NCBI RefSeq assembly: GCF_011927695.1
Contig: NZ_JAATJE010000002.1
Location: 792,001 to 856,000 of the forward strand
Reading direction: 5' to 3'
From: Sphingomonas jejuensis
Lineage (GTDB): Bacteria; Pseudomonadota; Alphaproteobacteria; Sphingomonadales; Sphingomonadaceae
DNA: 64,000 nucleotides
Positions 1 to 64,000 of the stretch are shown here, piece after piece. The translations under genes and the position numbers were made by a program. Below the pieces are notes generated by a model that ran no database searches, was not told the origin of the DNA, and was given only the letters and a program-made list of their open reading frames with translations. The stretch's first letter is position 1. Each line of letters begins with the position of its first letter.

Positions 1-10
1 CCGTCAGACG

Positions 11-2395
11 ATGCGGGGCGGCATCGGCGCCATGACCACCGCGCTGTTCGGCTTCAGCCTGCTCGCCGGCTGTGACGATGATGGCGAAGATGCGCCGCTC
101 GCGGTGTCCGGCGGGCTGGCGCTGTCCGCCACCTCCGGATCGCCGGTCACGCTTTCCGGCACGCTGCCGGGCGGCACCACCGGCACCTGGGTGCAGACCT
201 CCGGCCCGGCGGTGACGCTGACCAGCAACAGCAACGGCATCGCCACCTTCACCGCGCCCACCGTGGCCGCGGACACGCAGCTCGGCTTCCGCCTCGATGC
301 GCAGGCGGGCGATCGCACCGGATCCGCGACCACCACCGTCACCGTCCGCCCGATCGCGCTCGGCTTCAACGCGGTGCCGAAGAGCCTGGCCGATCAGCTG
401 AGCGTGCCCGCCGGCTACACCGCGACCGTGCTCTATCGCCTGGGCGATCCGATCGCGAACAATGTCGCGGCCTATGCCAACAACGGGTCGGACACGAACT
501 TCGCCCAGCGTGCGGGCGACCATCATGACGGCATGACCTATTTCGGCCTCGCCGATAACGGCATCCCGGATTACCAGACCGGCAACACGCGCGGCCTGCT
601 GGTCATGAACCACGAGAACATCACCCAGCAATATCTCCACGCCGGCCTGCCGACGCCCGCGCCGCGTCCGGAATCCGAGGCGATCAAGGAGATCGAGGCG
701 CACGGCGTGTCGGTGATCGAGGTTCGCCGCGGCACCACCTGGAGCTACGTCCAGGGATCGTCCTTCAACCGTCGCATCACGCCCAACACGCCGATGAGCT
801 TCAGCGGTCCCGTGCGCGGCAATGCGCTGCTCCGCACGCGTTATTCCACCGATGGCACGCAGGGCCGCGGCACCATCAACAACTGCGCCAACGGCACCAT
901 GCCGTGGGGCACCTACCTGACCAACGAAGAGAATTGGGCAGGCTATTTCCGCCGCAACGCGGGCGACGCCGCCGTTCGCACTGCCGCCGGCCGGGCCAAG
1001 GAGAACACCAGCCTCACCCGCTACGGCATCCCCGAGGGGCGCACCGGCAACTATGGCTGGACCACCGTCACCCCGGCCGACAGCAGCAGCACGATCTTCT
1101 CGCGCTGGAACGCGACCGCGCAGGCCGGCGCGCCCGCCGACGGCAGCGGCGATTTCCGGCACGAGCCGTTCCAGTTCGGCTGGGTGGTCGAGATCGATCC
1201 GTTCGATCCCAACTCCACCCCGCGCAAGCGCACCGCGCTCGGCCGGATGAACCACGAAGGCTGCGAGATCGGCCGCACGGTCGCCGGTGTCCGTCCCGCC
1301 TTCTACATGGGCGACGACGCGCAGAACGAGTATATCTACAAGTTCGTGTCCAACACCGCCTGGTCGGATGCCGATGCGGGCGGGCAGGGCAACCGCCTGG
1401 CGCTTGGCGACAAGTATCTCGATGCCGGCACGCTCTACGTCGCTCGCTTCGATGCGAACGGCAACGGCACCTGGCTTCCGATCGTGTTCGGCCAGGGTCC
1501 GCTGACCGCGTCCAACGCGACCTATCCGTTCGAGGATCAGGCCGACGTGCTCGCCAACGTCCGCATCGCGGGCGACCTGCTCGGCGCGACGCGGATGGAC
1601 CGGCCGGAATGGACGGCGGTCAATCCGCAGACCGGCGAGATGTACTGCACGCTGACCAACAACTCGTCGCGGACGCCCGCCAACACCGATGCGGCCAACC
1701 CGCGCGCCTACACCGATCCGAAGCTGCCGCAGGGCGACGTCGTCAACGCCGATCCGCCCACCAACGCGCAGGCGACGCGCGGCAACGCCAACGGCCACAT
1801 CATCCGCCTGCGCGAGGCGGGTGACCGGTCGGACGCGACGACCTTCACCTGGGACATCTACGCCTTCGGATCGGGTGCCGACCTCAACGCGCAGAACATC
1901 AACTTGTCCGGTCTCGACGCCACCAACGACTTCTCGTCGCCGGATGGCCTGTGGTTCGGTCTGCGCTCCAACATCACCGGTCAGGCGACGCCGGTCATGT
2001 GGATCGAAACGGACGACGGCGCCTACACCGACGTCACCAACTGCATGCTGCTGGCGGCGATCCCGGGCACGGTCGGCGACGGCGCGACGCGCACGGTCAG
2101 CAACACGCTGACCACCGCCGCCAACGTCACCACCACCAGCCAGACGGCGACGCGCATCGGCAAGGCACCGGGCGCCAGCCTGAAGCGCTTTCTGGTGGGG
2201 CCGAAGGAGTGCGAGATCACCGGCATCTACTCGACTCCGGACGGCCGCTCGCTGTTCATCAACGTCCAGCATCCGGGCGAGAACGGCAGCCCGACCGCAC
2301 CGTCCAGCAACTGGCCGTCGCAGACGCCTGGCGCCCGCCCGCGTTCGGCAACGGTGGTGATCACCAAGGACGACGGCGGCGTCGTCGGCCTCTGA
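11..2395 (+). CDS. PhoX/DUF839-family lipoprotein with N-terminal Ig-like domain
   Basis: Probable exported phosphatase-like protein of the PhoX (DUF839) family, 794 aa from the first ATG in the window. The reading frame stays open to base 1, so the true start may lie further left. The N-terminus is a lipoprotein signal ending in LLAGC followed by Asp residues. Residues ~30-115 resemble a bacterial Ig-like/PKD-type domain. From ~125 onward there are PhoX-family signatures: MNHEN near residue 199, RMNHEGCEIG near 412, then YMGDD..EYIYKF near 432, which in the family build a Ca/Fe-dependent active site on a beta-propeller. Classical PhoX enzymes are Tat-exported; this one looks Sec/lipoprotein-exported. 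No Pho box is visible because the promoter lies outside the window. The family call is good, but phosphatase activity is inferred. Confidence 0.82.
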   Translation: MRGGIGAMTTALFGFSLLAGCDDDGEDAPLAVSGGLALSATSGSPVTLSGTLPGGTTGTWVQTSGPAVTLTSNSNGIATFTAPTVAADTQLGFRLDAQAGDRTGSATTTVTVRPIALGFNAVPKSLADQLSVPAGYTATVLYRLGDPIANNVAAYANNGSDTNFAQRAGDHHDGMTYFGLADNGIPDYQTGNTRGLLVMNHENITQQYLHAGLPTPAPRPESEAIKEIEAHGVSVIEVRRGTTWSYVQGSSFNRRITPNTPMSFSGPVRGNALLRTRYSTDGTQGRGTINNCANGTMPWGTYLTNEENWAGYFRRNAGDAAVRTAAGRAKENTSLTRYGIPEGRTGNYGWTTVTPADSSSTIFSRWNATAQAGAPADGSGDFRHEPFQFGWVVEIDPFDPNSTPRKRTALGRMNHEGCEIGRTVAGVRPAFYMGDDAQNEYIYKFVSNTAWSDADAGGQGNRLALGDKYLDAGTLYVARFDANGNGTWLPIVFGQGPLTASNATYPFEDQADVLANVRIAGDLLGATRMDRPEWTAVNPQTGEMYCTLTNNSSRTPANTDAANPRAYTDPKLPQGDVVNADPPTNAQATRGNANGHIIRLREAGDRSDATTFTWDIYAFGSGADLNAQNINLSGLDATNDFSSPDGLWFGLRSNITGQATPVMWIETDDGAYTDVTNCMLLAAIPGTVGDGATRTVSNTLTTAANVTTTSQTATRIGKAPGASLKRFLVGPKECEITGIYSTPDGRSLFINVQHPGENGSPTAPSSNWPSQTPGARPRSATVVITKDDGGVVGL

Positions 2396-2401
2396 TCGGC
2401 C

Positions 2402-2429
2402 GGCCGGCCGGGTTCGCGCCCGGCCGGCC
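2402..2429. terminator. GC-rich hairpin between convergent genes
   Basis: Perfect 11-bp inverted repeat (GGCCGGCCGGG / CCCGGCCGGCC) around a 6-base loop, TTCGCG. It sits between the stop of the PhoX-like gene and the stop of the convergent LysR gene. There is no T-tract, so it may act as a bidirectional stabilising or terminating hairpin rather than a classical intrinsic terminator. Confidence 0.6.
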
Positions 2430-2434
2430 CGCCA

Positions 2435-3307
2435 TCATGCGGGCGCCGAGAACAGGCGCGTCACCCGTGCGGTGAAGTCCGCGACCAGCGGCGACGAACC
2501 GTCGCGCACGACCAGCCCCACGCCGATCGCGGGCGATTGCGCCAGCGCCCGGATCGTCACGCCCGGCCAGGCGAAGGGCGCCAGTCGCTCCGGCACCAGC
2601 GCCACCCCGATCTCGCCCGACACCAGGCTGAAGATCGTCTCGATCTGCGCGGCCGTCTGCACTACGCGCGGCAGGAACCCGGCTTCCTGGCAGGCATTGA
2701 GCGTCGCCATGTGGAGCGCGCTCCATTCCGGGTAGAGGATGAAGGGCCGCTCCGCCGCCGCGGCCAGGCCGTCCTCCGTCCCCGTCCAGCCGGCCGGCAT
2801 CGCCAGGCATAGCCGGTCTTCCTCCAGCCGGTGGAGCCGGACCGTGCGTGCGTGCGGCAGGGGCGTGCGGACGAGGCCGGCGTCCAGCCCGCCGCCCTCC
2901 ACCGCATCCAGGATCGCCTGCGTGGTCGATTCCTCCAGCTTCAGTTCGACGCCGGGCCGCTCCGCACGATAATCGCCGATGATGCGCGGCAGCAGGTCGC
3001 GCACCGCCGACCCGATGAAGCCCAGCCGGATCAGCCCCGCCGATCCCGCCGCCATCTGCCCGGCCGCCGCCTTCAGCGACGCCGCCTGCTCCACGATGGC
3101 GCGCGCCGTCGGCAGCAGCGCCTGCCCGGCATCGGTCAGCGCCACTGCGCGCGTGTTCCGATCGAACAGCCGCACGCCCAGCTCCTCCTCCAGCTTGCGC
3201 ACGGACACGGACAGGGGCGGTTGCGCCATGTTGAGCATGGCGGCGGCCTTGCGGAAGCTCATGGCATCCGCGACCGCGACGAATTGGCGCAGTTGGCGAA
3301 GCTCCAT
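2435..3307 (-). CDS. LysR-family transcriptional regulator
   Basis: DNA-binding transcriptional regulator of 290 aa, the normal LysR length. Residues 1-60 are the winged helix-turn-helix (MELRQLRQFVAVADAM..., then AAAMLNMAQPPLSVSVRKLE, a typical recognition helix). Residues ~90-290 are a periplasmic-binding-like effector domain. LysR proteins usually control a divergently encoded neighbour, but here the upstream gene (TonB-receptor-like protein) runs in the same direction. It ends 30 bp before this start, so the two could be co-transcribed. The effector and targets cannot be inferred from sequence. Confidence 0.92.
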   Translation of the reverse strand: MELRQLRQFVAVADAMSFRKAAAMLNMAQPPLSVSVRKLEEELGVRLFDRNTRAVALTDAGQALLPTARAIVEQAASLKAAAGQMAAGSAGLIRLGFIGSAVRDLLPRIIGDYRAERPGVELKLEESTTQAILDAVEGGGLDAGLVRTPLPHARTVRLHRLEEDRLCLAMPAGWTGTEDGLAAAAERPFILYPEWSALHMATLNACQEAGFLPRVVQTAAQIETIFSLVSGEIGVALVPERLAPFAWPGVTIRALAQSPAIGVGLVVRDGSSPLVADFTARVTRLFSAPA

Positions 3308-3337
3308 GGCGGAAAGCTTACACTTTCTGGGCGGTTC

Positions 3338-5905
3338 TTAGAAGAACAGCTTGCGCAGCTCCAGCCGCACCGACCGGCCCAGCGGATCAAGCAGGTCCGC
3401 CTGGTAGCCGAGCGGGACGAACCCTGCCGCGTCGCGCGCCTGCAGCCGTTCGTTGAACAGATTGTCCACCGCCAGCGTCAGCCGCGCGCCGCGCAGGAAC
3501 GGGCTGTCGGAAATCCACCGCTGCTGCCCCAGGTCGGCGAAGAAGCGCAGGTTCACCGTCGACAGCGCGCTGAAGGTCAGGTCGTTCGGCGATGCCGCGC
3601 CGCCCGGATCCGCCAGCAGCCGGCTGCCGCTCTGCCAGTCGGCGTTGACGCGCACGCCAAGGCCCGACTGCGTGTAGCCCGCGCGCAGCTCCACCGTGTG
3701 GCGGGGCTGTCCGCCGCGCCCGCCCGTCGCCGAGCCGTCGAGCAGGTCGAGTTCCGCCACGCCGTCGCGGATGCGCACGCTGTCTTCCAGCCGCCAGGTG
3801 TGGAACAGCGCCACGTTGACGCGCCCCTGCCGCCCGCCGCCAAAGCCGCCGCCAAAGCCGCCACCACCGCCGAAGCCCCCGCGCCCGCCGCCGCCAAAGC
3901 CGCGTCCGCCACCGCCGAAGCCGCCGCCGCCACGTCCGCCACGGCCCGCGCCCTCGCCGCCGCCCGGCGGTCCGCCGGGAAGCACTCCTGCCCCGGGCGC
4001 CCCGGGCGCTGCGCCACCGGCGGCCTCTCGCGCGGCCTGGGCGGCGGCGCGCTGCTCCTCCAGCTCCGCCTGGGTCAGCAGCTGGCCGTCGGCGCCGCGC
4101 GGGCGTCCGGCCACCACTTCCGACCAGTTGAAGCCCCAGCGGAACGAGCGCTGCGTGCTCGATTGCAGGTTCACCGGGCGGCTGTCGATGCGGAACAGCC
4201 GGCCATCGGCATCGCGGCTGAACCGATCGGGGAAGGCCGCCTCGATCTCGGGCGTCGCCGCGGGGAAGCTCGCGATCGGGTTGTCGGTGCGCGCGTCGGT
4301 GTAATCGGCGCGCAGCGTCAGGTCCGTCTCGCCGAACGGGCGCAGCGTCAGGCCCAGCTTGATCACGCGGCGATCATCGGCGCTCAACAGCGCGTTGCCG
4401 CCTTCCACCAGCGTTACGTCAACCGTTTCGCCGCGCGTCACGTCGATCACGCGCACATTGGGCGTCTCGATCACCGGATTGCCCAACTGCTGCAGCGTCG
4501 GCGCGCCTTCCTCGTGCGTCACCGATGCGATCAGGCGCACGGCCGTGATCGGCTCCCAGTTGAGGCCGTAGCCGAAGGTCCTGAGCGTGCCGAAGTCCGA
4601 CAGCTCCTCCAGCCCGCCGTTGACGTTCAGCGACAGGTCGCCGATCGCCCCCAGCACGTCGCGCCGCCGGCTGGCGATCGGCAGGTCGACGTTCAGCTGG
4701 CCGTTCACCGCATCGCGCGACAGGTCGACGCTGTTCAGCGCACCGGCGCGCTCCGTGCTGCTGGCGATGTCACGCGCGGACCCGCCGAGCCGGAAGGTCG
4801 CGGACAGGTCGCCCGCCGGCAGCGACAGGATGTCGCCGTTCGCCACCGCCTCGGCGTTCAGCAGTTCGGTGACGGAGCGCGCGCGATCGCGCCCGACGAC
4901 GCCGGCCAGGTCACGGTCGGTCTGCGTGCGGGTCAGCCCGCGGGTGTAGCCGGTGTTCAACGACCAGCGCAGGTCGCCCGCGTCGCCGGTGAAGGCCAGG
5001 CCCAGTTCCTGGTTGCGGGTCTGCCGATCGCGTTCCAGCCGGGTGGTGCCGTTGGCGCTGCGGCCGAGCGCCGCCAGGCTGTTCTCCCCCGTCACCTCGG
5101 CCGTGGCGGTGGCCGACACATTGCCCAGGATCGTGCGGTTGTAGCTGGCGTTCAGCTGCGCCGCATCGGTTTCGGCAAGCAGCGTGCGGTCCGGATCGGC
5201 GCCGTCGATGCGGCGGTCGCTCTCGAACAAGGGCTCGGCATGGCTGATCTCGCCGTCGATCGAGAAGCGGCTGCCTTCCGCGATGCGCAGGTAGTTGAGG
5301 TCGGCCTCGCCGCTTTCGCGCCCGCCATCGGTGGCGAGCGAGCCTTCAAGCTCCGCCGTCACCGCGTTGAAGCGGCCGCGCAGCACGATGTTGATGACCT
5401 TGCTGTCGGGCCGGTAGCCATATTTCAGCGCGACTTCCTCCGGCAGGATGTCGACGCGCGCGATCGCCTCGGGCGGCAGGTCGCGGATCTCGGCAAAGCT
5501 GCTGATGCGCCGGCCGGACAAGAGGATGATCGGCCGCGCGCTCGCGTCCCGCCCCTGGATGGAGCCGGTCAGCGGCGCGATCTCGGTCAGCAGGTCGCCG
5601 ATCGACGCGGCGCCGTAGCCGCGGATCGTGCGCGCATCGAGCACCACTTCCGGCGCGATGTCGCCGATGACGGAGCCGCGCGGCTGCCCCGACGCAGTGA
5701 TGACGATTTCTTCCCCGCCGTCGAGGTCGGACTCGTCCTCTCCTGTTTCGACCGGCGTCGGCTCGGGCTCGGGCGCTTCCGGGGCTGCCTCGCCCGTGGC
5801 GGGCTGCGGGGCGGACACCGCCGGCACGGCGGTGGCCGGGGGCGGGGTTTCCTGCGCCATCACGGGGGCGGCGGACGCGAGCAACAGGACGGAGAGACGA
5901 CGCAT
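3338..5905 (-). CDS. TonB-dependent receptor-like outer-membrane protein with Gly-rich insert
   Basis: Outer-membrane protein of 855 aa. It has a signal peptide (MRRLSVLLLASAAPVMA), a Pro/Glu-rich linker to ~residue 65, then a plug-like domain (~70-170). The plug includes the receptor hallmark DLPPEAIARVDILPEEVALKYG and IRGYGAASIGDLL, and the protein ends in a terminal Phe as beta-barrels do. Barrel-strand texture fills the rest (VDNLFNERL near the end). Residues ~625-695 form a low-complexity segment rich in Gly, Arg and Phe (GGGRGFGGGGRGG-type repeats), probably an extracellular loop. No substrate can be assigned. A LysR gene follows 30 bp downstream. Confidence 0.82.
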   Translation of the reverse strand: MRRLSVLLLASAAPVMAQETPPPATAVPAVSAPQPATGEAAPEAPEPEPTPVETGEDESDLDGGEEIVITASGQPRGSVIGDIAPEVVLDARTIRGYGAASIGDLLTEIAPLTGSIQGRDASARPIILLSGRRISSFAEIRDLPPEAIARVDILPEEVALKYGYRPDSKVINIVLRGRFNAVTAELEGSLATDGGRESGEADLNYLRIAEGSRFSIDGEISHAEPLFESDRRIDGADPDRTLLAETDAAQLNASYNRTILGNVSATATAEVTGENSLAALGRSANGTTRLERDRQTRNQELGLAFTGDAGDLRWSLNTGYTRGLTRTQTDRDLAGVVGRDRARSVTELLNAEAVANGDILSLPAGDLSATFRLGGSARDIASSTERAGALNSVDLSRDAVNGQLNVDLPIASRRRDVLGAIGDLSLNVNGGLEELSDFGTLRTFGYGLNWEPITAVRLIASVTHEEGAPTLQQLGNPVIETPNVRVIDVTRGETVDVTLVEGGNALLSADDRRVIKLGLTLRPFGETDLTLRADYTDARTDNPIASFPAATPEIEAAFPDRFSRDADGRLFRIDSRPVNLQSSTQRSFRWGFNWSEVVAGRPRGADGQLLTQAELEEQRAAAQAAREAAGGAAPGAPGAGVLPGGPPGGGEGAGRGGRGGGGFGGGGRGFGGGGRGGFGGGGGFGGGFGGGRQGRVNVALFHTWRLEDSVRIRDGVAELDLLDGSATGGRGGQPRHTVELRAGYTQSGLGVRVNADWQSGSRLLADPGGAASPNDLTFSALSTVNLRFFADLGQQRWISDSPFLRGARLTLAVDNLFNERLQARDAAGFVPLGYQADLLDPLGRSVRLELRKLFF

Positions 5906-5973
5906 GACGATCCGATACAGCTAGGGCTGCGCCCCCTAACGCACGAACCGGATGAACGTTGGCGGAATCATGT

Positions 5974-6003
5974 CGGGCGAGGGGGTGCAATCTCCCTCGC
6001 CCG
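5974..6003. other. Hairpin upstream of the TonB-receptor-like gene
   Basis: Perfect 10-bp inverted repeat CGGGCGAGGG / CCCTCGCCCG with a 10-base loop, about 70 bp upstream of the receptor start codon and about 55 bp downstream of the nrdB terminal hairpin. It could be part of the nrdB 3' end or a structured 5' leader of the receptor mRNA. No known riboswitch fold is recognised. Confidence 0.45.
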
Positions 6004-6058
6004 GTGCGCCGGATCTTTGTGTCTCCGGAACAGGGCATCCTGGCCCGTCCGGCTTGGG

Positions 6059-6096
6059 GGACCTCGCGACGGTCGGCTGACCTGGTCGCGAGGTCC
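6059..6096 (-). terminator. Hairpin at the nrdB 3' end
   Basis: Perfect 12-bp stem GGACCTCGCGAC / GTCGCGAGGTCC around a 14-base loop that itself contains GGTC/GACC. It begins eight bases after the nrdB stop codon. No T-tract follows, so termination is likely but not certain. Confidence 0.6.
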
Positions 6097-6103
6097 GTCA
6101 CCA

Positions 6104-7159
6104 CTACTCCGCAGCCACGCCCGCCTGCGCGAACATGTCGGCCTCGGTGCCGGCATCGTTGACGGCGGGCGCTTCGATCTTCGCCTTCTGGCGCTTGTCG
6201 AAGCCGTCCCACACCTCGTTCCAGTTGCCGCGGGTCGCCGCCTTCGAATATTCGGTGGCGCGCTGTTCGAAGAAATTGGCGTGCTCCACGCCGTTCAGCA
6301 GCGGGGCGAGCCAGGGCAGGGGATGCTCGTCGATCATGTAGATCGGTTTCAGGCCCAGCTGGCCCAGCCGCCAGTCGGCGATGTAGCGGATATACTTCTT
6401 GATCTCCTTCGGGCTCATGCCCGGCACCGGCCCCATCTCGAACGCCAGGTCGATGAACGCATCCTCCAGCCGGACGGTCGTCTGGCACTGATCCATGATG
6501 TCCTCGCGCACCGCCTTGGTCAGGCAGTCCCGCTCCTTCGTAAAGGCGTGGAACAGCTTGATGATGCCTTCGCAGTGCAAGGACTCGTCGCGCACCGACC
6601 AGCTGACGATCTGCCCCATGCCCTTCATCTTGTTGAAGCGCGGGAAGTTCATCAGCATCGCGAACGACGCGAACAGCTGCAGCCCCTCGGTGAAGCCGCC
6701 GAACATCGCCAAGGTCTTCGCGATATCCTCGTCCGAATCCACGCCGAACTTCTGCAGATAGTCGTGCTTGTCCTTCATCTCGGCATAATCGAGGAAGGCA
6801 CCATATTCGCTCTCGGGCATGCCGATCGTGTCGAGCAGGTGCGAGTAGGCGGCGATGTGCACCGTCTCCATGTTGGAGAAGGCCGTCAGCATCATCTTGA
6901 TCTCGGTCGGCTTGAACACGCTGCCGTACTTGTCGTGGTAGCAGTCCTGCACCTCGACATCGGCCTGCGTGAAGAAGCGGAAGATTTGCGTCAGCAGATT
7001 GCGCTCGTGCAGCGTCAGCTTCTGCGCCCAGTCACGGCAATCCTCGCCCAGCGGCACTTCCTCCGGCATCCAGTGGATCTGCTGCTGACGCTTCCAGAAG
7101 TCGAACGCCCAGGGGTATTCGAAGGGCTTGTAGGTCTTGCGGGCTTCGAGAAGGGACAT
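6104..7159 (-). CDS. nrdB: Class Ia ribonucleotide reductase, beta subunit
   Basis: Small (radical-generating) subunit of the aerobic ribonucleotide reductase, 351 aa. It holds the di-iron/tyrosyl-radical cofactor that starts NDP-to-dNDP reduction in the alpha subunit. Visible ligands are Asp67 (TQADVE), Glu98 and His101 in METVHIAAYSH, with the radical Tyr at 105; later ligands lie in SVRDESLHCEG. No ATP-cone precedes the ferritin-like fold. nrdA lies upstream on the same strand but 850 bp away, with small genes between. The start is the first ATG; an upstream membrane-protein gene ends five bases before it, suggesting co-transcription. Confidence 0.97.
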   Translation of the reverse strand: MSLLEARKTYKPFEYPWAFDFWKRQQQIHWMPEEVPLGEDCRDWAQKLTLHERNLLTQIFRFFTQADVEVQDCYHDKYGSVFKPTEIKMMLTAFSNMETVHIAAYSHLLDTIGMPESEYGAFLDYAEMKDKHDYLQKFGVDSDEDIAKTLAMFGGFTEGLQLFASFAMLMNFPRFNKMKGMGQIVSWSVRDESLHCEGIIKLFHAFTKERDCLTKAVREDIMDQCQTTVRLEDAFIDLAFEMGPVPGMSPKEIKKYIRYIADWRLGQLGLKPIYMIDEHPLPWLAPLLNGVEHANFFEQRATEYSKAATRGNWNEVWDGFDKRQKAKIEAPAVNDAGTEADMFAQAGVAAE

Positions 7160-7164
7160 GGGGG

Positions 7165-7431
7165 TTACTCCGAAACCAGGGATATAAGGGTGACCGCGAG
7201 CAGGATTGAGAAGATCGTGCCGAAAATGGTGAACATCGCTACGTTAAACATTGAGAACCGCTGATCCCAGGCTGTGCGGCTTGGCGGTTCGGATCCAAAG
7301 ATGCGGTGGGCGAGAAGCTCGCCCGCCGGCACGCCGTCGCGCCAGAGTTTCCGCCGAAGCGAGACGAGGCCCATGATGAGAAACCCGGGTCCTGCGAGAA
7401 GCAGGAACAGGATGGCAACGACGCTCTTCAC
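7165..7431 (-). CDS. Small two-helix membrane protein, function unknown
   Basis: Hypothetical 88-aa protein. An N-terminal hydrophobic segment (AILFLLLAGPGFLIMGLVSL, residues ~5-25), a polar middle with Arg/Lys, and a C-terminal hydrophobic segment (~65-86) predict two transmembrane helices. It ends five bases before nrdB and starts 13 bases after the next small gene, so it looks like the middle cistron of a small operon with nrdB. No family is recognised. Its position suggests co-expression with ribonucleotide reductase, but no functional link is shown. Confidence 0.7.
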   Translation of the reverse strand: MKSVVAILFLLLAGPGFLIMGLVSLRRKLWRDGVPAGELLAHRIFGSEPPSRTAWDQRFSMFNVAMFTIFGTIFSILLAVTLISLVSE

Positions 7432-7444
7432 GCCGCCGCGCCGA

Positions 7445-7624
7445 TCAGCCGAGCGCCGTCGAATAGATGGCGAGCACCAGCGCGAGCGCGGCGGCCATCG
7501 TGCCGGCCATCAGGTGCGCCGTGCGGGCGGGCGGGGAGAGCGGTCCGCGCAGGCGCAGGAGCAGCACGGCCCCGCCGATCCCCGCGATCACCGCCACCAG
7601 CAGCATCAGTCCGCCTGCACTCAT
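7445..7624 (-). CDS. Small two-helix membrane protein, function unknown
   Basis: Hypothetical 59-aa protein starting MSAGGLMLLVAVIAGIGG. Two hydrophobic stretches (~4-22 and ~38-57) flank a short basic loop (RLRGPLSPPARTAH). I prefer the ATG at 7624 over the one at 7639 because GGAGG lies eight bases before it. It is followed 13 bp later by the other small membrane gene and then nrdB. It is divergent from the DUF2171 gene. Confidence 0.6.
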   Translation of the reverse strand: MSAGGLMLLVAVIAGIGGAVLLLRLRGPLSPPARTAHLMAGTMAAALALVLAIYSTALG

Positions 7625-7679
7625 GCCACCATCCTCCACGCCGCGCGTTCAGTCGCCGGACCCTTAAAGGAGAACGGAC

Positions 7680-7928
7680 ATGGCCGACACCAGCCAGATC
7701 AAGGAGCATATGGAAGTCATCGGCGCCGACGGCGTGCATGTCGGCACCGTCGACAAGGTCGAGGGCGACCGCATCAAGCTGACCAAGAAGGACTCGGGCG
7801 AGGGAAGCCACCAGGGTCACCACCACTTCATCTCCACCGGCCTCGTCGCGACCGTCGAGAACGACCAGGTCCGCCTCAGCGCCAACGGCGACGTCGCCGC
7901 GCAGCTGTTCGAGGAAGAAGAGAAGTAA
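7680..7928 (+). CDS. DUF2171 (PRC-barrel-like) protein
   Basis: Small soluble 82-aa protein of the DUF2171 family: IKEHMEVIGADGVHVGTVDKVEGDRIKLTK is the characteristic opening, followed by a His-rich turn (GSHQGHHHFI) and an acidic tail. The fold is expected to be a PRC-like small beta-barrel; the role is unknown and often presumed stress- or RNA-related. A strong AAGGAG lies just before the ATG. It is the only plus-strand gene inside the nrdA-nrdB interval and ends in a double hairpin facing nrdA. Confidence 0.85.
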   Translation: MADTSQIKEHMEVIGADGVHVGTVDKVEGDRIKLTKKDSGEGSHQGHHHFISTGLVATVENDQVRLSANGDVAAQLFEEEEK

Positions 7929-7940
7929 ACAGGGCCCGGG

Positions 7941-7990
7941 CGCCCGCGGTGCGATGCACCGCGGGCGTGCCCCGCCGCCGCGGCGGCGGG
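7941..7990. terminator. Tandem hairpins between DUF2171 gene and nrdA
   Basis: Two adjacent perfect inverted repeats: CGCCCGCGGTGC / GCACCGCGGGCG with a 3-base GAT loop (7941-7967), then the 20-bp palindrome CCCGCCGCCGCGGCGGCGGG (7971-7990). They lie between the converging stops of the DUF2171 gene and nrdA, so a bidirectional transcription stop is likely. Confidence 0.7.
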
Positions 7991-8010
7991 CACGGCCGAC
8001 CGGCCGGATG

Positions 8011-9906
8011 CTACTGGCAGGCCAGGCATTCGTCATAGTCGGTGGACTCGAGCTTGATCTCCTTGAGATCAGGCGTGTTGTCCGCCTCCACGCCGCCGGC
8101 GAAGCCCGCGCGCTGCACGCTCTTCGACCGCAGATAGTAGAGCGATTTGCAGCCCAGCTCCCACGCGCGGTAGTGGAGCATCAGCAAGTCCCACTTCTCC
8201 ACGTCGGCCGGGATGAACAGGTTCAGCGACTGGGCCTGGTCGATATAGGGCGTGCGGTCCGCCGCCAGCTCGATCAGCCAGCGCTGGTCGATCTCGAAGC
8301 TGGTCTTGAACACATCCTTTTCGTCCTGCGACAGGAAGTCGAGGTGCTGGACGGATCCGCCCTGCTCCAGGATCGAATTCCACACCGCGTCCGAGTTCTT
8401 CGACTTCGCCTTCAGCAGCGTCTCGAGATAGGGGTTGCGGATAGACCAGCTGCCCGACAGCGTCTTGTGCGTGTAGATGTTGGCCGGGATCGGCTCGATG
8501 CAGGCGGACGTGCCGCCGCAGATAATCGAGATCGACGCGGTCGGCGCGATCGCCATCTTGCACGAGAACCGCTCCATTACCCCCATTTCGGCGGCGTCGG
8601 GGCAAGGCCCGCGCTCATGCGCGAGCAGCATGGACGCTTCGTTCGCCTGGGCGTTGATGTGGCGGAACATCTTCATGTTCCAGCTCTTGGCGAGCGCGCT
8701 TTCGAACGGAACGCCCCGCGCCTGCAGGAAGCTGTGATAGCCCATCACGCCCAGGCCCACGGAGCGCTCGCGCTCCGCCGAATAACGGGCCTTCTCCATG
8801 CCCGGCTCGGCACGGTCGATATAATCCTGCAGGACATTGTCGAGGAACCGCATCACGTCCTCGATGAAGCCCTTTTCCCCGTTCCACTGGTCCCAGGTCT
8901 CGAGGTTGAGCGACGACAGGCAGCACACGGCCGTGCGCTCGTTGCCGAGGTGGTCGCGGCCGGTCGGCAGCGTGATCTCGCTGCACAGGTTGGACGTCGA
9001 CACCTTCAGGCCCAGGTCGCGGTGATGCTTCGGCATGGTCGCGTTCACCTTGTCGATGAACACGATATAAGGCTCGCCCGTCGCCAGCCGCGTTTCCACA
9101 AGCTTCTGGAACAGCGCGCGTGCGTCCACCGTCTGCCGGACGGACCCGTCCTTGGGGCTCAGCAGGTTCCATTCCGCGCCGTCGCGCACAGCCTCCATGA
9201 ACGCGTCAGTGATCAGCACGCCGTGATGGAGGTTGAGCGCCTTGCGGTTGAAGTCACCCGAGGGCTTCCGGATCTCCAGGAACTCCTCGATCTCCGGATG
9301 GGTGATGTCGAGGTAGCAGGCCGCCGATCCGCGCCGGAGCGACCCCTGGCTGATCGCCAGCGTCAGCGAATCCATGACGCGCACGAACGGGATGATGCCG
9401 CTGGTCTTGCCGTTGAGGCCGACCGGCTCGCCGATGCCGCGGACATTGCCCCAATAGGTGCCGATGCCGCCGCCGCGCGACGCCAGCCACACATTCTCGT
9501 TCCAGGTGTCGACGATGCCGTTCAGGCTGTCGGGCACCGAATTCAGAAAGCAGCTGATCGGCAGCCCGCGTCCGGTGCCGCCGTTGGACAGCACGGGCGT
9601 CGCCGGCATGAACCACAGCCGGCTGATATAGTCGTACAGCCGCTGCGCATGCGCCTGGTCGTCGGCATAGGCCGCGGCGACGCGCGCGAACAGATCCTGA
9701 TAGCTTTCGCCCGGCAGCAGGTACCGGTCCTTCAGCGTGTCCTTACCGAAATCGGTCAGCAGCGCGTCGCGCTCGCCGACCCGCGCGATGGCGGCGGGAT
9801 CGGCCTTGCCGGCGCGGGCGGGCGTCGTCGTCGCAGCGGCGACGGTCGCCTCGTCCGGGCGGTCCAGTTCGGCGGTGTGGCTGTTCGTCATGTCTCTGAA
9901 ATCCAT
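8011..9906 (-). CDS. nrdA: Class Ia ribonucleotide reductase, alpha subunit (short, no ATP-cone)
   Basis: Catalytic subunit reducing ribonucleoside diphosphates, 631 aa. Active-site residues are visible: Cys119 in LPISCFLNS, the N306-L-C308-S-E310 radical centre, Cys328/329 in ERTAVCCLSS, and the C-terminal redox pair in YDECLACQ. The usual N-terminal ATP-cone (about 90 aa in enterobacterial NrdA) is absent: the protein begins with ~45 low-complexity residues and goes straight into the ten-stranded barrel. dATP shut-off through a cone in alpha is therefore not expected. The start is uncertain between Met1 and Met6 (9891). A LexA-type box lies about 70 bp upstream. Confidence 0.96.
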   Translation of the reverse strand: MDFRDMTNSHTAELDRPDEATVAAATTTPARAGKADPAAIARVGERDALLTDFGKDTLKDRYLLPGESYQDLFARVAAAYADDQAHAQRLYDYISRLWFMPATPVLSNGGTGRGLPISCFLNSVPDSLNGIVDTWNENVWLASRGGGIGTYWGNVRGIGEPVGLNGKTSGIIPFVRVMDSLTLAISQGSLRRGSAACYLDITHPEIEEFLEIRKPSGDFNRKALNLHHGVLITDAFMEAVRDGAEWNLLSPKDGSVRQTVDARALFQKLVETRLATGEPYIVFIDKVNATMPKHHRDLGLKVSTSNLCSEITLPTGRDHLGNERTAVCCLSSLNLETWDQWNGEKGFIEDVMRFLDNVLQDYIDRAEPGMEKARYSAERERSVGLGVMGYHSFLQARGVPFESALAKSWNMKMFRHINAQANEASMLLAHERGPCPDAAEMGVMERFSCKMAIAPTASISIICGGTSACIEPIPANIYTHKTLSGSWSIRNPYLETLLKAKSKNSDAVWNSILEQGGSVQHLDFLSQDEKDVFKTSFEIDQRWLIELAADRTPYIDQAQSLNLFIPADVEKWDLLMLHYRAWELGCKSLYYLRSKSVQRAGFAGGVEADNTPDLKEIKLESTDYDECLACQ

Positions 9907-10222
9907 TTCCGCCCCCGGTCTTCCGGCAGGACGCCGAGTCGCGTCCGAACCGTTCGGTTACCATGACTGCGCCAGGAACGGATAGGGAACAAGAGACTTG
10001 TCCCCAGGTTCCACAGATCGGCACAACGCGTCCAGCGCCTCAGCGCTCCCCGACACATGACCACAATCCGTAGAGCCGTTTCCCCGTTCCGGCGCTACAG
10101 GTTGTGGCATTGCCTGGGGGGAGGGCGCAAGCCCGAACGCGCCTCGGCTCGTCGCATCGACAGTCTGCCGTCACGCGTGCCAAGCTGTTGATGGCGCCCG
10201 GACAAGCGCGTCAAAGGGGGGC
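9907..10222. other. 316-bp intergenic region with divergent nrdA and lipoprotein promoters
   Basis: No gene-like frame or RNA gene is seen. It holds the LexA-type box, the inverted repeats CCGAA-CCG-TTCGG (9945-9957) and ACAAG-AGA-CTTGT (9989-10001), and a loose CCACAA...TTGTGG pair around 10070-10115. I could not recognise a convincing NrdR box pair. The left part should carry the nrdA promoter and the right part the promoter of the small lipoprotein gene. Confidence 0.5.
9976..9990 (-). promoter_or_regulatory. Putative LexA (SOS) box upstream of nrdA
   Basis: On the minus strand the sequence reads GTTCCCTATCCGTTC, an exact match to GTTC-N7-GTTC, the LexA operator of alphaproteobacteria. 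It lies 70 bp upstream of the nrdA start codon and overlaps one arm of a second inverted repeat (ACAAG-AGA-CTTGT, 9989-10001). This suggests DNA-damage induction of ribonucleotide reductase. Confidence 0.6.
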
Positions 10223-10630
10223 ATGACCATGAAAAAAGCGGCAATCCTGATCATGACGACGCTGGCGGTGGCTGGTTGCTCAACGGCCGACAGACGCCCC
10301 GTGCAAACAGTCGGAGCCGCGCCGGTGGTGACCGTCGCCTCCCCCCTCGGCACCGACCTGGCGCCCGTGAAGGCGGAAATGCCGCAGGGTCAGCACGCCT
10401 ATCTGAACCGGCTGCGCTGCGCCGACGGCCGTGCGCCGCGTTGGAACCGGCGTCACAACATCGGGCCCGGTCGCGACGGGCACATCATCGACCTCTACGA
10501 CGTCGATTGCGGCGGCGCCGCGCCCGGCCAGGTCGAGATCCGCATGGACATGTATCACCCCGGCCATATCGAAACGCGCGCCGTCGCCGGCTTCACCCTG
10601 ACCGCGGGAGCCGCCGTCCCGACGACCTGA
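10223..10630 (+). CDS. Small lipoprotein, function unknown
   Basis: Hypothetical 135-aa exported lipoprotein. The signal peptide MTMKKAAILIMTTLAVAGC ends in a clear lipobox. An internal start at Met3 is equally possible because AAAGGGGGG lies just upstream. The mature part has a Cys pair (RLRCADG and DVDCGG, ~40 residues apart) that could form a disulphide, and ends VAGFTLTAGA. No domain is recognised. It is divergent from nrdA and followed after 92 bp by the MBL-fold gene on the same strand. Confidence 0.75.
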   Translation: MTMKKAAILIMTTLAVAGCSTADRRPVQTVGAAPVVTVASPLGTDLAPVKAEMPQGQHAYLNRLRCADGRAPRWNRRHNIGPGRDGHIIDLYDVDCGGAAPGQVEIRMDMYHPGHIETRAVAGFTLTAGAAVPTT

Positions 10631-10722
10631 TCCGAGACAGGTGGCGTTTGGCCGTTGCAGAAACGGCGCATCCTTTCCGCCGTCCGCGCGCTTGTCCCCG
10701 TCCACATGGTGCGGCGGAGACA

Positions 10723-11913
10723 ATGGTGCGACGGCTGCTGCGATGGATCGGAACGGGGCTGCTCTTCCTGGTGGTCGCCCTGTGCCTGTCGGCCGTCCTG
10801 GTCCCGCCCTTTCTCGATCGGATCTATTATCGCGGGCGCGCCACCGGTCATTTCGACGGCGACCGCTTCTTCAATCCCGACGGCGTCGATGATGCGGGTC
10901 CACCCGGCGGCGGCAGCCGCGCCGGCTTTCTGCTCAGCCGCCTGACCGGGGACGACAGCCGCGCCACCTGGCCCGACCGGGTGCCGGTCGTGCGGGCACG
11001 CCCGCCCGAGCGCGTAACGGGCGACCGCATGCTCGCCACCTGGGTCGGCCACGCAACCGTGCTGGTGCAGACCGCTGGCCTCAACATCCTGACCGACCCG
11101 GTGTGGAGCGATCGCGCCGGCCCGTTCGGCGTCGGACCCCGCCGGGTGGCGGTGCCGGGCATCCGCTTCGAGGATCTGCCGCCGATCGATGTCGTGCTCG
11201 TCAGCCACAATCACTACGACCATCTCGACCTGGACACGCTGAAGCGACTGTGGGCGCGCGACCGGCCGCGCATCGTCACCAGCCTGGGCAATGACGCGGT
11301 GATCTCGAAGGCGGGCGTGCCCGCGGTTGCGCTGGACTGGAACGGGCGCGTGCCGCTGCCGGGCGGCGGGGAGATCGTCGTGACCCGGAACCATCATTGG
11401 GGCAGCCGCTGGTTCGCGGACCGCAACCGCGCGCTCTGGTCGTCCTTCGTGGTGCGGCTGCCGGCCGGCAACATCTTCTTCGCCGGCGACACCGGCCCCG
11501 GCGATCTGCGCTGGCCAGCCGAGGCCGCGGCGCTGGGGCCGGTCCGCCTCGCGCTGATCCCGGTCGGCGCGTTCCGCTTCGCGCCGGGGCAGATGTCGAC
11601 GTCGAGCCACATCGGGCCGGGCGATGCCGCCCTGGTGTTCGACCGGCTGCGCGCCGGCACCGGGCTCCCCATCCATTGGGGCACGTTCCAGCTGTCGGAC
11701 GAGGGATGGGACACGCCGCCCCGCCTTCTGGCGGAGGTGATCGGCTGCCTTCGCCGCGACGGCATCGCGGTCGGCCGATTTGGCGCCGTCGCGATCGGCC
11801 GGTCGGTCGACATTCCCGCCGTCCCGGTGCAGCCGGCGGCAGCGGGGCGGCGCCCCCAGGTCGCCGATGTGGAGCGCTGCCTCGCCACCCCGGTGGCGCA
11901 GGCGCTCCGCTGA
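10723..11913 (+). CDS. Membrane-anchored MBL-fold hydrolase (NAPE-PLD/UlaG-like)
   Basis: Metallo-beta-lactamase-fold hydrolase of 396 aa. One N-terminal transmembrane anchor (residues ~6-26) is followed by the catalytic domain. Metal ligands are visible in LVSHNHYDHLDLDTL (HxHxDH-type motif), FAGDTGPGD and SSHIGPGDA, with PIHWGTF near the end. The pattern resembles N-acyl-phosphatidylethanolamine phospholipase D-like and UlaG-like hydrolases, whose natural substrates in bacteria are mostly unknown. The frame is open far upstream, but the ATG at 10723 begins the natural membrane anchor. It converges on fpr with a 4-bp gap. Confidence 0.85.
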   Translation: MVRRLLRWIGTGLLFLVVALCLSAVLVPPFLDRIYYRGRATGHFDGDRFFNPDGVDDAGPPGGGSRAGFLLSRLTGDDSRATWPDRVPVVRARPPERVTGDRMLATWVGHATVLVQTAGLNILTDPVWSDRAGPFGVGPRRVAVPGIRFEDLPPIDVVLVSHNHYDHLDLDTLKRLWARDRPRIVTSLGNDAVISKAGVPAVALDWNGRVPLPGGGEIVVTRNHHWGSRWFADRNRALWSSFVVRLPAGNIFFAGDTGPGDLRWPAEAAALGPVRLALIPVGAFRFAPGQMSTSSHIGPGDAALVFDRLRAGTGLPIHWGTFQLSDEGWDTPPRLLAEVIGCLRRDGIAVGRFGAVAIGRSVDIPAVPVQPAAAGRRPQVADVERCLATPVAQALR

Positions 11914-11917
11914 GCCC

Positions 11918-12733
11918 TCAGTCGACGAAGGCGCGCTCGATCACATAGTCGCCGGGCTTGCTGTTCGACCCTTCGGTGAAGCCGCGCGCGTCAAGCAGCG
12001 CCGCCAGCTCCTTGATCATCTCCATCGACCCGCACAGCATGATGCGGTCGGTGGCCGGGTCGAACGCCTTCGGTCCGGACATATCGAAGTCGAACAGCCG
12101 GCCATCGTCGATCAGCGCGGTGATGCGACCCGTCCGCTCAAAATCCTCGCGCGTGACGGTGGGCACATAATGGAACTTGGTGGCCGCTTCCTCCGCGATC
12201 AGCGGATCGTCGCTCAACCGCGCGCCGAGCAGCTCGCGCCAGGCAAGCTCGCTCACCTTCCTGACGCCGTGCGCCAGGATGACGTCGTCGAAGCACTGGT
12301 ACACGTCCGGGTCGCGCGCCACCGACAGGAAGGGCGCCAGACCCGTCCCCGTGCCCAGCAGGAACAGCCGCTTGCCCGGCGTCAGCGCATCCAGCACCAG
12401 CGTGCCGACCGGCTTCTTGCCCATGTAGATGCGGTGCCCCGCCTCCAGCTTCTGCAGGCTGTCGGTCAGCGGGCCACCCTCGACCTTGATCGACAGGAAC
12501 TCGAGCTCGTCGGACCAGGCGGGCGAGGCGATGGAATAGGCGCGCATCACCGGCTTTCCGTCGCCGGGCAGGCCAATCATCACGAATTCGCCCGAGCGGA
12601 AGCGGAACGACGCGGGCCGCTCCACCGAGAAGGAGAACAGCCGGTCGTCCCAGTGCTTCACCCATTTCACCGCGACCGTCGAAAAGGCGGCGCTCTCCGG
12701 AATGTCGGTCGATGGGGCGAGCGCGACGCTCAT
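11918..12733 (-). CDS. fpr: Ferredoxin--NADP(+) reductase
   Basis: FAD enzyme shuttling electrons between NADPH and ferredoxin/flavodoxin, 271 aa, the normal size for the bacterial subclass. RAYSIASP (FAD-binding RxYS motif) and the nucleotide-binding [13 protein letters not shown] are visible, and the C-terminus ends with a short aromatic-containing tail typical of the subclass. In proteobacteria the enzyme supports oxidative-stress defence and Fe-S cluster or biotin chemistry. It is divergent from uvrB across about 180 bp. Confidence 0.93.
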
Positions 12734-12912
12734 GCGGGGTCCTCCGGTTGTCCTGCGGGGCGGTCCGGATGGCGCGGGCGGGTGGAGCGCCGGGCGGACC
12801 GTTCTTGCGAGCCGGTCGCATGATGGCAGGCGCCGGGCCTGTCAACCACATCGTGCCGCCGGTGGGTTCCGCAACCCTCGCCATGCGTCCGCCGACGCCC
12901 CATATTCGCGCC

Positions 12913-15105
<2,193 letters not shown>

Positions 15106-15138
15106 CGCTCGTCGGCCGCCGCCAGCGACCGGCGGGCG

Positions 15139-15516
15139 TCAGATGACGCGCACGTCCTCGTGGCGGGTGCCGTAGTAGCTCGCCACCCGGTCGGCATAGG
15201 CCTGGTCGAAATTGGGGGCATTGTTGGACCAGCTCGGACCGCCTTCCAGCAGCCGGCGGTCCGCCGTCACGATGTACACGTCGTCGACCGCGTCATAGGC
15301 GAGCAGCTCGAACGGCAGCGGATAGTAGCTCTTGCCCATGCCGAGAAAGCCGCCCAGGCTCAGCACGGCGTGCGTCACGCTGCCCGTGCGCTTGTTCACC
15401 ATGTAGCTGTAGACATGACCCAGCTTGTCGCCGTCGCGGCTGCGGACGCTCATTTCGTCCACCTTGTTGGATGCAATCAGCAGCGTCTTGTCGGGGGTGG
15501 CAGCGGTATCAGTCAT
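15139..15516 (-). CDS. PRC-barrel domain protein
   Basis: Soluble 125-aa protein with one PRC-barrel domain: KVDEMSVRSRDGDKLGHVYSYMVNKRTG is the diagnostic beta-strand pattern, followed by AVLSLGGFLGMGKSYYPLPFELL. PRC-barrels occur in RimM and in stand-alone photosynthetic or stress proteins that bind other proteins or RNA. The start at MTDTAATPDK is the only in-frame ATG near the domain, with GGAG about 10 bases upstream. The exact role is unknown. Confidence 0.85.
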   Translation of the reverse strand: MTDTAATPDKTLLIASNKVDEMSVRSRDGDKLGHVYSYMVNKRTGSVTHAVLSLGGFLGMGKSYYPLPFELLAYDAVDDVYIVTADRRLLEGGPSWSNNAPNFDQAYADRVASYYGTRHEDVRVI

Positions 15517-15569
15517 GATGATGAGGCTCCTTCGCCTCGCCAACCCGCCGCCACCCCTCAGGTTCCTTG

Positions 15570-16232
15570 TCAGGCCGCGACAAGCGTCCGGCGCCGGCGC
15601 ATCGCGCCGCCGACCAGGCCGAAGCCGCCGATCATCATCGCCCAGGTCGCGGGCTCGGGCACCGCGGCGGCCGCGACGTCGCTGAGCCGGATGTTGTCGA
15701 ACTGCGCAAAGCCGCTCGACCCCGCCCGCGGCGTGAAGCTGAACGACGACAGCGGCGCCAGGTCGAAGGTCAGGCTGTTGACCGTCAGGCGCTGCCCGGC
15801 GGTGTTCGCCAGCACATAGGTGCGCGCCAGGCTGGAGCCGTCGGCGAAGTTGAACGTGAAGTCGACGTCCATTGTCGCCGGGCCATAGCCGGAGAAGTTG
15901 CCGTAGTTGTTGGCGATGTCCAGGCTGTCGAGCGCGAAGGCGCCACCGCCGACCCGTGCGATCGTGGTCACGGCATTGCCCTGGAAGTTCGTCAGCGCCG
16001 CGCCCGTGCGGTCGAGGCTCGACAGGGTGGTGCCCGTGGTCACGAAGCACGTGTTGCTGGTCGAGCAGCGATTGGCGCTGACCTGGAAGCCGTCTTCGAT
16101 CCACGGACCGTAGACATAGCCGGTGCGGCCGTTGGTGCCGCGAGCGGCGTCGAAGTCGAGCACGACGGTGGCGGCGGCGGCAGGCGTGGCGACGGCGGCA
16201 AGCAAAAGCGCCGCGATGGAACGCGTGAACAT
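15570..16232 (-). CDS. PEPxxWA-CTERM sorting-domain exoprotein
   Basis: Secreted 220-aa protein with a signal peptide (MFTRSIAALLLAAVATPAAAA) and a C-terminal sorting signal, VPEPATWAMMIGGFGLVGGAMRRRR. That signal is a PEPxxWA motif, a hydrophobic helix and a basic tail, the sphingomonad variant of the exosortase/PEP-CTERM system. The middle is a beta-rich domain (LDFDAARG..., FDNIRLSDVA) similar to other DUF-type exoproteins, with a Cys pair (NRCSTSNTCF). The start at 16232 is chosen because AAGGGG precedes it and it begins the signal peptide. No exosortase gene is in this window. Confidence 0.88.
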   Translation of the reverse strand: MFTRSIAALLLAAVATPAAAATVVLDFDAARGTNGRTGYVYGPWIEDGFQVSANRCSTSNTCFVTTGTTLSSLDRTGAALTNFQGNAVTTIARVGGGAFALDSLDIANNYGNFSGYGPATMDVDFTFNFADGSSLARTYVLANTAGQRLTVNSLTFDLAPLSSFSFTPRAGSSGFAQFDNIRLSDVAAAAVPEPATWAMMIGGFGLVGGAMRRRRTLVAA

Positions 16233-16465
16233 GAAACAACCCCTTGGTGTTCTTGAAAAAAGTGACGTCATGGCGTCACCGGCGGCGGTAGGGCGCCCGT
16301 AAGTCTGTTTCATGACGCATCCATCCAGAAAGTCCTTCGCGGCGACGGCTGTCCCGGTTCGGGAACGGGGCCGTTGCCGCCGGGCTTCGATTGCGCGGTC
16401 GGTTGCGGCATTGCCTCGCCCCGCGCGGCGCGGCAGGCTTTCCGCTTCCCCGCGTGGAGGTGGCG

Positions 16466-16939
16466 ATGCGACGCGTGCGTGCGATGGTGGCGATGGTGTT
16501 GGGCGGCATGGCGGTTACCGGCTGCGCGGTGATCCCGGTGGGACCGGTGCGCGTGGCGGAGCCGGCCGGCTTCCGCTGGATCGCGCGGCCCGCACAGGCG
16601 GGGGAGCCGGCGGCCGCGCTCTGGGGACCCGCCAACAGCGAAGCACTTTATGCGCTCAGCTGCACCCGTGCAGGGCTGGAGGTCATGGAGGTGACGCCCG
16701 GTGGCGACGACGCAGGCGACCGCTGGCGGCTTGCCGTGGGCAGTGCCGAAGCGGTGGTCCCCGCCCGCCACGATGCCGAAGGTCCGGGCGTCGAGACTGC
16801 GGTGGTGCCGCGCGGCCATCCGCTCGTCCGCGCGCTGGTGCGCGGCGGCGGGCCGCTGACGCTGCGCACCGGGCGGGGGGACGCGACGCTCCCCGCCAGC
16901 CCGATCGTCGCCGAGGCCGCCCGCGCCTGCGTCGGTTGA
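16466..16939 (+). CDS. Putative lipoprotein, function unknown
   Basis: Hypothetical 157-aa protein beginning MRRVRAMVAMVLGGMAVTGC, a lipoprotein signal peptide. GGAGG stands eight bases before this ATG, preferred over the upstream in-frame ATG at 16391. The mature part has ALYALSCTRAGLEV and a final Cys (AARACVG), which may pair. No domain is recognised. It converges on hppA with a 21-bp gap. Confidence 0.75.
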   Translation: MRRVRAMVAMVLGGMAVTGCAVIPVGPVRVAEPAGFRWIARPAQAGEPAAALWGPANSEALYALSCTRAGLEVMEVTPGGDDAGDRWRLAVGSAEAVVPARHDAEGPGVETAVVPRGHPLVRALVRGGGPLTLRTGRGDATLPASPIVAEAARACVG

Positions 16940-16960
16940 GGCGCGGGCGGGCCTTGGCGG

Positions 16961-19132
16961 CTAGCCGGCCAGCGCGGCCAGCAGCAGCAGAGCGACGATG
17001 TTGGTGATCTTGATCATCGGATTGACCGCAGGACCGGCCGTGTCCTTGTAGGGATCACCCACCGTGTCGCCGGTCACGGCCGCCTTATGCGCTTCCGATC
17101 CCTTGCCGCCGTGGTTGCCGTCCTCGATGTACTTCTTGGCATTGTCCCACGCGCCGCCGCCGCTCGTCATCGACAGGGCGACGAACAGACCGGACACGAT
17201 CACGCCCAGCAGCAGCGCGCCAAGCGCCGCAAAGCCGTTCTCCTGCCCGGCCACCAGCGTGATCGCGAAATAGACCACGATCGGCGCCAGCACGGGGAGG
17301 AGCGAGGGCACGATCATCTCGCGGATGGCCGCACGGGTGACGAGGTCGACCGTCCGGGCATAGTTCGGGCGGCTCGTGCCCTCCATGATGCCGGGATTGT
17401 CGCGGAACTGGCCGCGCACTTCCTCGACCACGGCGCCCGCGGCGCGGCCGACCGCCGTCATCCCCATCGCGCCGAACAGATAGGGGAGGAGCGCACCCAG
17501 CAGCAGCCCGACGATGACATACGGGTTGGACAGGCTGAAATCGACGTTCAGGTCGGGGAAGAACTCGGTCAGGTCGGTGGTGTAGGCGCCGAACAGCACC
17601 AGCGCGGCAAGGCCGGCTGATCCGATCGCATAGCCCTTGGTCACCGCCTTGGTGGTGTTGCCGACGGCATCCAGCGCGTCCGTGCGGACGCGGACCTCGT
17701 CTTCCAGGCCGGCCATCTCGGCGATGCCGCCGGCATTGTCGGTGACGGGGCCATAAGCGTCCAACGCCACCACCATGCCGGCCAGCGCCAGCATCGACGT
17801 GGCGGCAAAGGCGATGCCGATGACGCCGGCCAGCTGATAGGCGCCGATCACCGCCACCACGATCACCAGCGTCGGCAGCGCGGTCGCCTCCAGGCTGACG
17901 GCCAGGCCCTGGATCACGTTGGTGCCGTGCCCGGTCTCCGACGCGCGCGCGATCGACTTCACCGGGCGATAGGCGGTTCCCGTGTAATATTCGGTGATCC
18001 ACACGAGCAGCCCGGTCACCGCCAGGCCGATCATCATCGACAGCACCAGGTCCCACCCGGTAAAGCCCGCGCCCGCGACGGTCGGTGCGGCGAAGGCCTC
18101 GGCCGATGCCGCAAACGGATCGTTGGCCGGCACCTCGATCAGCGGCGTCTGCCCGCCGCCGATCACCGCGCCCAGGTCGCCCAGCGTCAGCGTCGACACC
18201 AGCCAGATCGCCGGCACGGACAGCAGCGTGGTCGTCCAGAACCCCTTGTAGAGCGCGCCCATGATCGATCCGCCCCGGCCCAGCCGGACGAAGTAGGTGC
18301 CGATGATCGACGTCAGGATGCACACCGCGCCCACCACCAGCGGCAGCGACATCAGCCGCATCAGCTCGGCCGCGTTCGCGTCCACCAGCAGCGCGATCGA
18401 CACCATCGTCACGCCCAGGGTCACGACATAGGTTTCGAACAGATCGGCGGCCATGCCTGCGCAATCGCCGACATTGTCGCCGACATTGTCAGCGATCACG
18501 GCCGGGTTGCGGGGGTCGTCCTCCGGGATGCCGGCCTCGACCTTGCCGACCAGGTCGGCGCCGACGTCGGCTGCCTTGGTGAAGATGCCGCCGCCCAGCC
18601 GCGCGAAGATGGAGATGAGCGACGCACCGAACGCGAGCGCGACCAGCGCGTCGATGACGGCACGGCTGTCCGGCGCCTCGCCTGCCGGCCCGGTCAGGTA
18701 CCAGAAGAACAGCGTGATGGAGAGCAGGCCGAGCCCCGCCACCAGCATGCCGGTGATCGCGCCCGACTGGAAGGCGACGGTCAGGCCGCGCTGCAGCGAC
18801 GTGCGCGCCGCCTCCGCGGTCCGGACGTTGGCCTTGACCGAGATGTTCATGCCGATGAAGCCCGCCGCGCCCGACAGGAGCGCGCCAACGACGAAGCCCA
18901 GCGCCGACGTCCAGGTCAGGAAGACGCCGACGAGGACGGCGATGACCACGCCGACGATCGCGATGGTGCGGTATTGCCGGCCCAGATAGGCGCGGGCGCC
19001 CTCCTGGATGGCGCCGGCGATCTCCTGCATCCGGGGATTGCCCGGCGCGCTCGCCAGCACCTGCCGGCTGGTGACAAACCCGTAGAGGAGCGCGATCACG
19101 CCCCCCGCGATCGCAAGCCAGATCAGGCCCAT
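16961..19132 (-). CDS. hppA: K+-insensitive proton-pumping membrane pyrophosphatase
   Basis: Integral membrane H+-translocating pyrophosphatase, 723 aa with ~16 transmembrane helices. It couples PPi hydrolysis to proton export across the inner membrane. The catalytic signature [11 protein letters not shown] is at residues 189-199, and the acidic motifs [19 protein letters not shown] follow. [10 protein letters not shown] (Lys495, Thr498) marks the K+-independent subfamily; K+-dependent enzymes have Ala at the Lys position. It may stand in for or complement soluble PPase and support growth under energy limitation. thiL lies about 235 bp upstream in the same direction. Confidence 0.97.
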
Positions 19133-19195
19133 GCTCCTACTCCCTGTTGTTTTATGGCCTAGGGCTATGCCGCCGCTGCGGGGTTGGCAAGCCGC

Positions 19196-19321
19196 CTAGT
19201 AGAGCGCGTCCTCGTCTCCGGCAGGGGGCATCGGCGTTGCCACTTCGATCGGGGCGAACTTCGCCACCATCGGCGTGACAGGCCGCGATCTTTGCGAGGG
19301 GAGCGCAACGCGATCGACCAT
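19196..19321 (-). CDS. Candidate 41-aa small protein
   Basis: A short frame between thiL and hppA, on their strand. It begins MVDRVALPSQRSRPV and ends VATPMPPAGDEDALY, with GAGG 11 bases before the ATG. The C-terminal half reads like protein (mixed hydrophobic and acidic residues, no low-complexity run). It has no homologue I recognise, and random GC-rich DNA can give frames of this size, so it is a candidate only. Confidence 0.3.
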   Translation of the reverse strand: MVDRVALPSQRSRPVTPMVAKFAPIEVATPMPPAGDEDALY

Positions 19322-19367
19322 GGACCGACATGCCTCGGGCCACCGTGTTGGCCGGGCGGCCTGTTGT

Positions 19368-20249
19368 TCAGCCGTGAAGCCAGCCGAGCCGCTGCGGAAG
19401 CGCGAGGGGGGCGCCGTGTCGTGTGAGGCGGAGGCCGGTGCCCGCCCGCACGGAGCCGATCCGCACGGCGCCCGCCACGGCGCCCGGCGCGGTCAGCAGC
19501 AGCGCGTAATCGTCGCCCGCGGTTGCGGCGCCGACCACGTCATCTCCCCAGAAGGCGGACCCGGCCGGCGACAGCGGCACCATGTCCAGGTCAATGTCGA
19601 TCGCGACCCCGCTCGCCTCGGCGATGCGCGCGGCATCGATCAGCAGGCCGTCAGACACGTCCATCATCGCCGTCGCCGTCGCCGCCAGCCGCTGACCGTC
19701 GGCCATCAGCGGGGTTGGCCGGCGATAGGCCGCCACCAGCGGCCCGGTCGCGGCGGGATCGCGCTCCAGCATCCTCAGGCCCGCGCCGGCATCGCCGATC
19801 GTCCCGCACAGCCACACGCCGTCGCCGGCGACGGCGCCGGCGCGGTCCGGCGCGTGTGCCGACCGGCCGATCGCGGTCAGGCTCAGCACGCGCGCCTGCC
19901 GCGCCGGTGCGGCCACCGTGTCCCCGCCCAGCAGCGGGACGTCCATGCGGGTGAGGGCCGCGCCCAGCCCCTCGACAAAGGCGCGGTCCCACGCCGCGTC
20001 GCCCAGGGTGATGCCGCTCAGGACGCCGACCGGCACCGCCCCCTTGGCGGCAAGGTCGGACAGGTTCACCGCCACCAGCTTCCACGCCACGTCGCCCGGC
20101 GGATCGTCGGCGCGGTAGTGCACGCCTTCGACCAGCATATCCTTCGTGACCACGAGGTCGCCGATCACCGCCGCGTCGTCCGCCAGCCCGCGCGCCCCGG
20201 GGTGGAGCGGCAGGCGGCGGAGCATGGCCAGCAGCGACGTCTCGGTCAT
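19368..20249 (-). CDS. thiL: Thiamine-monophosphate kinase
   Basis: Phosphorylates thiamine monophosphate to the active cofactor thiamine diphosphate, 293 aa. The family motifs are present in order: GLADDAAVIGDLVVTKDMLVEGVHYR near the N-terminus (Mg/ATP-binding acidic residues), AVNLSDLAAKGA, LLGGDTVAAP, and MMDVSDGLLIDAARI. The last step of thiamine activation needs no operon partner, and none is seen. The next gene on this strand begins more than 230 bp further on unless the small 41-aa frame is real. Confidence 0.95.
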   Translation of the reverse strand: MTETSLLAMLRRLPLHPGARGLADDAAVIGDLVVTKDMLVEGVHYRADDPPGDVAWKLVAVNLSDLAAKGAVPVGVLSGITLGDAAWDRAFVEGLGAALTRMDVPLLGGDTVAAPARQARVLSLTAIGRSAHAPDRAGAVAGDGVWLCGTIGDAGAGLRMLERDPAATGPLVAAYRRPTPLMADGQRLAATATAMMDVSDGLLIDAARIAEASGVAIDIDLDMVPLSPAGSAFWGDDVVGAATAGDDYALLLTAPGAVAGAVRIGSVRAGTGLRLTRHGAPLALPQRLGWLHG

Positions 20250-20300
20250 GACAAGTCGCTCATGACAGGGCAGTCGCAGCCACCGCGACCGGGCGCATCC

Positions 20301-22592
20301 TCAGCGGCTGGCCGAGCGCCCGCGCGATGCCTCCGCCCGGGCCGCCACGCCGGCCGGCCAGGTCACCGGCTGCTGCGTCTGCGGGTTGAAGACGTTGCCG
20401 GGGTAGCGCGCAGCCGCCGCCGCCGCGAGCTCGGCCTCCGTCAGCCATTCGCTCGGCGTCAGCGCCAGCACGTCCAGCCCGCGGGTGATCTCCGTGCCGT
20501 AGATGTGCCCGTCATACCAGTAAGCGGACCAGAAGCCGCCCAGCACCAGCTGCTCGGCATCGATCGGCCCGCGATCGAAATAGGCGATCTCGCGGGGCGC
20601 GTTGCTGTCGGTGAAATCGATCACCGAGATGCCGCCCTGGTACCAGGCCTGGACGAAGATATCGCGCCCCGGCACCGGCACGATCGATCCGTTGTGCGCG
20701 ACGCAATTCTCCTTGTCGCCCTGCGGGGCAGGCAGCTTGAACGTGCCGCGCCGCACCAGCCGGTTCTCGACGATGTCGTAGATCGCGTCCGCGCCATAGT
20801 TGGCGGGGTCATAGGTCCGGCAGCGTGGCCGCGCGCCGCCGCCCCATTCGTCGGTGAAGATCACCTTGGTGCCGTCGTTGTTGAACGTCGCCGAATGCCA
20901 ATAGGCAAAACCCGGGTCGCTGACCGCGTCGATGCGCTTCGGCCGCAGCGGATCGGAGATGTCGAGCAGGATGCCGTTGCCCGAGCATGCCCCCGCCGCG
21001 ATGTTCCGCGACGGGAACACGGTGATGTCGTGGCACTGGTCGGTGCGGTTGGTGTTCTGCGTGCCCTCACCATGGTCGCCGCCGCGCCACAGGCCGGCGA
21101 TCTGCCCGGTGCCCTGGTCCGCGAAGACGCGCGGCCGGTCGACGATCCGCGCGGCGGCCGGGTTGGCGACCGGGATCTCGATCACGTCGATGGAGAACAG
21201 CGCGGTGCGGCTGTCGCCCGGCACGTCGCCGATGCAGCCGGCCAGCTCGGCCTCGTCGCGCACCTCCGCCGTGCCCGAATTGTAGACGACGATGCGACGC
21301 GCGTCCGACGATACGATCGAATGCGTGTGGCTGCCGCGGCAGGTCTGCACCTGCCCGACCTGGCGCGGTTCGGCCGGGTTGGAGATGTCGAAGATGCGCA
21401 GGCCGCGGAAACGATCGGCGCTGGCCTCGCCCTCGACGCCCTGCAGCCCGCAATCGACACGCCCGCGCGTCTGTTCGACCGACATGATGAGGATGTTGCC
21501 GGCGATGGAGATGTCGCCCTGGCCGCCCGGGCACACCACGGAGCTGATCAGCGCCGGCCGCCCCTCGGCGCCCAGCCGGTAGACGTTGAAGCCGTGGTAA
21601 TTGCCCGTGACCATCAGGTCGTTCGAAAAGGCGATGTCGGTGTTCCAGAAGCTCAGCAGCGACGATCGCTCGCCGAACTGGGTGCCCTGCTGCCCGTCGT
21701 TCTCGCCGCGCCGCGACGCGTCTTCGGTGGTTGGCTCCGCCGGGATCGGCGGGGCGAGCCCGCCCGGGTTCTCGGGGTCGAAGAAGCCCGCCGGCTTCGG
21801 CAGCGACGCGACCAGCCGCATGTTCTTCGCCGCCACGCCCGGGTTGGTGAGCCCGGCCGCCAGCTGCGCGCGCGGATCGGGCGACAGGCCGGCCAGGATG
21901 ACGTTCATCCGGTCGATCTCGGACTGCTGCTCGTTCTTCACGTCGCTCGTGAACTCGAACAGCGCGGGATCATAGGCCGATCCGGGCGATGCCAGCAGCT
22001 CGCGCACCATGGCGAGCGCGCCTTCGTGGTGCGCGATCATGCGCTGCAGGAACAGCCGGTCGAACTCGGTGCCGCGCGCGGCGGCAAGCGCGGCCATCTG
22101 CTCGGGCGTGGCCATGCCCTGCATGGTGGAATGATCCATGCCGGCCATGTCATGCCCCGCATGTGCGCCGTGACCGGCCTGCGCGCCGTGCCCGGCATGG
22201 CCAGCTGCCGCCGGCACGGTGCCGACCGCCGGCGCCATCTCGCCGCGCGCGCGCAGCCAGCTCTGCATGAACTGGATCTCGTCGCCCTGCGATGCGCGGA
22301 TGCGGTCGGCCATGGCGACGATGTCGGGCGTGTTGGTCCGCTCCGGCACCAGCACGACCATTTCCATCGCCTGCTGGTGGTGGTGGATCATGCCCTGCAT
22401 GAAGGCGACGTCGGCGGGTGAATGGCGGGTGCCCGCGATCCGGCTGGCCTCCGTCGCGCTCAGGCCGCGGCTGCTCTGCCCGGGTGCGCCCGGCTGGACG
22501 ATCGGCGGCTGCGCTGCCGCCGCCGTCGCCCCGCCGATCGCCACCGCACCCGCCAACAGCGCCGCCAGCTTCAGCCGCATGCGATGTGCCAT
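20301..22592 (-). CDS. Exported DUF305 + LVIVD-type beta-propeller fusion protein
   Basis: Secreted protein of 763 aa with a signal peptide (MRLKLAALLAGAVAIGGATAAAAQ). Residues ~50-230 are a DUF305-like helical region with paired His motifs (FMQGMIHHHQQAMEM and FLQRMIAHHEGALAMV) flanking a His/Met/Gly-rich linker (HAGHGAQAGHGAHAGHDMAGMDHSTM region, ~135-165) suited to binding Cu or a similar metal. Residues ~300-720 repeat blocks such as GLRIFDISNPAEPRQVGQV, ILLDISDPLRPKRIDAV and ISVIDFTDSNAPREIAYF, an LVIVD-type propeller. GGGAG precedes the ATG. The role is unknown, possibly metal-dependent surface or periplasmic binding. Confidence 0.8.
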   Translation of the reverse strand: MAHRMRLKLAALLAGAVAIGGATAAAAQPPIVQPGAPGQSSRGLSATEASRIAGTRHSPADVAFMQGMIHHHQQAMEMVVLVPERTNTPDIVAMADRIRASQGDEIQFMQSWLRARGEMAPAVGTVPAAAGHAGHGAQAGHGAHAGHDMAGMDHSTMQGMATPEQMAALAAARGTEFDRLFLQRMIAHHEGALAMVRELLASPGSAYDPALFEFTSDVKNEQQSEIDRMNVILAGLSPDPRAQLAAGLTNPGVAAKNMRLVASLPKPAGFFDPENPGGLAPPIPAEPTTEDASRRGENDGQQGTQFGERSSLLSFWNTDIAFSNDLMVTGNYHGFNVYRLGAEGRPALISSVVCPGGQGDISIAGNILIMSVEQTRGRVDCGLQGVEGEASADRFRGLRIFDISNPAEPRQVGQVQTCRGSHTHSIVSSDARRIVVYNSGTAEVRDEAELAGCIGDVPGDSRTALFSIDVIEIPVANPAAARIVDRPRVFADQGTGQIAGLWRGGDHGEGTQNTNRTDQCHDITVFPSRNIAAGACSGNGILLDISDPLRPKRIDAVSDPGFAYWHSATFNNDGTKVIFTDEWGGGARPRCRTYDPANYGADAIYDIVENRLVRRGTFKLPAPQGDKENCVAHNGSIVPVPGRDIFVQAWYQGGISVIDFTDSNAPREIAYFDRGPIDAEQLVLGGFWSAYWYDGHIYGTEITRGLDVLALTPSEWLTEAELAAAAAARYPGNVFNPQTQQPVTWPAGVAARAEASRGRSASR

Positions 22593-22673
22593 GTCCCGTT
22601 CTCCCGCCTTTTATCGATCCGTTGCCGGACGATAGCGCATCGGCCTGCCTTGGAAAGCCGCAAAGCGCCTGAT

Positions 22674-25190
22674 CTATTCGTAGCGGAGCGCGCCCACCGG
22701 GTTCGCCCGCGCCACCCGGATCGCGTGGGTGGCCACCGTCGCCACCGCGATCGCCGCGGCGCCCCCGCTGGCGAGCAGGAACGGCGTCGGCCCAAGCGCC
22801 ACGCGCGCGTCGAACCCGTTCAGCCAGTCGCGCATCGCCCACCACGCGATCGGCCAGGCGATCAGGTTGGCAAGCAGCACGGGGCGCGAGAACTGCCACA
22901 CCAGCAGCCGCACGATGTCGCGCGTGCGTGCGCCCAGCACCTTGCGGATGCCGATCTCCTTGGTGCGGCGCTCGGTGGTGAAGGCGGCCAGTCCGAACAG
23001 CCCCAGGCAGCCGACGATCACCGCCAGGATCGCAAAGCCGGCGAACATCTGCCCGACCGCCTCGTCGCGGGCGTAGAGCCCGGCCGCGCGCTCGTCGGCG
23101 AATTCGGCATCGAATGGCACGTCGGGGGCAAGCCGCTTCCACACGGCCTCCACCCGCTCGCGCACGGCGGCGGGATCGCCGTCGAAGCGCACCTCGAGAT
23201 AAGGCAGCCAGCCGCCGTTCCGGAACAGGATCATGTCCTCCACCTCGCGGTGTGCCGAGCGGAACCGCGTGTCACCCAGCACGCCGACGATGGTCGCGGG
23301 CACGCCATGTCCGTCGCGCGACAGCATGGACATGCTGATCTGCTTGCCGATGGCCTCGGCGGGCGACCGGAAGCCCATCTGCCGGGCACTGCTCTCGTTC
23401 ACCATCACGTTGATCCCGCGGCGCTGCAGCGCCTCCTCGGCGGCGCGCTGCTGCTCCGACGTGAAGTTGTCGGGCGGCAGGCCGAGCGAGGCATCGTCAA
23501 GCGCATGGTCGCGCGACAGCGTTCGCCCGGCCAGCAGCCGCATGCCCATCGTCTCGGCGAAACCATGATCCACGCTGTAGGCGCCCAGCACCAGTTCGCG
23601 CGCGTGGCCCGGCAAGGTCACGCCCAGGTTGCTGGTGTTGGAGGTGGAGATGCCGATGGATGTCAGCGCGCTCGATCGGACGCCGGGTACCCGCGCGATC
23701 TCCCGCTGCAGCGTTTCGGCCAGCGGCTTCACCTGGCCGCGCTCCAGATTGTCGATCTGCAGCACGCCTTCACGGTCAAAGCCGGGGTCCATCGTGCGGA
23801 CATGGGTCAGCTGCGCATAGACCACGACCGTGCAGATGATCAGACCGATTGAGATGGCGAACTGCACCACAACCAGCGTGTTGCGCAGCCGGCCGCTGCC
23901 GCCGGGCTCCGCCGAGGACTTGTTCGCCTTCAGCACCTCCGCCGGGCGGAAACGGGTCAGGTAAAAGGCGGGGTAGAGACCCGCCAGCACGCCGACCAGC
24001 AGTGTCAGTCCGACCGTCGGCAGCAGCAGGCCGTCCGTGCCCAGGTATCGAAAGGCGATGTCCGCCCCCAGCCATGACCGCAACCAGGGCAGCGACAACT
24101 CCACCACGGCAAGCGCCAGCATCGTCGCGATCGCCGTCACGATCAGCGACTCGGTCAGGAACTGGCCGATCAGCTGCGATCGATCGGCGCCCAGCACCTT
24201 CCTCAGCGACACCTCCCGCGCCCGGGCGGAGGCCCGCGCCGTCGCCAGGTTCGTGAAGTTCACGCAGGCCATGGCCAGGATCAGCACGGCCAGGCCGGCG
24301 AAGACCGCGATTGTGGTGGCGTTGCCGCGTCGCCCGGACGGCGATCCGTCAGCGCCCGACAGGTAGACGTCGGCGAGCGGAACCAGCTTGAAGGTCGATT
24401 GCGCCGCCTCGCTGACACTCTTGCCCGCCGCCTCGTAGCGGGGCGCGACCCGCTCTTTCCAGGCATCCAGCTGCGCGTTGATCGGATCGACCGATTGGCC
24501 GGGCTTCAGCTTCACATAGCTGGTGCCGCTGAACCAGCCCCAGGCGTTCACCTGGTCGGGATGAATGTCGGTTCCCTCCACAAGCCGCCGCACGATGCCG
24601 AACGCCTGGTGCGATGATCGCGGCAGATCGGCGTACACGGCGCTGACGCGATAATCGCTGGGCCCTTCGCTCGACAGCTGCGTGATCGTCCGGCCCACGG
24701 CAGCGTCCGTCCCGAACATCGCGCGCGCGGTGCTTTCGTCGATGGCGACGCTGTTCGGGTCCTTGAGCGCGGTGCGCGGATCGCCGTGGATGAACGGGAT
24801 CTTGAAGATCCAGAAGAACGCCGGCTCGACCTCCATGATGGTTTCCTGCACGGGCGCACCCGTCCGGTCGCGGATCACCGGCTGGTCGTTGTGCGTGTAG
24901 GCGAAACTCTCGATCGCATCGAAGTCCTTCGCCAGGGCATGCACCACCGCATAGGGCGTGTTCTGGATCGTCTCGGACGACCCCGTCTCCGTGTCCGTGT
25001 TGGTCGCCTGCAGCTGGAACACGCGCTCATGCTCACCCACGAACCGGTCGAAGCTCGTCTGGTCGCGGACGTAGAGCAGGATCAAGAGGCACGCGGCGAT
25101 GCCGATCGCCAGTCCCACGATGTTGATGACGGCATAGGTCCGGTTCTTGGCCAGCGACCGGAAAGCAACGGTTGCGTAGTTGCGCCACAT
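22674..25190 (-). CDS. FtsX/MacB-type ABC transporter permease 1
   Basis: Inner-membrane permease of 838 aa. An N-terminal helix (~20-42) is followed by a periplasmic MacB-PCD-like domain, then three helices (FtsX domain, ~300-440), a second extracytoplasmic domain and a final FtsX domain. The final domain carries the coupling-helix motif TTERRTKEIGIRKVLGA and ends VGALRYE. Such permeases use mechanotransmission to drive export or envelope extrusion. It is the last gene of the operon, nine bases after permease 2, its paralogue. Both FtsX domains are intact, so each may form homodimers or the two may pair. Confidence 0.92.
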   Translation of the reverse strand: MWRNYATVAFRSLAKNRTYAVINIVGLAIGIAACLLILLYVRDQTSFDRFVGEHERVFQLQATNTDTETGSSETIQNTPYAVVHALAKDFDAIESFAYTHNDQPVIRDRTGAPVQETIMEVEPAFFWIFKIPFIHGDPRTALKDPNSVAIDESTARAMFGTDAAVGRTITQLSSEGPSDYRVSAVYADLPRSSHQAFGIVRRLVEGTDIHPDQVNAWGWFSGTSYVKLKPGQSVDPINAQLDAWKERVAPRYEAAGKSVSEAAQSTFKLVPLADVYLSGADGSPSGRRGNATTIAVFAGLAVLILAMACVNFTNLATARASARAREVSLRKVLGADRSQLIGQFLTESLIVTAIATMLALAVVELSLPWLRSWLGADIAFRYLGTDGLLLPTVGLTLLVGVLAGLYPAFYLTRFRPAEVLKANKSSAEPGGSGRLRNTLVVVQFAISIGLIICTVVVYAQLTHVRTMDPGFDREGVLQIDNLERGQVKPLAETLQREIARVPGVRSSALTSIGISTSNTSNLGVTLPGHARELVLGAYSVDHGFAETMGMRLLAGRTLSRDHALDDASLGLPPDNFTSEQQRAAEEALQRRGINVMVNESSARQMGFRSPAEAIGKQISMSMLSRDGHGVPATIVGVLGDTRFRSAHREVEDMILFRNGGWLPYLEVRFDGDPAAVRERVEAVWKRLAPDVPFDAEFADERAAGLYARDEAVGQMFAGFAILAVIVGCLGLFGLAAFTTERRTKEIGIRKVLGARTRDIVRLLVWQFSRPVLLANLIAWPIAWWAMRDWLNGFDARVALGPTPFLLASGGAAAIAVATVATHAIRVARANPVGALRYE

Positions 25191-25199
25191 GGAACTGTC

Positions 25200-27677
25200 C
25201 TACTCGTAACGGAGGGCGTGGATGGGGTTTGCGCGGGCGACGCGCAGCGCATGGCCGGCGACCGTCGCCACCGCGATGGCGAGCGCGAGCAGCCCGGCCA
25301 CCGCGAACGGCGTGATCGTCAGCGGCACGCGGATGTCGAAGCCGTTCAGCCATTCGCGCATCGCCCACCATGTCGCCGGCCAGGCGACGAGGTTGGCGAG
25401 CACCACCGGCCGCGTGAACTGCCAGGCGAGCAGCCGGACGATGTCGGCGACGGTCGCGCCCAGCACCTTGCGGATGCCGATCTCCTTTGTGCGCCGCTCG
25501 GCCGCGAAGGCGGCAAGGCCGTAGAGCCCGAGGCAGGCGATCAGCACGGCGAGCGCGGAAAAGCCCGCGAACAGCACCGCGCGCGCCCGGTCGGCCGCCA
25601 GGAAGTCGGCCGCGATGTCGTCGGCAAAGCGCGCCTCGAACGGGATCTCCGGCTCCAAGCGGCGCCACACGCGCTCCAGTCCGGCCATCACTTCGGCGGG
25701 CCGTGCCCCGGCATAGCGGACCAGCACGGTCGATGTCTGCTGGGGCTCATAGGCGTAGACGAGCGGCTCCAGCGGCTCGCGCGCGGTGCGCAACCGCGTG
25801 TTCTCGACCACGCCGACGATCGTCGCCGGCACCATCTGCATGCCATCGCCGTCCCAGCCCGGAAAGGCGACGCGCACCACCTGGCCGAGCGCCGCGCCCG
25901 GCGACGCGAGGCCGAACATGCGCGCGCCGGCGCGGTTGATGACGACGTTGATGCCGCGTTCGCCAAGCGCGGCGGGCGACAGTCCGTCGAAGCGGTCGCC
26001 CTGCCGCGCCACATCGAAGCGCCTGCCGGCGAGCAGCGGCACGTCCATCGTCTGCAGAAAGGCATCGTCGACGCCGTAGAAGCCCATGGTGACATGGTCG
26101 GTCGCGCCGTCGCGCTGCATCAGCCGCATCGGCTGTTCGCCCGGATTGAGCGTCAGCGAGGTGCGCGCGACACCCGTGACGCCGGGGATCGCCTGCATCT
26201 GCGGCCGCGCGGCGTCATATTCGGAGCCCTGCGTGAAGCGCCAGGCATTGTCGATCTGGATGAGCCCGTCGCGGCGGTAGCCGGGATCGACGCGCGCGAT
26301 GAAGCGCGTCTGGCTGTAGATCACCGCGGTGGACGCGATCAGCCCGATCGCGATCGCGAACTGGACGACAACCAAGGCGGTTCGCGCCCGCGCGCTGCCC
26401 GGCGTCTCCGCCGATCCGCGGTTGGCGCCGAGGGCATGCGCCGGCCGCCCCTTTGCGGCGTAGAGCGCCGGAGCAAGCCCGCCGAGCAGGCCCACCGCGA
26501 CCAGCAGACCGGTCGCCGGCAAGAGCAAGCCGTTTTCGCCCAGGTAGCCGCGTGGCAGCCGCGTCTCGAGCAGCGCCTCGAGCCAGGGCGTCGCGATCTC
26601 GACCAGCGCGAGTGCGAGCAGCATCGCGATAGCCGCCGCGATCAGCGCCTCGACGGTGAACTGCGCCACGATCTGTCGCCGCGACGCGCCGAACAGCCGG
26701 CGGAGCGACACGTCGCGGGCCCGGGCGATCGCGCGCGCCGTGCCGTAGTTGAGGAAGTTGATGATCGCCATGGCGAGCGTCAGCAGCGCAACCACGGTCA
26801 GCGTCGTCAGCGCGCGCGCGTCGCCGCCCGGCACGATCGCGCCTTCCTGCGCTTGCCCCAGATGGATGGCGGTGATGGGGACGAGGTGAAAGTCGAACAC
26901 GCTGGCCATGCCCACCATCGCGCCGCCTTCCAGCCTGCTCGGCACCACGCGCCACTCCCATGCGGGAAGCGCCGCGTTGATCGTGGCGGGATCGGCGCCG
27001 GCCTTCAGCCGGACGAAGTGCTGCTGATCGAAATTGCCCCAGCCGCGCATCGGGGGCGGCACGCCGTTCGGGTCGCGGAGCGAGATGACGCCCAGCTTCA
27101 GGTTGGTGTTGGGCGGCAGATCCGCCAGCACGCCTGCGATGCGGCGGGGCACCTTGCCGTCGCCGGCACCGGTCGTCAGGCTGCGGCCAAGCACATCGGC
27201 CGTGCCGAACAGCTGCCGGGCAACACTTTCACCCAGCACGATCGCGGCAGGATCGGACAGCGCCGTTTCGGCCGAGCCGTGCAGGAAGGTGAGCGGAAAC
27301 ACCCGGAAGAAGCCGGGATCGACGCTGACCGCGTCCAGGAAGACCGGTGCCCCGTCATGCTCGGCGACGGTCTTTCCGACCTGGATCGACGTGATCGCTT
27401 CGACCTGCGGAAAGTCCGCGCCCATCCGTTCGAACACGGGAAAGGAGCTGCCCTGGTGATGGACGACATCGGTGCCGGGCGGGCGGATGACGGTCTGGAC
27501 CTGGAAGACCCGGTCATGCCCGGGCAGCCAGGCGTCGTAGCTGCGCTCCGCCCGGACATAGCCCAGGATCATCAGGCACCCCGCGAAGCCGAGCATCAGC
27601 CCGCCGATCGTCACCGCGGACGCACCCGGCTGGGCGATCAGGCGGCGCAGCGCGACGATCAGGTGGTTCTTCAGCAT
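25200..27677 (-). CDS. FtsX/MacB-type ABC transporter permease 2
   Basis: Inner-membrane permease of 825 aa starting MLKNHLIVALRRLIAQPG. The architecture matches its downstream paralogue: N-terminal helix, MacB-PCD-like periplasmic domain, FtsX domain, second periplasmic domain, and C-terminal FtsX with AAERRTKEIGIRKVLGATVAD. The end AIHALRYE-like tail parallels permease 1. It follows the ATPase gene by 17 bp with GGGGAGACGG just before the ATG. The open frame extends upstream into the ATPase gene, but the ATG at 27675-27677 gives the conserved N-terminus. Confidence 0.92.
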   Translation of the reverse strand: MLKNHLIVALRRLIAQPGASAVTIGGLMLGFAGCLMILGYVRAERSYDAWLPGHDRVFQVQTVIRPPGTDVVHHQGSSFPVFERMGADFPQVEAITSIQVGKTVAEHDGAPVFLDAVSVDPGFFRVFPLTFLHGSAETALSDPAAIVLGESVARQLFGTADVLGRSLTTGAGDGKVPRRIAGVLADLPPNTNLKLGVISLRDPNGVPPPMRGWGNFDQQHFVRLKAGADPATINAALPAWEWRVVPSRLEGGAMVGMASVFDFHLVPITAIHLGQAQEGAIVPGGDARALTTLTVVALLTLAMAIINFLNYGTARAIARARDVSLRRLFGASRRQIVAQFTVEALIAAAIAMLLALALVEIATPWLEALLETRLPRGYLGENGLLLPATGLLVAVGLLGGLAPALYAAKGRPAHALGANRGSAETPGSARARTALVVVQFAIAIGLIASTAVIYSQTRFIARVDPGYRRDGLIQIDNAWRFTQGSEYDAARPQMQAIPGVTGVARTSLTLNPGEQPMRLMQRDGATDHVTMGFYGVDDAFLQTMDVPLLAGRRFDVARQGDRFDGLSPAALGERGINVVINRAGARMFGLASPGAALGQVVRVAFPGWDGDGMQMVPATIVGVVENTRLRTAREPLEPLVYAYEPQQTSTVLVRYAGARPAEVMAGLERVWRRLEPEIPFEARFADDIAADFLAADRARAVLFAGFSALAVLIACLGLYGLAAFAAERRTKEIGIRKVLGATVADIVRLLAWQFTRPVVLANLVAWPATWWAMREWLNGFDIRVPLTITPFAVAGLLALAIAVATVAGHALRVARANPIHALRYE

Positions 27678-27694
27678 GGTTCCGTCTCCCCTGC

Positions 27695-28375
<681 letters not shown>

Positions 28376-28386
28376 CGTTGGTCCTT

Positions 28387-29682
28387 TCATCGACCGGTCA
28401 GGTCCAGCCGATCCTTGTCGGCGAACCCTGTGTAGGGGGAGGTCAGCACGCGCTCGCCGGGCTCCAGCCCGTCGAGCACCTCGATCGCATCCGTGTTGCG
28501 ACGGCCCAGCCGCACGGTGCGGCGCACCGCCTCCTCGCCGTCCGGCGACACCACGAACACCCAGGCGCCACCCGTTTCGTTGTAGAAGGCGCCGTTCGGG
28601 ATCAGGATGGCGGGCGCGGGATCGTCGAGGACGAGGCGCACCTGCAGCGTCTGCCCGCGCTGGATGCGCGGCGGCTCGTCGCCGGTGAACTGCAGGTCGA
28701 TCTCGAACTGTCCGTTCCTCACCTGCGGATAGATCTTGGTGACGCGGGCGCGGAACTGGCGCCCGTCGCTCTCGATCGATGCCTGCTGGCCCAGCTGCAC
28801 GCGACCGAGGTAGAATTCGTCGACGCCCGCGATCAGCTTGTTGCGGCCGGGGCTGTCGATCTGGCCGATGCGCTCGCCGCGCCCCATCGACTGGCCGACC
28901 TGGATCGAAAATCCGGACAGCTGGCCCGACACCGGCGCACGCAGGTTCAGCCCGTCCAGGTTGCGGCGCGCCAGCTCCAGCCCCGCGCCCATCGACTGCG
29001 ATGCGGCGCGCAGCTGCGCCAGCTGCCCGGTCTGCAGCCGCTCGTCCGTCGCCATTGTCCGGCGCATCACCTGCAGCCGCTCGCGCTGATAGGCGGCATC
29101 GTCTGCGGTGTCGCGAAAGGTGCGCTGCGCCACGAAGCCGCGCTCGGCCAGCGGCGCCTGCTGCTCGGCCAGCCGCATCGCCTTGCGGGCGGCAAGGTCC
29201 GCTTCCAGCAGGTTGCGCTCGTTGGCGAGGCGGTTCTGCGCCAGCGCCAGTTCCTGGCTGCGCATCGAATTGAGTTGCTGCGTCACTTCCGTCTGGCGCG
29301 CCAGCACCGACAGTTGCAGCTCGGCATTGGACAGCTCGGCCAGCAGCTGGCCCTTCTGGACGGTTGCGCCGTCCTCCACCAGCACGCGCTCCACCCGGCC
29401 GCCCTCGATCGAATCGAGGAACACGGTGACCAGCGGCGTGACGCGGGCGCGCAGCGGCAGGAAATCCTCGAACGTGCCGCGCTCAACGATGGAGATGGTT
29501 AGCCGCTCCGCCGCGATCGTCTGGCTGTTGGCACCCGGCGCGACGCTCCACAATCCGGCGGCGGCGATGGCGACCAGCGCGGCGGCGATGCCGGCCTTGG
29601 CGCGCGTCGACAGGCCGCGGGGCGCGACCACCCGGTCCATCGCGCCGCCATGCGCGGGCGTGGACACGGGCTCGGTCGGCAT
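28387..29682 (-). CDS. HlyD/MacA-type periplasmic adaptor of the ABC export system
   Basis: Membrane-fusion protein of 431 aa. A short cytoplasmic N-terminus and one transmembrane helix (~28-48) are followed by lipoyl halves (GGRVERVLVEDGATVQKGQ and NLRAPVSGQLSGFSIQVGQ) around a long coiled-coil hairpin (~120-235, Leu/Gln/Arg-rich). A beta-barrel and membrane-proximal domain end LEPGERVLTSPY. It would link the ABC permeases to an outer-membrane duct, but no TolC-type gene is in this operon. It starts 23 bp after the small secreted peptide gene with only a weak ribosome binding site, suggesting translational coupling. Confidence 0.92.
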   Translation of the reverse strand: MPTEPVSTPAHGGAMDRVVAPRGLSTRAKAGIAAALVAIAAAGLWSVAPGANSQTIAAERLTISIVERGTFEDFLPLRARVTPLVTVFLDSIEGGRVERVLVEDGATVQKGQLLAELSNAELQLSVLARQTEVTQQLNSMRSQELALAQNRLANERNLLEADLAARKAMRLAEQQAPLAERGFVAQRTFRDTADDAAYQRERLQVMRRTMATDERLQTGQLAQLRAASQSMGAGLELARRNLDGLNLRAPVSGQLSGFSIQVGQSMGRGERIGQIDSPGRNKLIAGVDEFYLGRVQLGQQASIESDGRQFRARVTKIYPQVRNGQFEIDLQFTGDEPPRIQRGQTLQVRLVLDDPAPAILIPNGAFYNETGGAWVFVVSPDGEEAVRRTVRLGRRNTDAIEVLDGLEPGERVLTSPYTGFADKDRLDLTGR

Positions 29683-29705
29683 GTGGATGACGCTCACCGA
29701 TGCGC

Positions 29706-29855
29706 TCAGGCGAGCGGGCAGCGGGCGGCCTGCGCCGTCGTGCGGGTGGAGGCGGCCGCGGCCGGCTCGGGCGCCAGGGTGATCGTCAGCAGCGTGGTCG
29801 CCATCATCAGGGCGGCGGACAGGCAGGCAAGGTTGCGGTTGGTCGCGCGGTACAT
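29706..29855 (-). CDS. 49-aa secreted peptide, first gene of the sigma-54 export operon
   Basis: Small protein MYRATNRNLACLSAALMM..., 49 aa. It has a signal-peptide-like N-terminus (basic start, hydrophobic core ALMMATTLLTITLA, then APEPAAAA), leaving a mature tail of about 14 residues that contains one Cys (STRTTAQAARCPLA). A strong GAAGGAG lies seven bases before the ATG. The gene starts about 40 nt downstream of the predicted sigma-54 start site and is followed by the HlyD gene 23 bp later. It could be an export substrate, a sensor-feedback peptide, or a leader. No family is recognised. Confidence 0.65.
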   Translation of the reverse strand: MYRATNRNLACLSAALMMATTLLTITLAPEPAAAASTRTTAQAARCPLA

Positions 29856-29905
29856 GGTGCTTCTCCTTCGGCAGCGGCCAGGATCGGCCGACACATGACA
29901 TCCTC

Positions 29906-29921
29906 AGCATGCGGCGTGCCA
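29906..29921 (-). promoter_or_regulatory. Sigma-54 (-24/-12) promoter of the export operon
   Basis: Minus strand reads TGGCACG-CCGC-ATGCT, matching the RpoN consensus TGGCACG-N4-TTGCW at every defined position but one, with the invariant GG and GC 12 bases apart. The predicted start of transcription is near 29895, about 40 nt before the 49-aa peptide ATG. An NtrC-family activator is encoded divergently next door. Confidence 0.8.
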
Positions 29922-29986
29922 AACCGCTAAATGTCTGAATTTGCTCGGTGGACGGCGGCGATCGCGCGTCGTTGGTCGAAACCCAC

Positions 29987-30002
29987 TGTCCGGATCCGGA
30001 CA
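29987..30002. promoter_or_regulatory. Enhancer site 1 (16-bp perfect palindrome)
   Basis: TGTCCGGATCCGGACA is a perfect 16-bp palindrome centred about 100 bp upstream of the predicted sigma-54 start site, the usual distance for an NtrC-type activator. It is the better of two related sites and probably binds the adjacent response regulator. Confidence 0.7.
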
Positions 30003-30007
30003 CAGGC

Positions 30008-30023
30008 TGTACGCTTCCGGACA
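30008..30023. promoter_or_regulatory. Enhancer site 2, overlapping the regulator's ribosome binding region
   Basis: TGTACGCTTCCGGACA matches site 1 at 13 of 16 positions and starts exactly 21 bp after it, two helical turns, so two dimers would bind on the same face. It ends one base before the regulator's ATG, which suggests the regulator also represses or tunes its own gene. Confidence 0.6.
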
Positions 30024-30024
30024 G

Positions 30025-31413
30025 ATGGATGCGGGGGCACGCTTCGATCTTTGCGTGATCATCGACGACGACGAGGACATCCTCTTCGCCGCCCGCCTGC
30101 TGCTGCGCGACCTGTTCGGCCGCGTCGTCACGGCCACCACCCCGGCCGACGCGTTCGCGCAGACCGCCGGCGCGGCACCCGACGTGATCCTGCTCGACGC
30201 CAATTTCGAACGGGGCGCCACCGACGCGGCAGAAGGCTTCGACTGGCTGGCGCGATTTCTCGCCCGCGATCCGGACGCCGCCATCGTCATGATCACCGCG
30301 CATGCCGGCATCGGCATCGCGGTCGAGGCGATGAAGCGCGGCGCCACCGATTTCGTGTCAAAGCCCTGGTCCAACGACCGGCTGCTCGCCACCGTGCGGA
30401 CGGCTGCGGCGCTGGGCCGCTCGCGCCGCGGCGCTGCGGCGGCGCCCGCTGCGGACGACGCGGCGTCCATCCCGGCCGGCGAAACCCCGATGATCGGCTC
30501 CGCGCCCGCGATGGCGCGGGTCGCCTCGCTGGTGGAGCGGGCCGGTCCTACCGATGCGAACGTCCTGGTGCTGGGCGAAAACGGCACGGGCAAGGAACTC
30601 GTCGCGCGCGCGCTCCATCACCGGTCGCGCCGGGCCGATCGTCCGCTCGTCACCGTGGATCTCGGCGCGGTCGCCGAAACGCTCTTCGACAGCGAGCTGT
30701 TCGGCCACGTGAAGGGCGCCTTCACCGATGCGCGCAGCGACCGGATCGGACGGCTGCAGGCGGCGGAGGGCGGCACGCTGTTCCTTGACGAGATCGGCAA
30801 CCTTCCGCTCCACCTCCAGCCAAAGCTGCTGACCGCGCTTGAACAGCGGCGGGTGACGCCCGTCGGCGCCAACAAGGCCGTGCCGATCGACGTCCGCGTG
30901 ATCGCCGCCACCAACCTGTCGCCCGCACAGCTGGCCGACGAATGCCGCTTCCGCCAGGACCTGCTGTTCCGCCTCAACACGGTGGAGATCGAGCTCCCGC
31001 CGCTCCGCGACCGGCGGGAGGACGTGCCCGCGCTGCTCACCCACTATCTCGGCTTCTACGCCCGCAAATATGGCGCCCGCCCCAAACCGGTCGCGCCCGA
31101 CCTGATGGCGATGCTTCAGCGCAACGACTGGCCGGGCAACGTCCGCGCGCTCCGCCACGCGGCCGAGCGGGCCGTGATCCTGTCCGGCACGGAGCCCTTC
31201 ACCATCGACGACTTTCCCGTCGGTCGGCTGGACGCGCCGCGCATCACGCTCGCCGCGCCGGCCGAGCCCGACGACATGAACCTCGAACGGGCCGAGCGCC
31301 GCATGATCGAAGGCGCGCTCAGGAAGCACGGCTACAACATCTCGCTCGCCGCGCAGGATCTGGGGCTCACCCGCGGGTCGCTCTACCGCCGGATGGAAAA
31401 GCATGGGCTCTAG
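30025..31413 (+). CDS. NtrC-family sigma-54-dependent response regulator (GAFTDA variant)
   Basis: Activator of 462 aa. The receiver domain (~1-125) has the phosphoacceptor Asp58 in VILLDANF and SKPW. The AAA+ domain (~150-390) has Walker A GENGTGKE (184-191), Walker B LFLDEIGNL (252-260), and GAFTDA at 231-236 where GAFTGA normally contacts sigma-54. The C-terminal Fis-type helix-turn-helix is in AAQDLGLTRGSLYRRMEKHGL. The ATG at 30025 is chosen because it starts the receiver fold. The histidine kinase gene overlaps its end by 11 bp. It is divergent from the export operon with its sigma-54 promoter and is the obvious activator. Confidence 0.95.
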   Translation: MDAGARFDLCVIIDDDEDILFAARLLLRDLFGRVVTATTPADAFAQTAGAAPDVILLDANFERGATDAAEGFDWLARFLARDPDAAIVMITAHAGIGIAVEAMKRGATDFVSKPWSNDRLLATVRTAAALGRSRRGAAAAPAADDAASIPAGETPMIGSAPAMARVASLVERAGPTDANVLVLGENGTGKELVARALHHRSRRADRPLVTVDLGAVAETLFDSELFGHVKGAFTDARSDRIGRLQAAEGGTLFLDEIGNLPLHLQPKLLTALEQRRVTPVGANKAVPIDVRVIAATNLSPAQLADECRFRQDLLFRLNTVEIELPPLRDRREDVPALLTHYLGFYARKYGARPKPVAPDLMAMLQRNDWPGNVRALRHAAERAVILSGTEPFTIDDFPVGRLDAPRITLAAPAEPDDMNLERAERRMIEGALRKHGYNISLAAQDLGLTRGSLYRRMEKHGL

Positions 31414-32731
31414 CGGGCGGCCGCCCGTCGGCCTTGCCGTGCGCACGGTGCTGCTGGGCGCCGCCATGCTGCTGGCGGTGGCCGCCACCCAGGCGGAGGG
31501 CCTGGTCGTCTCCCGGATCGTCGCATGGGGCCTCGTCGCCATCGCCGCCGGCGCCCTGTGGCACCATGTCACCCGCACCAACCGGGAGCTTGCCCGCTTC
31601 GTGGAGGCGGTGACGCACGGCGACCTGTCAGCCGGCTTCGGTGGAGAGGATCGCGGCGGCAGCATGGGGCGCCTCCGCCATGCGCTGGGCGGGGCGATGC
31701 GCCGCCTTCGCGAGGAGCGCGCGCAGTCGGAGGAAAGCAGCCGCTTCTACGCCGGGCTGGTGGAGGACGCGCCGACCGCGCTGCTGACGGTTGACCGCGA
31801 CGGGCGGGTGGAGACGGCCAACACCGCCGCCCGCCGCCTGTTCGCGCGGCACGACGGCGTGCGTGTCGACGATTTCGCCGTCTACGGCCCGTCGCTGGTC
31901 GCCGCGCTGAAGGAGGAGAACAGCAGCGGCCGGCTCGTCACGCTCGCCACCGACATCGGCCCGCAACAGGCGATGCTGCGCTCGGCCGCGATGAACCGGC
32001 TTGGCCGCTCTATGCGGGTGGTGGCGGTGCAGCCGATCCAGGCGGCGCTGAACGCGGTCGAGCTCGCCGCGCAGAGCGACCTCATCCGTGTCCTGACGCA
32101 CGAGATCATGAACTCCATGACGCCCGTGACGTCGCTTGCGCGCACCGCGGCCGGGCTGATCGCCACCGTGGACGATGGCCGCGACCCGGCGCTCAGCGAT
32201 GCGCGCATGGCGGTGGACACGCTGGCGCGCCGCGCCGACGGCGTGCTCCAGTTCGTCGGGACCTATCGTCAGATCAGCCGGCCCGTGCGGGTCGATCGAC
32301 GCCGCTTCGCCGCCGCGCCCTTCGCGCAGGAGCTGCGCCGCCTGTTCGAGGCCGACGGTGGCGGCACCGCCCGGCTCGACGTCAGCGTCACGCCCGCCGA
32401 TCTGGCGCTCGACGCCGATCCGGACCTGCTCGCCCAGGTGCTGATCAACCTGCTGCGGAACGCCGCGGAAGCCTGCCCGCGCGATGACGGCGTGATCGGG
32501 CTGGAGCTTGCCGCCGGTCCCGCCGGCTCCGGGCGCGTAATCGTCACCGACAACGGGCCCGGCGTGCCAGAGGCGAAGCGGCCGGACGTGTTCCTGCCCT
32601 TCTACACCACCAAGCCGAGCGGCACGGGCGTCGGCCTCAGCTTCGCGCGCCAGGTGATGCTGGCGCACGATGGAACCATCGCGCTCGACGATGCGCCCGG
32701 CGGCGGCGCGCGATTCACCTTGCTGCTGTAG
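31403..32731 (+). CDS. PAS-containing sensor histidine kinase
   Basis: Membrane sensor kinase of 442 aa, partner of the preceding NtrC-type regulator (11-bp overlap). Two N-terminal helices (~13-31 and ~36-54) have almost no periplasmic loop, so the signal is likely membrane-borne or cytoplasmic. A PAS-like region (~113-205) precedes the H-box LTHEIMNSMTPV with phospho-His233. The ATPase domain has an N-box (INLLRNAAEA), G1 (DNGPGVPEAKR) and G2 (GTGVGLSFARQ). The H-box is of the NtrY-like type. The ligand is unknown. Confidence 0.93.
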   Translation: MGSSGRPPVGLAVRTVLLGAAMLLAVAATQAEGLVVSRIVAWGLVAIAAGALWHHVTRTNRELARFVEAVTHGDLSAGFGGEDRGGSMGRLRHALGGAMRRLREERAQSEESSRFYAGLVEDAPTALLTVDRDGRVETANTAARRLFARHDGVRVDDFAVYGPSLVAALKEENSSGRLVTLATDIGPQQAMLRSAAMNRLGRSMRVVAVQPIQAALNAVELAAQSDLIRVLTHEIMNSMTPVTSLARTAAGLIATVDDGRDPALSDARMAVDTLARRADGVLQFVGTYRQISRPVRVDRRRFAAAPFAQELRRLFEADGGGTARLDVSVTPADLALDADPDLLAQVLINLLRNAAEACPRDDGVIGLELAAGPAGSGRVIVTDNGPGVPEAKRPDVFLPFYTTKPSGTGVGLSFARQVMLAHDGTIALDDAPGGGARFTLLL

Positions 32732-32752
32732 CGTCGGTGACGGCGCCCCGGC

Positions 32753-33424
32753 TCAGCCCGCGCGCCTGGCGAACCAGATGGTGTGGATCGGCCCCTTGCC
32801 GTTCTCGCGCGCACGGACCTTGGCTTCCTCCACCTGGAAACCGGTCGCCTTCAGCCGCCGGGTAAAGGCGGCGTCCGATCCCGCGGACCACACCGCCAGC
32901 ACGCCGCCCGGCGCCAGCGCGCGCCGCGCCCGGTCCAGCCCGGATGCGCTGTAGAGCCCGTTGTTGGCGTCGCGCACCACGCCGTCCGGCCCGTTGTCCA
33001 CGTCCAGCATGATCGCGTCCCAGCTCGCGCCGGGCGCCCCGATCCATTGCGCCACGTCCCCGATCCGCACCGTCACGCGCGGATCGTCCAGGCAGTCGCC
33101 CGTCATCGTCGCCATCGGGCCGCGCGCCCAGTCGATGATCTCCGGCACCAGTTCGGCGACGGTCACCCGCGCCGCCGCGCCGACCCGCCCCAGCACCGCA
33201 CGCAGCGTAAACCCCATGCCATATCCGCCGATCAGCACGCGCGGCGCATCGCTCCGCAGCCGGTCGATCGTCATGGTGCCGAGCAGGGCTTCCGACCCGC
33301 TCATCCGGCTGCTCATCAGCTCGTTGCGGTCGAGCAGGATCATGTGGTCGCCGCCGCGGCGGACGAGGCGGAGCGGCTGGCCGCCCGGCACCTCGGCCAC
33401 GGCGACCAGCTCGCGCGGTGTCAC
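32753..33424 (-). CDS. Spermidine-synthase-like SAM-fold protein
   Basis: Rossmann-fold protein of 223 aa with a GTG start inside GTGA, overlapping the preceding DUF6481 stop. The cofactor loop VLIGGYGMGFTLRAVL and the acidic end of strand 2 (VTVAELVPEIIDW) resemble the spermidine synthase/SpeE-like superfamily. NNGLYSASGLDRARRALAPGGVLAVWS is the typical C-terminal half. The usual aspartates for polyamine chemistry are not clearly placed, so the substrate is open: aminopropyltransferase or methyltransferase. It converges on the histidine kinase with a 21-bp gap. Confidence 0.85.
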   Translation of the reverse strand: MTPRELVAVAEVPGGQPLRLVRRGGDHMILLDRNELMSSRMSGSEALLGTMTIDRLRSDAPRVLIGGYGMGFTLRAVLGRVGAAARVTVAELVPEIIDWARGPMATMTGDCLDDPRVTVRIGDVAQWIGAPGASWDAIMLDVDNGPDGVVRDANNGLYSASGLDRARRALAPGGVLAVWSAGSDAAFTRRLKATGFQVEEAKVRARENGKGPIHTIWFARRAG

Positions 33425-33756
33425 CGCTTGCGGGCCTTTCGCGCCGCATATTTGGCGTCGCGTGCGGCCTTCTTCTCGGCCTCCGTCTGCTTGGCGCGCT
33501 CAGCCGCTTCCGCTTCCGCGGCCGCGGCGGCTTCGGCCGCGGCGATCTTGGCGAGCTTGGCTTCCTCCATCTCGCGCTGGCGCTGCGCGCGGCGCTCGGC
33601 CGCGGCTTCTTCCTTTGCGGCACGCGCCGCGATCCGCTCCGCCACCACGGCGGGGTCGGGGGCGGGCTTTGCCGCCAGCTTCTTCAGGGCCTTTTCCTTT
33701 GCGGCCTTTGCAGCCGCCATGCGCTCGTTGAAATCAGGTGCCTTGAAACCAGCCAT
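33421..33756 (-). CDS. DUF6481 family protein
   Basis: Charged 111-aa protein starting MAGFKAPDFNERMAAAKAAK, the DUF6481 opening. The rest is a long Ala/Glu/Lys/Arg helix (~20-110), probably coiled-coil, ending KAARDAKYAARKARKR, a basic tail. It is common in sphingomonads and has no known function; nucleic-acid binding through the basic tail is possible. It overlaps the spermidine-synthase-like gene by four bases and lies 82 bp downstream of the aldehyde oxidoreductase stop, on the same strand. Confidence 0.82.
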   Translation of the reverse strand: MAGFKAPDFNERMAAAKAAKEKALKKLAAKPAPDPAVVAERIAARAAKEEAAAERRAQRQREMEEAKLAKIAAAEAAAAAEAEAAERAKQTEAEKKAARDAKYAARKARKR

Positions 33757-33838
33757 TATCCATTCCGTAAGAGGGCGTCCGAAGCGATCGCCGGCGACGC
33801 CCATAGCAGCATCGCCGCCGGACTGAACGCCCCCAACC

Positions 33839-36061
33839 TCATGCAACGGCGGGCAGGCGCTCCAGATATTTGTCCAGCGTGACAGGATAGTCGCGCACCC
33901 GCGTGCCCGTCGCGTTGTAGACCGCGTTGGCGACGGCCGCACCGATCCCGCAGATGCCCAGCTCGCCCACGCCCTTCGCCTTCATGGGGGAGCTTTGCGG
34001 GTCGGCTTCGTCCAGGAAGATCACCTCCTGGTGCGGGATGTCGGCATGCACCGGCACCTCGTAGGTCGCGAGGTCGTGGTTCACGAAGAAGCCGAAACGC
34101 TTGTCCACCGCCAGCTCCTCCATCAGCGCGGCACCCGCCCCCATGGTCATCGCGCCGATCACCTGGCTGCGCGCCGACTTCGGGTTCAGGATGCGCCCGG
34201 CCGCGCAAACCGCCAGCATGCGGCGGATGCGGATCTCGCCGGTCATCCGGTGCACCGCCGCTTCCACAAAATGCGCGCCGAAGGTCGACTGCTGCGCCTT
34301 TTCGCCCAGGTCGCCGAACTCGATCTTGTCCTCGACCGTGATCGCGCCGTCGCGGGCCGCGTCGGTCAGCTGACCGCTTCGCCCGCCGGCCGACACCTGG
34401 CCGCCGGTGAAGTCCAGATCGTCCGTGCTGTTGAAGCCCAGCCGCTGGGCCACTGCCTCGCGCAGCTTCACGCAGGCGGCATAGACGCCCGCGGTGGAGC
34501 TGTTGGCGCCCCACTGGCCGCCCGATCCGGCGGATACGGGAAAGCTCGAGTCGCCCAGCCGCACCTCGACCTGCTCGAGCGGGACGCCCATCATCTCGGC
34601 CGCCGTCTGCCCGATAATGGTGTAGCTGCCCGTGCCGATGTCGGTCATGTCGGTTTCGACGATCACGCGCCCGCCCGGCTCAAGCGTCACACGCGCACCC
34701 GACGTCATCGTCATGTTGTTGCGGAATGCGGATGCCACGCCCATTCCGACCAGCCAGTCGCCGTCACGCACCTGCGCGGGCTTGGCGTTGCGCCGGTCCC
34801 AGCCGAAGCGCTCGGCACCTGTCCTCAGGCAGCCGATCAGGTTGCGCTGCGAAAAGGGCCGCTCGGGCTTTTCGGGGTCGACCTGCGTGTCGTTGATCAC
34901 CCGGAACTCGACCGGATCCATCTCCAGCCGCTCCGCCATTTCGTCCATCGCCATCTCGAGCGCCATCAGCCCGGGCGCTTCGCCCGGCGCGCGCATGGCG
35001 TTGCCTTCAGGCAGGTCGAGCACCGCCAGCCGCATGGAGGTCAGCCGGTTGGCCCCGGCATAAAGCAGCTTGGTCTGCGCCACGGCCGTTTCCGGCTGGC
35101 CGCCTTCCAGGTCGCCCGATCCGCTTTCATGGCCGATCGCCGTCAGCCGCCCGTCGCGCCCGGCACCCAGCCGGATGCGCTGCACAGTGGCCGGCCGGTG
35201 CGTGGTGTTGTTGGCCATCATCGGCCGGGTCAGCGCGACCTTCACCGGCCGTCCCGCCGCCTTGGCGCCAAGCGCGGCCAGCACCGCGTCGGCGCGCACG
35301 AACAGCTTTCCGCCGAACCCGCCGCCGATGAAGGGGGAGATCAGCCGCACCTTGTCTTTGGGGATCTGCAGCGTGCGCGCGACATCGCCCACGCCCCAGT
35401 TGATCATCTGGTTGGACGTCCACAGCGTCAGCTGGTCGCCGTCCCATGCCGCGATGGAGGCATGCGGCTCCATCATCGCGTGGCTCTGGTCCGGGGTCGT
35501 GTACCGCTCGTCCAGCGTCACGTCGGCCGCGGCGAAGGCGCCCTCGAAGTCGCCGACCTCGTCCACCGGCGGCGCCGCGCTGCCCTCGTTGCTGTCACCG
35601 CCGACCAGCGGCGCCCGCTCCAGCTCGGCGTCCAGGTCGAACCGGCCCGGCACGCGCTGATAATCGACACGAACCAGGTTGGCGGCGGCGCGCGCCTGCT
35701 CAAACGTCTCGGCGACGACCAGTGCGACCGCCTGGTGGTAATGCTGCACGTCCGGACCGGCGATCAGCTTGGCCGTGTTCATGCGACCCTTGCCGAGCCG
35801 GCCGGCATTCTCCGCCGTCACGATCGCGATCACGCCGGGCGCGGCCTCGGCATCGGCCAGGTCGATCGACCGGATCGTGCCGCGCGCGACACCCGCGCCC
35901 ACCACGAAGCCATAGGCCTGATTGGGCGCCACGTCGTGCCGTTCATAGGCATAGGGCGCCGTGCCGGTCACCTTGGCCGGGCCGTCGATGCGATCGGTCG
36001 GACGACCGATCACCGTCATCTTGTCGATCGGGTTCGCACCCGCGGGCGTGTCGAACTTCAT
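33839..36061 (-). CDS. paoC: Molybdenum-cofactor subunit of PaoABC-type aldehyde oxidoreductase
   Basis: Catalytic subunit of a xanthine-oxidase-family enzyme, 740 aa. It binds the Mo cofactor through FIGGGFGGKLF and related loops, and has the catalytic Glu700 in KGVGELGICG near the C-terminus. The start MKFDTPAGANPIDKM is typical. It is the third gene of a paoA-paoB-paoC order, starting one base before paoB's stop region (adjacent, no gap). The E. coli PaoABC enzyme oxidises aromatic aldehydes in the periplasm; the substrate here is inferred. The pao names rest on gene order and cofactor pattern. Confidence 0.85.
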   Translation of the reverse strand: MKFDTPAGANPIDKMTVIGRPTDRIDGPAKVTGTAPYAYERHDVAPNQAYGFVVGAGVARGTIRSIDLADAEAAPGVIAIVTAENAGRLGKGRMNTAKLIAGPDVQHYHQAVALVVAETFEQARAAANLVRVDYQRVPGRFDLDAELERAPLVGGDSNEGSAAPPVDEVGDFEGAFAAADVTLDERYTTPDQSHAMMEPHASIAAWDGDQLTLWTSNQMINWGVGDVARTLQIPKDKVRLISPFIGGGFGGKLFVRADAVLAALGAKAAGRPVKVALTRPMMANNTTHRPATVQRIRLGAGRDGRLTAIGHESGSGDLEGGQPETAVAQTKLLYAGANRLTSMRLAVLDLPEGNAMRAPGEAPGLMALEMAMDEMAERLEMDPVEFRVINDTQVDPEKPERPFSQRNLIGCLRTGAERFGWDRRNAKPAQVRDGDWLVGMGVASAFRNNMTMTSGARVTLEPGGRVIVETDMTDIGTGSYTIIGQTAAEMMGVPLEQVEVRLGDSSFPVSAGSGGQWGANSSTAGVYAACVKLREAVAQRLGFNSTDDLDFTGGQVSAGGRSGQLTDAARDGAITVEDKIEFGDLGEKAQQSTFGAHFVEAAVHRMTGEIRIRRMLAVCAAGRILNPKSARSQVIGAMTMGAGAALMEELAVDKRFGFFVNHDLATYEVPVHADIPHQEVIFLDEADPQSSPMKAKGVGELGICGIGAAVANAVYNATGTRVRDYPVTLDKYLERLPAVA

Positions 36062-36062
36062 G

Positions 36063-37013
36063 TCAGCTCCTCGCCTCCGCCAGCACCGCGGCAAGCGTAC
36101 GCTCCACCAGCGGAACCTTGAAGCGGTTGTCCTCGGTCGGGCGTGCGCCCGCCATGATCTGCGGTGCCACCGCGGCCGCGCCCTCGGGCAACGCCGCCTC
36201 GGCCGCCTCGACGCGCCACGGCTTGTGGGCGACGCCGCCGACGCCCACCCGGCCGCTGCCGTCCCGCTGCACCACCGCCGCGATCGACACCAGCGCATAG
36301 GCGTAGGACCGGCGGTCGCGCACCTTGTGGTAGAAATGCTTGCCGCCGAGCGGACGGGGCAGGGTGACCGCGGTGATCAGCTCGCCGGGCTCCAGCACAT
36401 TGTCGATGTGCGGCGCATCGCCGGGAAGGCGGTGGAAGTCCGCGATCGGGATCGCGCGGGCTTCCCCGTCGGCCTTCACCGTCTCCACCGTCGCGTCCAG
36501 CACGCGCATGGCGATCGCCATGTCGCCCGGATAGGTCGCGATGCACGCGTCCGACACGCCGATCACGCCCAGCTGGCGGGAATAGCCGCCGATCGCCGCG
36601 CACCCGCTGCCGGGCTTGCGCTTGTTGCACGCCTGGTTGGTGTCGTAGAAATACGGGCACCGCGTCCGCTGCAGCAGGTTGCCCGCGGTGGTCGCCTTGT
36701 TGCGAAGCTGGCCCGATGCGCCCGCCATGATCGCGCGGGACAGCACGGCATAATCGCGCCGCACCCGCCGGTCCGCTGCCAAGTCCGTGTTGGTGACAAA
36801 AGCGCCGATCCTCAGCCCGCCCTCGTCGGTGTCCTCGATCTTGTCGAGCCCGAGCGGCCGGATGTCGATCAGGTGCGTCGGCGTCTCGATCTCCAGCTTC
36901 ATCAGGTCGAGCAGGTTGGTCCCGCCCGCGATGAACTTGGCGCCCTGCGTACGCCCGGCGGCGGCGGCAGCCGCCTCAGGGCTCGTCGCCCGCTCATAGG
37001 TAAACGGCCTCAT
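36063..37013 (-). CDS. paoB: FAD / [4Fe-4S] subunit of PaoABC-type aldehyde oxidoreductase
   Basis: Flavin subunit of 316 aa. The FAD-binding loop is [14 protein letters not shown] with a second element in [16 protein letters not shown]. Four cysteines (C119, C129, C138, C157, in [18 protein letters not shown] and SDACIA) match the extra [4Fe-4S] site known from PaoB and absent from most xanthine dehydrogenase FAD subunits. That is the main reason for the PaoABC call. It overlaps paoA's stop by four bases. Electrons would pass from Mo through 2Fe-2S to FAD. Confidence 0.85.
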
Positions 37014-37648
37014 GCCCGGGTCCCCGCCACGTCGCTCATCGCCTCGATGATGTTGGAATAAGCGCCGCAGCGGCAGATGTTGCCGCTCATCCGCTCGCGC
37101 ATTTCGTCCGCCGTCGCGCGTGGCCGGTCGGTCACGTCGGCGGTGGCATGAGACGGGATGCCGTCCTTGATCTCGTCGAGCACCGCGACCGCCGAGCAGA
37201 TCTGCCCCGGCGTGCAGTAGCCGCACTGGTACCCGTCATGCACCACGAAGGCGCGCTGCATGGGGTGGAGGTTGTCGGGCGTGCCCAGCCCTTCTATGGT
37301 GGTGATCTGGTCGCCCTCGTGCATCACGGCCAGCGACAGGCAGCTGTTGATGCGCCGGCCGTTCACGATCACCGTGCACGCGCCGCACTGGCCGTGGTCG
37401 CAGCCCTTCTTGCTGCCGGTCAGCTGCAGATGTTCGCGCAGCGCATCGAGCAGCGTGACGCGCGGATCGAGGTCGAGCCGCCGATCCTCGCCATTGACCT
37501 TGAACTGGACGGGGAGGGTGGGGCCGGGAGGCGTTGTCATGCGAGGACCCTGTGCGTTGAGGGGGGCTGTGCCGCCCGCCGCCACGGTCGCGGCGGAGCC
37601 GACGATCACGCCGCGACGCGACACATCTGGATTGAGGGGGCTGGCCAT
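37010..37648 (-). CDS. paoA: [2Fe-2S] subunit of PaoABC-type aldehyde oxidoreductase, Tat-exported
   Basis: Iron-sulphur subunit of 212 aa. A twin-arginine signal ([17 protein letters not shown], Arg11-12) indicates export of the folded complex to the periplasm. Cluster ligands are Cys83/88/91/103 (CDHGQCGAC... NSC) for the plant-type site and Cys142/145/192/194 (CGYC, CRC) for the second. It is the first gene of the operon, divergent from bioF. The chaperone gene paoD for cofactor insertion is not in this window. Confidence 0.88.
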
Positions 37649-37699
37649 AAGGGCGGGCTGCGGTTCCGGACAAGAGGATGATGGGGACGCGGGGGACAG

Positions 37700-37717
37700 G
37701 CAGGGCACATGCCCTGC
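37700..37717. promoter_or_regulatory. Inverted repeat between paoA and bioF
   Basis: GCAGGGCA-CA-TGCCCTGC, perfect 8-bp arms with a 2-base centre, in the 154-bp region between the divergent paoA and bioF starts. It looks like a dimer operator for either gene. It does not resemble the BioR (TTATnnATAA-like) or BirA sites, so the regulator is unknown. Confidence 0.4.
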
Positions 37718-37802
37718 ACCACCGTAACGCAGCAGGCGCCGTTCGGGTTCGATCCGCCGGACGACTTGCTCCCGCCTCGCCGCCGCGTCAGGAGGCGACG
37801 GC

Positions 37803-38957
37803 ATGGCAACCCGGCTCCACCCCGCCGCCACAGGCGACGTCTACGCCGCGCAAGCCGCCGATCTCGCGGGTTTGGCGGCGGCCGATCGGCTGCGTCGTCT
37901 GGTGCCGCGCCGGCCGGTCGACCTGTCGTCCAACGATTATCTGGGTCTCGCCCGATCGCCGCGCCTCGCCGCGGCCGTGCGGGACGCGCTTGACCGCGGC
38001 GTCGCGGTTGGCGCCGGCGGTTCGCGCCTGCTCGGCGGCAACGATCCGGAGCATGAGGCGCTGGAGGCCGATGCTGCGGCCTTCTTCGGGACAGAGGCCG
38101 CGCTGTTCTTCTCGTCCGGCTACGCCGCCAACGTCGCGCTGCTCGCCACCCTGCCGCAGCGCGGCGACCTCATCGTCCATGATGCGCTGGTCCATGCCAG
38201 CGCGCACGAGGGGATGCGCCTGTCGCGGGCGGAGGCCGTGTCGGCCGAACACAACGACCCCGGCGCGGTGGCGGACCGGATCGCCGGCTGGCGGGCGCGG
38301 GGCGGCACCGGGCGAGTCTGGCTCGCGGTGGAAAGCCTCTACAGCATGGACGGCGACCGCGCGCCGCTGGCGGAGCTTGCCGAGGTCACAGAGCGTCATG
38401 ACGCGGTCCTGCTGGTGGATGAGGCGCACGCCACCGGCGTCTGGGGCGCCGGCGGGCGCGGCCTCGCCGCCCATCTGGATGGCCGCGCCGACGTCATCAC
38501 GCTGCGCACCTGCGGCAAGGCGCTGGGGTGCGAGGGGGCGCTGGTCTGTGGCCCCGCCATCGTCCGCGACATGCTGGTCAACCGCGGGCGCGGCTTCATC
38601 TTCTCCACCGCGCCCTCGCCGCTGATGGCCGCCGCCGCGCGCGCGGCGCTGCGCATCCTCGCCGACGAGCCGGAACGGCGCGGCCGCCTCCACGCGCTCA
38701 TCGCCACCGCCGCAGCCGCGCTCGCCCCGCTCGGCGTCATCGCCACGGGCACGCAGATCCTGCCGCTGATCGTCGGCGACGATGCCCGCGCGATGGCGCT
38801 GGCGGACCGGCTCCAGCAGGCCGGCTTCGACGTCCGCGGCATCCGCCCGCCGACCGTTCCCGCCGGCACCGCCCGCCTGCGCCTGTCGATCACGCTCAAC
38901 ATCGACGAGGCCGGCGTGGCCGCGCTCGCCGATGCGCTCAGGGACGCCCTTGCATGA
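37803..38957 (+). CDS. bioF: 8-amino-7-oxononanoate synthase
   Basis: PLP enzyme that condenses pimeloyl-ACP (or -CoA) with alanine in biotin synthesis, 384 aa. The Schiff-base lysine is Lys239 in TCGKALGCEGALV. VDLSSNDYLGLARSP and LLVDEAHATGVWG are the family signatures. GGAGG lies eight bases before the ATG. It is the first gene of a bioF-bioD-bioA cluster joined by ATGA overlaps. bioB and bioC/bioH are not present here, so those steps are encoded elsewhere or biotin synthesis uses another route. Confidence 0.97.
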   Translation: MATRLHPAATGDVYAAQAADLAGLAAADRLRRLVPRRPVDLSSNDYLGLARSPRLAAAVRDALDRGVAVGAGGSRLLGGNDPEHEALEADAAAFFGTEAALFFSSGYAANVALLATLPQRGDLIVHDALVHASAHEGMRLSRAEAVSAEHNDPGAVADRIAGWRARGGTGRVWLAVESLYSMDGDRAPLAELAEVTERHDAVLLVDEAHATGVWGAGGRGLAAHLDGRADVITLRTCGKALGCEGALVCGPAIVRDMLVNRGRGFIFSTAPSPLMAAAARAALRILADEPERRGRLHALIATAAAALAPLGVIATGTQILPLIVGDDARAMALADRLQQAGFDVRGIRPPTVPAGTARLRLSITLNIDEAGVAALADALRDALA

Positions 38958-39571
38958 CCGCCTTTGTCGTCACCGGCACCGACACCGATGTCGGCAAGAC
39001 CGTGTTCGCCGCCGCGCTCGCCGCCGCGACGGGCGCCTTCTACTGGAAGCCGGTGCAGGCCGGCACCGACGGCGGCACCGATGCGGAGCGGGTCAGTCGC
39101 CTGGGCGTCGCTGCCGATCGCATCCTCCCGTCCGCCTATACGCTGGTCACCCCCTGCTCTCCGCACCGCGCCGCCGCCATTGACGGCGTCCTGATCGATG
39201 CCGCGCGGCTCGATCCGCCGGCCGCGCGCCCGCTGGTCGTGGAGGGCGCGGGCGGCGTGCTCGTCCCTGTCACGCCCGACCTGCTCTTTGCGGACCTGTT
39301 CGCGCGCTGGCGCCTCCCCACGGTGCTGGTCGCGCGCACCGCGCTCGGCACGATCAACCACAGCCTCCTGTCGATCGAGGCGCTGCGCCGCAGAAGCGTG
39401 CCGATCGCCGGCATCGCCTTCATCGGCGATGCGGTTGAGGACAGCGAGGCCACCATCGCGCGCCTGGGCGGCGTCCGGCGGCTCGGGCGGCTGCCGCAGC
39501 TCGATCCGCTCGACACCGCTGCGCTCGCCCGGGCCTTCGCCGCCGCCTTCGATCCATCGGATTGGGCATGA
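38954..39571 (+). CDS. bioD: Dethiobiotin synthetase
   Basis: ATP-dependent carboxylase that closes the ureido ring of dethiobiotin, 205 aa. The P-loop GTDTDVGKT is at residues 7-15 and YWKPVQAGTDGG follows. VVEGAGGVLVPVTPDLLFADL is the second nucleotide/substrate loop. The ATG overlaps the bioF stop as ATGA and the gene ends overlapping bioA the same way, implying translational coupling. Confidence 0.96.
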   Translation: MTAFVVTGTDTDVGKTVFAAALAAATGAFYWKPVQAGTDGGTDAERVSRLGVAADRILPSAYTLVTPCSPHRAAAIDGVLIDAARLDPPAARPLVVEGAGGVLVPVTPDLLFADLFARWRLPTVLVARTALGTINHSLLSIEALRRRSVPIAGIAFIGDAVEDSEATIARLGGVRRLGRLPQLDPLDTAALARAFAAAFDPSDWA

Positions 39572-40842
39572 GCGCGATCTGGCATCCCTTCACCCAGCAT
39601 GGACTGGGCGAGCCGATCCCCCATGTCGTCCGCGCCGAAGGTGCGCTGCTGTTCACCGCCGACGGCCGCCGCATCGTCGACGGCATCTCGTCCTGGTGGG
39701 TGACGACGCACGGACACTGCCACCCCCGCATCAGCGCCGCCATCGCCGATCAGGCCGCGCGGCTCGACCAGATCATCTTCGCCGGCTGGACGCACGGTCC
39801 CGCGGAGGAGGTCGCGGCCGGCCTTGCGGCGATCATGCCGGCCGAACTCACCCGCGTCTTCTTCTCCGACAGCGGCTCCACCGCGGTCGAGGTCGCGCTC
39901 AAGATGGCGCTAGGCTTCTGGCGCAACCGAGGCGAGCCGCGCCACCGCATCCTGGTGCTGGAACACGGCTATCACGGCGACACCATCGGCGCGATGTCGG
40001 TCGGCGCGCGCGGCGTCTTCAACCGCGCCTATGAGCCGCTGTTGTTCGACGTCGCCACCATCCCCTTTCCCGCAGGCGGTGCGGAGCAGGCGACAATGGA
40101 TGCGCTGGAGCGGGAATGCCGGGCTGGCGCCGCTGCCTTCATCGTGGAGCCGCTGATCCTGGGCGCGGGCGGCATGCTCACCTACGCGCCGGAAACGCTC
40201 GCCCGAATGCGGGCGGTCTGCGCGCAGCACGGCGTCCTGTTCATCGCTGACGAGGTGATGACCGGCTGGGGCCGCACCGGCACGCTGCTCGGCGCGGAAC
40301 AGGCGGGGATCGTCCCCGACATTCTCTGCCTGTCCAAGGGGCTGACCGGCGGCGCGGTGCCGCTCGCGGTGACGATGGCGACGGAGGCGATCTGGGACGC
40401 GCACCTGTCGCGCGACCGCGCCGACATGTTCTTTCATTCGTCCAGCTACACCGCCAACCCGGTCGCCTGCGCTGCCGCCGCCGCCAACCTCGCCATCTGG
40501 CGAGACGAGCCCGTGCTGGACCGGGTCGCCGCGCTCGCCGGGGCCCAGGCGGAGGCCCTGGCCGCGCCCTCCGGCCATCCGGCCGTGTCCGCCACCCGTA
40601 TCCTCGGTACCGTCGCCGCGCTCGATCTCGTCAGCGACGCCCCCGGCTACCTGTCCGATCTCGGCCCCGCGCTCCGCGCGCATTTCCTCGATGCCGGGCT
40701 GCTGCTTCGCCCGCTCGGCAACACGGTCTATGTGATGCCGCCTTATTGCATCGGGGCGGAGGATCTCGCCGCGATCTGGTCGGCGATCGGTGACGCGGCG
40801 AACCGGATCGCCGATCGATCGTTCAGCGGCGCACGCGGGTGA
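39568..40842 (+). CDS. bioA: 7,8-diaminononanoate (DAPA) aminotransferase
   Basis: PLP aminotransferase of 424 aa converting 8-amino-7-oxononanoate to diaminopelargonate with S-adenosylmethionine as amino donor. The family opening [10 protein letters not shown], the [13 protein letters not shown] segment, and the PLP lysine (Lys257 in [12 protein letters not shown]) are visible. The ATG at 39568 overlaps the bioD stop; an ATG six bases earlier is less likely. An ABC exporter ATPase gene follows 14 bp after its stop. Confidence 0.96.
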
Positions 40843-40856
40843 TGGGAGGGGGCGGC

Positions 40857-41786
40857 ATGGACAGCGTGATCAGCATCAAGGGTCTCAGGAAGACCTATGA
40901 TGCCGGTACTGAGGCGCTGAAGGGCGTCGACCTCGACATCCGCCGTGGCGAGATCTTCGGCCTGCTGGGGGAGAACGGCGCGGGCAAGACCACGCTGATC
41001 GGCATCGTCTGCGGCCTCATCCGCGCCACCGCCGGCACCGTCACCGTCGACGGCCACGACAATGTGACTGCCTATCGCGCCGCGCGCGCCCGCATCGGCC
41101 TGGTTCCGCAGGAGCTCGCCGTCGACATGTTCGGCCATGTCCGCCACACGGTGGAATTCAGCCGTGGCCTGTTCGGGAAGGGGCGCGACCCTGCCCGGAT
41201 CGAGGAGGTGCTGCGTTCCTTGTCCCTGTGGGACAAGCGCGACGCGAAGATCGGCGACCTGTCGGGCGGCATGAAGCGCCGCGTGCTGATCGCCAAGGCG
41301 CTGGCGCACGATCCCGACATCCTGTTCCTGGACGAGCCCACCGCCGGCGTCGACGTGTCGCTGCGCCGCGACATGTGGGCGCTGATCGGCAAGCTGCGCG
41401 ATGAGGGCAAGACGATCATCCTCACCACTCATTATATCGAGGAGGCGGAGGAGATGGCGGATCGCATCGGCGTCATCACCAGGGGCGAGCTGATCCTGGT
41501 CGACGAAAAGCGCGCAATGATGGAAAAGCTCGGCCAGACGCGGTTGTCGGTCGGGCTGAAGGCGCCGCTCGCCGCGCTTCCGCCGGCGCTGGACGGGCTC
41601 CCGCTCACGCTTTCCGACGACGGGCTGACCATCGTCCACCAGGCAGGCGGAGAGGGCGAAAGCGCGGAGGTGGCGGAGATCCTGAAGCGGATGATCGCCG
41701 CCGACATCGACATCGCGACCGTCGACAGCAGCCGGTCGAGCCTTGAGGACATCTTCGTCGATCTGGTCGGGGGGAAGCGCTCGTGA
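40857..41786 (+). CDS. ABC-2 type exporter ATPase
   Basis: Cytoplasmic ATPase of 309 aa. Walker A is [12 protein letters not shown], the signature [14 protein letters not shown], Walker [13 protein letters not shown], and a C-terminal extension (~230-309) is typical of drug/polysaccharide-type exporters. The ATG at 40857 is preferred because GGGAGGGGG precedes it. It overlaps the permease gene by four bases. Co-transcription with bioFDA is likely from the 14-bp spacing, but no functional link to biotin is evident. Confidence 0.95.
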
Positions 41787-42544
41787 ACCTGAACGCCATT
41801 CTCGCCATCTACCGGTTCGAGCTCGGCCGCACCTGGCGCACGCTTTTCCAGTCGCTGGCGACGCCCGTCATCACCACCTCGCTCTACTTCATCGTGTTCG
41901 GCTCCGCGATCGGCGGGCGCATGGCGGAGGTCGACGGCATCCCCTACGGGGCCTTCATCATCCCCGGGCTGCTGCTCCTCACCATTCTGTCGGAATCGAT
42001 CGGCAACGCCAGCTTCGGCATCTACCTGCCGCGCTTCACCGGCACGATCTACGAGGTGCTGTCCGCACCCGTATCGGCGACGGAGGCGGTGATCGGCTAT
42101 GTCGGCGCCGCCGCCACCAAGTCGCTGATCCTGGCGACCATCATCCTCGTGACCGCGACCTTCTTCGTCGACTATTCGATCCTGCATCCGTTCTGGGCGG
42201 CCGGCTTCCTGCTGCTGGTGACACTCAGCTTCTGCCTGTTCGGCTTCATCCTGGGTGTGTGGGCCGACGGGTTCGAACGGCTGCAGATCGTGCCCTTGAT
42301 GATCGTCACCCCGCTCACCTTCCTCGGCGGCACCTTCTATTCGATCGACATGCTGCCGGAGCCGTGGCGCACGGCCACGCTGTTCAACCCCATCGTCTAT
42401 CTGGTGAACGGGATGCGCTGGGCCTTTTACGGCACCGCGGACGTGGCGCCGGGCGTCAGCCTGGCCGCGACGCTGGCGTTCATGGCCATCTGCCTCTTCA
42501 TCATCAACTGGATCTTCCGGACGGGCTACCGGCTCCGCACCTGA
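41783..42544 (+). CDS. ABC-2 type exporter permease
   Basis: Membrane permease of 253 aa with six predicted helices (for example [37 protein letters not shown], and [15 protein letters not shown]). The ABC-2 signature near [20 protein letters not shown] is clear. It starts within the ATPase gene's last bases (ATGA-type overlap as GTGA). Its last 19 bp overlap the tail of the convergent MFS gene, so both stops are encoded inside the other gene's coding sequence. Confidence 0.93.
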
Positions 42545-43803
42545 CGCGCCGTTCGCGTCGACATGGCGACGAGGCTGACGACGGCGCAGCCGGCCAGGTA
42601 GAGCCCGACCAGCCACAGCCCACCCTGCGCGGCGAGCGCGGCCGCCGCGATCGGGGCGAGCGCGCCGCCCAGGATGCCGCCGACATTGAACGCGATCGAC
42701 GCGCCCGTGTAGCGCACCCGCGCCGGGAACAGCCCGGGCAGCCACGCGCCGAGCGGCCCGTAGACGAACCCCATGGCCAGCAGCGCGAAGCACAGGAAGC
42801 CGGTGACCAGCGACAAGGAGCCGCTGCCCAGCATCGGCGACAGCAGCACGCCCGCCACCACCGTCATCACGCATCCGCCGATCAGCACGCGTGCCGGGCT
42901 CGACCGGTCCGACAGCCACCCAGCCGCGACGATGCCGACGGCCATGAACAGGATCGCGAACAGCTGCGCCGACAGGAAGGTCACCCGGTCGTAGCCGAGC
43001 GCGGTGGTGCCGTAGCCGAGCGCAAAGGCGGTCGCGAGATAATAGAGCGCGAAGCAGGCGACGACGCCGAACGTGCCCGCCAGCGTCGCCGCCCCATGCG
43101 TCCGGAACACGGTGGCCAGCGGCACGCTCTCCGGCGGCGCCTCCGCCAGCGCCTTGGCGAACGCCGGCGTCTCGCCCAGCTTCAGCCGCACCCACAGACC
43201 CAGCACGACCAGCACCGCGCTCGCCAGGAAGGGGATGCGCCAGCCCCAGTCCGCCAGCTGCTCGGGCGTCAGCCACACCGCCAGCGCCAGGAAGAAGCCG
43301 TTGGCCAGGATGAAGCCGATCGGCGCGCCCAGCTGCGGCACCATGCCATATCGGCCGCGCCATCCCGGCGGCGCATGCTCCACCGCTAGCAGGGCGGCGC
43401 CGCCCCACTCGCCACCCAGCCCCAGTCCCTGGCCGAACCGCAGGATGCACAGCAGCAGCGGCGCCACCCAGCCGATATCGGCATAAGTCGGCAGGAACGC
43501 GATCAGCGTGGTGGAGACGCCCATGAGCAGCAAGGACGCGACCAGCGTCGACTTGCGCCCCACCCGGTCCCCGAAATGCCCGAACACCGCCGCGCCGACA
43601 GGCCGCGCGACAAAGGCGAGGCCAAGGCTGGCATAGGCCGCCAGCAGCTGCGCCGACGTGCTCTCCGACGGAAAGAACAGCGGCCCGAAGAACAGGCTGG
43701 CCGCGGTTGCATAGATATAGAAGTCGTAGAACTCGACGGACGTGCCGACCAAGCTGGCGAGCAGCACGCGCCGACGGGTGGCGGAGGAGACGGCTTCGGT
43801 CAT
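42526..43803 (-). CDS. MHS-family (metabolite:H+) MFS symporter
   Basis: Twelve-helix transporter of 425 aa. LVGTSVEFYDFYIYATAASLFFG is the diagnostic MHS opening, GHFGDRVGRKSTL is the MFS A-motif between helices 2 and 3, and GQGLGLGGEWGGAALL is typical of the group that includes dicarboxylate, proline/betaine and shikimate carriers. The substrate cannot be told. The ATG at 43803 is preferred, with GGAG nine bases before it. It lies 37 bp downstream of ybdD, so it may belong to the cstA transcript. Confidence 0.92.
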   Translation of the reverse strand: MTEAVSSATRRRVLLASLVGTSVEFYDFYIYATAASLFFGPLFFPSESTSAQLLAAYASLGLAFVARPVGAAVFGHFGDRVGRKSTLVASLLLMGVSTTLIAFLPTYADIGWVAPLLLCILRFGQGLGLGGEWGGAALLAVEHAPPGWRGRYGMVPQLGAPIGFILANGFFLALAVWLTPEQLADWGWRIPFLASAVLVVLGLWVRLKLGETPAFAKALAEAPPESVPLATVFRTHGAATLAGTFGVVACFALYYLATAFALGYGTTALGYDRVTFLSAQLFAILFMAVGIVAAGWLSDRSSPARVLIGGCVMTVVAGVLLSPMLGSGSLSLVTGFLCFALLAMGFVYGPLGAWLPGLFPARVRYTGASIAFNVGGILGGALAPIAAAALAAQGGLWLVGLYLAGCAVVSLVAMSTRTARQVRSR

Positions 43804-43840
43804 TCTGCGTCTACTCCCGGCCCGCTGGGTGGTGCAGACA

Positions 43841-44023
43841 TCAACAGCACCGCCCACCGCCCTTGCCGCCGTATCGCGCCTGCTGGCGATCGCGGAAGAA
43901 TTCAGTCCGCGTCATCGCCGGCATGTCGGGATGGTTCGCTGCCATGTGGCGCAGATAGGTGCCGTAATCGGGCAAGCCGACCATCATCCGCGCCGTCTCG
44001 GCGATCCAGCCGAGCCCGCTCAT
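43841..44023 (-). CDS. YbdD/YjiX-family small protein linked to CstA
   Basis: 60-aa protein with the YbdD/YjiX signature: GLPDYGTYLRHMAANHPDMPAMTRTEFFRDRQQARYGG, ending GGGRCC. In many proteobacteria the gene sits immediately after cstA and its product is needed for CstA-mediated pyruvate or peptide uptake. Here the ATG overlaps the cstA stop as ATGA, the classical arrangement. The two C-terminal Cys are notable. Confidence 0.93.
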   Translation of the reverse strand: MSGLGWIAETARMMVGLPDYGTYLRHMAANHPDMPAMTRTEFFRDRQQARYGGKGGGRCC

Positions 44024-46071
44024 TCGGCCGGCACCAGGGTGGGCGGGATCTCGCTCGCGGTCGGCCGCTCGCTCCGCCGCGCGGCCAGGCAGGTGCGGAC
44101 CGTGTAGACCAGGATCGCCGCCACCACGCCCAGGAACAGCGCGCACAGCGCGGCATCGATGCGGTCGTTGAAGACGATGCGCTGCATCTCGGCGACCGAC
44201 TTGGCCGGCGCCAGCAGTTGGCCGCGGCCAAGCGCGTCGGAAAAGCGGCGGGCATGCGCCAGGAACCCGATCGCCGGGTCCGGGTGGAACAGCTTCATCA
44301 GGCCCGCCGTCCCCGTGCACAGCACCAGCCAGGTCGCCGGCACCACCGTCACCCAGGCGAACCGCTCCCGCTTCATCCGGAACAGCACCACCGTCGCCAG
44401 CATCAGCGCGACGGCGGCGAGCATCTGGTTGGAAATGCCGAACAGCGGCCACAGCGTGTTCACCCCGCCCAGCGGATCGGTCACGCCCTGGTAGAGGAAG
44501 AAGCCCCAGGCCCCGACGCACAATGCGGTCGCGACCAGCCCGGGCATCGTCGCCGCCGTGTCGCGGAAGCGGGGCAGGGCGAGCCCTAGCAGGTCCTGCA
44601 GCATGAAGCGCCCAGCGCGCGTGCCGGCATCCACCGCGGTCAGGATGAACAGCGCCTCGAACAGGATCGCGAAATGATACCAGAAGGCCTTCATCGCGGT
44701 GCCGCCAAGCACCGCCGAGAAGATCTCCGCCATCGCCACGGCCAGCGTCGGTGCCCCGCCCGTCCGGCTGACGATCGTGCCTTCGCCCACCTCCTGCGCG
44801 GTGCGGCTGAGCGTGGCGGCATCGATGGGAAAGCCCATCGCCGTTACCGCCGCCGCGGCCTGCGCGGGATCGCCGCCGGTGATCGCGGCGGGCGCGTTCA
44901 TCGCGAAGTAGATGCCGGGATCGAGGATGGAGGCCGCCACCAGCGCCATGATCGCCACCGCGCTTTCCATTAGCATCGCGCCATATCCGATGAAGGGCGC
45001 ATCCGCCTCGCTGGCGATCAGCTTGGGCGTGGTGCCGCTCGCGATCAGCGCGTGGAACCCGCTGACCGCACCGCAGGCGATGGTGATGAACAGGAACGGG
45101 AACAGCGGCCCCGCCCACACCGGCCCGCGCCCGGTGAAGGCGAACTCGGTCAGCGCCGGCATCCGGAGCGGCGGCGCCACCACGATGATGCCGATCGCCA
45201 GCGCCGCGATCGCGCCGATCTTCAGGAAGGTCGACAGGTAATCGCGGGGCGCCAGCAGCAGCCACACCGGCAGCACGGACGCGATCGCGCCATAGCCGAT
45301 CAGCAGGAAGCACAGCTGCACCGGCGTGAAGGTGAAAGCCGGCCCCCACACCGGATCGGCCGCCACCGCCTGCCCCAGCAGGATCGCGGCAATGAGGCCA
45401 ACCAACCCGATCAGCGACACCTCGCCCACCGCTCCCGGCCGGATCCAGCGCGTATAGGCGCCCATCAGCATGGCCAGCGGCACGGTCGCCGCCACCGTGA
45501 ACATGCCCCACGGGCTTTCCGCCAGCGCGCGCACCACGATCAACGCGAGCACCGCCAGGATGATCACCATGATGGCAAAGGCACCGACCAGCGCGACCGT
45601 GCCCGGCACCGCGCCCATCTCCATGCGGATCAGCTCGCCCAGCGACCGGCCGTCGCGCCGCATGGAAATGAACAGGACCAGGAAGTCCTGCACCGCCCCC
45701 GCCAGCACGACGCCCGCCAGAATCCACAGCGTGCCCGGCAGATAACCCATCTGCGCGGCCAGCACCGGCCCCACCAGCGGGCCCGCCCCCGCGATCGCCG
45801 CGAAATGATGGCCGAACAGCACCTTGCGGTCGGTGGCGACATAATCCAGCCCGTCCGCGCGCCGCACGGCGGGCGTCGGCCGCGCCGGATCGATGCCGAC
45901 CACGGCGCGGGCGATGTAGAGCCCGTAGAAGCGGTAGGCGATCAGGTAGACCGAGACGGCGGCGGCGATGATCCACAGCGCGCTGATCGTCTCGCCGCGC
46001 GATGTCGCGACCACGCCCAGGCTGATCGCTCCGGCCAGCGCAAGCGCGATCCACGGCAGCTGTCGCACCAT
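44020..46071 (-). CDS. cstA: Carbon starvation protein CstA (pyruvate/peptide transporter family)
   Basis: Integral membrane protein of 683 aa with ~16-18 helices. KVLFGHHFAAIAGAGPLVGPVLAAQMG is a hallmark of the CstA/BtsT family, and LGELIRMEMG and SGTTPKLIASEADAPFIGYGAMLMES also fit. E. coli members import pyruvate or peptides. The ATG at 46071 has GGAGG eight bases upstream; a TTG one codon earlier is less likely. It is followed by ybdD and possibly the MHS symporter. No BtsSR-type two-component genes are adjacent. Confidence 0.95.
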   Translation of the reverse strand: MVRQLPWIALALAGAISLGVVATSRGETISALWIIAAAVSVYLIAYRFYGLYIARAVVGIDPARPTPAVRRADGLDYVATDRKVLFGHHFAAIAGAGPLVGPVLAAQMGYLPGTLWILAGVVLAGAVQDFLVLFISMRRDGRSLGELIRMEMGAVPGTVALVGAFAIMVIILAVLALIVVRALAESPWGMFTVAATVPLAMLMGAYTRWIRPGAVGEVSLIGLVGLIAAILLGQAVAADPVWGPAFTFTPVQLCFLLIGYGAIASVLPVWLLLAPRDYLSTFLKIGAIAALAIGIIVVAPPLRMPALTEFAFTGRGPVWAGPLFPFLFITIACGAVSGFHALIASGTTPKLIASEADAPFIGYGAMLMESAVAIMALVAASILDPGIYFAMNAPAAITGGDPAQAAAAVTAMGFPIDAATLSRTAQEVGEGTIVSRTGGAPTLAVAMAEIFSAVLGGTAMKAFWYHFAILFEALFILTAVDAGTRAGRFMLQDLLGLALPRFRDTAATMPGLVATALCVGAWGFFLYQGVTDPLGGVNTLWPLFGISNQMLAAVALMLATVVLFRMKRERFAWVTVVPATWLVLCTGTAGLMKLFHPDPAIGFLAHARRFSDALGRGQLLAPAKSVAEMQRIVFNDRIDAALCALFLGVVAAILVYTVRTCLAARRSERPTASEIPPTLVPAE

Positions 46072-46162
46072 CAACGCGCCTCCCCAACCTTGTTGGGGGA
46101 TGGCGTAGCGGAGCAGGCGGCCTCAGCCAACCGCCCGCATGCCGCCGGCCGGCGCGTGCGGC

Positions 46163-46843
46163 TCAGACCCGCAGATATCGAAAGTACCAGACCTCGTGTC
46201 CCTTGCGCCGCGCCTTGGCCTCGTAGCGGGTGCCCGGCCAGTCGTCCGGCCGCTCGAGGAAGTCGGCCGCGCGCGTCGCTGTCCAGCGGAAGTCGCTGCG
46301 CGCCGCCATCACCATCATCGCCCACCGGCAATAGGTCGGGTCGTCCGTGCCCAGCCGGAACTCCGCGCCGGGCTTCAGCTTGGCGGCGAACAGGTCGAGC
46401 GGGCCGTGGTTCATCATCCGGCGCTTGGCATGGCGCGCCTTCGGCCATGGATCGGGATGGAGGAGGTAGAGCCGGTCGAGCGATGCGTCGGGCAGCCGCT
46501 CCACCACCTCCAATGCGTCACCCATGTGGATGCGCACGTTGGCAAGCGGCGCTTCGTCCACCTTGGTCAGCAGGCCGACCACGCCGTTCAGGAACGGCTC
46601 GCAGCCGATAAAGCCGCTGTCGGGCGCGGCCGCCGCCTGCGCCGCCAGATGCTCGCCCGCCCCGAAGCCGATCTCCAGCTGCAGCGGCCGGTCGTCGCCG
46701 AACAGCGCCCGCGCATCCACCGGGCCATCGGTCGGCACGCTGATACGGGGCAGCAGCTCTTCGATCAGCGCTTCCTGCCCGGCGCGCAGCTTGTGGTTCT
46801 GACGGCGGCCGTACAGCCGGCGGATCGTCGCGGGGTCGTTCAT
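46163..46843 (-). CDS. trmB: tRNA (guanine-N7)-methyltransferase
   Basis: SAM-dependent methyltransferase that makes m7G46 in tRNA variable loops, 226 aa. The cofactor-binding motif LEIGFGAGEHLA (near 57-68), the family motif DPWPKARHAKRRMM (near 133-146) and GAEFRLGTDDP are visible. The start MNDPATIRRLYGRRQ is typical. It runs on the cstA strand, with 91 bp between that contain a short CCCCAA/TTGGGG hairpin (46082-46098). Confidence 0.95.
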   Translation of the reverse strand: MNDPATIRRLYGRRQNHKLRAGQEALIEELLPRISVPTDGPVDARALFGDDRPLQLEIGFGAGEHLAAQAAAAPDSGFIGCEPFLNGVVGLLTKVDEAPLANVRIHMGDALEVVERLPDASLDRLYLLHPDPWPKARHAKRRMMNHGPLDLFAAKLKPGAEFRLGTDDPTYCRWAMMVMAARSDFRWTATRAADFLERPDDWPGTRYEAKARRKGHEVWYFRYLRV

Positions 46844-46925
46844 GGGGGTTGGGCGCTAGCGGCTTTTCGCACCGCGCGAAACTGCTCAGGCGGACACTTG
46901 CCACGTGCTCGGTTGTTGTGGGCGC

Positions 46926-48023
46926 ATGCTTCTGCGGCCGTCCATCCTTCTCCTCCCCGTCGTCCTTGCCGCCTGCAGCGGTGAGGAACCGGCGGTCGAC
47001 GCGAACGCCGCCGTCACCGCGACGCCCGCGACGCCCGCGGCGCCTGCCCCCGCCCCGGCGGCAGGGCGGCAGACGCCCGCCCCGCAGGACTGGAGCGGCT
47101 TCGGCAATGGCGCGGTCAGCGTCGTGCGCCGCGGCGACGGCTTCGTGCCGGCGCTGTTCCTGTGCAACGCCACCAACCAGCCGACCAGCATCGCGCTCAC
47201 GGTTCCTGCCCACGGCGACGCCACGCTGGTGCGCTTCGACGATGTCGGCCGCGGCATCGAAACCCGCGCCGTCAGCGTCGGCGGGCCCGATCCCGGTGCC
47301 GGCCAGATCTACTATCCGCTGTCGGCTGACGGCCGCGAGGTCGGATATATCCACGCCGCCAACAGCCAGATGCTGGACGGCGCGACAACGCCGACCGTCA
47401 CGTCCCTCGGCATCGACGGCGCCGACCTGCGCTGCCGCTGGCAGCCGCAGACCCGCTTCCTGGGGCTGACGGCGCGCCGCGCGGTGCTGGTCACCGGGCC
47501 GGAGGACGGGCCGCTCGTCTACAGAAGCTTCGATTTCGCCGAACGGGCGGACCAGGACCCGGTCGACAATGGCCGCACCACCCGCGCCACGCTGACGGTG
47601 ACCGGGGGCGAACGGCGCGGCGACACGCTGGTGTTCCGCAACGGCGCAACCGAATACCGCATCCGCGCAAGCGGCGATCCCGCCGCCGGCGCCGCCGCCA
47701 TCGAGGTGTTCCGCGCCGGCGCCCGCGTCCAGTCCGAACCCGTGCTCGCCTATACGCTCGGCGCCACCGCCGCCTCGCCGCCGCCACGCGTCTCGACCCG
47801 CTTCGGGTGCGAGGACGGCAGCAGCGTGGCCGTCCTGTTCGACAATGTCGCCGACCGGGCGGAGCTCAGCTTTGCCGGTGGCCGCATCGCCGTGCTCGCC
47901 GGGCAGCGCCCGGCATCGGGCATGTGGTATGCGGGCGCCGGCTACGCGCTTCGCGGCAAGGGCGACACGGTGACGATCACCACGCCTGACGGCGCGCGTC
48001 GCCTCTGCACGGCGGATCGCTGA
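46926..48023 (+). CDS. Putative lipoprotein, function unknown
   Basis: Hypothetical 365-aa lipoprotein: MLLRPSILLLPVVLAAC is a signal peptide with a lipobox. An Ala/Pro linker (~28-50, TATPATPAAPAPAPAA) is followed by a beta-rich body containing several Cys (LFLCNATNQP, LRCRWQPQ, TRFGCEDGS, RRLCTADR) that may form disulphides. The second half has repeats of the form FRNGATEYRIRASGDPAAG. No family is recognised. It is divergent from trmB, and its stop is one base before the PAP2 gene's ATG, so they form an operon. Confidence 0.78.
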   Translation: MLLRPSILLLPVVLAACSGEEPAVDANAAVTATPATPAAPAPAPAAGRQTPAPQDWSGFGNGAVSVVRRGDGFVPALFLCNATNQPTSIALTVPAHGDATLVRFDDVGRGIETRAVSVGGPDPGAGQIYYPLSADGREVGYIHAANSQMLDGATTPTVTSLGIDGADLRCRWQPQTRFLGLTARRAVLVTGPEDGPLVYRSFDFAERADQDPVDNGRTTRATLTVTGGERRGDTLVFRNGATEYRIRASGDPAAGAAAIEVFRAGARVQSEPVLAYTLGATAASPPPRVSTRFGCEDGSSVAVLFDNVADRAELSFAGGRIAVLAGQRPASGMWYAGAGYALRGKGDTVTITTPDGARRLCTADR

Positions 48024-48024
48024 G

Positions 48025-48675
48025 ATGGGCAAGGGGAAGAAGGCGGCGAAGCGCGCGCGCAAGGGCCTCCGCCAGGTCGAACAGGTCGACGTCGCCGTCA
48101 CCCATGCCGCCGCCGCGCATCGCCGCGCGCCTGCCGTCCGCGCGCTGGGGATTATCGGCGATCTGGCGGATCAGCCGCCGATGCTGGCGCTATCGGGCGG
48201 CGTCGCGGTCGCGGCCTGGCTGCTCGGCGACCGCGGCCTTGCCCGCACGTCGGCACGGATGGCGGCGTCCATCGTCCTCGCCACCGCCGGCAAGACGCTG
48301 GTGAAGCGCCTGGTCGATCGCACCCGCCCGCACCTGCTGGTCGACCACGATCTCTATGAACTGGACGAGGGCACGGGCACCGACGACGGCGACTATAACA
48401 GCTTTCCGTCGGGCCACACCGCCGATGCCGTCGCCGCCGCCCGCGCGGTGTCTCGCGGGCACCCTGGCGCGGCACCCGCCGCCGCCGCGCTCGCACTGGT
48501 TGCCGCGGCCATCCAGATCCCGCGCTGCCGCCATTACCTGTCGGACGTCGGCGCGGGCGCGCTGGTCGGCTGGTCCGCGGAGGCGGCCGGCTCCGGCTTG
48601 GTCGACCGCCTCTGGCCGGAGGAGCCGAACGCCCCGGTCGCCGCTTTGCCGGCGCCGGGGCAGGGGGCTGGTTAG
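48025..48675 (+). CDS. PAP2-family membrane phosphatase
   Basis: Type 2 phosphatidic-acid phosphatase family, 216 aa. It has the tripartite active site: [10 protein letters not shown] (domain 1), [13 protein letters not shown] (domain 2) and [16 protein letters not shown] (domain 3, catalytic His and Asp). Several short hydrophobic segments make a membrane location likely. Members dephosphorylate undecaprenyl pyrophosphate, phosphatidic acid or lipid A; which applies here is open. A basic N-terminus ([16 protein letters not shown]) is unusual. Its TAG stop interlocks with the convergent metK stop. Confidence 0.92.
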
Positions 48676-49859
48676 AGCGCCTGCTTCAGCGCATCGACCA
48701 GGTCGGTCCGCTCCCAGGTGAAATGGTCGCCCTCGGCCTTGCGCCCGAAATGGCCGTAGGCGGCCGACGGCTCGTAGATCGGCTTGTTGAGCGCCAGGTG
48801 GGTTCGGATGCCCTTCGGCGTCAGGCGGACGAGCGTCGGCAGCACCGCCTCGATGCGGTCCGCCTCGACGGTGCCGGTGCCGTGCAGGTCGACGTAGAGC
48901 GACAGCGGCTCGGCCACGCCGATGGCGTATGACAGCTGGATGGTCGCGCGCTTGGCAAGGCCGGCGGCGACGATGTTCTTCGCGAGGTAGCGGGACACAT
49001 AGGCCGCCGACCGGTCGACCTTGGTCGGGTCCTTGCCCGAAAACGCACCGCCGCCGTGGGGCGCAGCACCGCCATAGGTGTCGACGATGATCTTGCGCCC
49101 GGTCAGGCCCGCGTCGCCGTCCGGCCCGCCGATCTCGAACAGGCCCGTCGGGTTGACGTAGATCGCGCTGTCTTCCGGCAGCCAGCCGTCCGGCAGCACG
49201 TCGGCCATCACGCCCTTGGCGTAATCGCGCAGCTTCGCCTGGTCGTAGCCCGCGGCATGCTGCGTCGACACCACCAGCGCGGTTGCGCGCACCGGCCGGC
49301 CGTTTTCATAGGCGAGCGTGACCTGGCTCTTGGCGTCCGGCTCCAGGAACGGCGCCGCGCCCGAATGACGGTCGGCGGCCATACGCTCCAGGATGCGGTG
49401 CGAGTAATAGAGCGTCGCCGGCATCAGGTCGGGCGTCTCGTCGCAGGCGAAGCCGAACATGATGCCCTGGTCGCCGGCACCCTCGTCCTTGTTGCCGCTC
49501 TCGTCGACGCCCTGCGCGATGTGCGCGCTCTGGCCGTGGAGGTAATTGGCAAACTCAAGCTTGTCCCAGTGGAAGCCGTCCTGCTCGTATCCGATCCGCT
49601 TCACCGTGTTGCGCACCGCGCGCTCGATCTCGTCCAGCGCGCCGTCGGCCCAGCCGCTCTGCGCATCGAACACGCCCTTGGCGCGGATCTCGCCGGCCAG
49701 CACGACGCGGTTGGTGGTGGTCAGCGTCTCGCATGCCACCCGCGCTTCCGGATCCTTCGACAGGAACAGGTCGACCACGGCGTCGCTGATCTGGTCGGCG
49801 ACCTTGTCCGGATGACCTTCGGACACGGACTCGGAGGTGAAGAGGAAGTTTGAGCGCAT
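48672..49859 (-). CDS. metK: S-adenosylmethionine synthetase
   Basis: Makes S-adenosylmethionine from ATP and methionine, 395 aa. [37 protein letters not shown] and the [19 protein letters not shown] loop are the three classic motifs. The start is the family-typical [13 protein letters not shown] 22-bp ATAAAG-type inverted repeat lies 25 bp upstream of the start codon, in the short gap after lnt, and is a likely operator for methionine or S-adenosylhomocysteine control. Confidence 0.98.
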
Positions 49860-49883
49860 GGAGCTGAAGCGTCCTGTGTTGCA

Positions 49884-49905
49884 GATATAAAGATAGCTTT
49901 ATGTC
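49884..49905 (-). promoter_or_regulatory. Operator-like inverted repeat before metK (SahR-type)
   Basis: Minus strand reads GACATAAAG-CTAT-CTTTATATC: ATAAAG/CTTTAT arms pair perfectly and extend to 8 of 9 bases. It lies 25-46 bp upstream of the metK start. Similar ATAAAG-N4-CTTTAT palindromes are the sites of the ArsR-type regulator SahR before methionine-cycle genes in proteobacteria (from memory). The sahR gene itself is not in this window. Confidence 0.55.
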
Positions 49906-49911
49906 CGCTTC

Positions 49912-51408
49912 TTAACCAGCACGCCTCCGCGACACAACCGTCAAGCCTGCCAGCACCAGCGCGAACAGGAAGGGCAGGATGTTGCCCGCCTGTGCGAACG
50001 GGGTCGGCTGGCGGGCGGCTGGCACGTTCAGCTGGATGACCCCGGCGACGCCTCCTGGCACCGTGCGCACCAGCCGCCCGCGCGGGTCGATCACGGCCGA
50101 AATGCCGGTCGGTGTCGCGCGCACGACGGGCAGCCCTTCCTCGATCGCGCGCAGCCGTGCCTGCGCCAGGTGCTGCGGCGGCCCCCACGACCCGAACCAG
50201 GCATCGTTCGACGGGTTGAAGATGAAGCGCGGTCGCGCGCCCGGCTCCACCACCTGCCCGGAAAAGATGATCTCGTAGCAGATCTGTAGCCCCACCGGGC
50301 CGAAGCCAGGCAGCATCAGCGTGCGCGGCCCCGGCCCCGCCCAGAAATCGAGGTCGCCGGGCGCCAGCCGCGACAGGCCGATCGCCGACAGGATCGGCCG
50401 CATCGGCAGATATTCGCCATAAGGCACCAGATGCGCCTTGTCGTACCGCCCGATCAGCCGCGCGTCGGGGGTCAGCGCGAACACGCTGTTGCGCGCGCCC
50501 GCCACCCGCCCGGTCGGGATGTCCCATTCCAGCGCGCTGCCGCCGGTCAGCAGCAGGTCGCCGGGCCCCAGCAACCGGGCAAGCTCGCGCCGCACGGCGG
50601 GCTCTTCCTCCAGGAAGTCGGGCACCGCCGCCTCCGGCCACAGCAGCAGCCGCGGCCGCCCGTCCGGCTGGCCCGACAGCGCGACGTGGCGGGCGCGGTT
50701 GCGCGCCTCGAACCCGCGCTGCCATTTCTCGGCCTGCCCGATGTTCGGCTGCACCACATGGACGCGGATGTCGGTCGGCGGGGCGGGCGGCGGCCGCAGG
50801 TTGATCGCCACCAGCGCCAGCAGCGGCACGGCCGCGCCCTTGCGCCACCCGTCCGCGCTCAGCACGAACAGGAGGAGCCCGCCCAGCAGCACGACGATGC
50901 CCGACAGGCCATAGGTGCCGACCAGCGCGGACGTTTCCGAGAGGCTCGACGGCAGCAGCACCACGCCCACCGGGTTCCATGCAAAGCCCGTGAACATCGT
51001 CGCGCGCAGCCATTCGGTCACGATCCACGCCGCCGCCAGCGCCAGCGTCAGGGACAGCCGGTCGCGCCGCCCCCACCGCCACGCGATCCCCGCTGCCAGC
51101 GCGGGATAGACGGCCAGGTAGATCGACAGCAGCACCACCGCGATCCAGCCCAGCCAGGCCGGCATCGCCGCCTGGTAGGTGAAGGCGGTCGCGATCCAGT
51201 TCAGCCCCAGCACGAACTGCCCGAAGCCGAACAGCCATCCGGTGGCGAGCGCGGCGCGCAGGCTGGGCGCCGTGCGGAGCAGCAGCAGGACGCCTGCAAA
51301 CGCCAGCAGCGTCAGCGGCCAGGCACCCAGCGGCTGGAATCCGGTGGCGGACAGCAGCCCCGCCCCAAAGGCGAGGCCGGCGCGGGCGGGGGCGGGGGTG
51401 ATGCGCAC
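49912..51408 (-). CDS. lnt: Apolipoprotein N-acyltransferase
   Basis: Inner-membrane enzyme adding the third acyl chain to lipoproteins, 498 aa from a GTG start. An eight-helix N-terminal part (~10-210) precedes a nitrilase-like domain with its Glu-Lys-Cys triad in LLLWPEAAVPDF, RYDKAHLVPYGEYLP and LQICYEIIFSG. A final helix is near residue 480. No ATG is available near the start; GTG at 51408 is chosen, with TTG at 51444 as an alternative. metK follows 52 bp downstream. Confidence 0.93.
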   Translation of the reverse strand: MRITPAPARAGLAFGAGLLSATGFQPLGAWPLTLLAFAGVLLLLRTAPSLRAALATGWLFGFGQFVLGLNWIATAFTYQAAMPAWLGWIAVVLLSIYLAVYPALAAGIAWRWGRRDRLSLTLALAAAWIVTEWLRATMFTGFAWNPVGVVLLPSSLSETSALVGTYGLSGIVVLLGGLLLFVLSADGWRKGAAVPLLALVAINLRPPPAPPTDIRVHVVQPNIGQAEKWQRGFEARNRARHVALSGQPDGRPRLLLWPEAAVPDFLEEEPAVRRELARLLGPGDLLLTGGSALEWDIPTGRVAGARNSVFALTPDARLIGRYDKAHLVPYGEYLPMRPILSAIGLSRLAPGDLDFWAGPGPRTLMLPGFGPVGLQICYEIIFSGQVVEPGARPRFIFNPSNDAWFGSWGPPQHLAQARLRAIEEGLPVVRATPTGISAVIDPRGRLVRTVPGGVAGVIQLNVPAARQPTPFAQAGNILPFLFALVLAGLTVVSRRRAG

Positions 51409-51510
51409 GGCGGCGCCTATCGCCCGCCCCGCACCCGGATGCAATTGGCCACGACGCTTTCATCCGGCGTGCGCCGACCTATCTTCCGGGGCAAAAGCAG
51501 GAGCACCGGC

Positions 51511-51813
51511 ATGGCCAACCCGATCACCGTCGACATTCCGCACAGCCTGGGCCGCGACGGCGTCCGCGCGCGCCTGGACGGCGGCGTCGGCAAGATCGCG
51601 GACGCGATCCCCGGCGGCGGCACCGTGCGCCACAGCTGGAACGGCGACACCATGACAATGAGCGTGGAGGCGATGGGCCAGAGCATCCTCAGCCGCATCG
51701 AGGTGTTCGATCAGACCGTGCGCGCCACCGTCGACCTGCCGGGCTTCCTGTCGATCTTCGCCGATCCCATTCGCGCCGCGATCGAAAAGGGCGGGCCGAA
51801 GCTGCTGCGCTGA
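51511..51813 (+). CDS. Polyhydroxyalkanoic acid system (PHA granule-region) family protein
   Basis: 100-aa protein of the polyhydroxyalkanoic-acid-system family: ITVDIPHSLGRDGVRARLDGGVGKIADAIPGG at the start and ADPIRAAIEKGGPKLLR at the end are typical. It probably folds as a small START-like or alpha/beta domain; its exact role is unknown despite the family name. No PHA synthase gene is nearby. CAGGAG lies eight bases before the ATG. It is divergent from lnt and converges on the efflux operon's last gene. Confidence 0.85.
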   Translation: MANPITVDIPHSLGRDGVRARLDGGVGKIADAIPGGGTVRHSWNGDTMTMSVEAMGQSILSRIEVFDQTVRATVDLPGFLSIFADPIRAAIEKGGPKLLR

Positions 51814-51831
51814 CCGGCCGGCGGCGGCGCC

Positions 51832-53420
51832 TCAGCGCGCCGGGCTGTCCGCCCCGTCGGCTGGGCCGTTTGTCCCCGGCGTGGGCGCCGCCGTCGATGC
51901 TCCGTCCGCCGCCACCAGCGGATCGCCGCCCAGCGTGCGGTACAGCGTCACCAGGTTGCTGCCGGCGGTCAGCCGGGTCAGCACCAGGTTGCGCTGCGCG
52001 GCATAGAGCGATCGCTGCGCATCCAGGTTCGACAGGAAGGTGTCGACGCCGCCGCGATAGCGCGCGTTCGCCAGCTCGAACGTGTCGGCCGCCGCTGCCT
52101 CGAAATTCCGGTCGGCGCGCAGCTGGTCGGCAATGGTGCCGCGCCGCGCGAGCGCGTCCGCAACCTCGCGGAACGCCACCTGGATCGACCGTTCGTAGCT
52201 GGACAGCGCCGCATCGCGCTGCGCCTGGGTGAGCGCGACGCCCGCCCGCCCGGCACCCGCGCGGAAGATCGAGTAGCTGACGTTGGGCGCCACCGAGTAG
52301 TTGAAGGCATCGCCGGTAAACAGCGTGCGGAGCGCGTCGCTGGCAAAGCCGACGATGCCCGTCAGCGAGATGCGGGGGAACAGCTCGGCCCGTGCCGCGC
52401 CGATCTCCGCATTGGCCGCCCGCAGCTCATACTCCGCCTGCACCACGTCCGGCCGGCGCAGCAGGATCGACGAATCGAGCCCGGCGGGCAGCGCTGCGAT
52501 GCTTGCCTCGACCTGCTCGATCGACTGGGGCAGCAGCGCCGGGTCGATCTCCGCGCCGACCAGCAGCCGCAGCGCGTTGACGTCCTGCGCCAGCGCGGTG
52601 CGCTGTTCGGCCAGGTCGGACTGCGCCGTGAACAGCACCTGTTCCGCCTGCCGGAGGTCGCTGCGCGGTGCGACGCCGCCACGCAGCCGCGCGCGGGTAA
52701 GGGACACGCTCCGCTCCGCGCTCGCCGCCGTCTGTTCGGCGATCCGGAGGAGGCTGCGATCCGCCGCGTAGATCAGCCAGGCATCGGCGATGTCGCCGAC
52801 CAGGGTCAGCCGCACGCTGCGCGCCGCCGCCTCCGTCGCGAAGAAGCGGTCCAGCGCGGCCTCGGTCTGCGACCGGATGCGCCCGAACAGGTCCAGCTCA
52901 AAGGCGGTGATGCCCAGATCAATCGAATAGCTGCTGGCCGACCGCGACAGCGTGGTGACGGTGCTCGTCCCGCCCGTGCCCGGCACCGGGGTCCCCGGCG
53001 TCGGGGTCGGCGTGCCCGTACCGGGCGTGGGGGTCGGCGACGGGGTGCCGCCCGCACCCGTGCCGGCGACCGCGGTGGCGCCGTTGCCGCCGCCCGAATA
53101 GCTATACCGGCCGCTCACATCGACCTGCGGGAACAGGTCGGCGCGCTGGATGCGGTACTGCGCGCGCGTCGCCGCGATGTTGGCGGCGGCGACCCTCAGG
53201 TCGCGGTTGTTGGCGAAGGCCTGCTCGATCAGCGCCACCAGCCGCGGGTCGCGGAACAGATCGCGATAGCTCAGCGCAGGCAGCGTGGCCTCCGTCTGGC
53301 GCAGGTAGGCATCGCCGGCCGGCCACGACGCCGGCACCGGCAGCGCCGGCTGGCGATAGGCCGGCGCCAGCGAACAGCCGCCGATCAGCGCCGCCAGCGG
53401 CAGCGAGAAGGCCGCGCGCC

Positions 53421-53424
<4 letters not shown>
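51832..53424 (-). CDS. Outer-membrane factor (NodT/OprM family) with TPG-rich loop
   Basis: Outer-membrane channel lipoprotein of 530 aa. The signal peptide ends LIGGC. Two OEP repeats form the trimeric beta-barrel and periplasmic alpha-barrel (for example AAANIAATRAQYRIQRADLFPQ and ELRAANAEIGAARAELFPRIS). Residues ~112-146 form a Thr-Pro-Gly low-complexity insert where the first outer loop of OprM lies, so it is probably surface-exposed. It overlaps the RND permease stop (ATGA). It is the third gene of the efflux operon. Confidence 0.93.
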
Positions 53425-56627
<3,203 letters not shown>

Positions 56628-56633
56628 GGGCGC

Positions 56634-57866
56634 TCAGTTCGCCTTGGCGGCGGCGCCGTTTCCGCTGCCGGCGCCGCCCTCACCGTTGCCCTCGGCGGGC
56701 GGCGGCGCGATGCGCTGCGGCGCACTGGCGGGCACGGGCCTGATCTGCGCGCCCGGCCGCAGGTTGGCCGTGCCCTGCACGATCACCCGGTCGCCGGGGT
56801 TCAGCCCGCGCGTCACCACCCAGTTCCCGCCCTGCGTGCGGTCGGCCACCACCTGCCGGCGGACGGCGGTGTTGTTCGGGCCGACCACGAACACGGATGC
56901 CTCGCCGGTCGGCTGGCGCTGCAGGGCCGGCTGCGGCACCAGGATCGCGCGCTGGTCGATCGCCTGGGCAAAGCCCGCCCGCACGAACATGCCGGGCAGC
57001 AGGATGCCCTGCGGATTGGGGAAGCGGGCGCGCAGCGTCACCGTGCCGGTCGCCGGGTCCACCATCGCCTCGGCGAACTGCACGGTCCCGGTCTGGCCGT
57101 AATCGCTGCCATCCTCCAGCGTCAGCCGCACCGCCGCCGATGCCGGCACCACGCCGCCTGTCGCCAGCGACCGGCGGAGCGCTAGCAGGTCGGCGCTCGA
57201 TTGCTGGATGTCGACAAAGATCGGGTCCAGCCGCTGGATCACGGTCAGGGGGTCCGCCTGGCCGACCGTCACCAGCGCGCCCTCGGTGAACAGCGACCGT
57301 CCGATGCGTCCGGTGATCGGCGCCGGCACGCGCGTGAAGCTCAGGTTGACGCGCGCCGTCTCCAGCTGCGCCCGGCTCTGCTCCACGGCGGCGGCGGCCT
57401 GGTTCGCCTGGGCGGCGGCGTCCGTGTAATCCTGCGCGCTCACCGCCTCGATCTCGGCGAGCGGGCGGAAGCGATCGGCACGGATCCGCGTCGCCTCGGC
57501 ATTGGCGCGCGCGCTGTTCAGGTTGGCCTGCGCCTCGTTGGCGGCCGCGCGGTACACGCGCGGATCGATCTCATAGAGCGTCTGTCCGGCGCGGACGATC
57601 GTGCCTTCGGTGAAGAAGCGCCGGCGGATGACGCCGGCCACCTGCGGGCGCACCTCCGACATCTGATAGGCGGTGACCCGGCCGGCCAGGTCCACCGTCA
57701 CCGGCACGCTGGTCGTCTGAACGGTCACGAAGCCGACCTGCGCGGGGCCGCGTGCGCCGCGGCCGCCCTCCTTGTCCGCCTCCTCGGCGGATCCGCAGGC
57801 CGTCAGCGTGAGGGCGGAAGCAAGGATCGCCGCGGACAGGATCCCGCGGCCGGTTCGTGACGTCAA
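56634..57866 (-). CDS. RND efflux periplasmic adaptor (membrane-fusion lipoprotein)
   Basis: Adaptor of the AcrA/MexA type, 410 aa. The lipoprotein signal is GILSAAILASALTLTAC, with TTG at 57866 taken as start because AGGA lies upstream. The frame continues to an ATG at 57980, but that would put 38 polar residues before the signal. The lipoyl half FVTVQTTSVPVTVDLAGRV, a coiled-coil hairpin (~95-170) and PAPITGRIGRSLFTEGALV are visible. It is the first gene of the operon; no TetR- or MarR-type regulator is adjacent. Confidence 0.93.
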   Translation of the reverse strand: MTSRTGRGILSAAILASALTLTACGSAEEADKEGGRGARGPAQVGFVTVQTTSVPVTVDLAGRVTAYQMSEVRPQVAGVIRRRFFTEGTIVRAGQTLYEIDPRVYRAAANEAQANLNSARANAEATRIRADRFRPLAEIEAVSAQDYTDAAAQANQAAAAVEQSRAQLETARVNLSFTRVPAPITGRIGRSLFTEGALVTVGQADPLTVIQRLDPIFVDIQQSSADLLALRRSLATGGVVPASAAVRLTLEDGSDYGQTGTVQFAEAMVDPATGTVTLRARFPNPQGILLPGMFVRAGFAQAIDQRAILVPQPALQRQPTGEASVFVVGPNNTAVRRQVVADRTQGGNWVVTRGLNPGDRVIVQGTANLRPGAQIRPVPASAPQRIAPPPAEGNGEGGAGSGNGAAAKAN

Positions 57867-58001
57867 TTGGCGATCCTGACTGACCTGGACGAAGGCGCGG
57901 GGGGCCGCGCACCGGGTGGATGGTCCGCTGTGATAACGTCCATCAACCCGATCGCGAAGCGCCGAATGCGCTTCTGTCATCGGTGGTCGGTCGGACCTTG
58001 A

Positions 58002-58634
58002 TCAGGGCTGAACGAAACTGGTCGTCGTGATCCGGTGGAGCTTCTGGACGGTGCCGCCCGGCAGGGTGTGGCTGCCGTCCTCCGCCACCGCCGCCACCAG
58101 CAGGTAGCGTCCGGGCACCTGCGGAGTGACGGTCACGGTGCCGGCGGCGTCGGTCTTCAGCGTGCTGGTGCTCCGGTCCGGCGCCACCAGCGTCACGTCC
58201 GTCCCCGCCGCGGGCCGCCCGTCGCGCAGCACGGTGAAGCGGTCGCCGTTCGCCGCCGCCGGGACGATCTCGAAGGGCAGTTCATGGCGCGGCTCGGCGC
58301 GCCCGGCGCGGGCGTAGTAGATCACGCCCTCGCGCGCCCCGTCCTCGCCCCACGGCGCGAACACATTGTCGTCCCAGGCGCGCACATCGCCGGCAGGCAC
58401 CGCCACCTCGATGAAGCCCGCGCGGCGCACCTGTTCGGCGGTGGACGCCGGCACCAGCCGCGGCTGGCGCAGCTTGGCGAACTCAGGGTCGCCGCCCGGC
58501 GGCAGCGGCTCGGCCGGCTCGCCCAGGTAGATGCGCGCAGGCCCGGCGCCGTCGCGCTCGATCCACACCTCGTGCGCGCTCGCGGCGGCGGCAGTGCCCA
58601 GCATCAACAGGGCAAGCAGCGTCTTCGTTACCAT
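58002..58634 (-). CDS. DUF4198 exported protein of the iron-uptake operon
   Basis: Periplasmic 210-aa protein of the DUF4198 family, seen next to metal-uptake receptors. The signal peptide MVTKTLLALLMLGTAAAASA is followed by HEVWIER, the family's invariant His opening of the mature protein that may ligate metal. Two beta-domains follow (~20-125, and ~130-205 with GTDVTLVAPDRSTSTLKTDAAGTVTVTPQVPG, a carboxypeptidase-like Ig fold). It overlaps the DUF3325 gene by seven bases and ends the five-gene operon. Confidence 0.85.
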   Translation of the reverse strand: MVTKTLLALLMLGTAAAASAHEVWIERDGAGPARIYLGEPAEPLPPGGDPEFAKLRQPRLVPASTAEQVRRAGFIEVAVPAGDVRAWDDNVFAPWGEDGAREGVIYYARAGRAEPRHELPFEIVPAAANGDRFTVLRDGRPAAGTDVTLVAPDRSTSTLKTDAAGTVTVTPQVPGRYLLVAAVAEDGSHTLPGGTVQKLHRITTTSFVQP

Positions 58635-58948
58635 GGTCGTCTCCGGATGGATGAGGCTGCCGGCCGCACGCCGGTCGCGGGCGGGGCGGGCAGGAGGTTG
58701 AGGAGCAGAAAGCTGATGCCCGCGCCCGTCATGACGGTGCCGCAGGCCAGCACGGGGCCGAAGATCCAGCCCGACCCGATCACCGGGGGCATAAGGCTCA
58801 GCGCCAACAGGATCCAGCCGATCGCGCGCATCCGCCGCTTGCGCTCCGGCGCGGGCAGCAGGCCGAATCGGCGGCGGTAATGCGCGTCGGTGGCCAGCCC
58901 CAGCATGCCGAAGCCGACGGTGGCGAGCAGGATGGCAAGCGCGCTCAC
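58628..58948 (-). CDS. DUF3325-type membrane protein
   Basis: Three-helix membrane protein of 106 aa with GTG start inside GTGA at the PepSY stop. Hydrophobic segments: ALAILLATVGFGMLGLA, AIGWILLALSLMPPVIGSGW and MTGAGISFLLLNLL. The middle KRRMRAIGW resembles DUF3325 proteins, small partners of PepSY reductases in siderophore operons. The C-terminus is short and basic. The function is unproven; likely it stabilises the PepSY protein. Confidence 0.78.
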   Translation of the reverse strand: MSALAILLATVGFGMLGLATDAHYRRRFGLLPAPERKRRMRAIGWILLALSLMPPVIGSGWIFGPVLACGTVMTGAGISFLLLNLLPAPPATGVRPAASSIRRRPW

Positions 58949-60555
58949 GCGGCCGGCTCCAGCGCCACGCGTCGCGGCGCGATCTTCGCCGCTACCCGGC
59001 TCTCCCGACGTCGCGTCGCCTTCGGCCGGTATCGCGACACCCGCCGCGCCACCGCCAGATAGCCGATCCCGAACAAGAGCAGCACCGCGTCGATCGACGC
59101 CAGCGCCCAGTCTCCCGACATCAGCGTGGCCGGCAGCCCCACGCGCGTGGCCACCATGTTGAACAGCGGCAGCATGACCAGCATCAGGCCGGTCGCCGCC
59201 AGCTGCCACGCCCATGCCCGCTTCGGCGTCTGGATGAACCCCGCGACCGCCGCCGCGCCCCAGACGATGAACAGCCAGTGGACCTCCCACGCCGCGCGGT
59301 CGGCCATGCCCGCCGGCAGCAGGCGGTTGGCCCACAGCATCGCGGCCGTGCCGAGCGGAAAGCCCGCGATGAAGGCGATGTTCAACCGCTCGACCACGCG
59401 AAAGCCCAGATAGGGACGGGTGGGGTCGGGCAGCTTCTCGCGCCGCTTCACCGTCCACATGACCAGCCCGCTCGCCACCATCAGCGATCCCGCGACCCCG
59501 CCCAGGAAGTAGATCCAGCGCGTCACCGGATCGGCGAAGCGCCCGGCATGCAGCCCGATCATCGCTCCGGCCGTCACCGCCGCGGCTCCGGGTGGCGGCG
59601 ATTGCCAGATCAGCGCGCCCGTTGTCCCGTCATAGGTGACGCGCGGCGGCCGCGTGTTCAGCATGGATGCGGCCGCGCGGGTCACGCTGATGCGCTGCGC
59701 CCGGTCGCCCGCCTCGGCCACCTCGACATAGCCTGCCGGCCCGCCCAGCCGCCGTTCGGCATCGCGCACCACATCGGTCAGCCGCACCATCGGCGCGGCC
59801 ACGCCCGTGCGCTCGACCGCCTCGGCCTGCGGGAACACCGTCTTCGAAAAGCCGGTTTCGTCCGCGTAGTTGGCGACCACCGCCCACGGCATCAGCAGCG
59901 CCATCAGCGTGACGAGCCCGGTATAGGTGATCATCAGGTGGAACGGCAGCGCCAGCACCGCCGTCGCGTTGTGCCCGTCGAGCCACGACCGCTGCCCCTT
60001 GCCGCGCCTCAGCGTGAAGAAGTCGCGGAAGATCTTCTTGTGGGTCACGATCCCGCTCAGGATCGCGACCAGCATCATCATGGTCGCCAGCCCGACCAGC
60101 CAGCGCGCCCAGATGACCGGCATGTAATGAAGGTCGAAGTGGAAGCGGTAGAAGAACTCCCCGCCCCGCGTGTCGCGCGCCGTTGACACCTGGCCGTTCG
60201 CGTCGATCAGCGCCTGGGTGTCGCGCCGCCCGCGTCCACCGCGTCCGCGGCCGCGTGGCTCGCCCGGCTTCGGCTGCGGCTGCCAGAACAGCGCCGCCCC
60301 CGGCGACCGCGCGTTCGCCATCGTGATGAACCAGGATTTGGCGTCGGGCACCTTGGCCTCCAGGAAGCGCTGCGCCCCGTCCAGAGCGCGCAGCGGCTGT
60401 TCCACGCGCGGCAGCTCCGGCCGCATCCAGCGATTGAGCGCCTCGCGCCCGAACGCGATCGTGCCGGCCACGAACACCAGGAACAGCACCCATCCGAGCA
60501 GCAGCCCCGACCAGGTGTGGAGCAGCGCCTGCGACTGGCGGAATCCCTGGCTCAT
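58945..60555 (-). CDS. PepSY-domain membrane protein (ferric-siderophore reductase-like)
   Basis: Inner-membrane protein of 536 aa with four or more helices. PepSY-associated motifs are visible: HTWSGLLLGWVLFLVF (helix 1), FHFDLHY (His pair), RWLVGLATMMMLVAILSGIVTHKKIFRDFF and HLMITYTGLVTLMALL. In homologous operons these proteins are thought to reduce or release iron from imported siderophores, with bound haem or flavin. Residues ~95-110 carry an unusual RGRGRGGRGRRD-type basic insert in the periplasmic loop. It overlaps both neighbours by four bases. Confidence 0.88.
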   Translation of the reverse strand: MSQGFRQSQALLHTWSGLLLGWVLFLVFVAGTIAFGREALNRWMRPELPRVEQPLRALDGAQRFLEAKVPDAKSWFITMANARSPGAALFWQPQPKPGEPRGRGRGGRGRRDTQALIDANGQVSTARDTRGGEFFYRFHFDLHYMPVIWARWLVGLATMMMLVAILSGIVTHKKIFRDFFTLRRGKGQRSWLDGHNATAVLALPFHLMITYTGLVTLMALLMPWAVVANYADETGFSKTVFPQAEAVERTGVAAPMVRLTDVVRDAERRLGGPAGYVEVAEAGDRAQRISVTRAAASMLNTRPPRVTYDGTTGALIWQSPPPGAAAVTAGAMIGLHAGRFADPVTRWIYFLGGVAGSLMVASGLVMWTVKRREKLPDPTRPYLGFRVVERLNIAFIAGFPLGTAAMLWANRLLPAGMADRAAWEVHWLFIVWGAAAVAGFIQTPKRAWAWQLAATGLMLVMLPLFNMVATRVGLPATLMSGDWALASIDAVLLLFGIGYLAVARRVSRYRPKATRRRESRVAAKIAPRRVALEPAA

Positions 60556-60866
60556 GCCGCCACCACCGGTCCGGCGGCCATCCAGGCGATCGCGGCCGCG
60601 ATCCCGCCCAGCAGCATCAGCACGGCCATCGCGCGCACGCCGCTGCGCGCGGCAAAGGCCCCCATCGCCGCCACCGCACAGACGACAAAGGCGATCAGCG
60701 TCGCCCAGATCGTCGCCTCGGACGGGCCGCCAGGCAGCGTGCGGGCAAGCGCCATCGCCCACAGGCTCGCCACGGCATATCCGACCGGCACGGCCGCAAG
60801 GACGCGCAGCACGACGTCACCGCGTCGTGCCCAGCGTCGCCGCGCGCCCGTGCCGACCGCGCTCAC
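60552..60866 (-). CDS. DUF3649-type membrane protein
   Basis: Small membrane protein of 104 aa, GTG start inside GTGA at the siderophore-receptor stop. Three hydrophobic segments (VVLRVLAAVPVGYAVASLWAMAL, ATLIAFVVCAVAAMGAF and MAVLMLLGGIAAAIAWMAA) match DUF3649-type proteins placed between receptor and PepSY genes in siderophore operons. Its role is unknown. Confidence 0.78.
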   Translation of the reverse strand: MSAVGTGARRRWARRGDVVLRVLAAVPVGYAVASLWAMALARTLPGGPSEATIWATLIAFVVCAVAAMGAFAARSGVRAMAVLMLLGGIAAAIAWMAAGPVVAA

Positions 60867-63199
60867 TGGAAGGTGTACCTGACCGTCGCGAACACGCTGC
60901 GCGGCTGCCCGAAATAATTGCCGCGCCCTGTCGACGAGATGCGCGCATAATAGGTCTTGTCGAGCAGGTTGTTGACGTTGACCGACAGGCTCAGCTGCTC
61001 GGTCAGGCGGTAACCCGCCCGCAGGTCCACCACCGCATAGCCTTCCTGCCGCACGACCGACGATACCGTCGGTCGGCCGTTCGCCCCGATGATCGACGGC
61101 GTGCCGCCGAACGTCTCGCTGAACCATGTCACGCTGCCGCCGATGCTGCCCCCGGCAAGCGGGCCGTCGCTTGGCGCATAGTTGGTGAACAGCTTCACCA
61201 TGTGCTCTGGGATGATGGGCGTCAGCGCCAGCCCCTCGAACTGCGGCTGCGTGTCCTCCAGATATTCGGTGGTGGTGTAGCTATATCCGCCGTTCACCCG
61301 CCAGTCGGGCAGGATCTCGCCGCTCGCTTCCAGCTCCACGCCGCGCGCGCGCACCCGGCCGACCTGCAGGAAGGTCAGCGGATCGTCCGGCGGGTTGAAG
61401 TTCCGGTTGCCCTGCGTGATCTGGTAGACCGCGGCCGACAGCAGCAGCCGGTCGGCCATCAGCGTCAGCTTGGTGCCCGCCTCATATTGATCGCCCAGCA
61501 GCGGCTGCACCTCGCCGCCGCCCAGCAGCGTGCGTCCGGCCGGCGCCGACTGCGGCGTGAAGCTGTCGGCATAGCTGGCGTAGACGTTCAGGTTCTCGGT
61601 GATGTCCCAGACCAGCCCGGCATAGGGCGTGAAGCGGCCGTCATAGCCGAGGTTGGTCTGCGGCAGCAGCCGGGGCAGCACCGTCTGCGCATCCTGGTCC
61701 CACCAGGTCAGCCGCCCGCCGCCGATCAGCGTCAGGCCCTCCACCGGGCTGAAGCGCAGCTGGCCGTAGATGCCATATTGCTCCACCTGCGTGGTCGTGC
61801 CGCCCCAGACCTGGATGACGCAGTTGGCAGGCGCGGGCGTCACCGGCGTGGTCGATGCCGGGCAGGTCGCGCCCGTTCCCTGCACCGGATAATAGGGCAG
61901 GGCGTTGTACGGATCGAGCGGCGGCTCCGCCGGCGACACCGGGTTGAACACGTTGATCCGCGCGAAATTGGACAGCCGCGTGAAATAGCTGTCGTAGTCC
62001 TGCGCCTGATAATCGACACCCAGGATCAGCGTCTGCTCACGCCCGAACAGCGGGATGGAGCCGATCGCGTTGGCATCGAACGACGTGTACTTGGCGAAAC
62101 TGTCGCCGCGGTAGGCAATCTGGTTGGTGGTGCCGCCATTGGCCGGCGTCACCGGCTGGTTGCCGATGTAGCTGTAGACATCGATGCGATCGACATCGCT
62201 GTGCATGCCGGTCGCGCGCAGCGTCCACCGGTCGCTCACCTGGTGCGCGATCTCCGCAAAGGCGGTCCAGGTCTCGGACTCGAACCGGTTCCAGTCGGCG
62301 CCCAGATAGGTCGACCGCTCGATATCGAGCAGCTGGCCCTCGCTGCCGTCCGCGCCGCCGGCGATCCCGGGCAGGCCGGACTGGATGGCCGGCCGGAACC
62401 GGTCGTAATAGCCGCCGGCCGTCACCGTCGTGCGCTCGCCCAGTTCCACCGCGACCACGCCGTAAGCGCCGATGCGGTTGCGATGCGCGACGTCGAAGAA
62501 CTGGTCCTGGTCCTGCGCCATCACGCCCGCGCGCACGCCGACGCCGCTTGTGACCGGCACCGACACGTCCAGCTCGGCGCGCAGATTGTCCCAGCTGCCA
62601 TAGCCGAGCGAGGCCTGCATGCGCGCGGTGTCCAGCGGCCGCTTGCGCACCAGGTTGATGCTGCCCGCCGGATTGCCCGATCCGCTGAACAGCCCCGCCG
62701 GCCCGCGCAGCACCTCCAGCCGGTCGTAGAAGAACAGGTCGGGCACCACGGCCGGAAAGCCGAACGACAGCGTGGGCACGCCGTCCACCAGATAGTTGTT
62801 GATGGCAAAGCCGCGCGACAGGAAGCTCGGGTCCTCGCTGCCGACGCCCGTCACGGTGATGCCGTTGGTGGCGGTCAGCGCGTCTTCCAGCGTGAACAGG
62901 TTCTGCGCCTCGATCTGCTCGCGGTCGACCACCGTCACCGTGTTGGGCACGTCCTTCAGCGGGGTCACGGTCTTGCCCACCGCCTGGCCATAGCTCTTGC
63001 CGAGCACGATGATGTCGTCAGACGCCTGCGCGTCGGCAAAGCTCGCGCCCGCATCGATCGACGCATCGGCAGCCGCATCGACCGCGGCGTCCGCCACTGC
63101 ACCGGTCGCCGCTGCACCATCGTCGGCCGCTGCCCGGGCCGGCGCGGCGCCGATCCCGCCGATCGCCACCGTTGCAAGAAGGATGCTCGAAAATCGCAC
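60863..63199 (-). CDS. TonB-dependent siderophore receptor
   Basis: Outer-membrane ferric-siderophore receptor of 778 aa with a GTG start. The signal peptide RFSSILLATVAIGGIGAAPARA is followed by an Ala/Asp-rich linker (~30-65) and a plug. The plug includes KDVPNTVTVVDREQIEAQ and LSRGFAINNYLVDGVPT, then YDRLEVLRGPAGLFSGSGNPAGSINLVRKRP, the classic siderophore-receptor (FhuA/FpvA-like) signature. The barrel ends FATVRYTFQ with terminal aromatics. It is the first gene of the iron operon; two Fur-like boxes lie upstream. Hydroxamate specificity is a guess. Confidence 0.95.
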   Translation of the reverse strand: MRFSSILLATVAIGGIGAAPARAAADDGAAATGAVADAAVDAAADASIDAGASFADAQASDDIIVLGKSYGQAVGKTVTPLKDVPNTVTVVDREQIEAQNLFTLEDALTATNGITVTGVGSEDPSFLSRGFAINNYLVDGVPTLSFGFPAVVPDLFFYDRLEVLRGPAGLFSGSGNPAGSINLVRKRPLDTARMQASLGYGSWDNLRAELDVSVPVTSGVGVRAGVMAQDQDQFFDVAHRNRIGAYGVVAVELGERTTVTAGGYYDRFRPAIQSGLPGIAGGADGSEGQLLDIERSTYLGADWNRFESETWTAFAEIAHQVSDRWTLRATGMHSDVDRIDVYSYIGNQPVTPANGGTTNQIAYRGDSFAKYTSFDANAIGSIPLFGREQTLILGVDYQAQDYDSYFTRLSNFARINVFNPVSPAEPPLDPYNALPYYPVQGTGATCPASTTPVTPAPANCVIQVWGGTTTQVEQYGIYGQLRFSPVEGLTLIGGGRLTWWDQDAQTVLPRLLPQTNLGYDGRFTPYAGLVWDITENLNVYASYADSFTPQSAPAGRTLLGGGEVQPLLGDQYEAGTKLTLMADRLLLSAAVYQITQGNRNFNPPDDPLTFLQVGRVRARGVELEASGEILPDWRVNGGYSYTTTEYLEDTQPQFEGLALTPIIPEHMVKLFTNYAPSDGPLAGGSIGGSVTWFSETFGGTPSIIGANGRPTVSSVVRQEGYAVVDLRAGYRLTEQLSLSVNVNNLLDKTYYARISSTGRGNYFGQPRSVFATVRYTFQ

Positions 63200-63221
63200 G
63201 CCAGAACCCCGCTTTTGCTTC

Positions 63222-63240
63222 TTGCGAATGGTTCTTAGTC
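63222..63240. promoter_or_regulatory. Putative Fur box 1
   Basis: TTGCGAATGGTTCTTAGTC resembles proteobacterial Fur sites of the form TTGCGAATGATTCTCATTC. It lies about 25-40 bp upstream of the siderophore receptor's GTG start, where Fur binding would block transcription when iron is plentiful. Confidence 0.45.
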
Positions 63241-63249
63241 GCGAGTCTG

Positions 63250-63270
63250 TTGCGAGTCACTAGCATTATC
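63250..63270. promoter_or_regulatory. Putative Fur box 2
   Basis: TTGCGAGTCACTAGCATTATC also resembles a Fur site and includes the GATAAT half on the minus strand. With box 1 it forms a tandem pair; GCGAGTC is directly repeated 11 bp apart (63241-63247 and 63252-63258). Confidence 0.4.
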
Positions 63271-63326
63271 AAATTATTCGAGCGGAGCGCCCCGCAGCGC
63301 CGGCCGGCATCCTCCACCCCGCGTCG

Positions 63327-64000
63327 CTAGGCGGCATCCTCCATGCGCGTGCCGATCAGCGCGTCGACCTCGCTCGACGACACCGGCCGGCTGAACAGAT
63401 AGCCCTGGATGTTGTCGCAACCCTCGCCGCGCAGCCGGCTCAGCTGGGCGGCGTCCTCCACGCCCTCTGCGGTGATGTCCATGCCCAGCGCTTTCGCAAG
63501 GTGGACGATCGCGCGGACGATCGCGGCCGAACCCGCGTCGCGCGCCACGTCGGTGACGAACGACCGGTCGATCTTGATCTTGTCGAAAGGGAAACCGCGC
63601 AGATAGCTGAGCGAGGAATAGCCGGTGCCGAAATCGTCCAGCGCGATGCGGATGCCCATCGACCGCAGCCGGTGCAGCAGCGCGACTACCGCTTCCTCCC
63701 CCTCGAGGAACACCGACTCCGTGATCTCGATCTCCAGCCGCTCCGGCGGCAGCCCGCTCGCCGCCAGCGCCTGCATGACGATCGCCGGAAAGCCGGAATT
63801 GCGGAACTGCAGCGGCGACACGTTCACCGCGACCCGCACATGCGCGGGCCAGCGGCGCGCCTCGCGGCATGCCTCGTGCAGCACCCATTCGCCGATCGCG
63901 ATGATCAGCCCGCTGTCTTCCGCGATGCCGATGAAGTCGCTCGGCAGCACCAGCCCGCGCTCCGGATGGCGCCAGCGCAAAAGCGCCTCCAGGGCACCGA
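63327..64000 (-). CDS. EAL-domain c-di-GMP phosphodiesterase, C-terminal part
   Basis: The window cuts this gene: only the last ~224 residues are present and the start lies beyond base 64000. They form an EAL domain: EALLRWRHPERG (the EAL motif at the very edge), VNVSPLQFR, EITESVFLEGEE, LDDFGTGYSSLSYL, KIDRSFV, TAEGVE and GYLFSRP. The metal- and substrate-binding residues are conserved, so hydrolysis of cyclic di-GMP to pGpG is likely. An upstream GGDEF or sensor domain is likely but not seen. Confidence 0.93.
   Translation of the reverse strand, partial: GALEALLRWRHPERGLVLPSDFIGIAEDSGLIIAIGEWVLHEACREARRWPAHVRVAVNVSPLQFRNSGFPAIVMQALAASGLPPERLEIEITESVFLEGEEAVVALLHRLRSMGIRIALDDFGTGYSSLSYLRGFPFDKIKIDRSFVTDVARDAGSAAIVRAIVHLAKALGMDITAEGVEDAAQLSRLRGEGCDNIQGYLFSRPVSSSEVDALIGTRMEDAA

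Follow-up and report, generated by a model that had tools for sequence, protein, structure and literature searches.

Several described systems come close to parts of the locus analysed here. AcrZ of Escherichia coli is about 49 aa long. According to PMC7267776, it interacts with an efflux pump in the pump's transmembrane part. MgrB of E. coli has 47 aa, with an N-in helix that can also be read as a signal sequence and a periplasmic tail with two Cys, and is made under the regulator of PhoQ, the kinase that it inhibits (PMC2789325 and PMC10576120). Among exporters, MacAB-TolC exports the enterotoxin STII and the Aat system exports CexE, according to PMC5985334 and PMC7943197. UrcA has been described as a periplasmic protein of unknown function, with the Caulobacter gene under UzcRS (PMC8963506), and one UrcA is listed among the proteins released from Asaia (PMC12502724). 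Our literature search, which was not exhaustive, found no description of a combination of sigma-54, FtsX-like permease, HlyD, small peptide and histidine kinase.

In this study, we analysed a window of 64,000 nucleotides (the whole stretch of Sphingomonas jejuensis DNA under consideration), in which a 49-aa frame heads an exporter operon with a divergent regulator gene on its other side. The features of the locus are:

22674..25190, minus strand: FtsX/MacB-type permease 2 (TIGR03434 ADOP, 339 bits, under the cut-off of 622; PF12704, PF02687)
25200..27698, minus strand: FtsX/MacB-type permease 1, start approximate (TIGR03434 ADOP, 281 bits, under the cut-off of 622; PF12704, PF02687)
27695..28375, minus strand: ABC ATPase of DarD/MacB type (NF038007, 274.5 bits, under the cut-off of 375; PF00005)
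28387..29697, minus strand: HlyD/DarC-type periplasmic adaptor, probable GTG start (NF038010 DarC, 166.5 bits, under the cut-off of 450; TIGR01730 RND_mfp, 142 bits, over the cut-off of 95)
29706..29855, minus strand: 49-aa micropeptide gene, product MYRATNRNLACLSAALMMATTLLTITLAPEPAAAASTRTTAQAARCPLA
29863..29868, minus strand: ribosome binding site AAGGAG, 7 nt 5' of the micropeptide ATG
29906..29922, minus strand: sigma-54 -24/-12 promoter-like site TTGGCACGCCGCATGCT, zero mismatches, 65 nt before the micropeptide start codon
29987..30002, no strand: perfect palindrome TGTCCGGATCCGGACA of pattern TGTCCGNNNNCGGACA, a likely operator for the response regulator
30008..30023, no strand: second operator copy with one mismatch, 21 nt beyond the first
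29941..31413, plus strand: divergent sigma-54 response regulator (PF00072, PF00158, PF02954), real start probably ATG 30025
31403..32731, plus strand: histidine kinase with an N-terminal two-helix hairpin, no periplasmic domain evident in a hydropathy scan read by eye

The adaptor searches used ATG 29682 as the start. Judged by eye, with relatives' adaptors beginning M/V-S-V, the likely hlyD start is GTG 29697, which lies 8 nt past the micropeptide stop and has no clear SD. The exporter scored below the darobactin thresholds (DarD 274.5 of 375 bits, DarC 166.5 of 450, DarB 69.6 and 53.4 of 700), and a darobactin-type precursor was unsupported beyond this exporter similarity. No TolC, maturation or radical-SAM gene was found among the eight window proteins scanned. 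A partial TolC-family match (102 bits, under cut-off) lies at about 51961-52944 of the window on the minus strand, and two TolC-family genes over the cut-off lie elsewhere in the same genome. Directly after the exporter permeases, a 763-aa protein (20301-22592, minus strand) carries a DUF305 domain, which is CopM-like but scored under the cut-off, together with a stretch resembling choice-of-anchor B.

The first-pass annotation had placed a tiny gene with a good ribosome binding site between a sigma-54 start and the HlyD gene, and the analysis confirmed this gene (49 aa, AAGGAG, 29855..29706 on the minus strand). Its product has a short N-terminus, a hydrophobic segment at about residues 11-28, an A-x-A-like site and a tail ending RCPLA; about 14 residues (14-15) follow the site, with one tail Cys, at position -4 from the end. 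The tail length and the single tail Cys agree with the signal-peptide-like start and roughly 14 mature residues with one Cys that had been proposed, but a second Cys is residue 11, where the hydrophobic core begins, and the product may be a membrane peptide rather than a secreted one. The gene had also been placed next to a membrane sensor kinase; its divergent neighbour is instead the sigma-54 response regulator, and the kinase is the gene after that. The statement that no described family was recognised holds for the window frame, which gave no Pfam or NCBIfam match at E 0.001 and is not UrcA by the TIGR04433 test (cut-off 25 bits), but not for the slot as a whole, since UrcA-family proteins (TIGR04433) fill it in some relatives. 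When a profile of seven relatives from clades B and AC, built without the window, was run against the 1141 ORFs of the window, this frame ranked first (E 0.0015; 0.0052 and 0.016 with wider profile sets). It shares with the slot frames of relatives a hydrophobic start, a place between the sigma-54 site and hlyD, and detectable kinship to its nearest neighbours.

We searched 298 genomes of the family with the adaptor, and 56 matched at E 1e-40, in 58 places; a second genome-contig collection contributed 45 loci. All 58 places were fetched (30 first, 28 later), and eight of the 28, with 51-61% adaptor identity, joined the main set. This set has 82 rows, which are related to one another and include the window and several same-species duplicates from both collections. 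Of 75 loci examined, counting the window, 74 have a regulator homologue; the one without it (L072), whose fragment begins within the adaptor gene, was dropped. The results showed that the slot was filled in 71 of the 82 loci, window included, by a short hydrophobic-start frame or a UrcA gene, so that the search for a short frame in orthologous operons, which had been suggested as a check, was positive. The 71 comprise 62 curated short frames, four UrcA genes (L011, L034, L099, L100) and five duplicate rows (L036, L043, L050, L054, L074) that were first scored as having no ORF but show the frame. The exporter was kept without a frame in the other 11 (L015, L042, L020, L028, L030, L032, L047, L101, L102, L103, L105); the gaps of L028, L032 and L047 contain, by eye, differing inverted-repeat stretches, perhaps the frame's replacement. 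The remaining 20 fetched loci (L082-L097, L106-L109), with 36-39% adaptor identity, held seven UrcA genes, one short frame (L088) and neither in 12; a sigma-54-like site lay in the gap of all eight occupied loci and in none of the 12 empty ones. Of seven loci from other alphaproteobacterial families, five (L112-L116) had no convincing frame in the slot, and a Pfam scan of seven slot products returned nothing under E 0.09. One locus (L075) carries three tandem short hydrophobic-start frames (about 44, 43 and 42 aa) within about 580 bases before hlyD; the first and second are near-copies of each other and look like a duplication of the peptide gene.

A strict scan, which required an SD, 24-130 aa and a hydrophobic start, found frames in 62 of the 82 orthologous gaps (rows related, some of them duplicates). 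Fifty dinucleotide shuffles gave 1.5 on average and never more than 5, and the opposite strand gave 6 of 82. This 62 is not the curated 62: it counts UrcA genes and duplicates and omits some loci with a weaker SD. Purifying selection had been named as a further check, and here too the outcome was positive: over codons 2-30, the in-frame dN/dS was below both shifted frames in nine of ten clades, the comparison being limited to shifted frames that gave a value. The in-frame values, which are rough because many pairs differ at about half of their synonymous sites, were 0.26 in B, 0.61 in AC, 0.46 in D, 0.54 in E, 0.36 in F, 0.68 in G, 0.78 in G2, 0.56 in H and 0.20 in T. The contrast was modest in the window's own clade, AC (0.80 and 1.54 shifted), and weak in G2 (0.86 and 1.03 shifted), and the exception was the nearly invariant clade J (1.01 in frame, 0.18 and 1.22 shifted). 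HlyD gave 0.10-0.33 in the six clades compared, and selection on the micropeptide is weaker than on HlyD. The shuffle scan and the in-frame dN/dS reject a chance frame; the slot frame looks like a real gene under protein-level selection, fast-changing in sequence. A single family uniting all clades was mostly unsupported by profile comparison (2.4% for E with F, 1.5% for E with B/AC, 23% for B/AC with D); only G with G2 scored high (98.3%). The link between clades is the slot and the architecture, not profile similarity.

We then split the products at residue 30, with operator-like bases masked, and compared dN/dS in the two parts. The N-terminal part was tighter than the tail in B (0.26 vs 0.60), AC (0.52 vs 1.55), E (0.54 vs 1.30) and H (0.56 vs 0.78), whereas the tail was tighter than the first 30 residues in D (0.27 vs 0.46), G (0.56 vs 0.68), G2 (0.57 vs 0.76) and J (0.06 vs 1.01); clade F has no tail and clade T gave no tail value. 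Constraint in the helix and not the tail was therefore rejected as a general rule, with four clades each way, and the window's own clade behaves like a helix with a free tail, differing from others. The products of clade F have 27-28 aa, end right after the helix and gave a dN/dS of 0.36; two further loci are also helix-only (L031, 30 aa; L045, 31 aa). In a tree of 75 regulators made by a quick method, which omits the short-fragment rows (L034, L044, L058, L061, L067, L086, L102, L103), L083, duplicates and 12 empty low-identity loci, clade F and the longer-tailed clade E form one group of 13 rows (SH-aLRT 99). Since the helix-only L066 branches first in this group, gain of the tail is as possible as its loss.

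Of 61 distinct frames, 21 have a Cys at precisely the sixth residue from the C-terminal end (shuffle mean 1.8; none of 5000 tail shuffles reached 21), namely 3/3 in D, 5/8 in E, 11/13 in G, 1/4 in G2 and L010, in counts that ignore kinship. In clade G the first Cys sits, by eye, in operator-like DNA, and only the second, at -6, was used. Altogether 47 of the 61 distinct frames end in A or L, against a tail frequency of 0.24 for A and L together. The window frame also ends in A, with its tail Cys at -4 and not at -6. A-x-A-like signal-peptidase sites were seen by eye in many clades, the window's included, and given these the product may be cleaved. The results bear unevenly on the earlier emphasis on a secreted 14-residue peptide. 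A tail Cys is present in all 11 sequences of AC, B and D, as a conserved Cys would have it, and absent from F, H, J and T; the tail is near-neutral in AC and E but constrained in D, G and G2; and the emphasis does not suit clade F, L031 and L045, which have almost no tail, or the second family described below (f51), in which the product has a C-terminal membrane helix instead.

Upstream of the frame, TTGGCACGCCGCATGCT was the sole match with at most one mismatch in the 64-kb window; with a shuffle mean of 0.71, it is not significant by itself. Across the curated slot frames, the looser pattern TGGCA[CT]N5NTGC was found 26-85 nt (mostly 50-67) before the start codon in 55 of 62, the seven without it being all four of clade B together with L022, L029 and L075. 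A sigma-54-like site also lay immediately 5' of hlyD in 32 of the 62 loci, and in many relatives the frame stops 50-220 nt ahead of the first matched hlyD codon. By eye, sites resembling TGGCACG...TTGATTGTCCG lie on the reverse strand ahead of the regulator gene in the gaps of L020, L025, L032 and L047, where they may form a sigma-54 promoter for autoregulation. The exact operator pattern TGTCCGNNNNCGGACA occurs at one place in its own genome, the TGTCCGGATCCGGACA palindrome; a backward control pattern also matches once, and uniqueness was rejected as evidence by itself. In orthologous gaps (gap plus 120 nt of the regulator side), the exact pattern was present in 41 of 82, at 62 sites, compared with a shuffle mean of 0.03 (maximum 1 of 82) and 0 for the backward pattern. 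It is this recurrence in relatives' gaps that serves as evidence for the operator, and the response regulator therefore probably acts mainly on its own locus.

The kinase appears to have no periplasmic domain. Hydropathy scans read by eye, in which the helices often merge, showed a two-helix N-terminal hairpin with a short loop in 42 of 44 loci (L035-L079 without L072; the kinase gene is present in 43, not in L044, and in L068 the chosen start cut off the first helix). The window kinase also gave a weak PAS match. With no periplasmic domain evident, its input must come through the membrane, from partners or from the cytoplasm; 'intramembrane-sensing kinase' is a term in use for such proteins.

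UrcA occupied the slot in 11 fetched loci, ten identified by the TIGR04433 profile (48.5 bits in L011, 52 bits in L034 and 37-73 bits in L082, L083, L086, L089, L092, L094, L099 and L100) and L084 by inspection. Although as many as 250 of 298 genomes of the family have UrcA, chance would not be expected to place it, in several lineages, within the few hundred bases that precede this one adaptor. Homology of the short frames to UrcA was not supported, as hhalign against the 11 slot UrcA sequences was insignificant (at most 2.1% for seven groupings including the window's, which gave 1.4%; 26-27% for H and T). Away from this locus, a single UrcA gene is present in the genome that the window comes from (G000:C2:249323-249583, 64.8 bits).

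A class-wide search matched 8 of 385 genomes, the window's own included, and two of the matches (L110, L111) belong to a second alphaproteobacterial family, f51. Within f51, the adaptor matched at E 1e-60 in 17 of 79 genomes, at 18 places. A micropeptide with a C-terminal hydrophobic helix stood behind a sigma-54-like site in 17 of these 18 loci (starts not fixed); the exception, L135, is a 34% paralogue with no micropeptide frame. The products have the core (D/E)R(V/I)EDA..NPDLWL....WL or variants of it (14 distinct cores), also given as ..RVEDALLSVNPDLWL..WLGRL, and since the hydrophobic stretch is C-terminal, nothing secretable follows it. In-frame dN/dS was 0.54, compared with 0.87 and 1.72 in the shifted frames. 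The best regulator homologue (55-58%), probably the operon's own regulator, lay apart from the exporter in five of six f51 genomes tested (about 5 kb in G697, 31 kb in G565, 0.3 Mb in G470, 1.7 Mb in G694, another contig in G707) and adjacent in G702; the micropeptide thus keeps company with the exporter. Profile comparison of f51 with the sphingomonad clades gave no match (at most 3.9%), and the two sets may be unrelated proteins in one slot. No UrcA was seen among the candidate slot frames of these 18 loci.

The reading that we place first, though tentatively and at less than an even chance, is that the micropeptide works with the exporter as its partner in the inner membrane and perhaps reports to the kinase. 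Activity of the local sigma-54 regulator would lead to its production together with the Dar/MacB-type exporter, and it would sit in the inner membrane with its N-terminus in and its short tail outside. Its hydrophobic helix would be the working part, lying beside the exporter permeases and tuning or marking the pump, a role like that of AcrZ towards AcrB. In an MgrB-like manner it may further signal the load on the pump to the kinase, in which the membrane hairpin is the one sensing part evident. That the peptide is translated, remains in the membrane in this orientation and touches pump or kinase is inferred here from sequence, as is the way in which any feedback would run. We favour this membrane partner because of the helix-only forms, the hairpin kinase and the linkage to the exporter, and because in the E/F group the tail comes or goes while the helix stays; the tighter N-terminal part in AC, B, E and H and the f51 micropeptides also speak for it. 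The Cys at -6 in 21 of 61 frames counts against it, as the outside end then matters too, and so do the tighter tails of D, G, G2 and J, the A-x-A-like sites, the UrcA proteins in the slot, the 11 of 82 loci whose exporter has no frame, the lack of a profile match between f51 and the sphingomonad clades, and the first-branching L066. In a rival reading the peptide is an exported client. Such a client would be Sec-secreted, cleaved, closed by a disulfide where two Cys are present, and then pushed out by the MacB-type exporter. We regard this as less than an even chance, but only slightly less probable than the membrane partner. MacB-type pumps draw clients from the periplasm (PMC5985334 and PMC7943197), and UrcA, called periplasmic in PMC8963506, occupies the same slot; the A-x-A-like sites seen by eye, the near-end Cys, the tails of D, G, G2 and J, tighter than their starts, and the fast-changing middle of the product all favour it. 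It accounts poorly for clade F, L031, L045 and the 17 f51 products, which have little or nothing to export, for the 11 of 82 loci with an exporter and no frame, and for the absence of both TolC and maturation genes from the eight window proteins scanned (TolC-family genes lie elsewhere in the genome). The membrane-partner and client readings may both hold, in different clades. A further reading is a pump-coupled loop, in which the operon would produce its own membrane-inserted client, the exporter would pull this out of the membrane, the sensor-domain-less kinase would read the unexported peptide and reset the operon, and micropeptides, disulfide-loop peptides and whole UrcA would be exchangeable messengers; we think this rather unlikely, but if true, the UrcA family would gain a consistent genetic partner.

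Feedback on the kinase alone, in which the peptide would bind the membrane hairpin and lower or raise its activity while the exporter is merely co-regulated, seems unlikely to us. The peptide is apparently made under the regulator that belongs to this kinase, and the kinase itself seems to lack any sensor domain beyond the membrane. MgrB offers a precedent with 47 aa, one helix and two periplasmic Cys (PMC2789325 and PMC10576120), and the sigma-54-like site before hlyD in 32 of 62 loci would allow peptide and pump to be made separately; yet five of the six f51 genomes tested have the peptide beside the exporter and their best regulator homologue elsewhere, and UrcA in the slot does not fit. 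The occurrence of UrcA in 11 fetched loci, and the signal region of L098 and L104 (43 aa), which by eye resembles that of the UrcA in L099, would suit a remnant of a full-length UrcA gene that kept the signal peptide and lost the mature domain. We consider such a remnant improbable: the profile comparison with the 11 slot UrcA sequences was insignificant, the regulator tree cannot separate gain from loss, and no UrcA was seen in the slot of the 18 f51 loci. The least probable reading, which we hold to be very remote, is a leader frame whose main task would be translational coupling to the adaptor and whose sequence would matter little. The 8-nt gap to the likely hlyD GTG, which by eye lacks a clear SD, would suit it, but it is at odds with protein-level selection on the frame, with the 50-220 nt between frame and first matched hlyD codon in many relatives and with the sigma-54-like site before hlyD in 32 of 62 loci.

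These findings point to a recurring slot at the head of a sigma-54-driven exporter operon that holds small, fast-changing hydrophobic products, and frames this short easily escape annotation. The slot gives UrcA proteins a consistent genetic neighbour in some sphingomonads, and the locus is a simple system for asking how a pump and a sensor-domain-less kinase could communicate through the membrane. Compared with the UrcA family (TIGR04433), which shares the slot in 11 fetched relatives and has a signal region and, in most of those, a Cys pair, the short frames differ in that UrcA proteins have about 75-120 aa with a mature domain and give no significant profile match to them. DarBCD, the darobactin exporter, is among the nearest NCBIfam models for the window ATPase and adaptor, although all scores were under the curated cut-offs and the eight window proteins scanned include no radical-SAM gene. 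The Aat/CexE and MacAB/STII systems likewise pair a MacB-related exporter with a small Sec-routed protein (PMC5985334 and PMC7943197); client export was shown there, whereas here some products have no mature part, and the operon genes scanned include no outer-membrane partner. The likenesses to MgrB and AcrZ were drawn without sequence comparison. MgrB resembles the window product as a short single-helix product apparently made under the regulator of an adjoining kinase, but PhoQ has a periplasmic domain, which the window kinase seems to lack, and MgrB has two periplasmic Cys where the window product has one tail Cys. AcrZ, which acts on AcrB, has one helix and a similar length and is a partner of a pump's membrane part; AcrB is an RND pump, whereas the pump here is a MacB/Dar-type ABC exporter.
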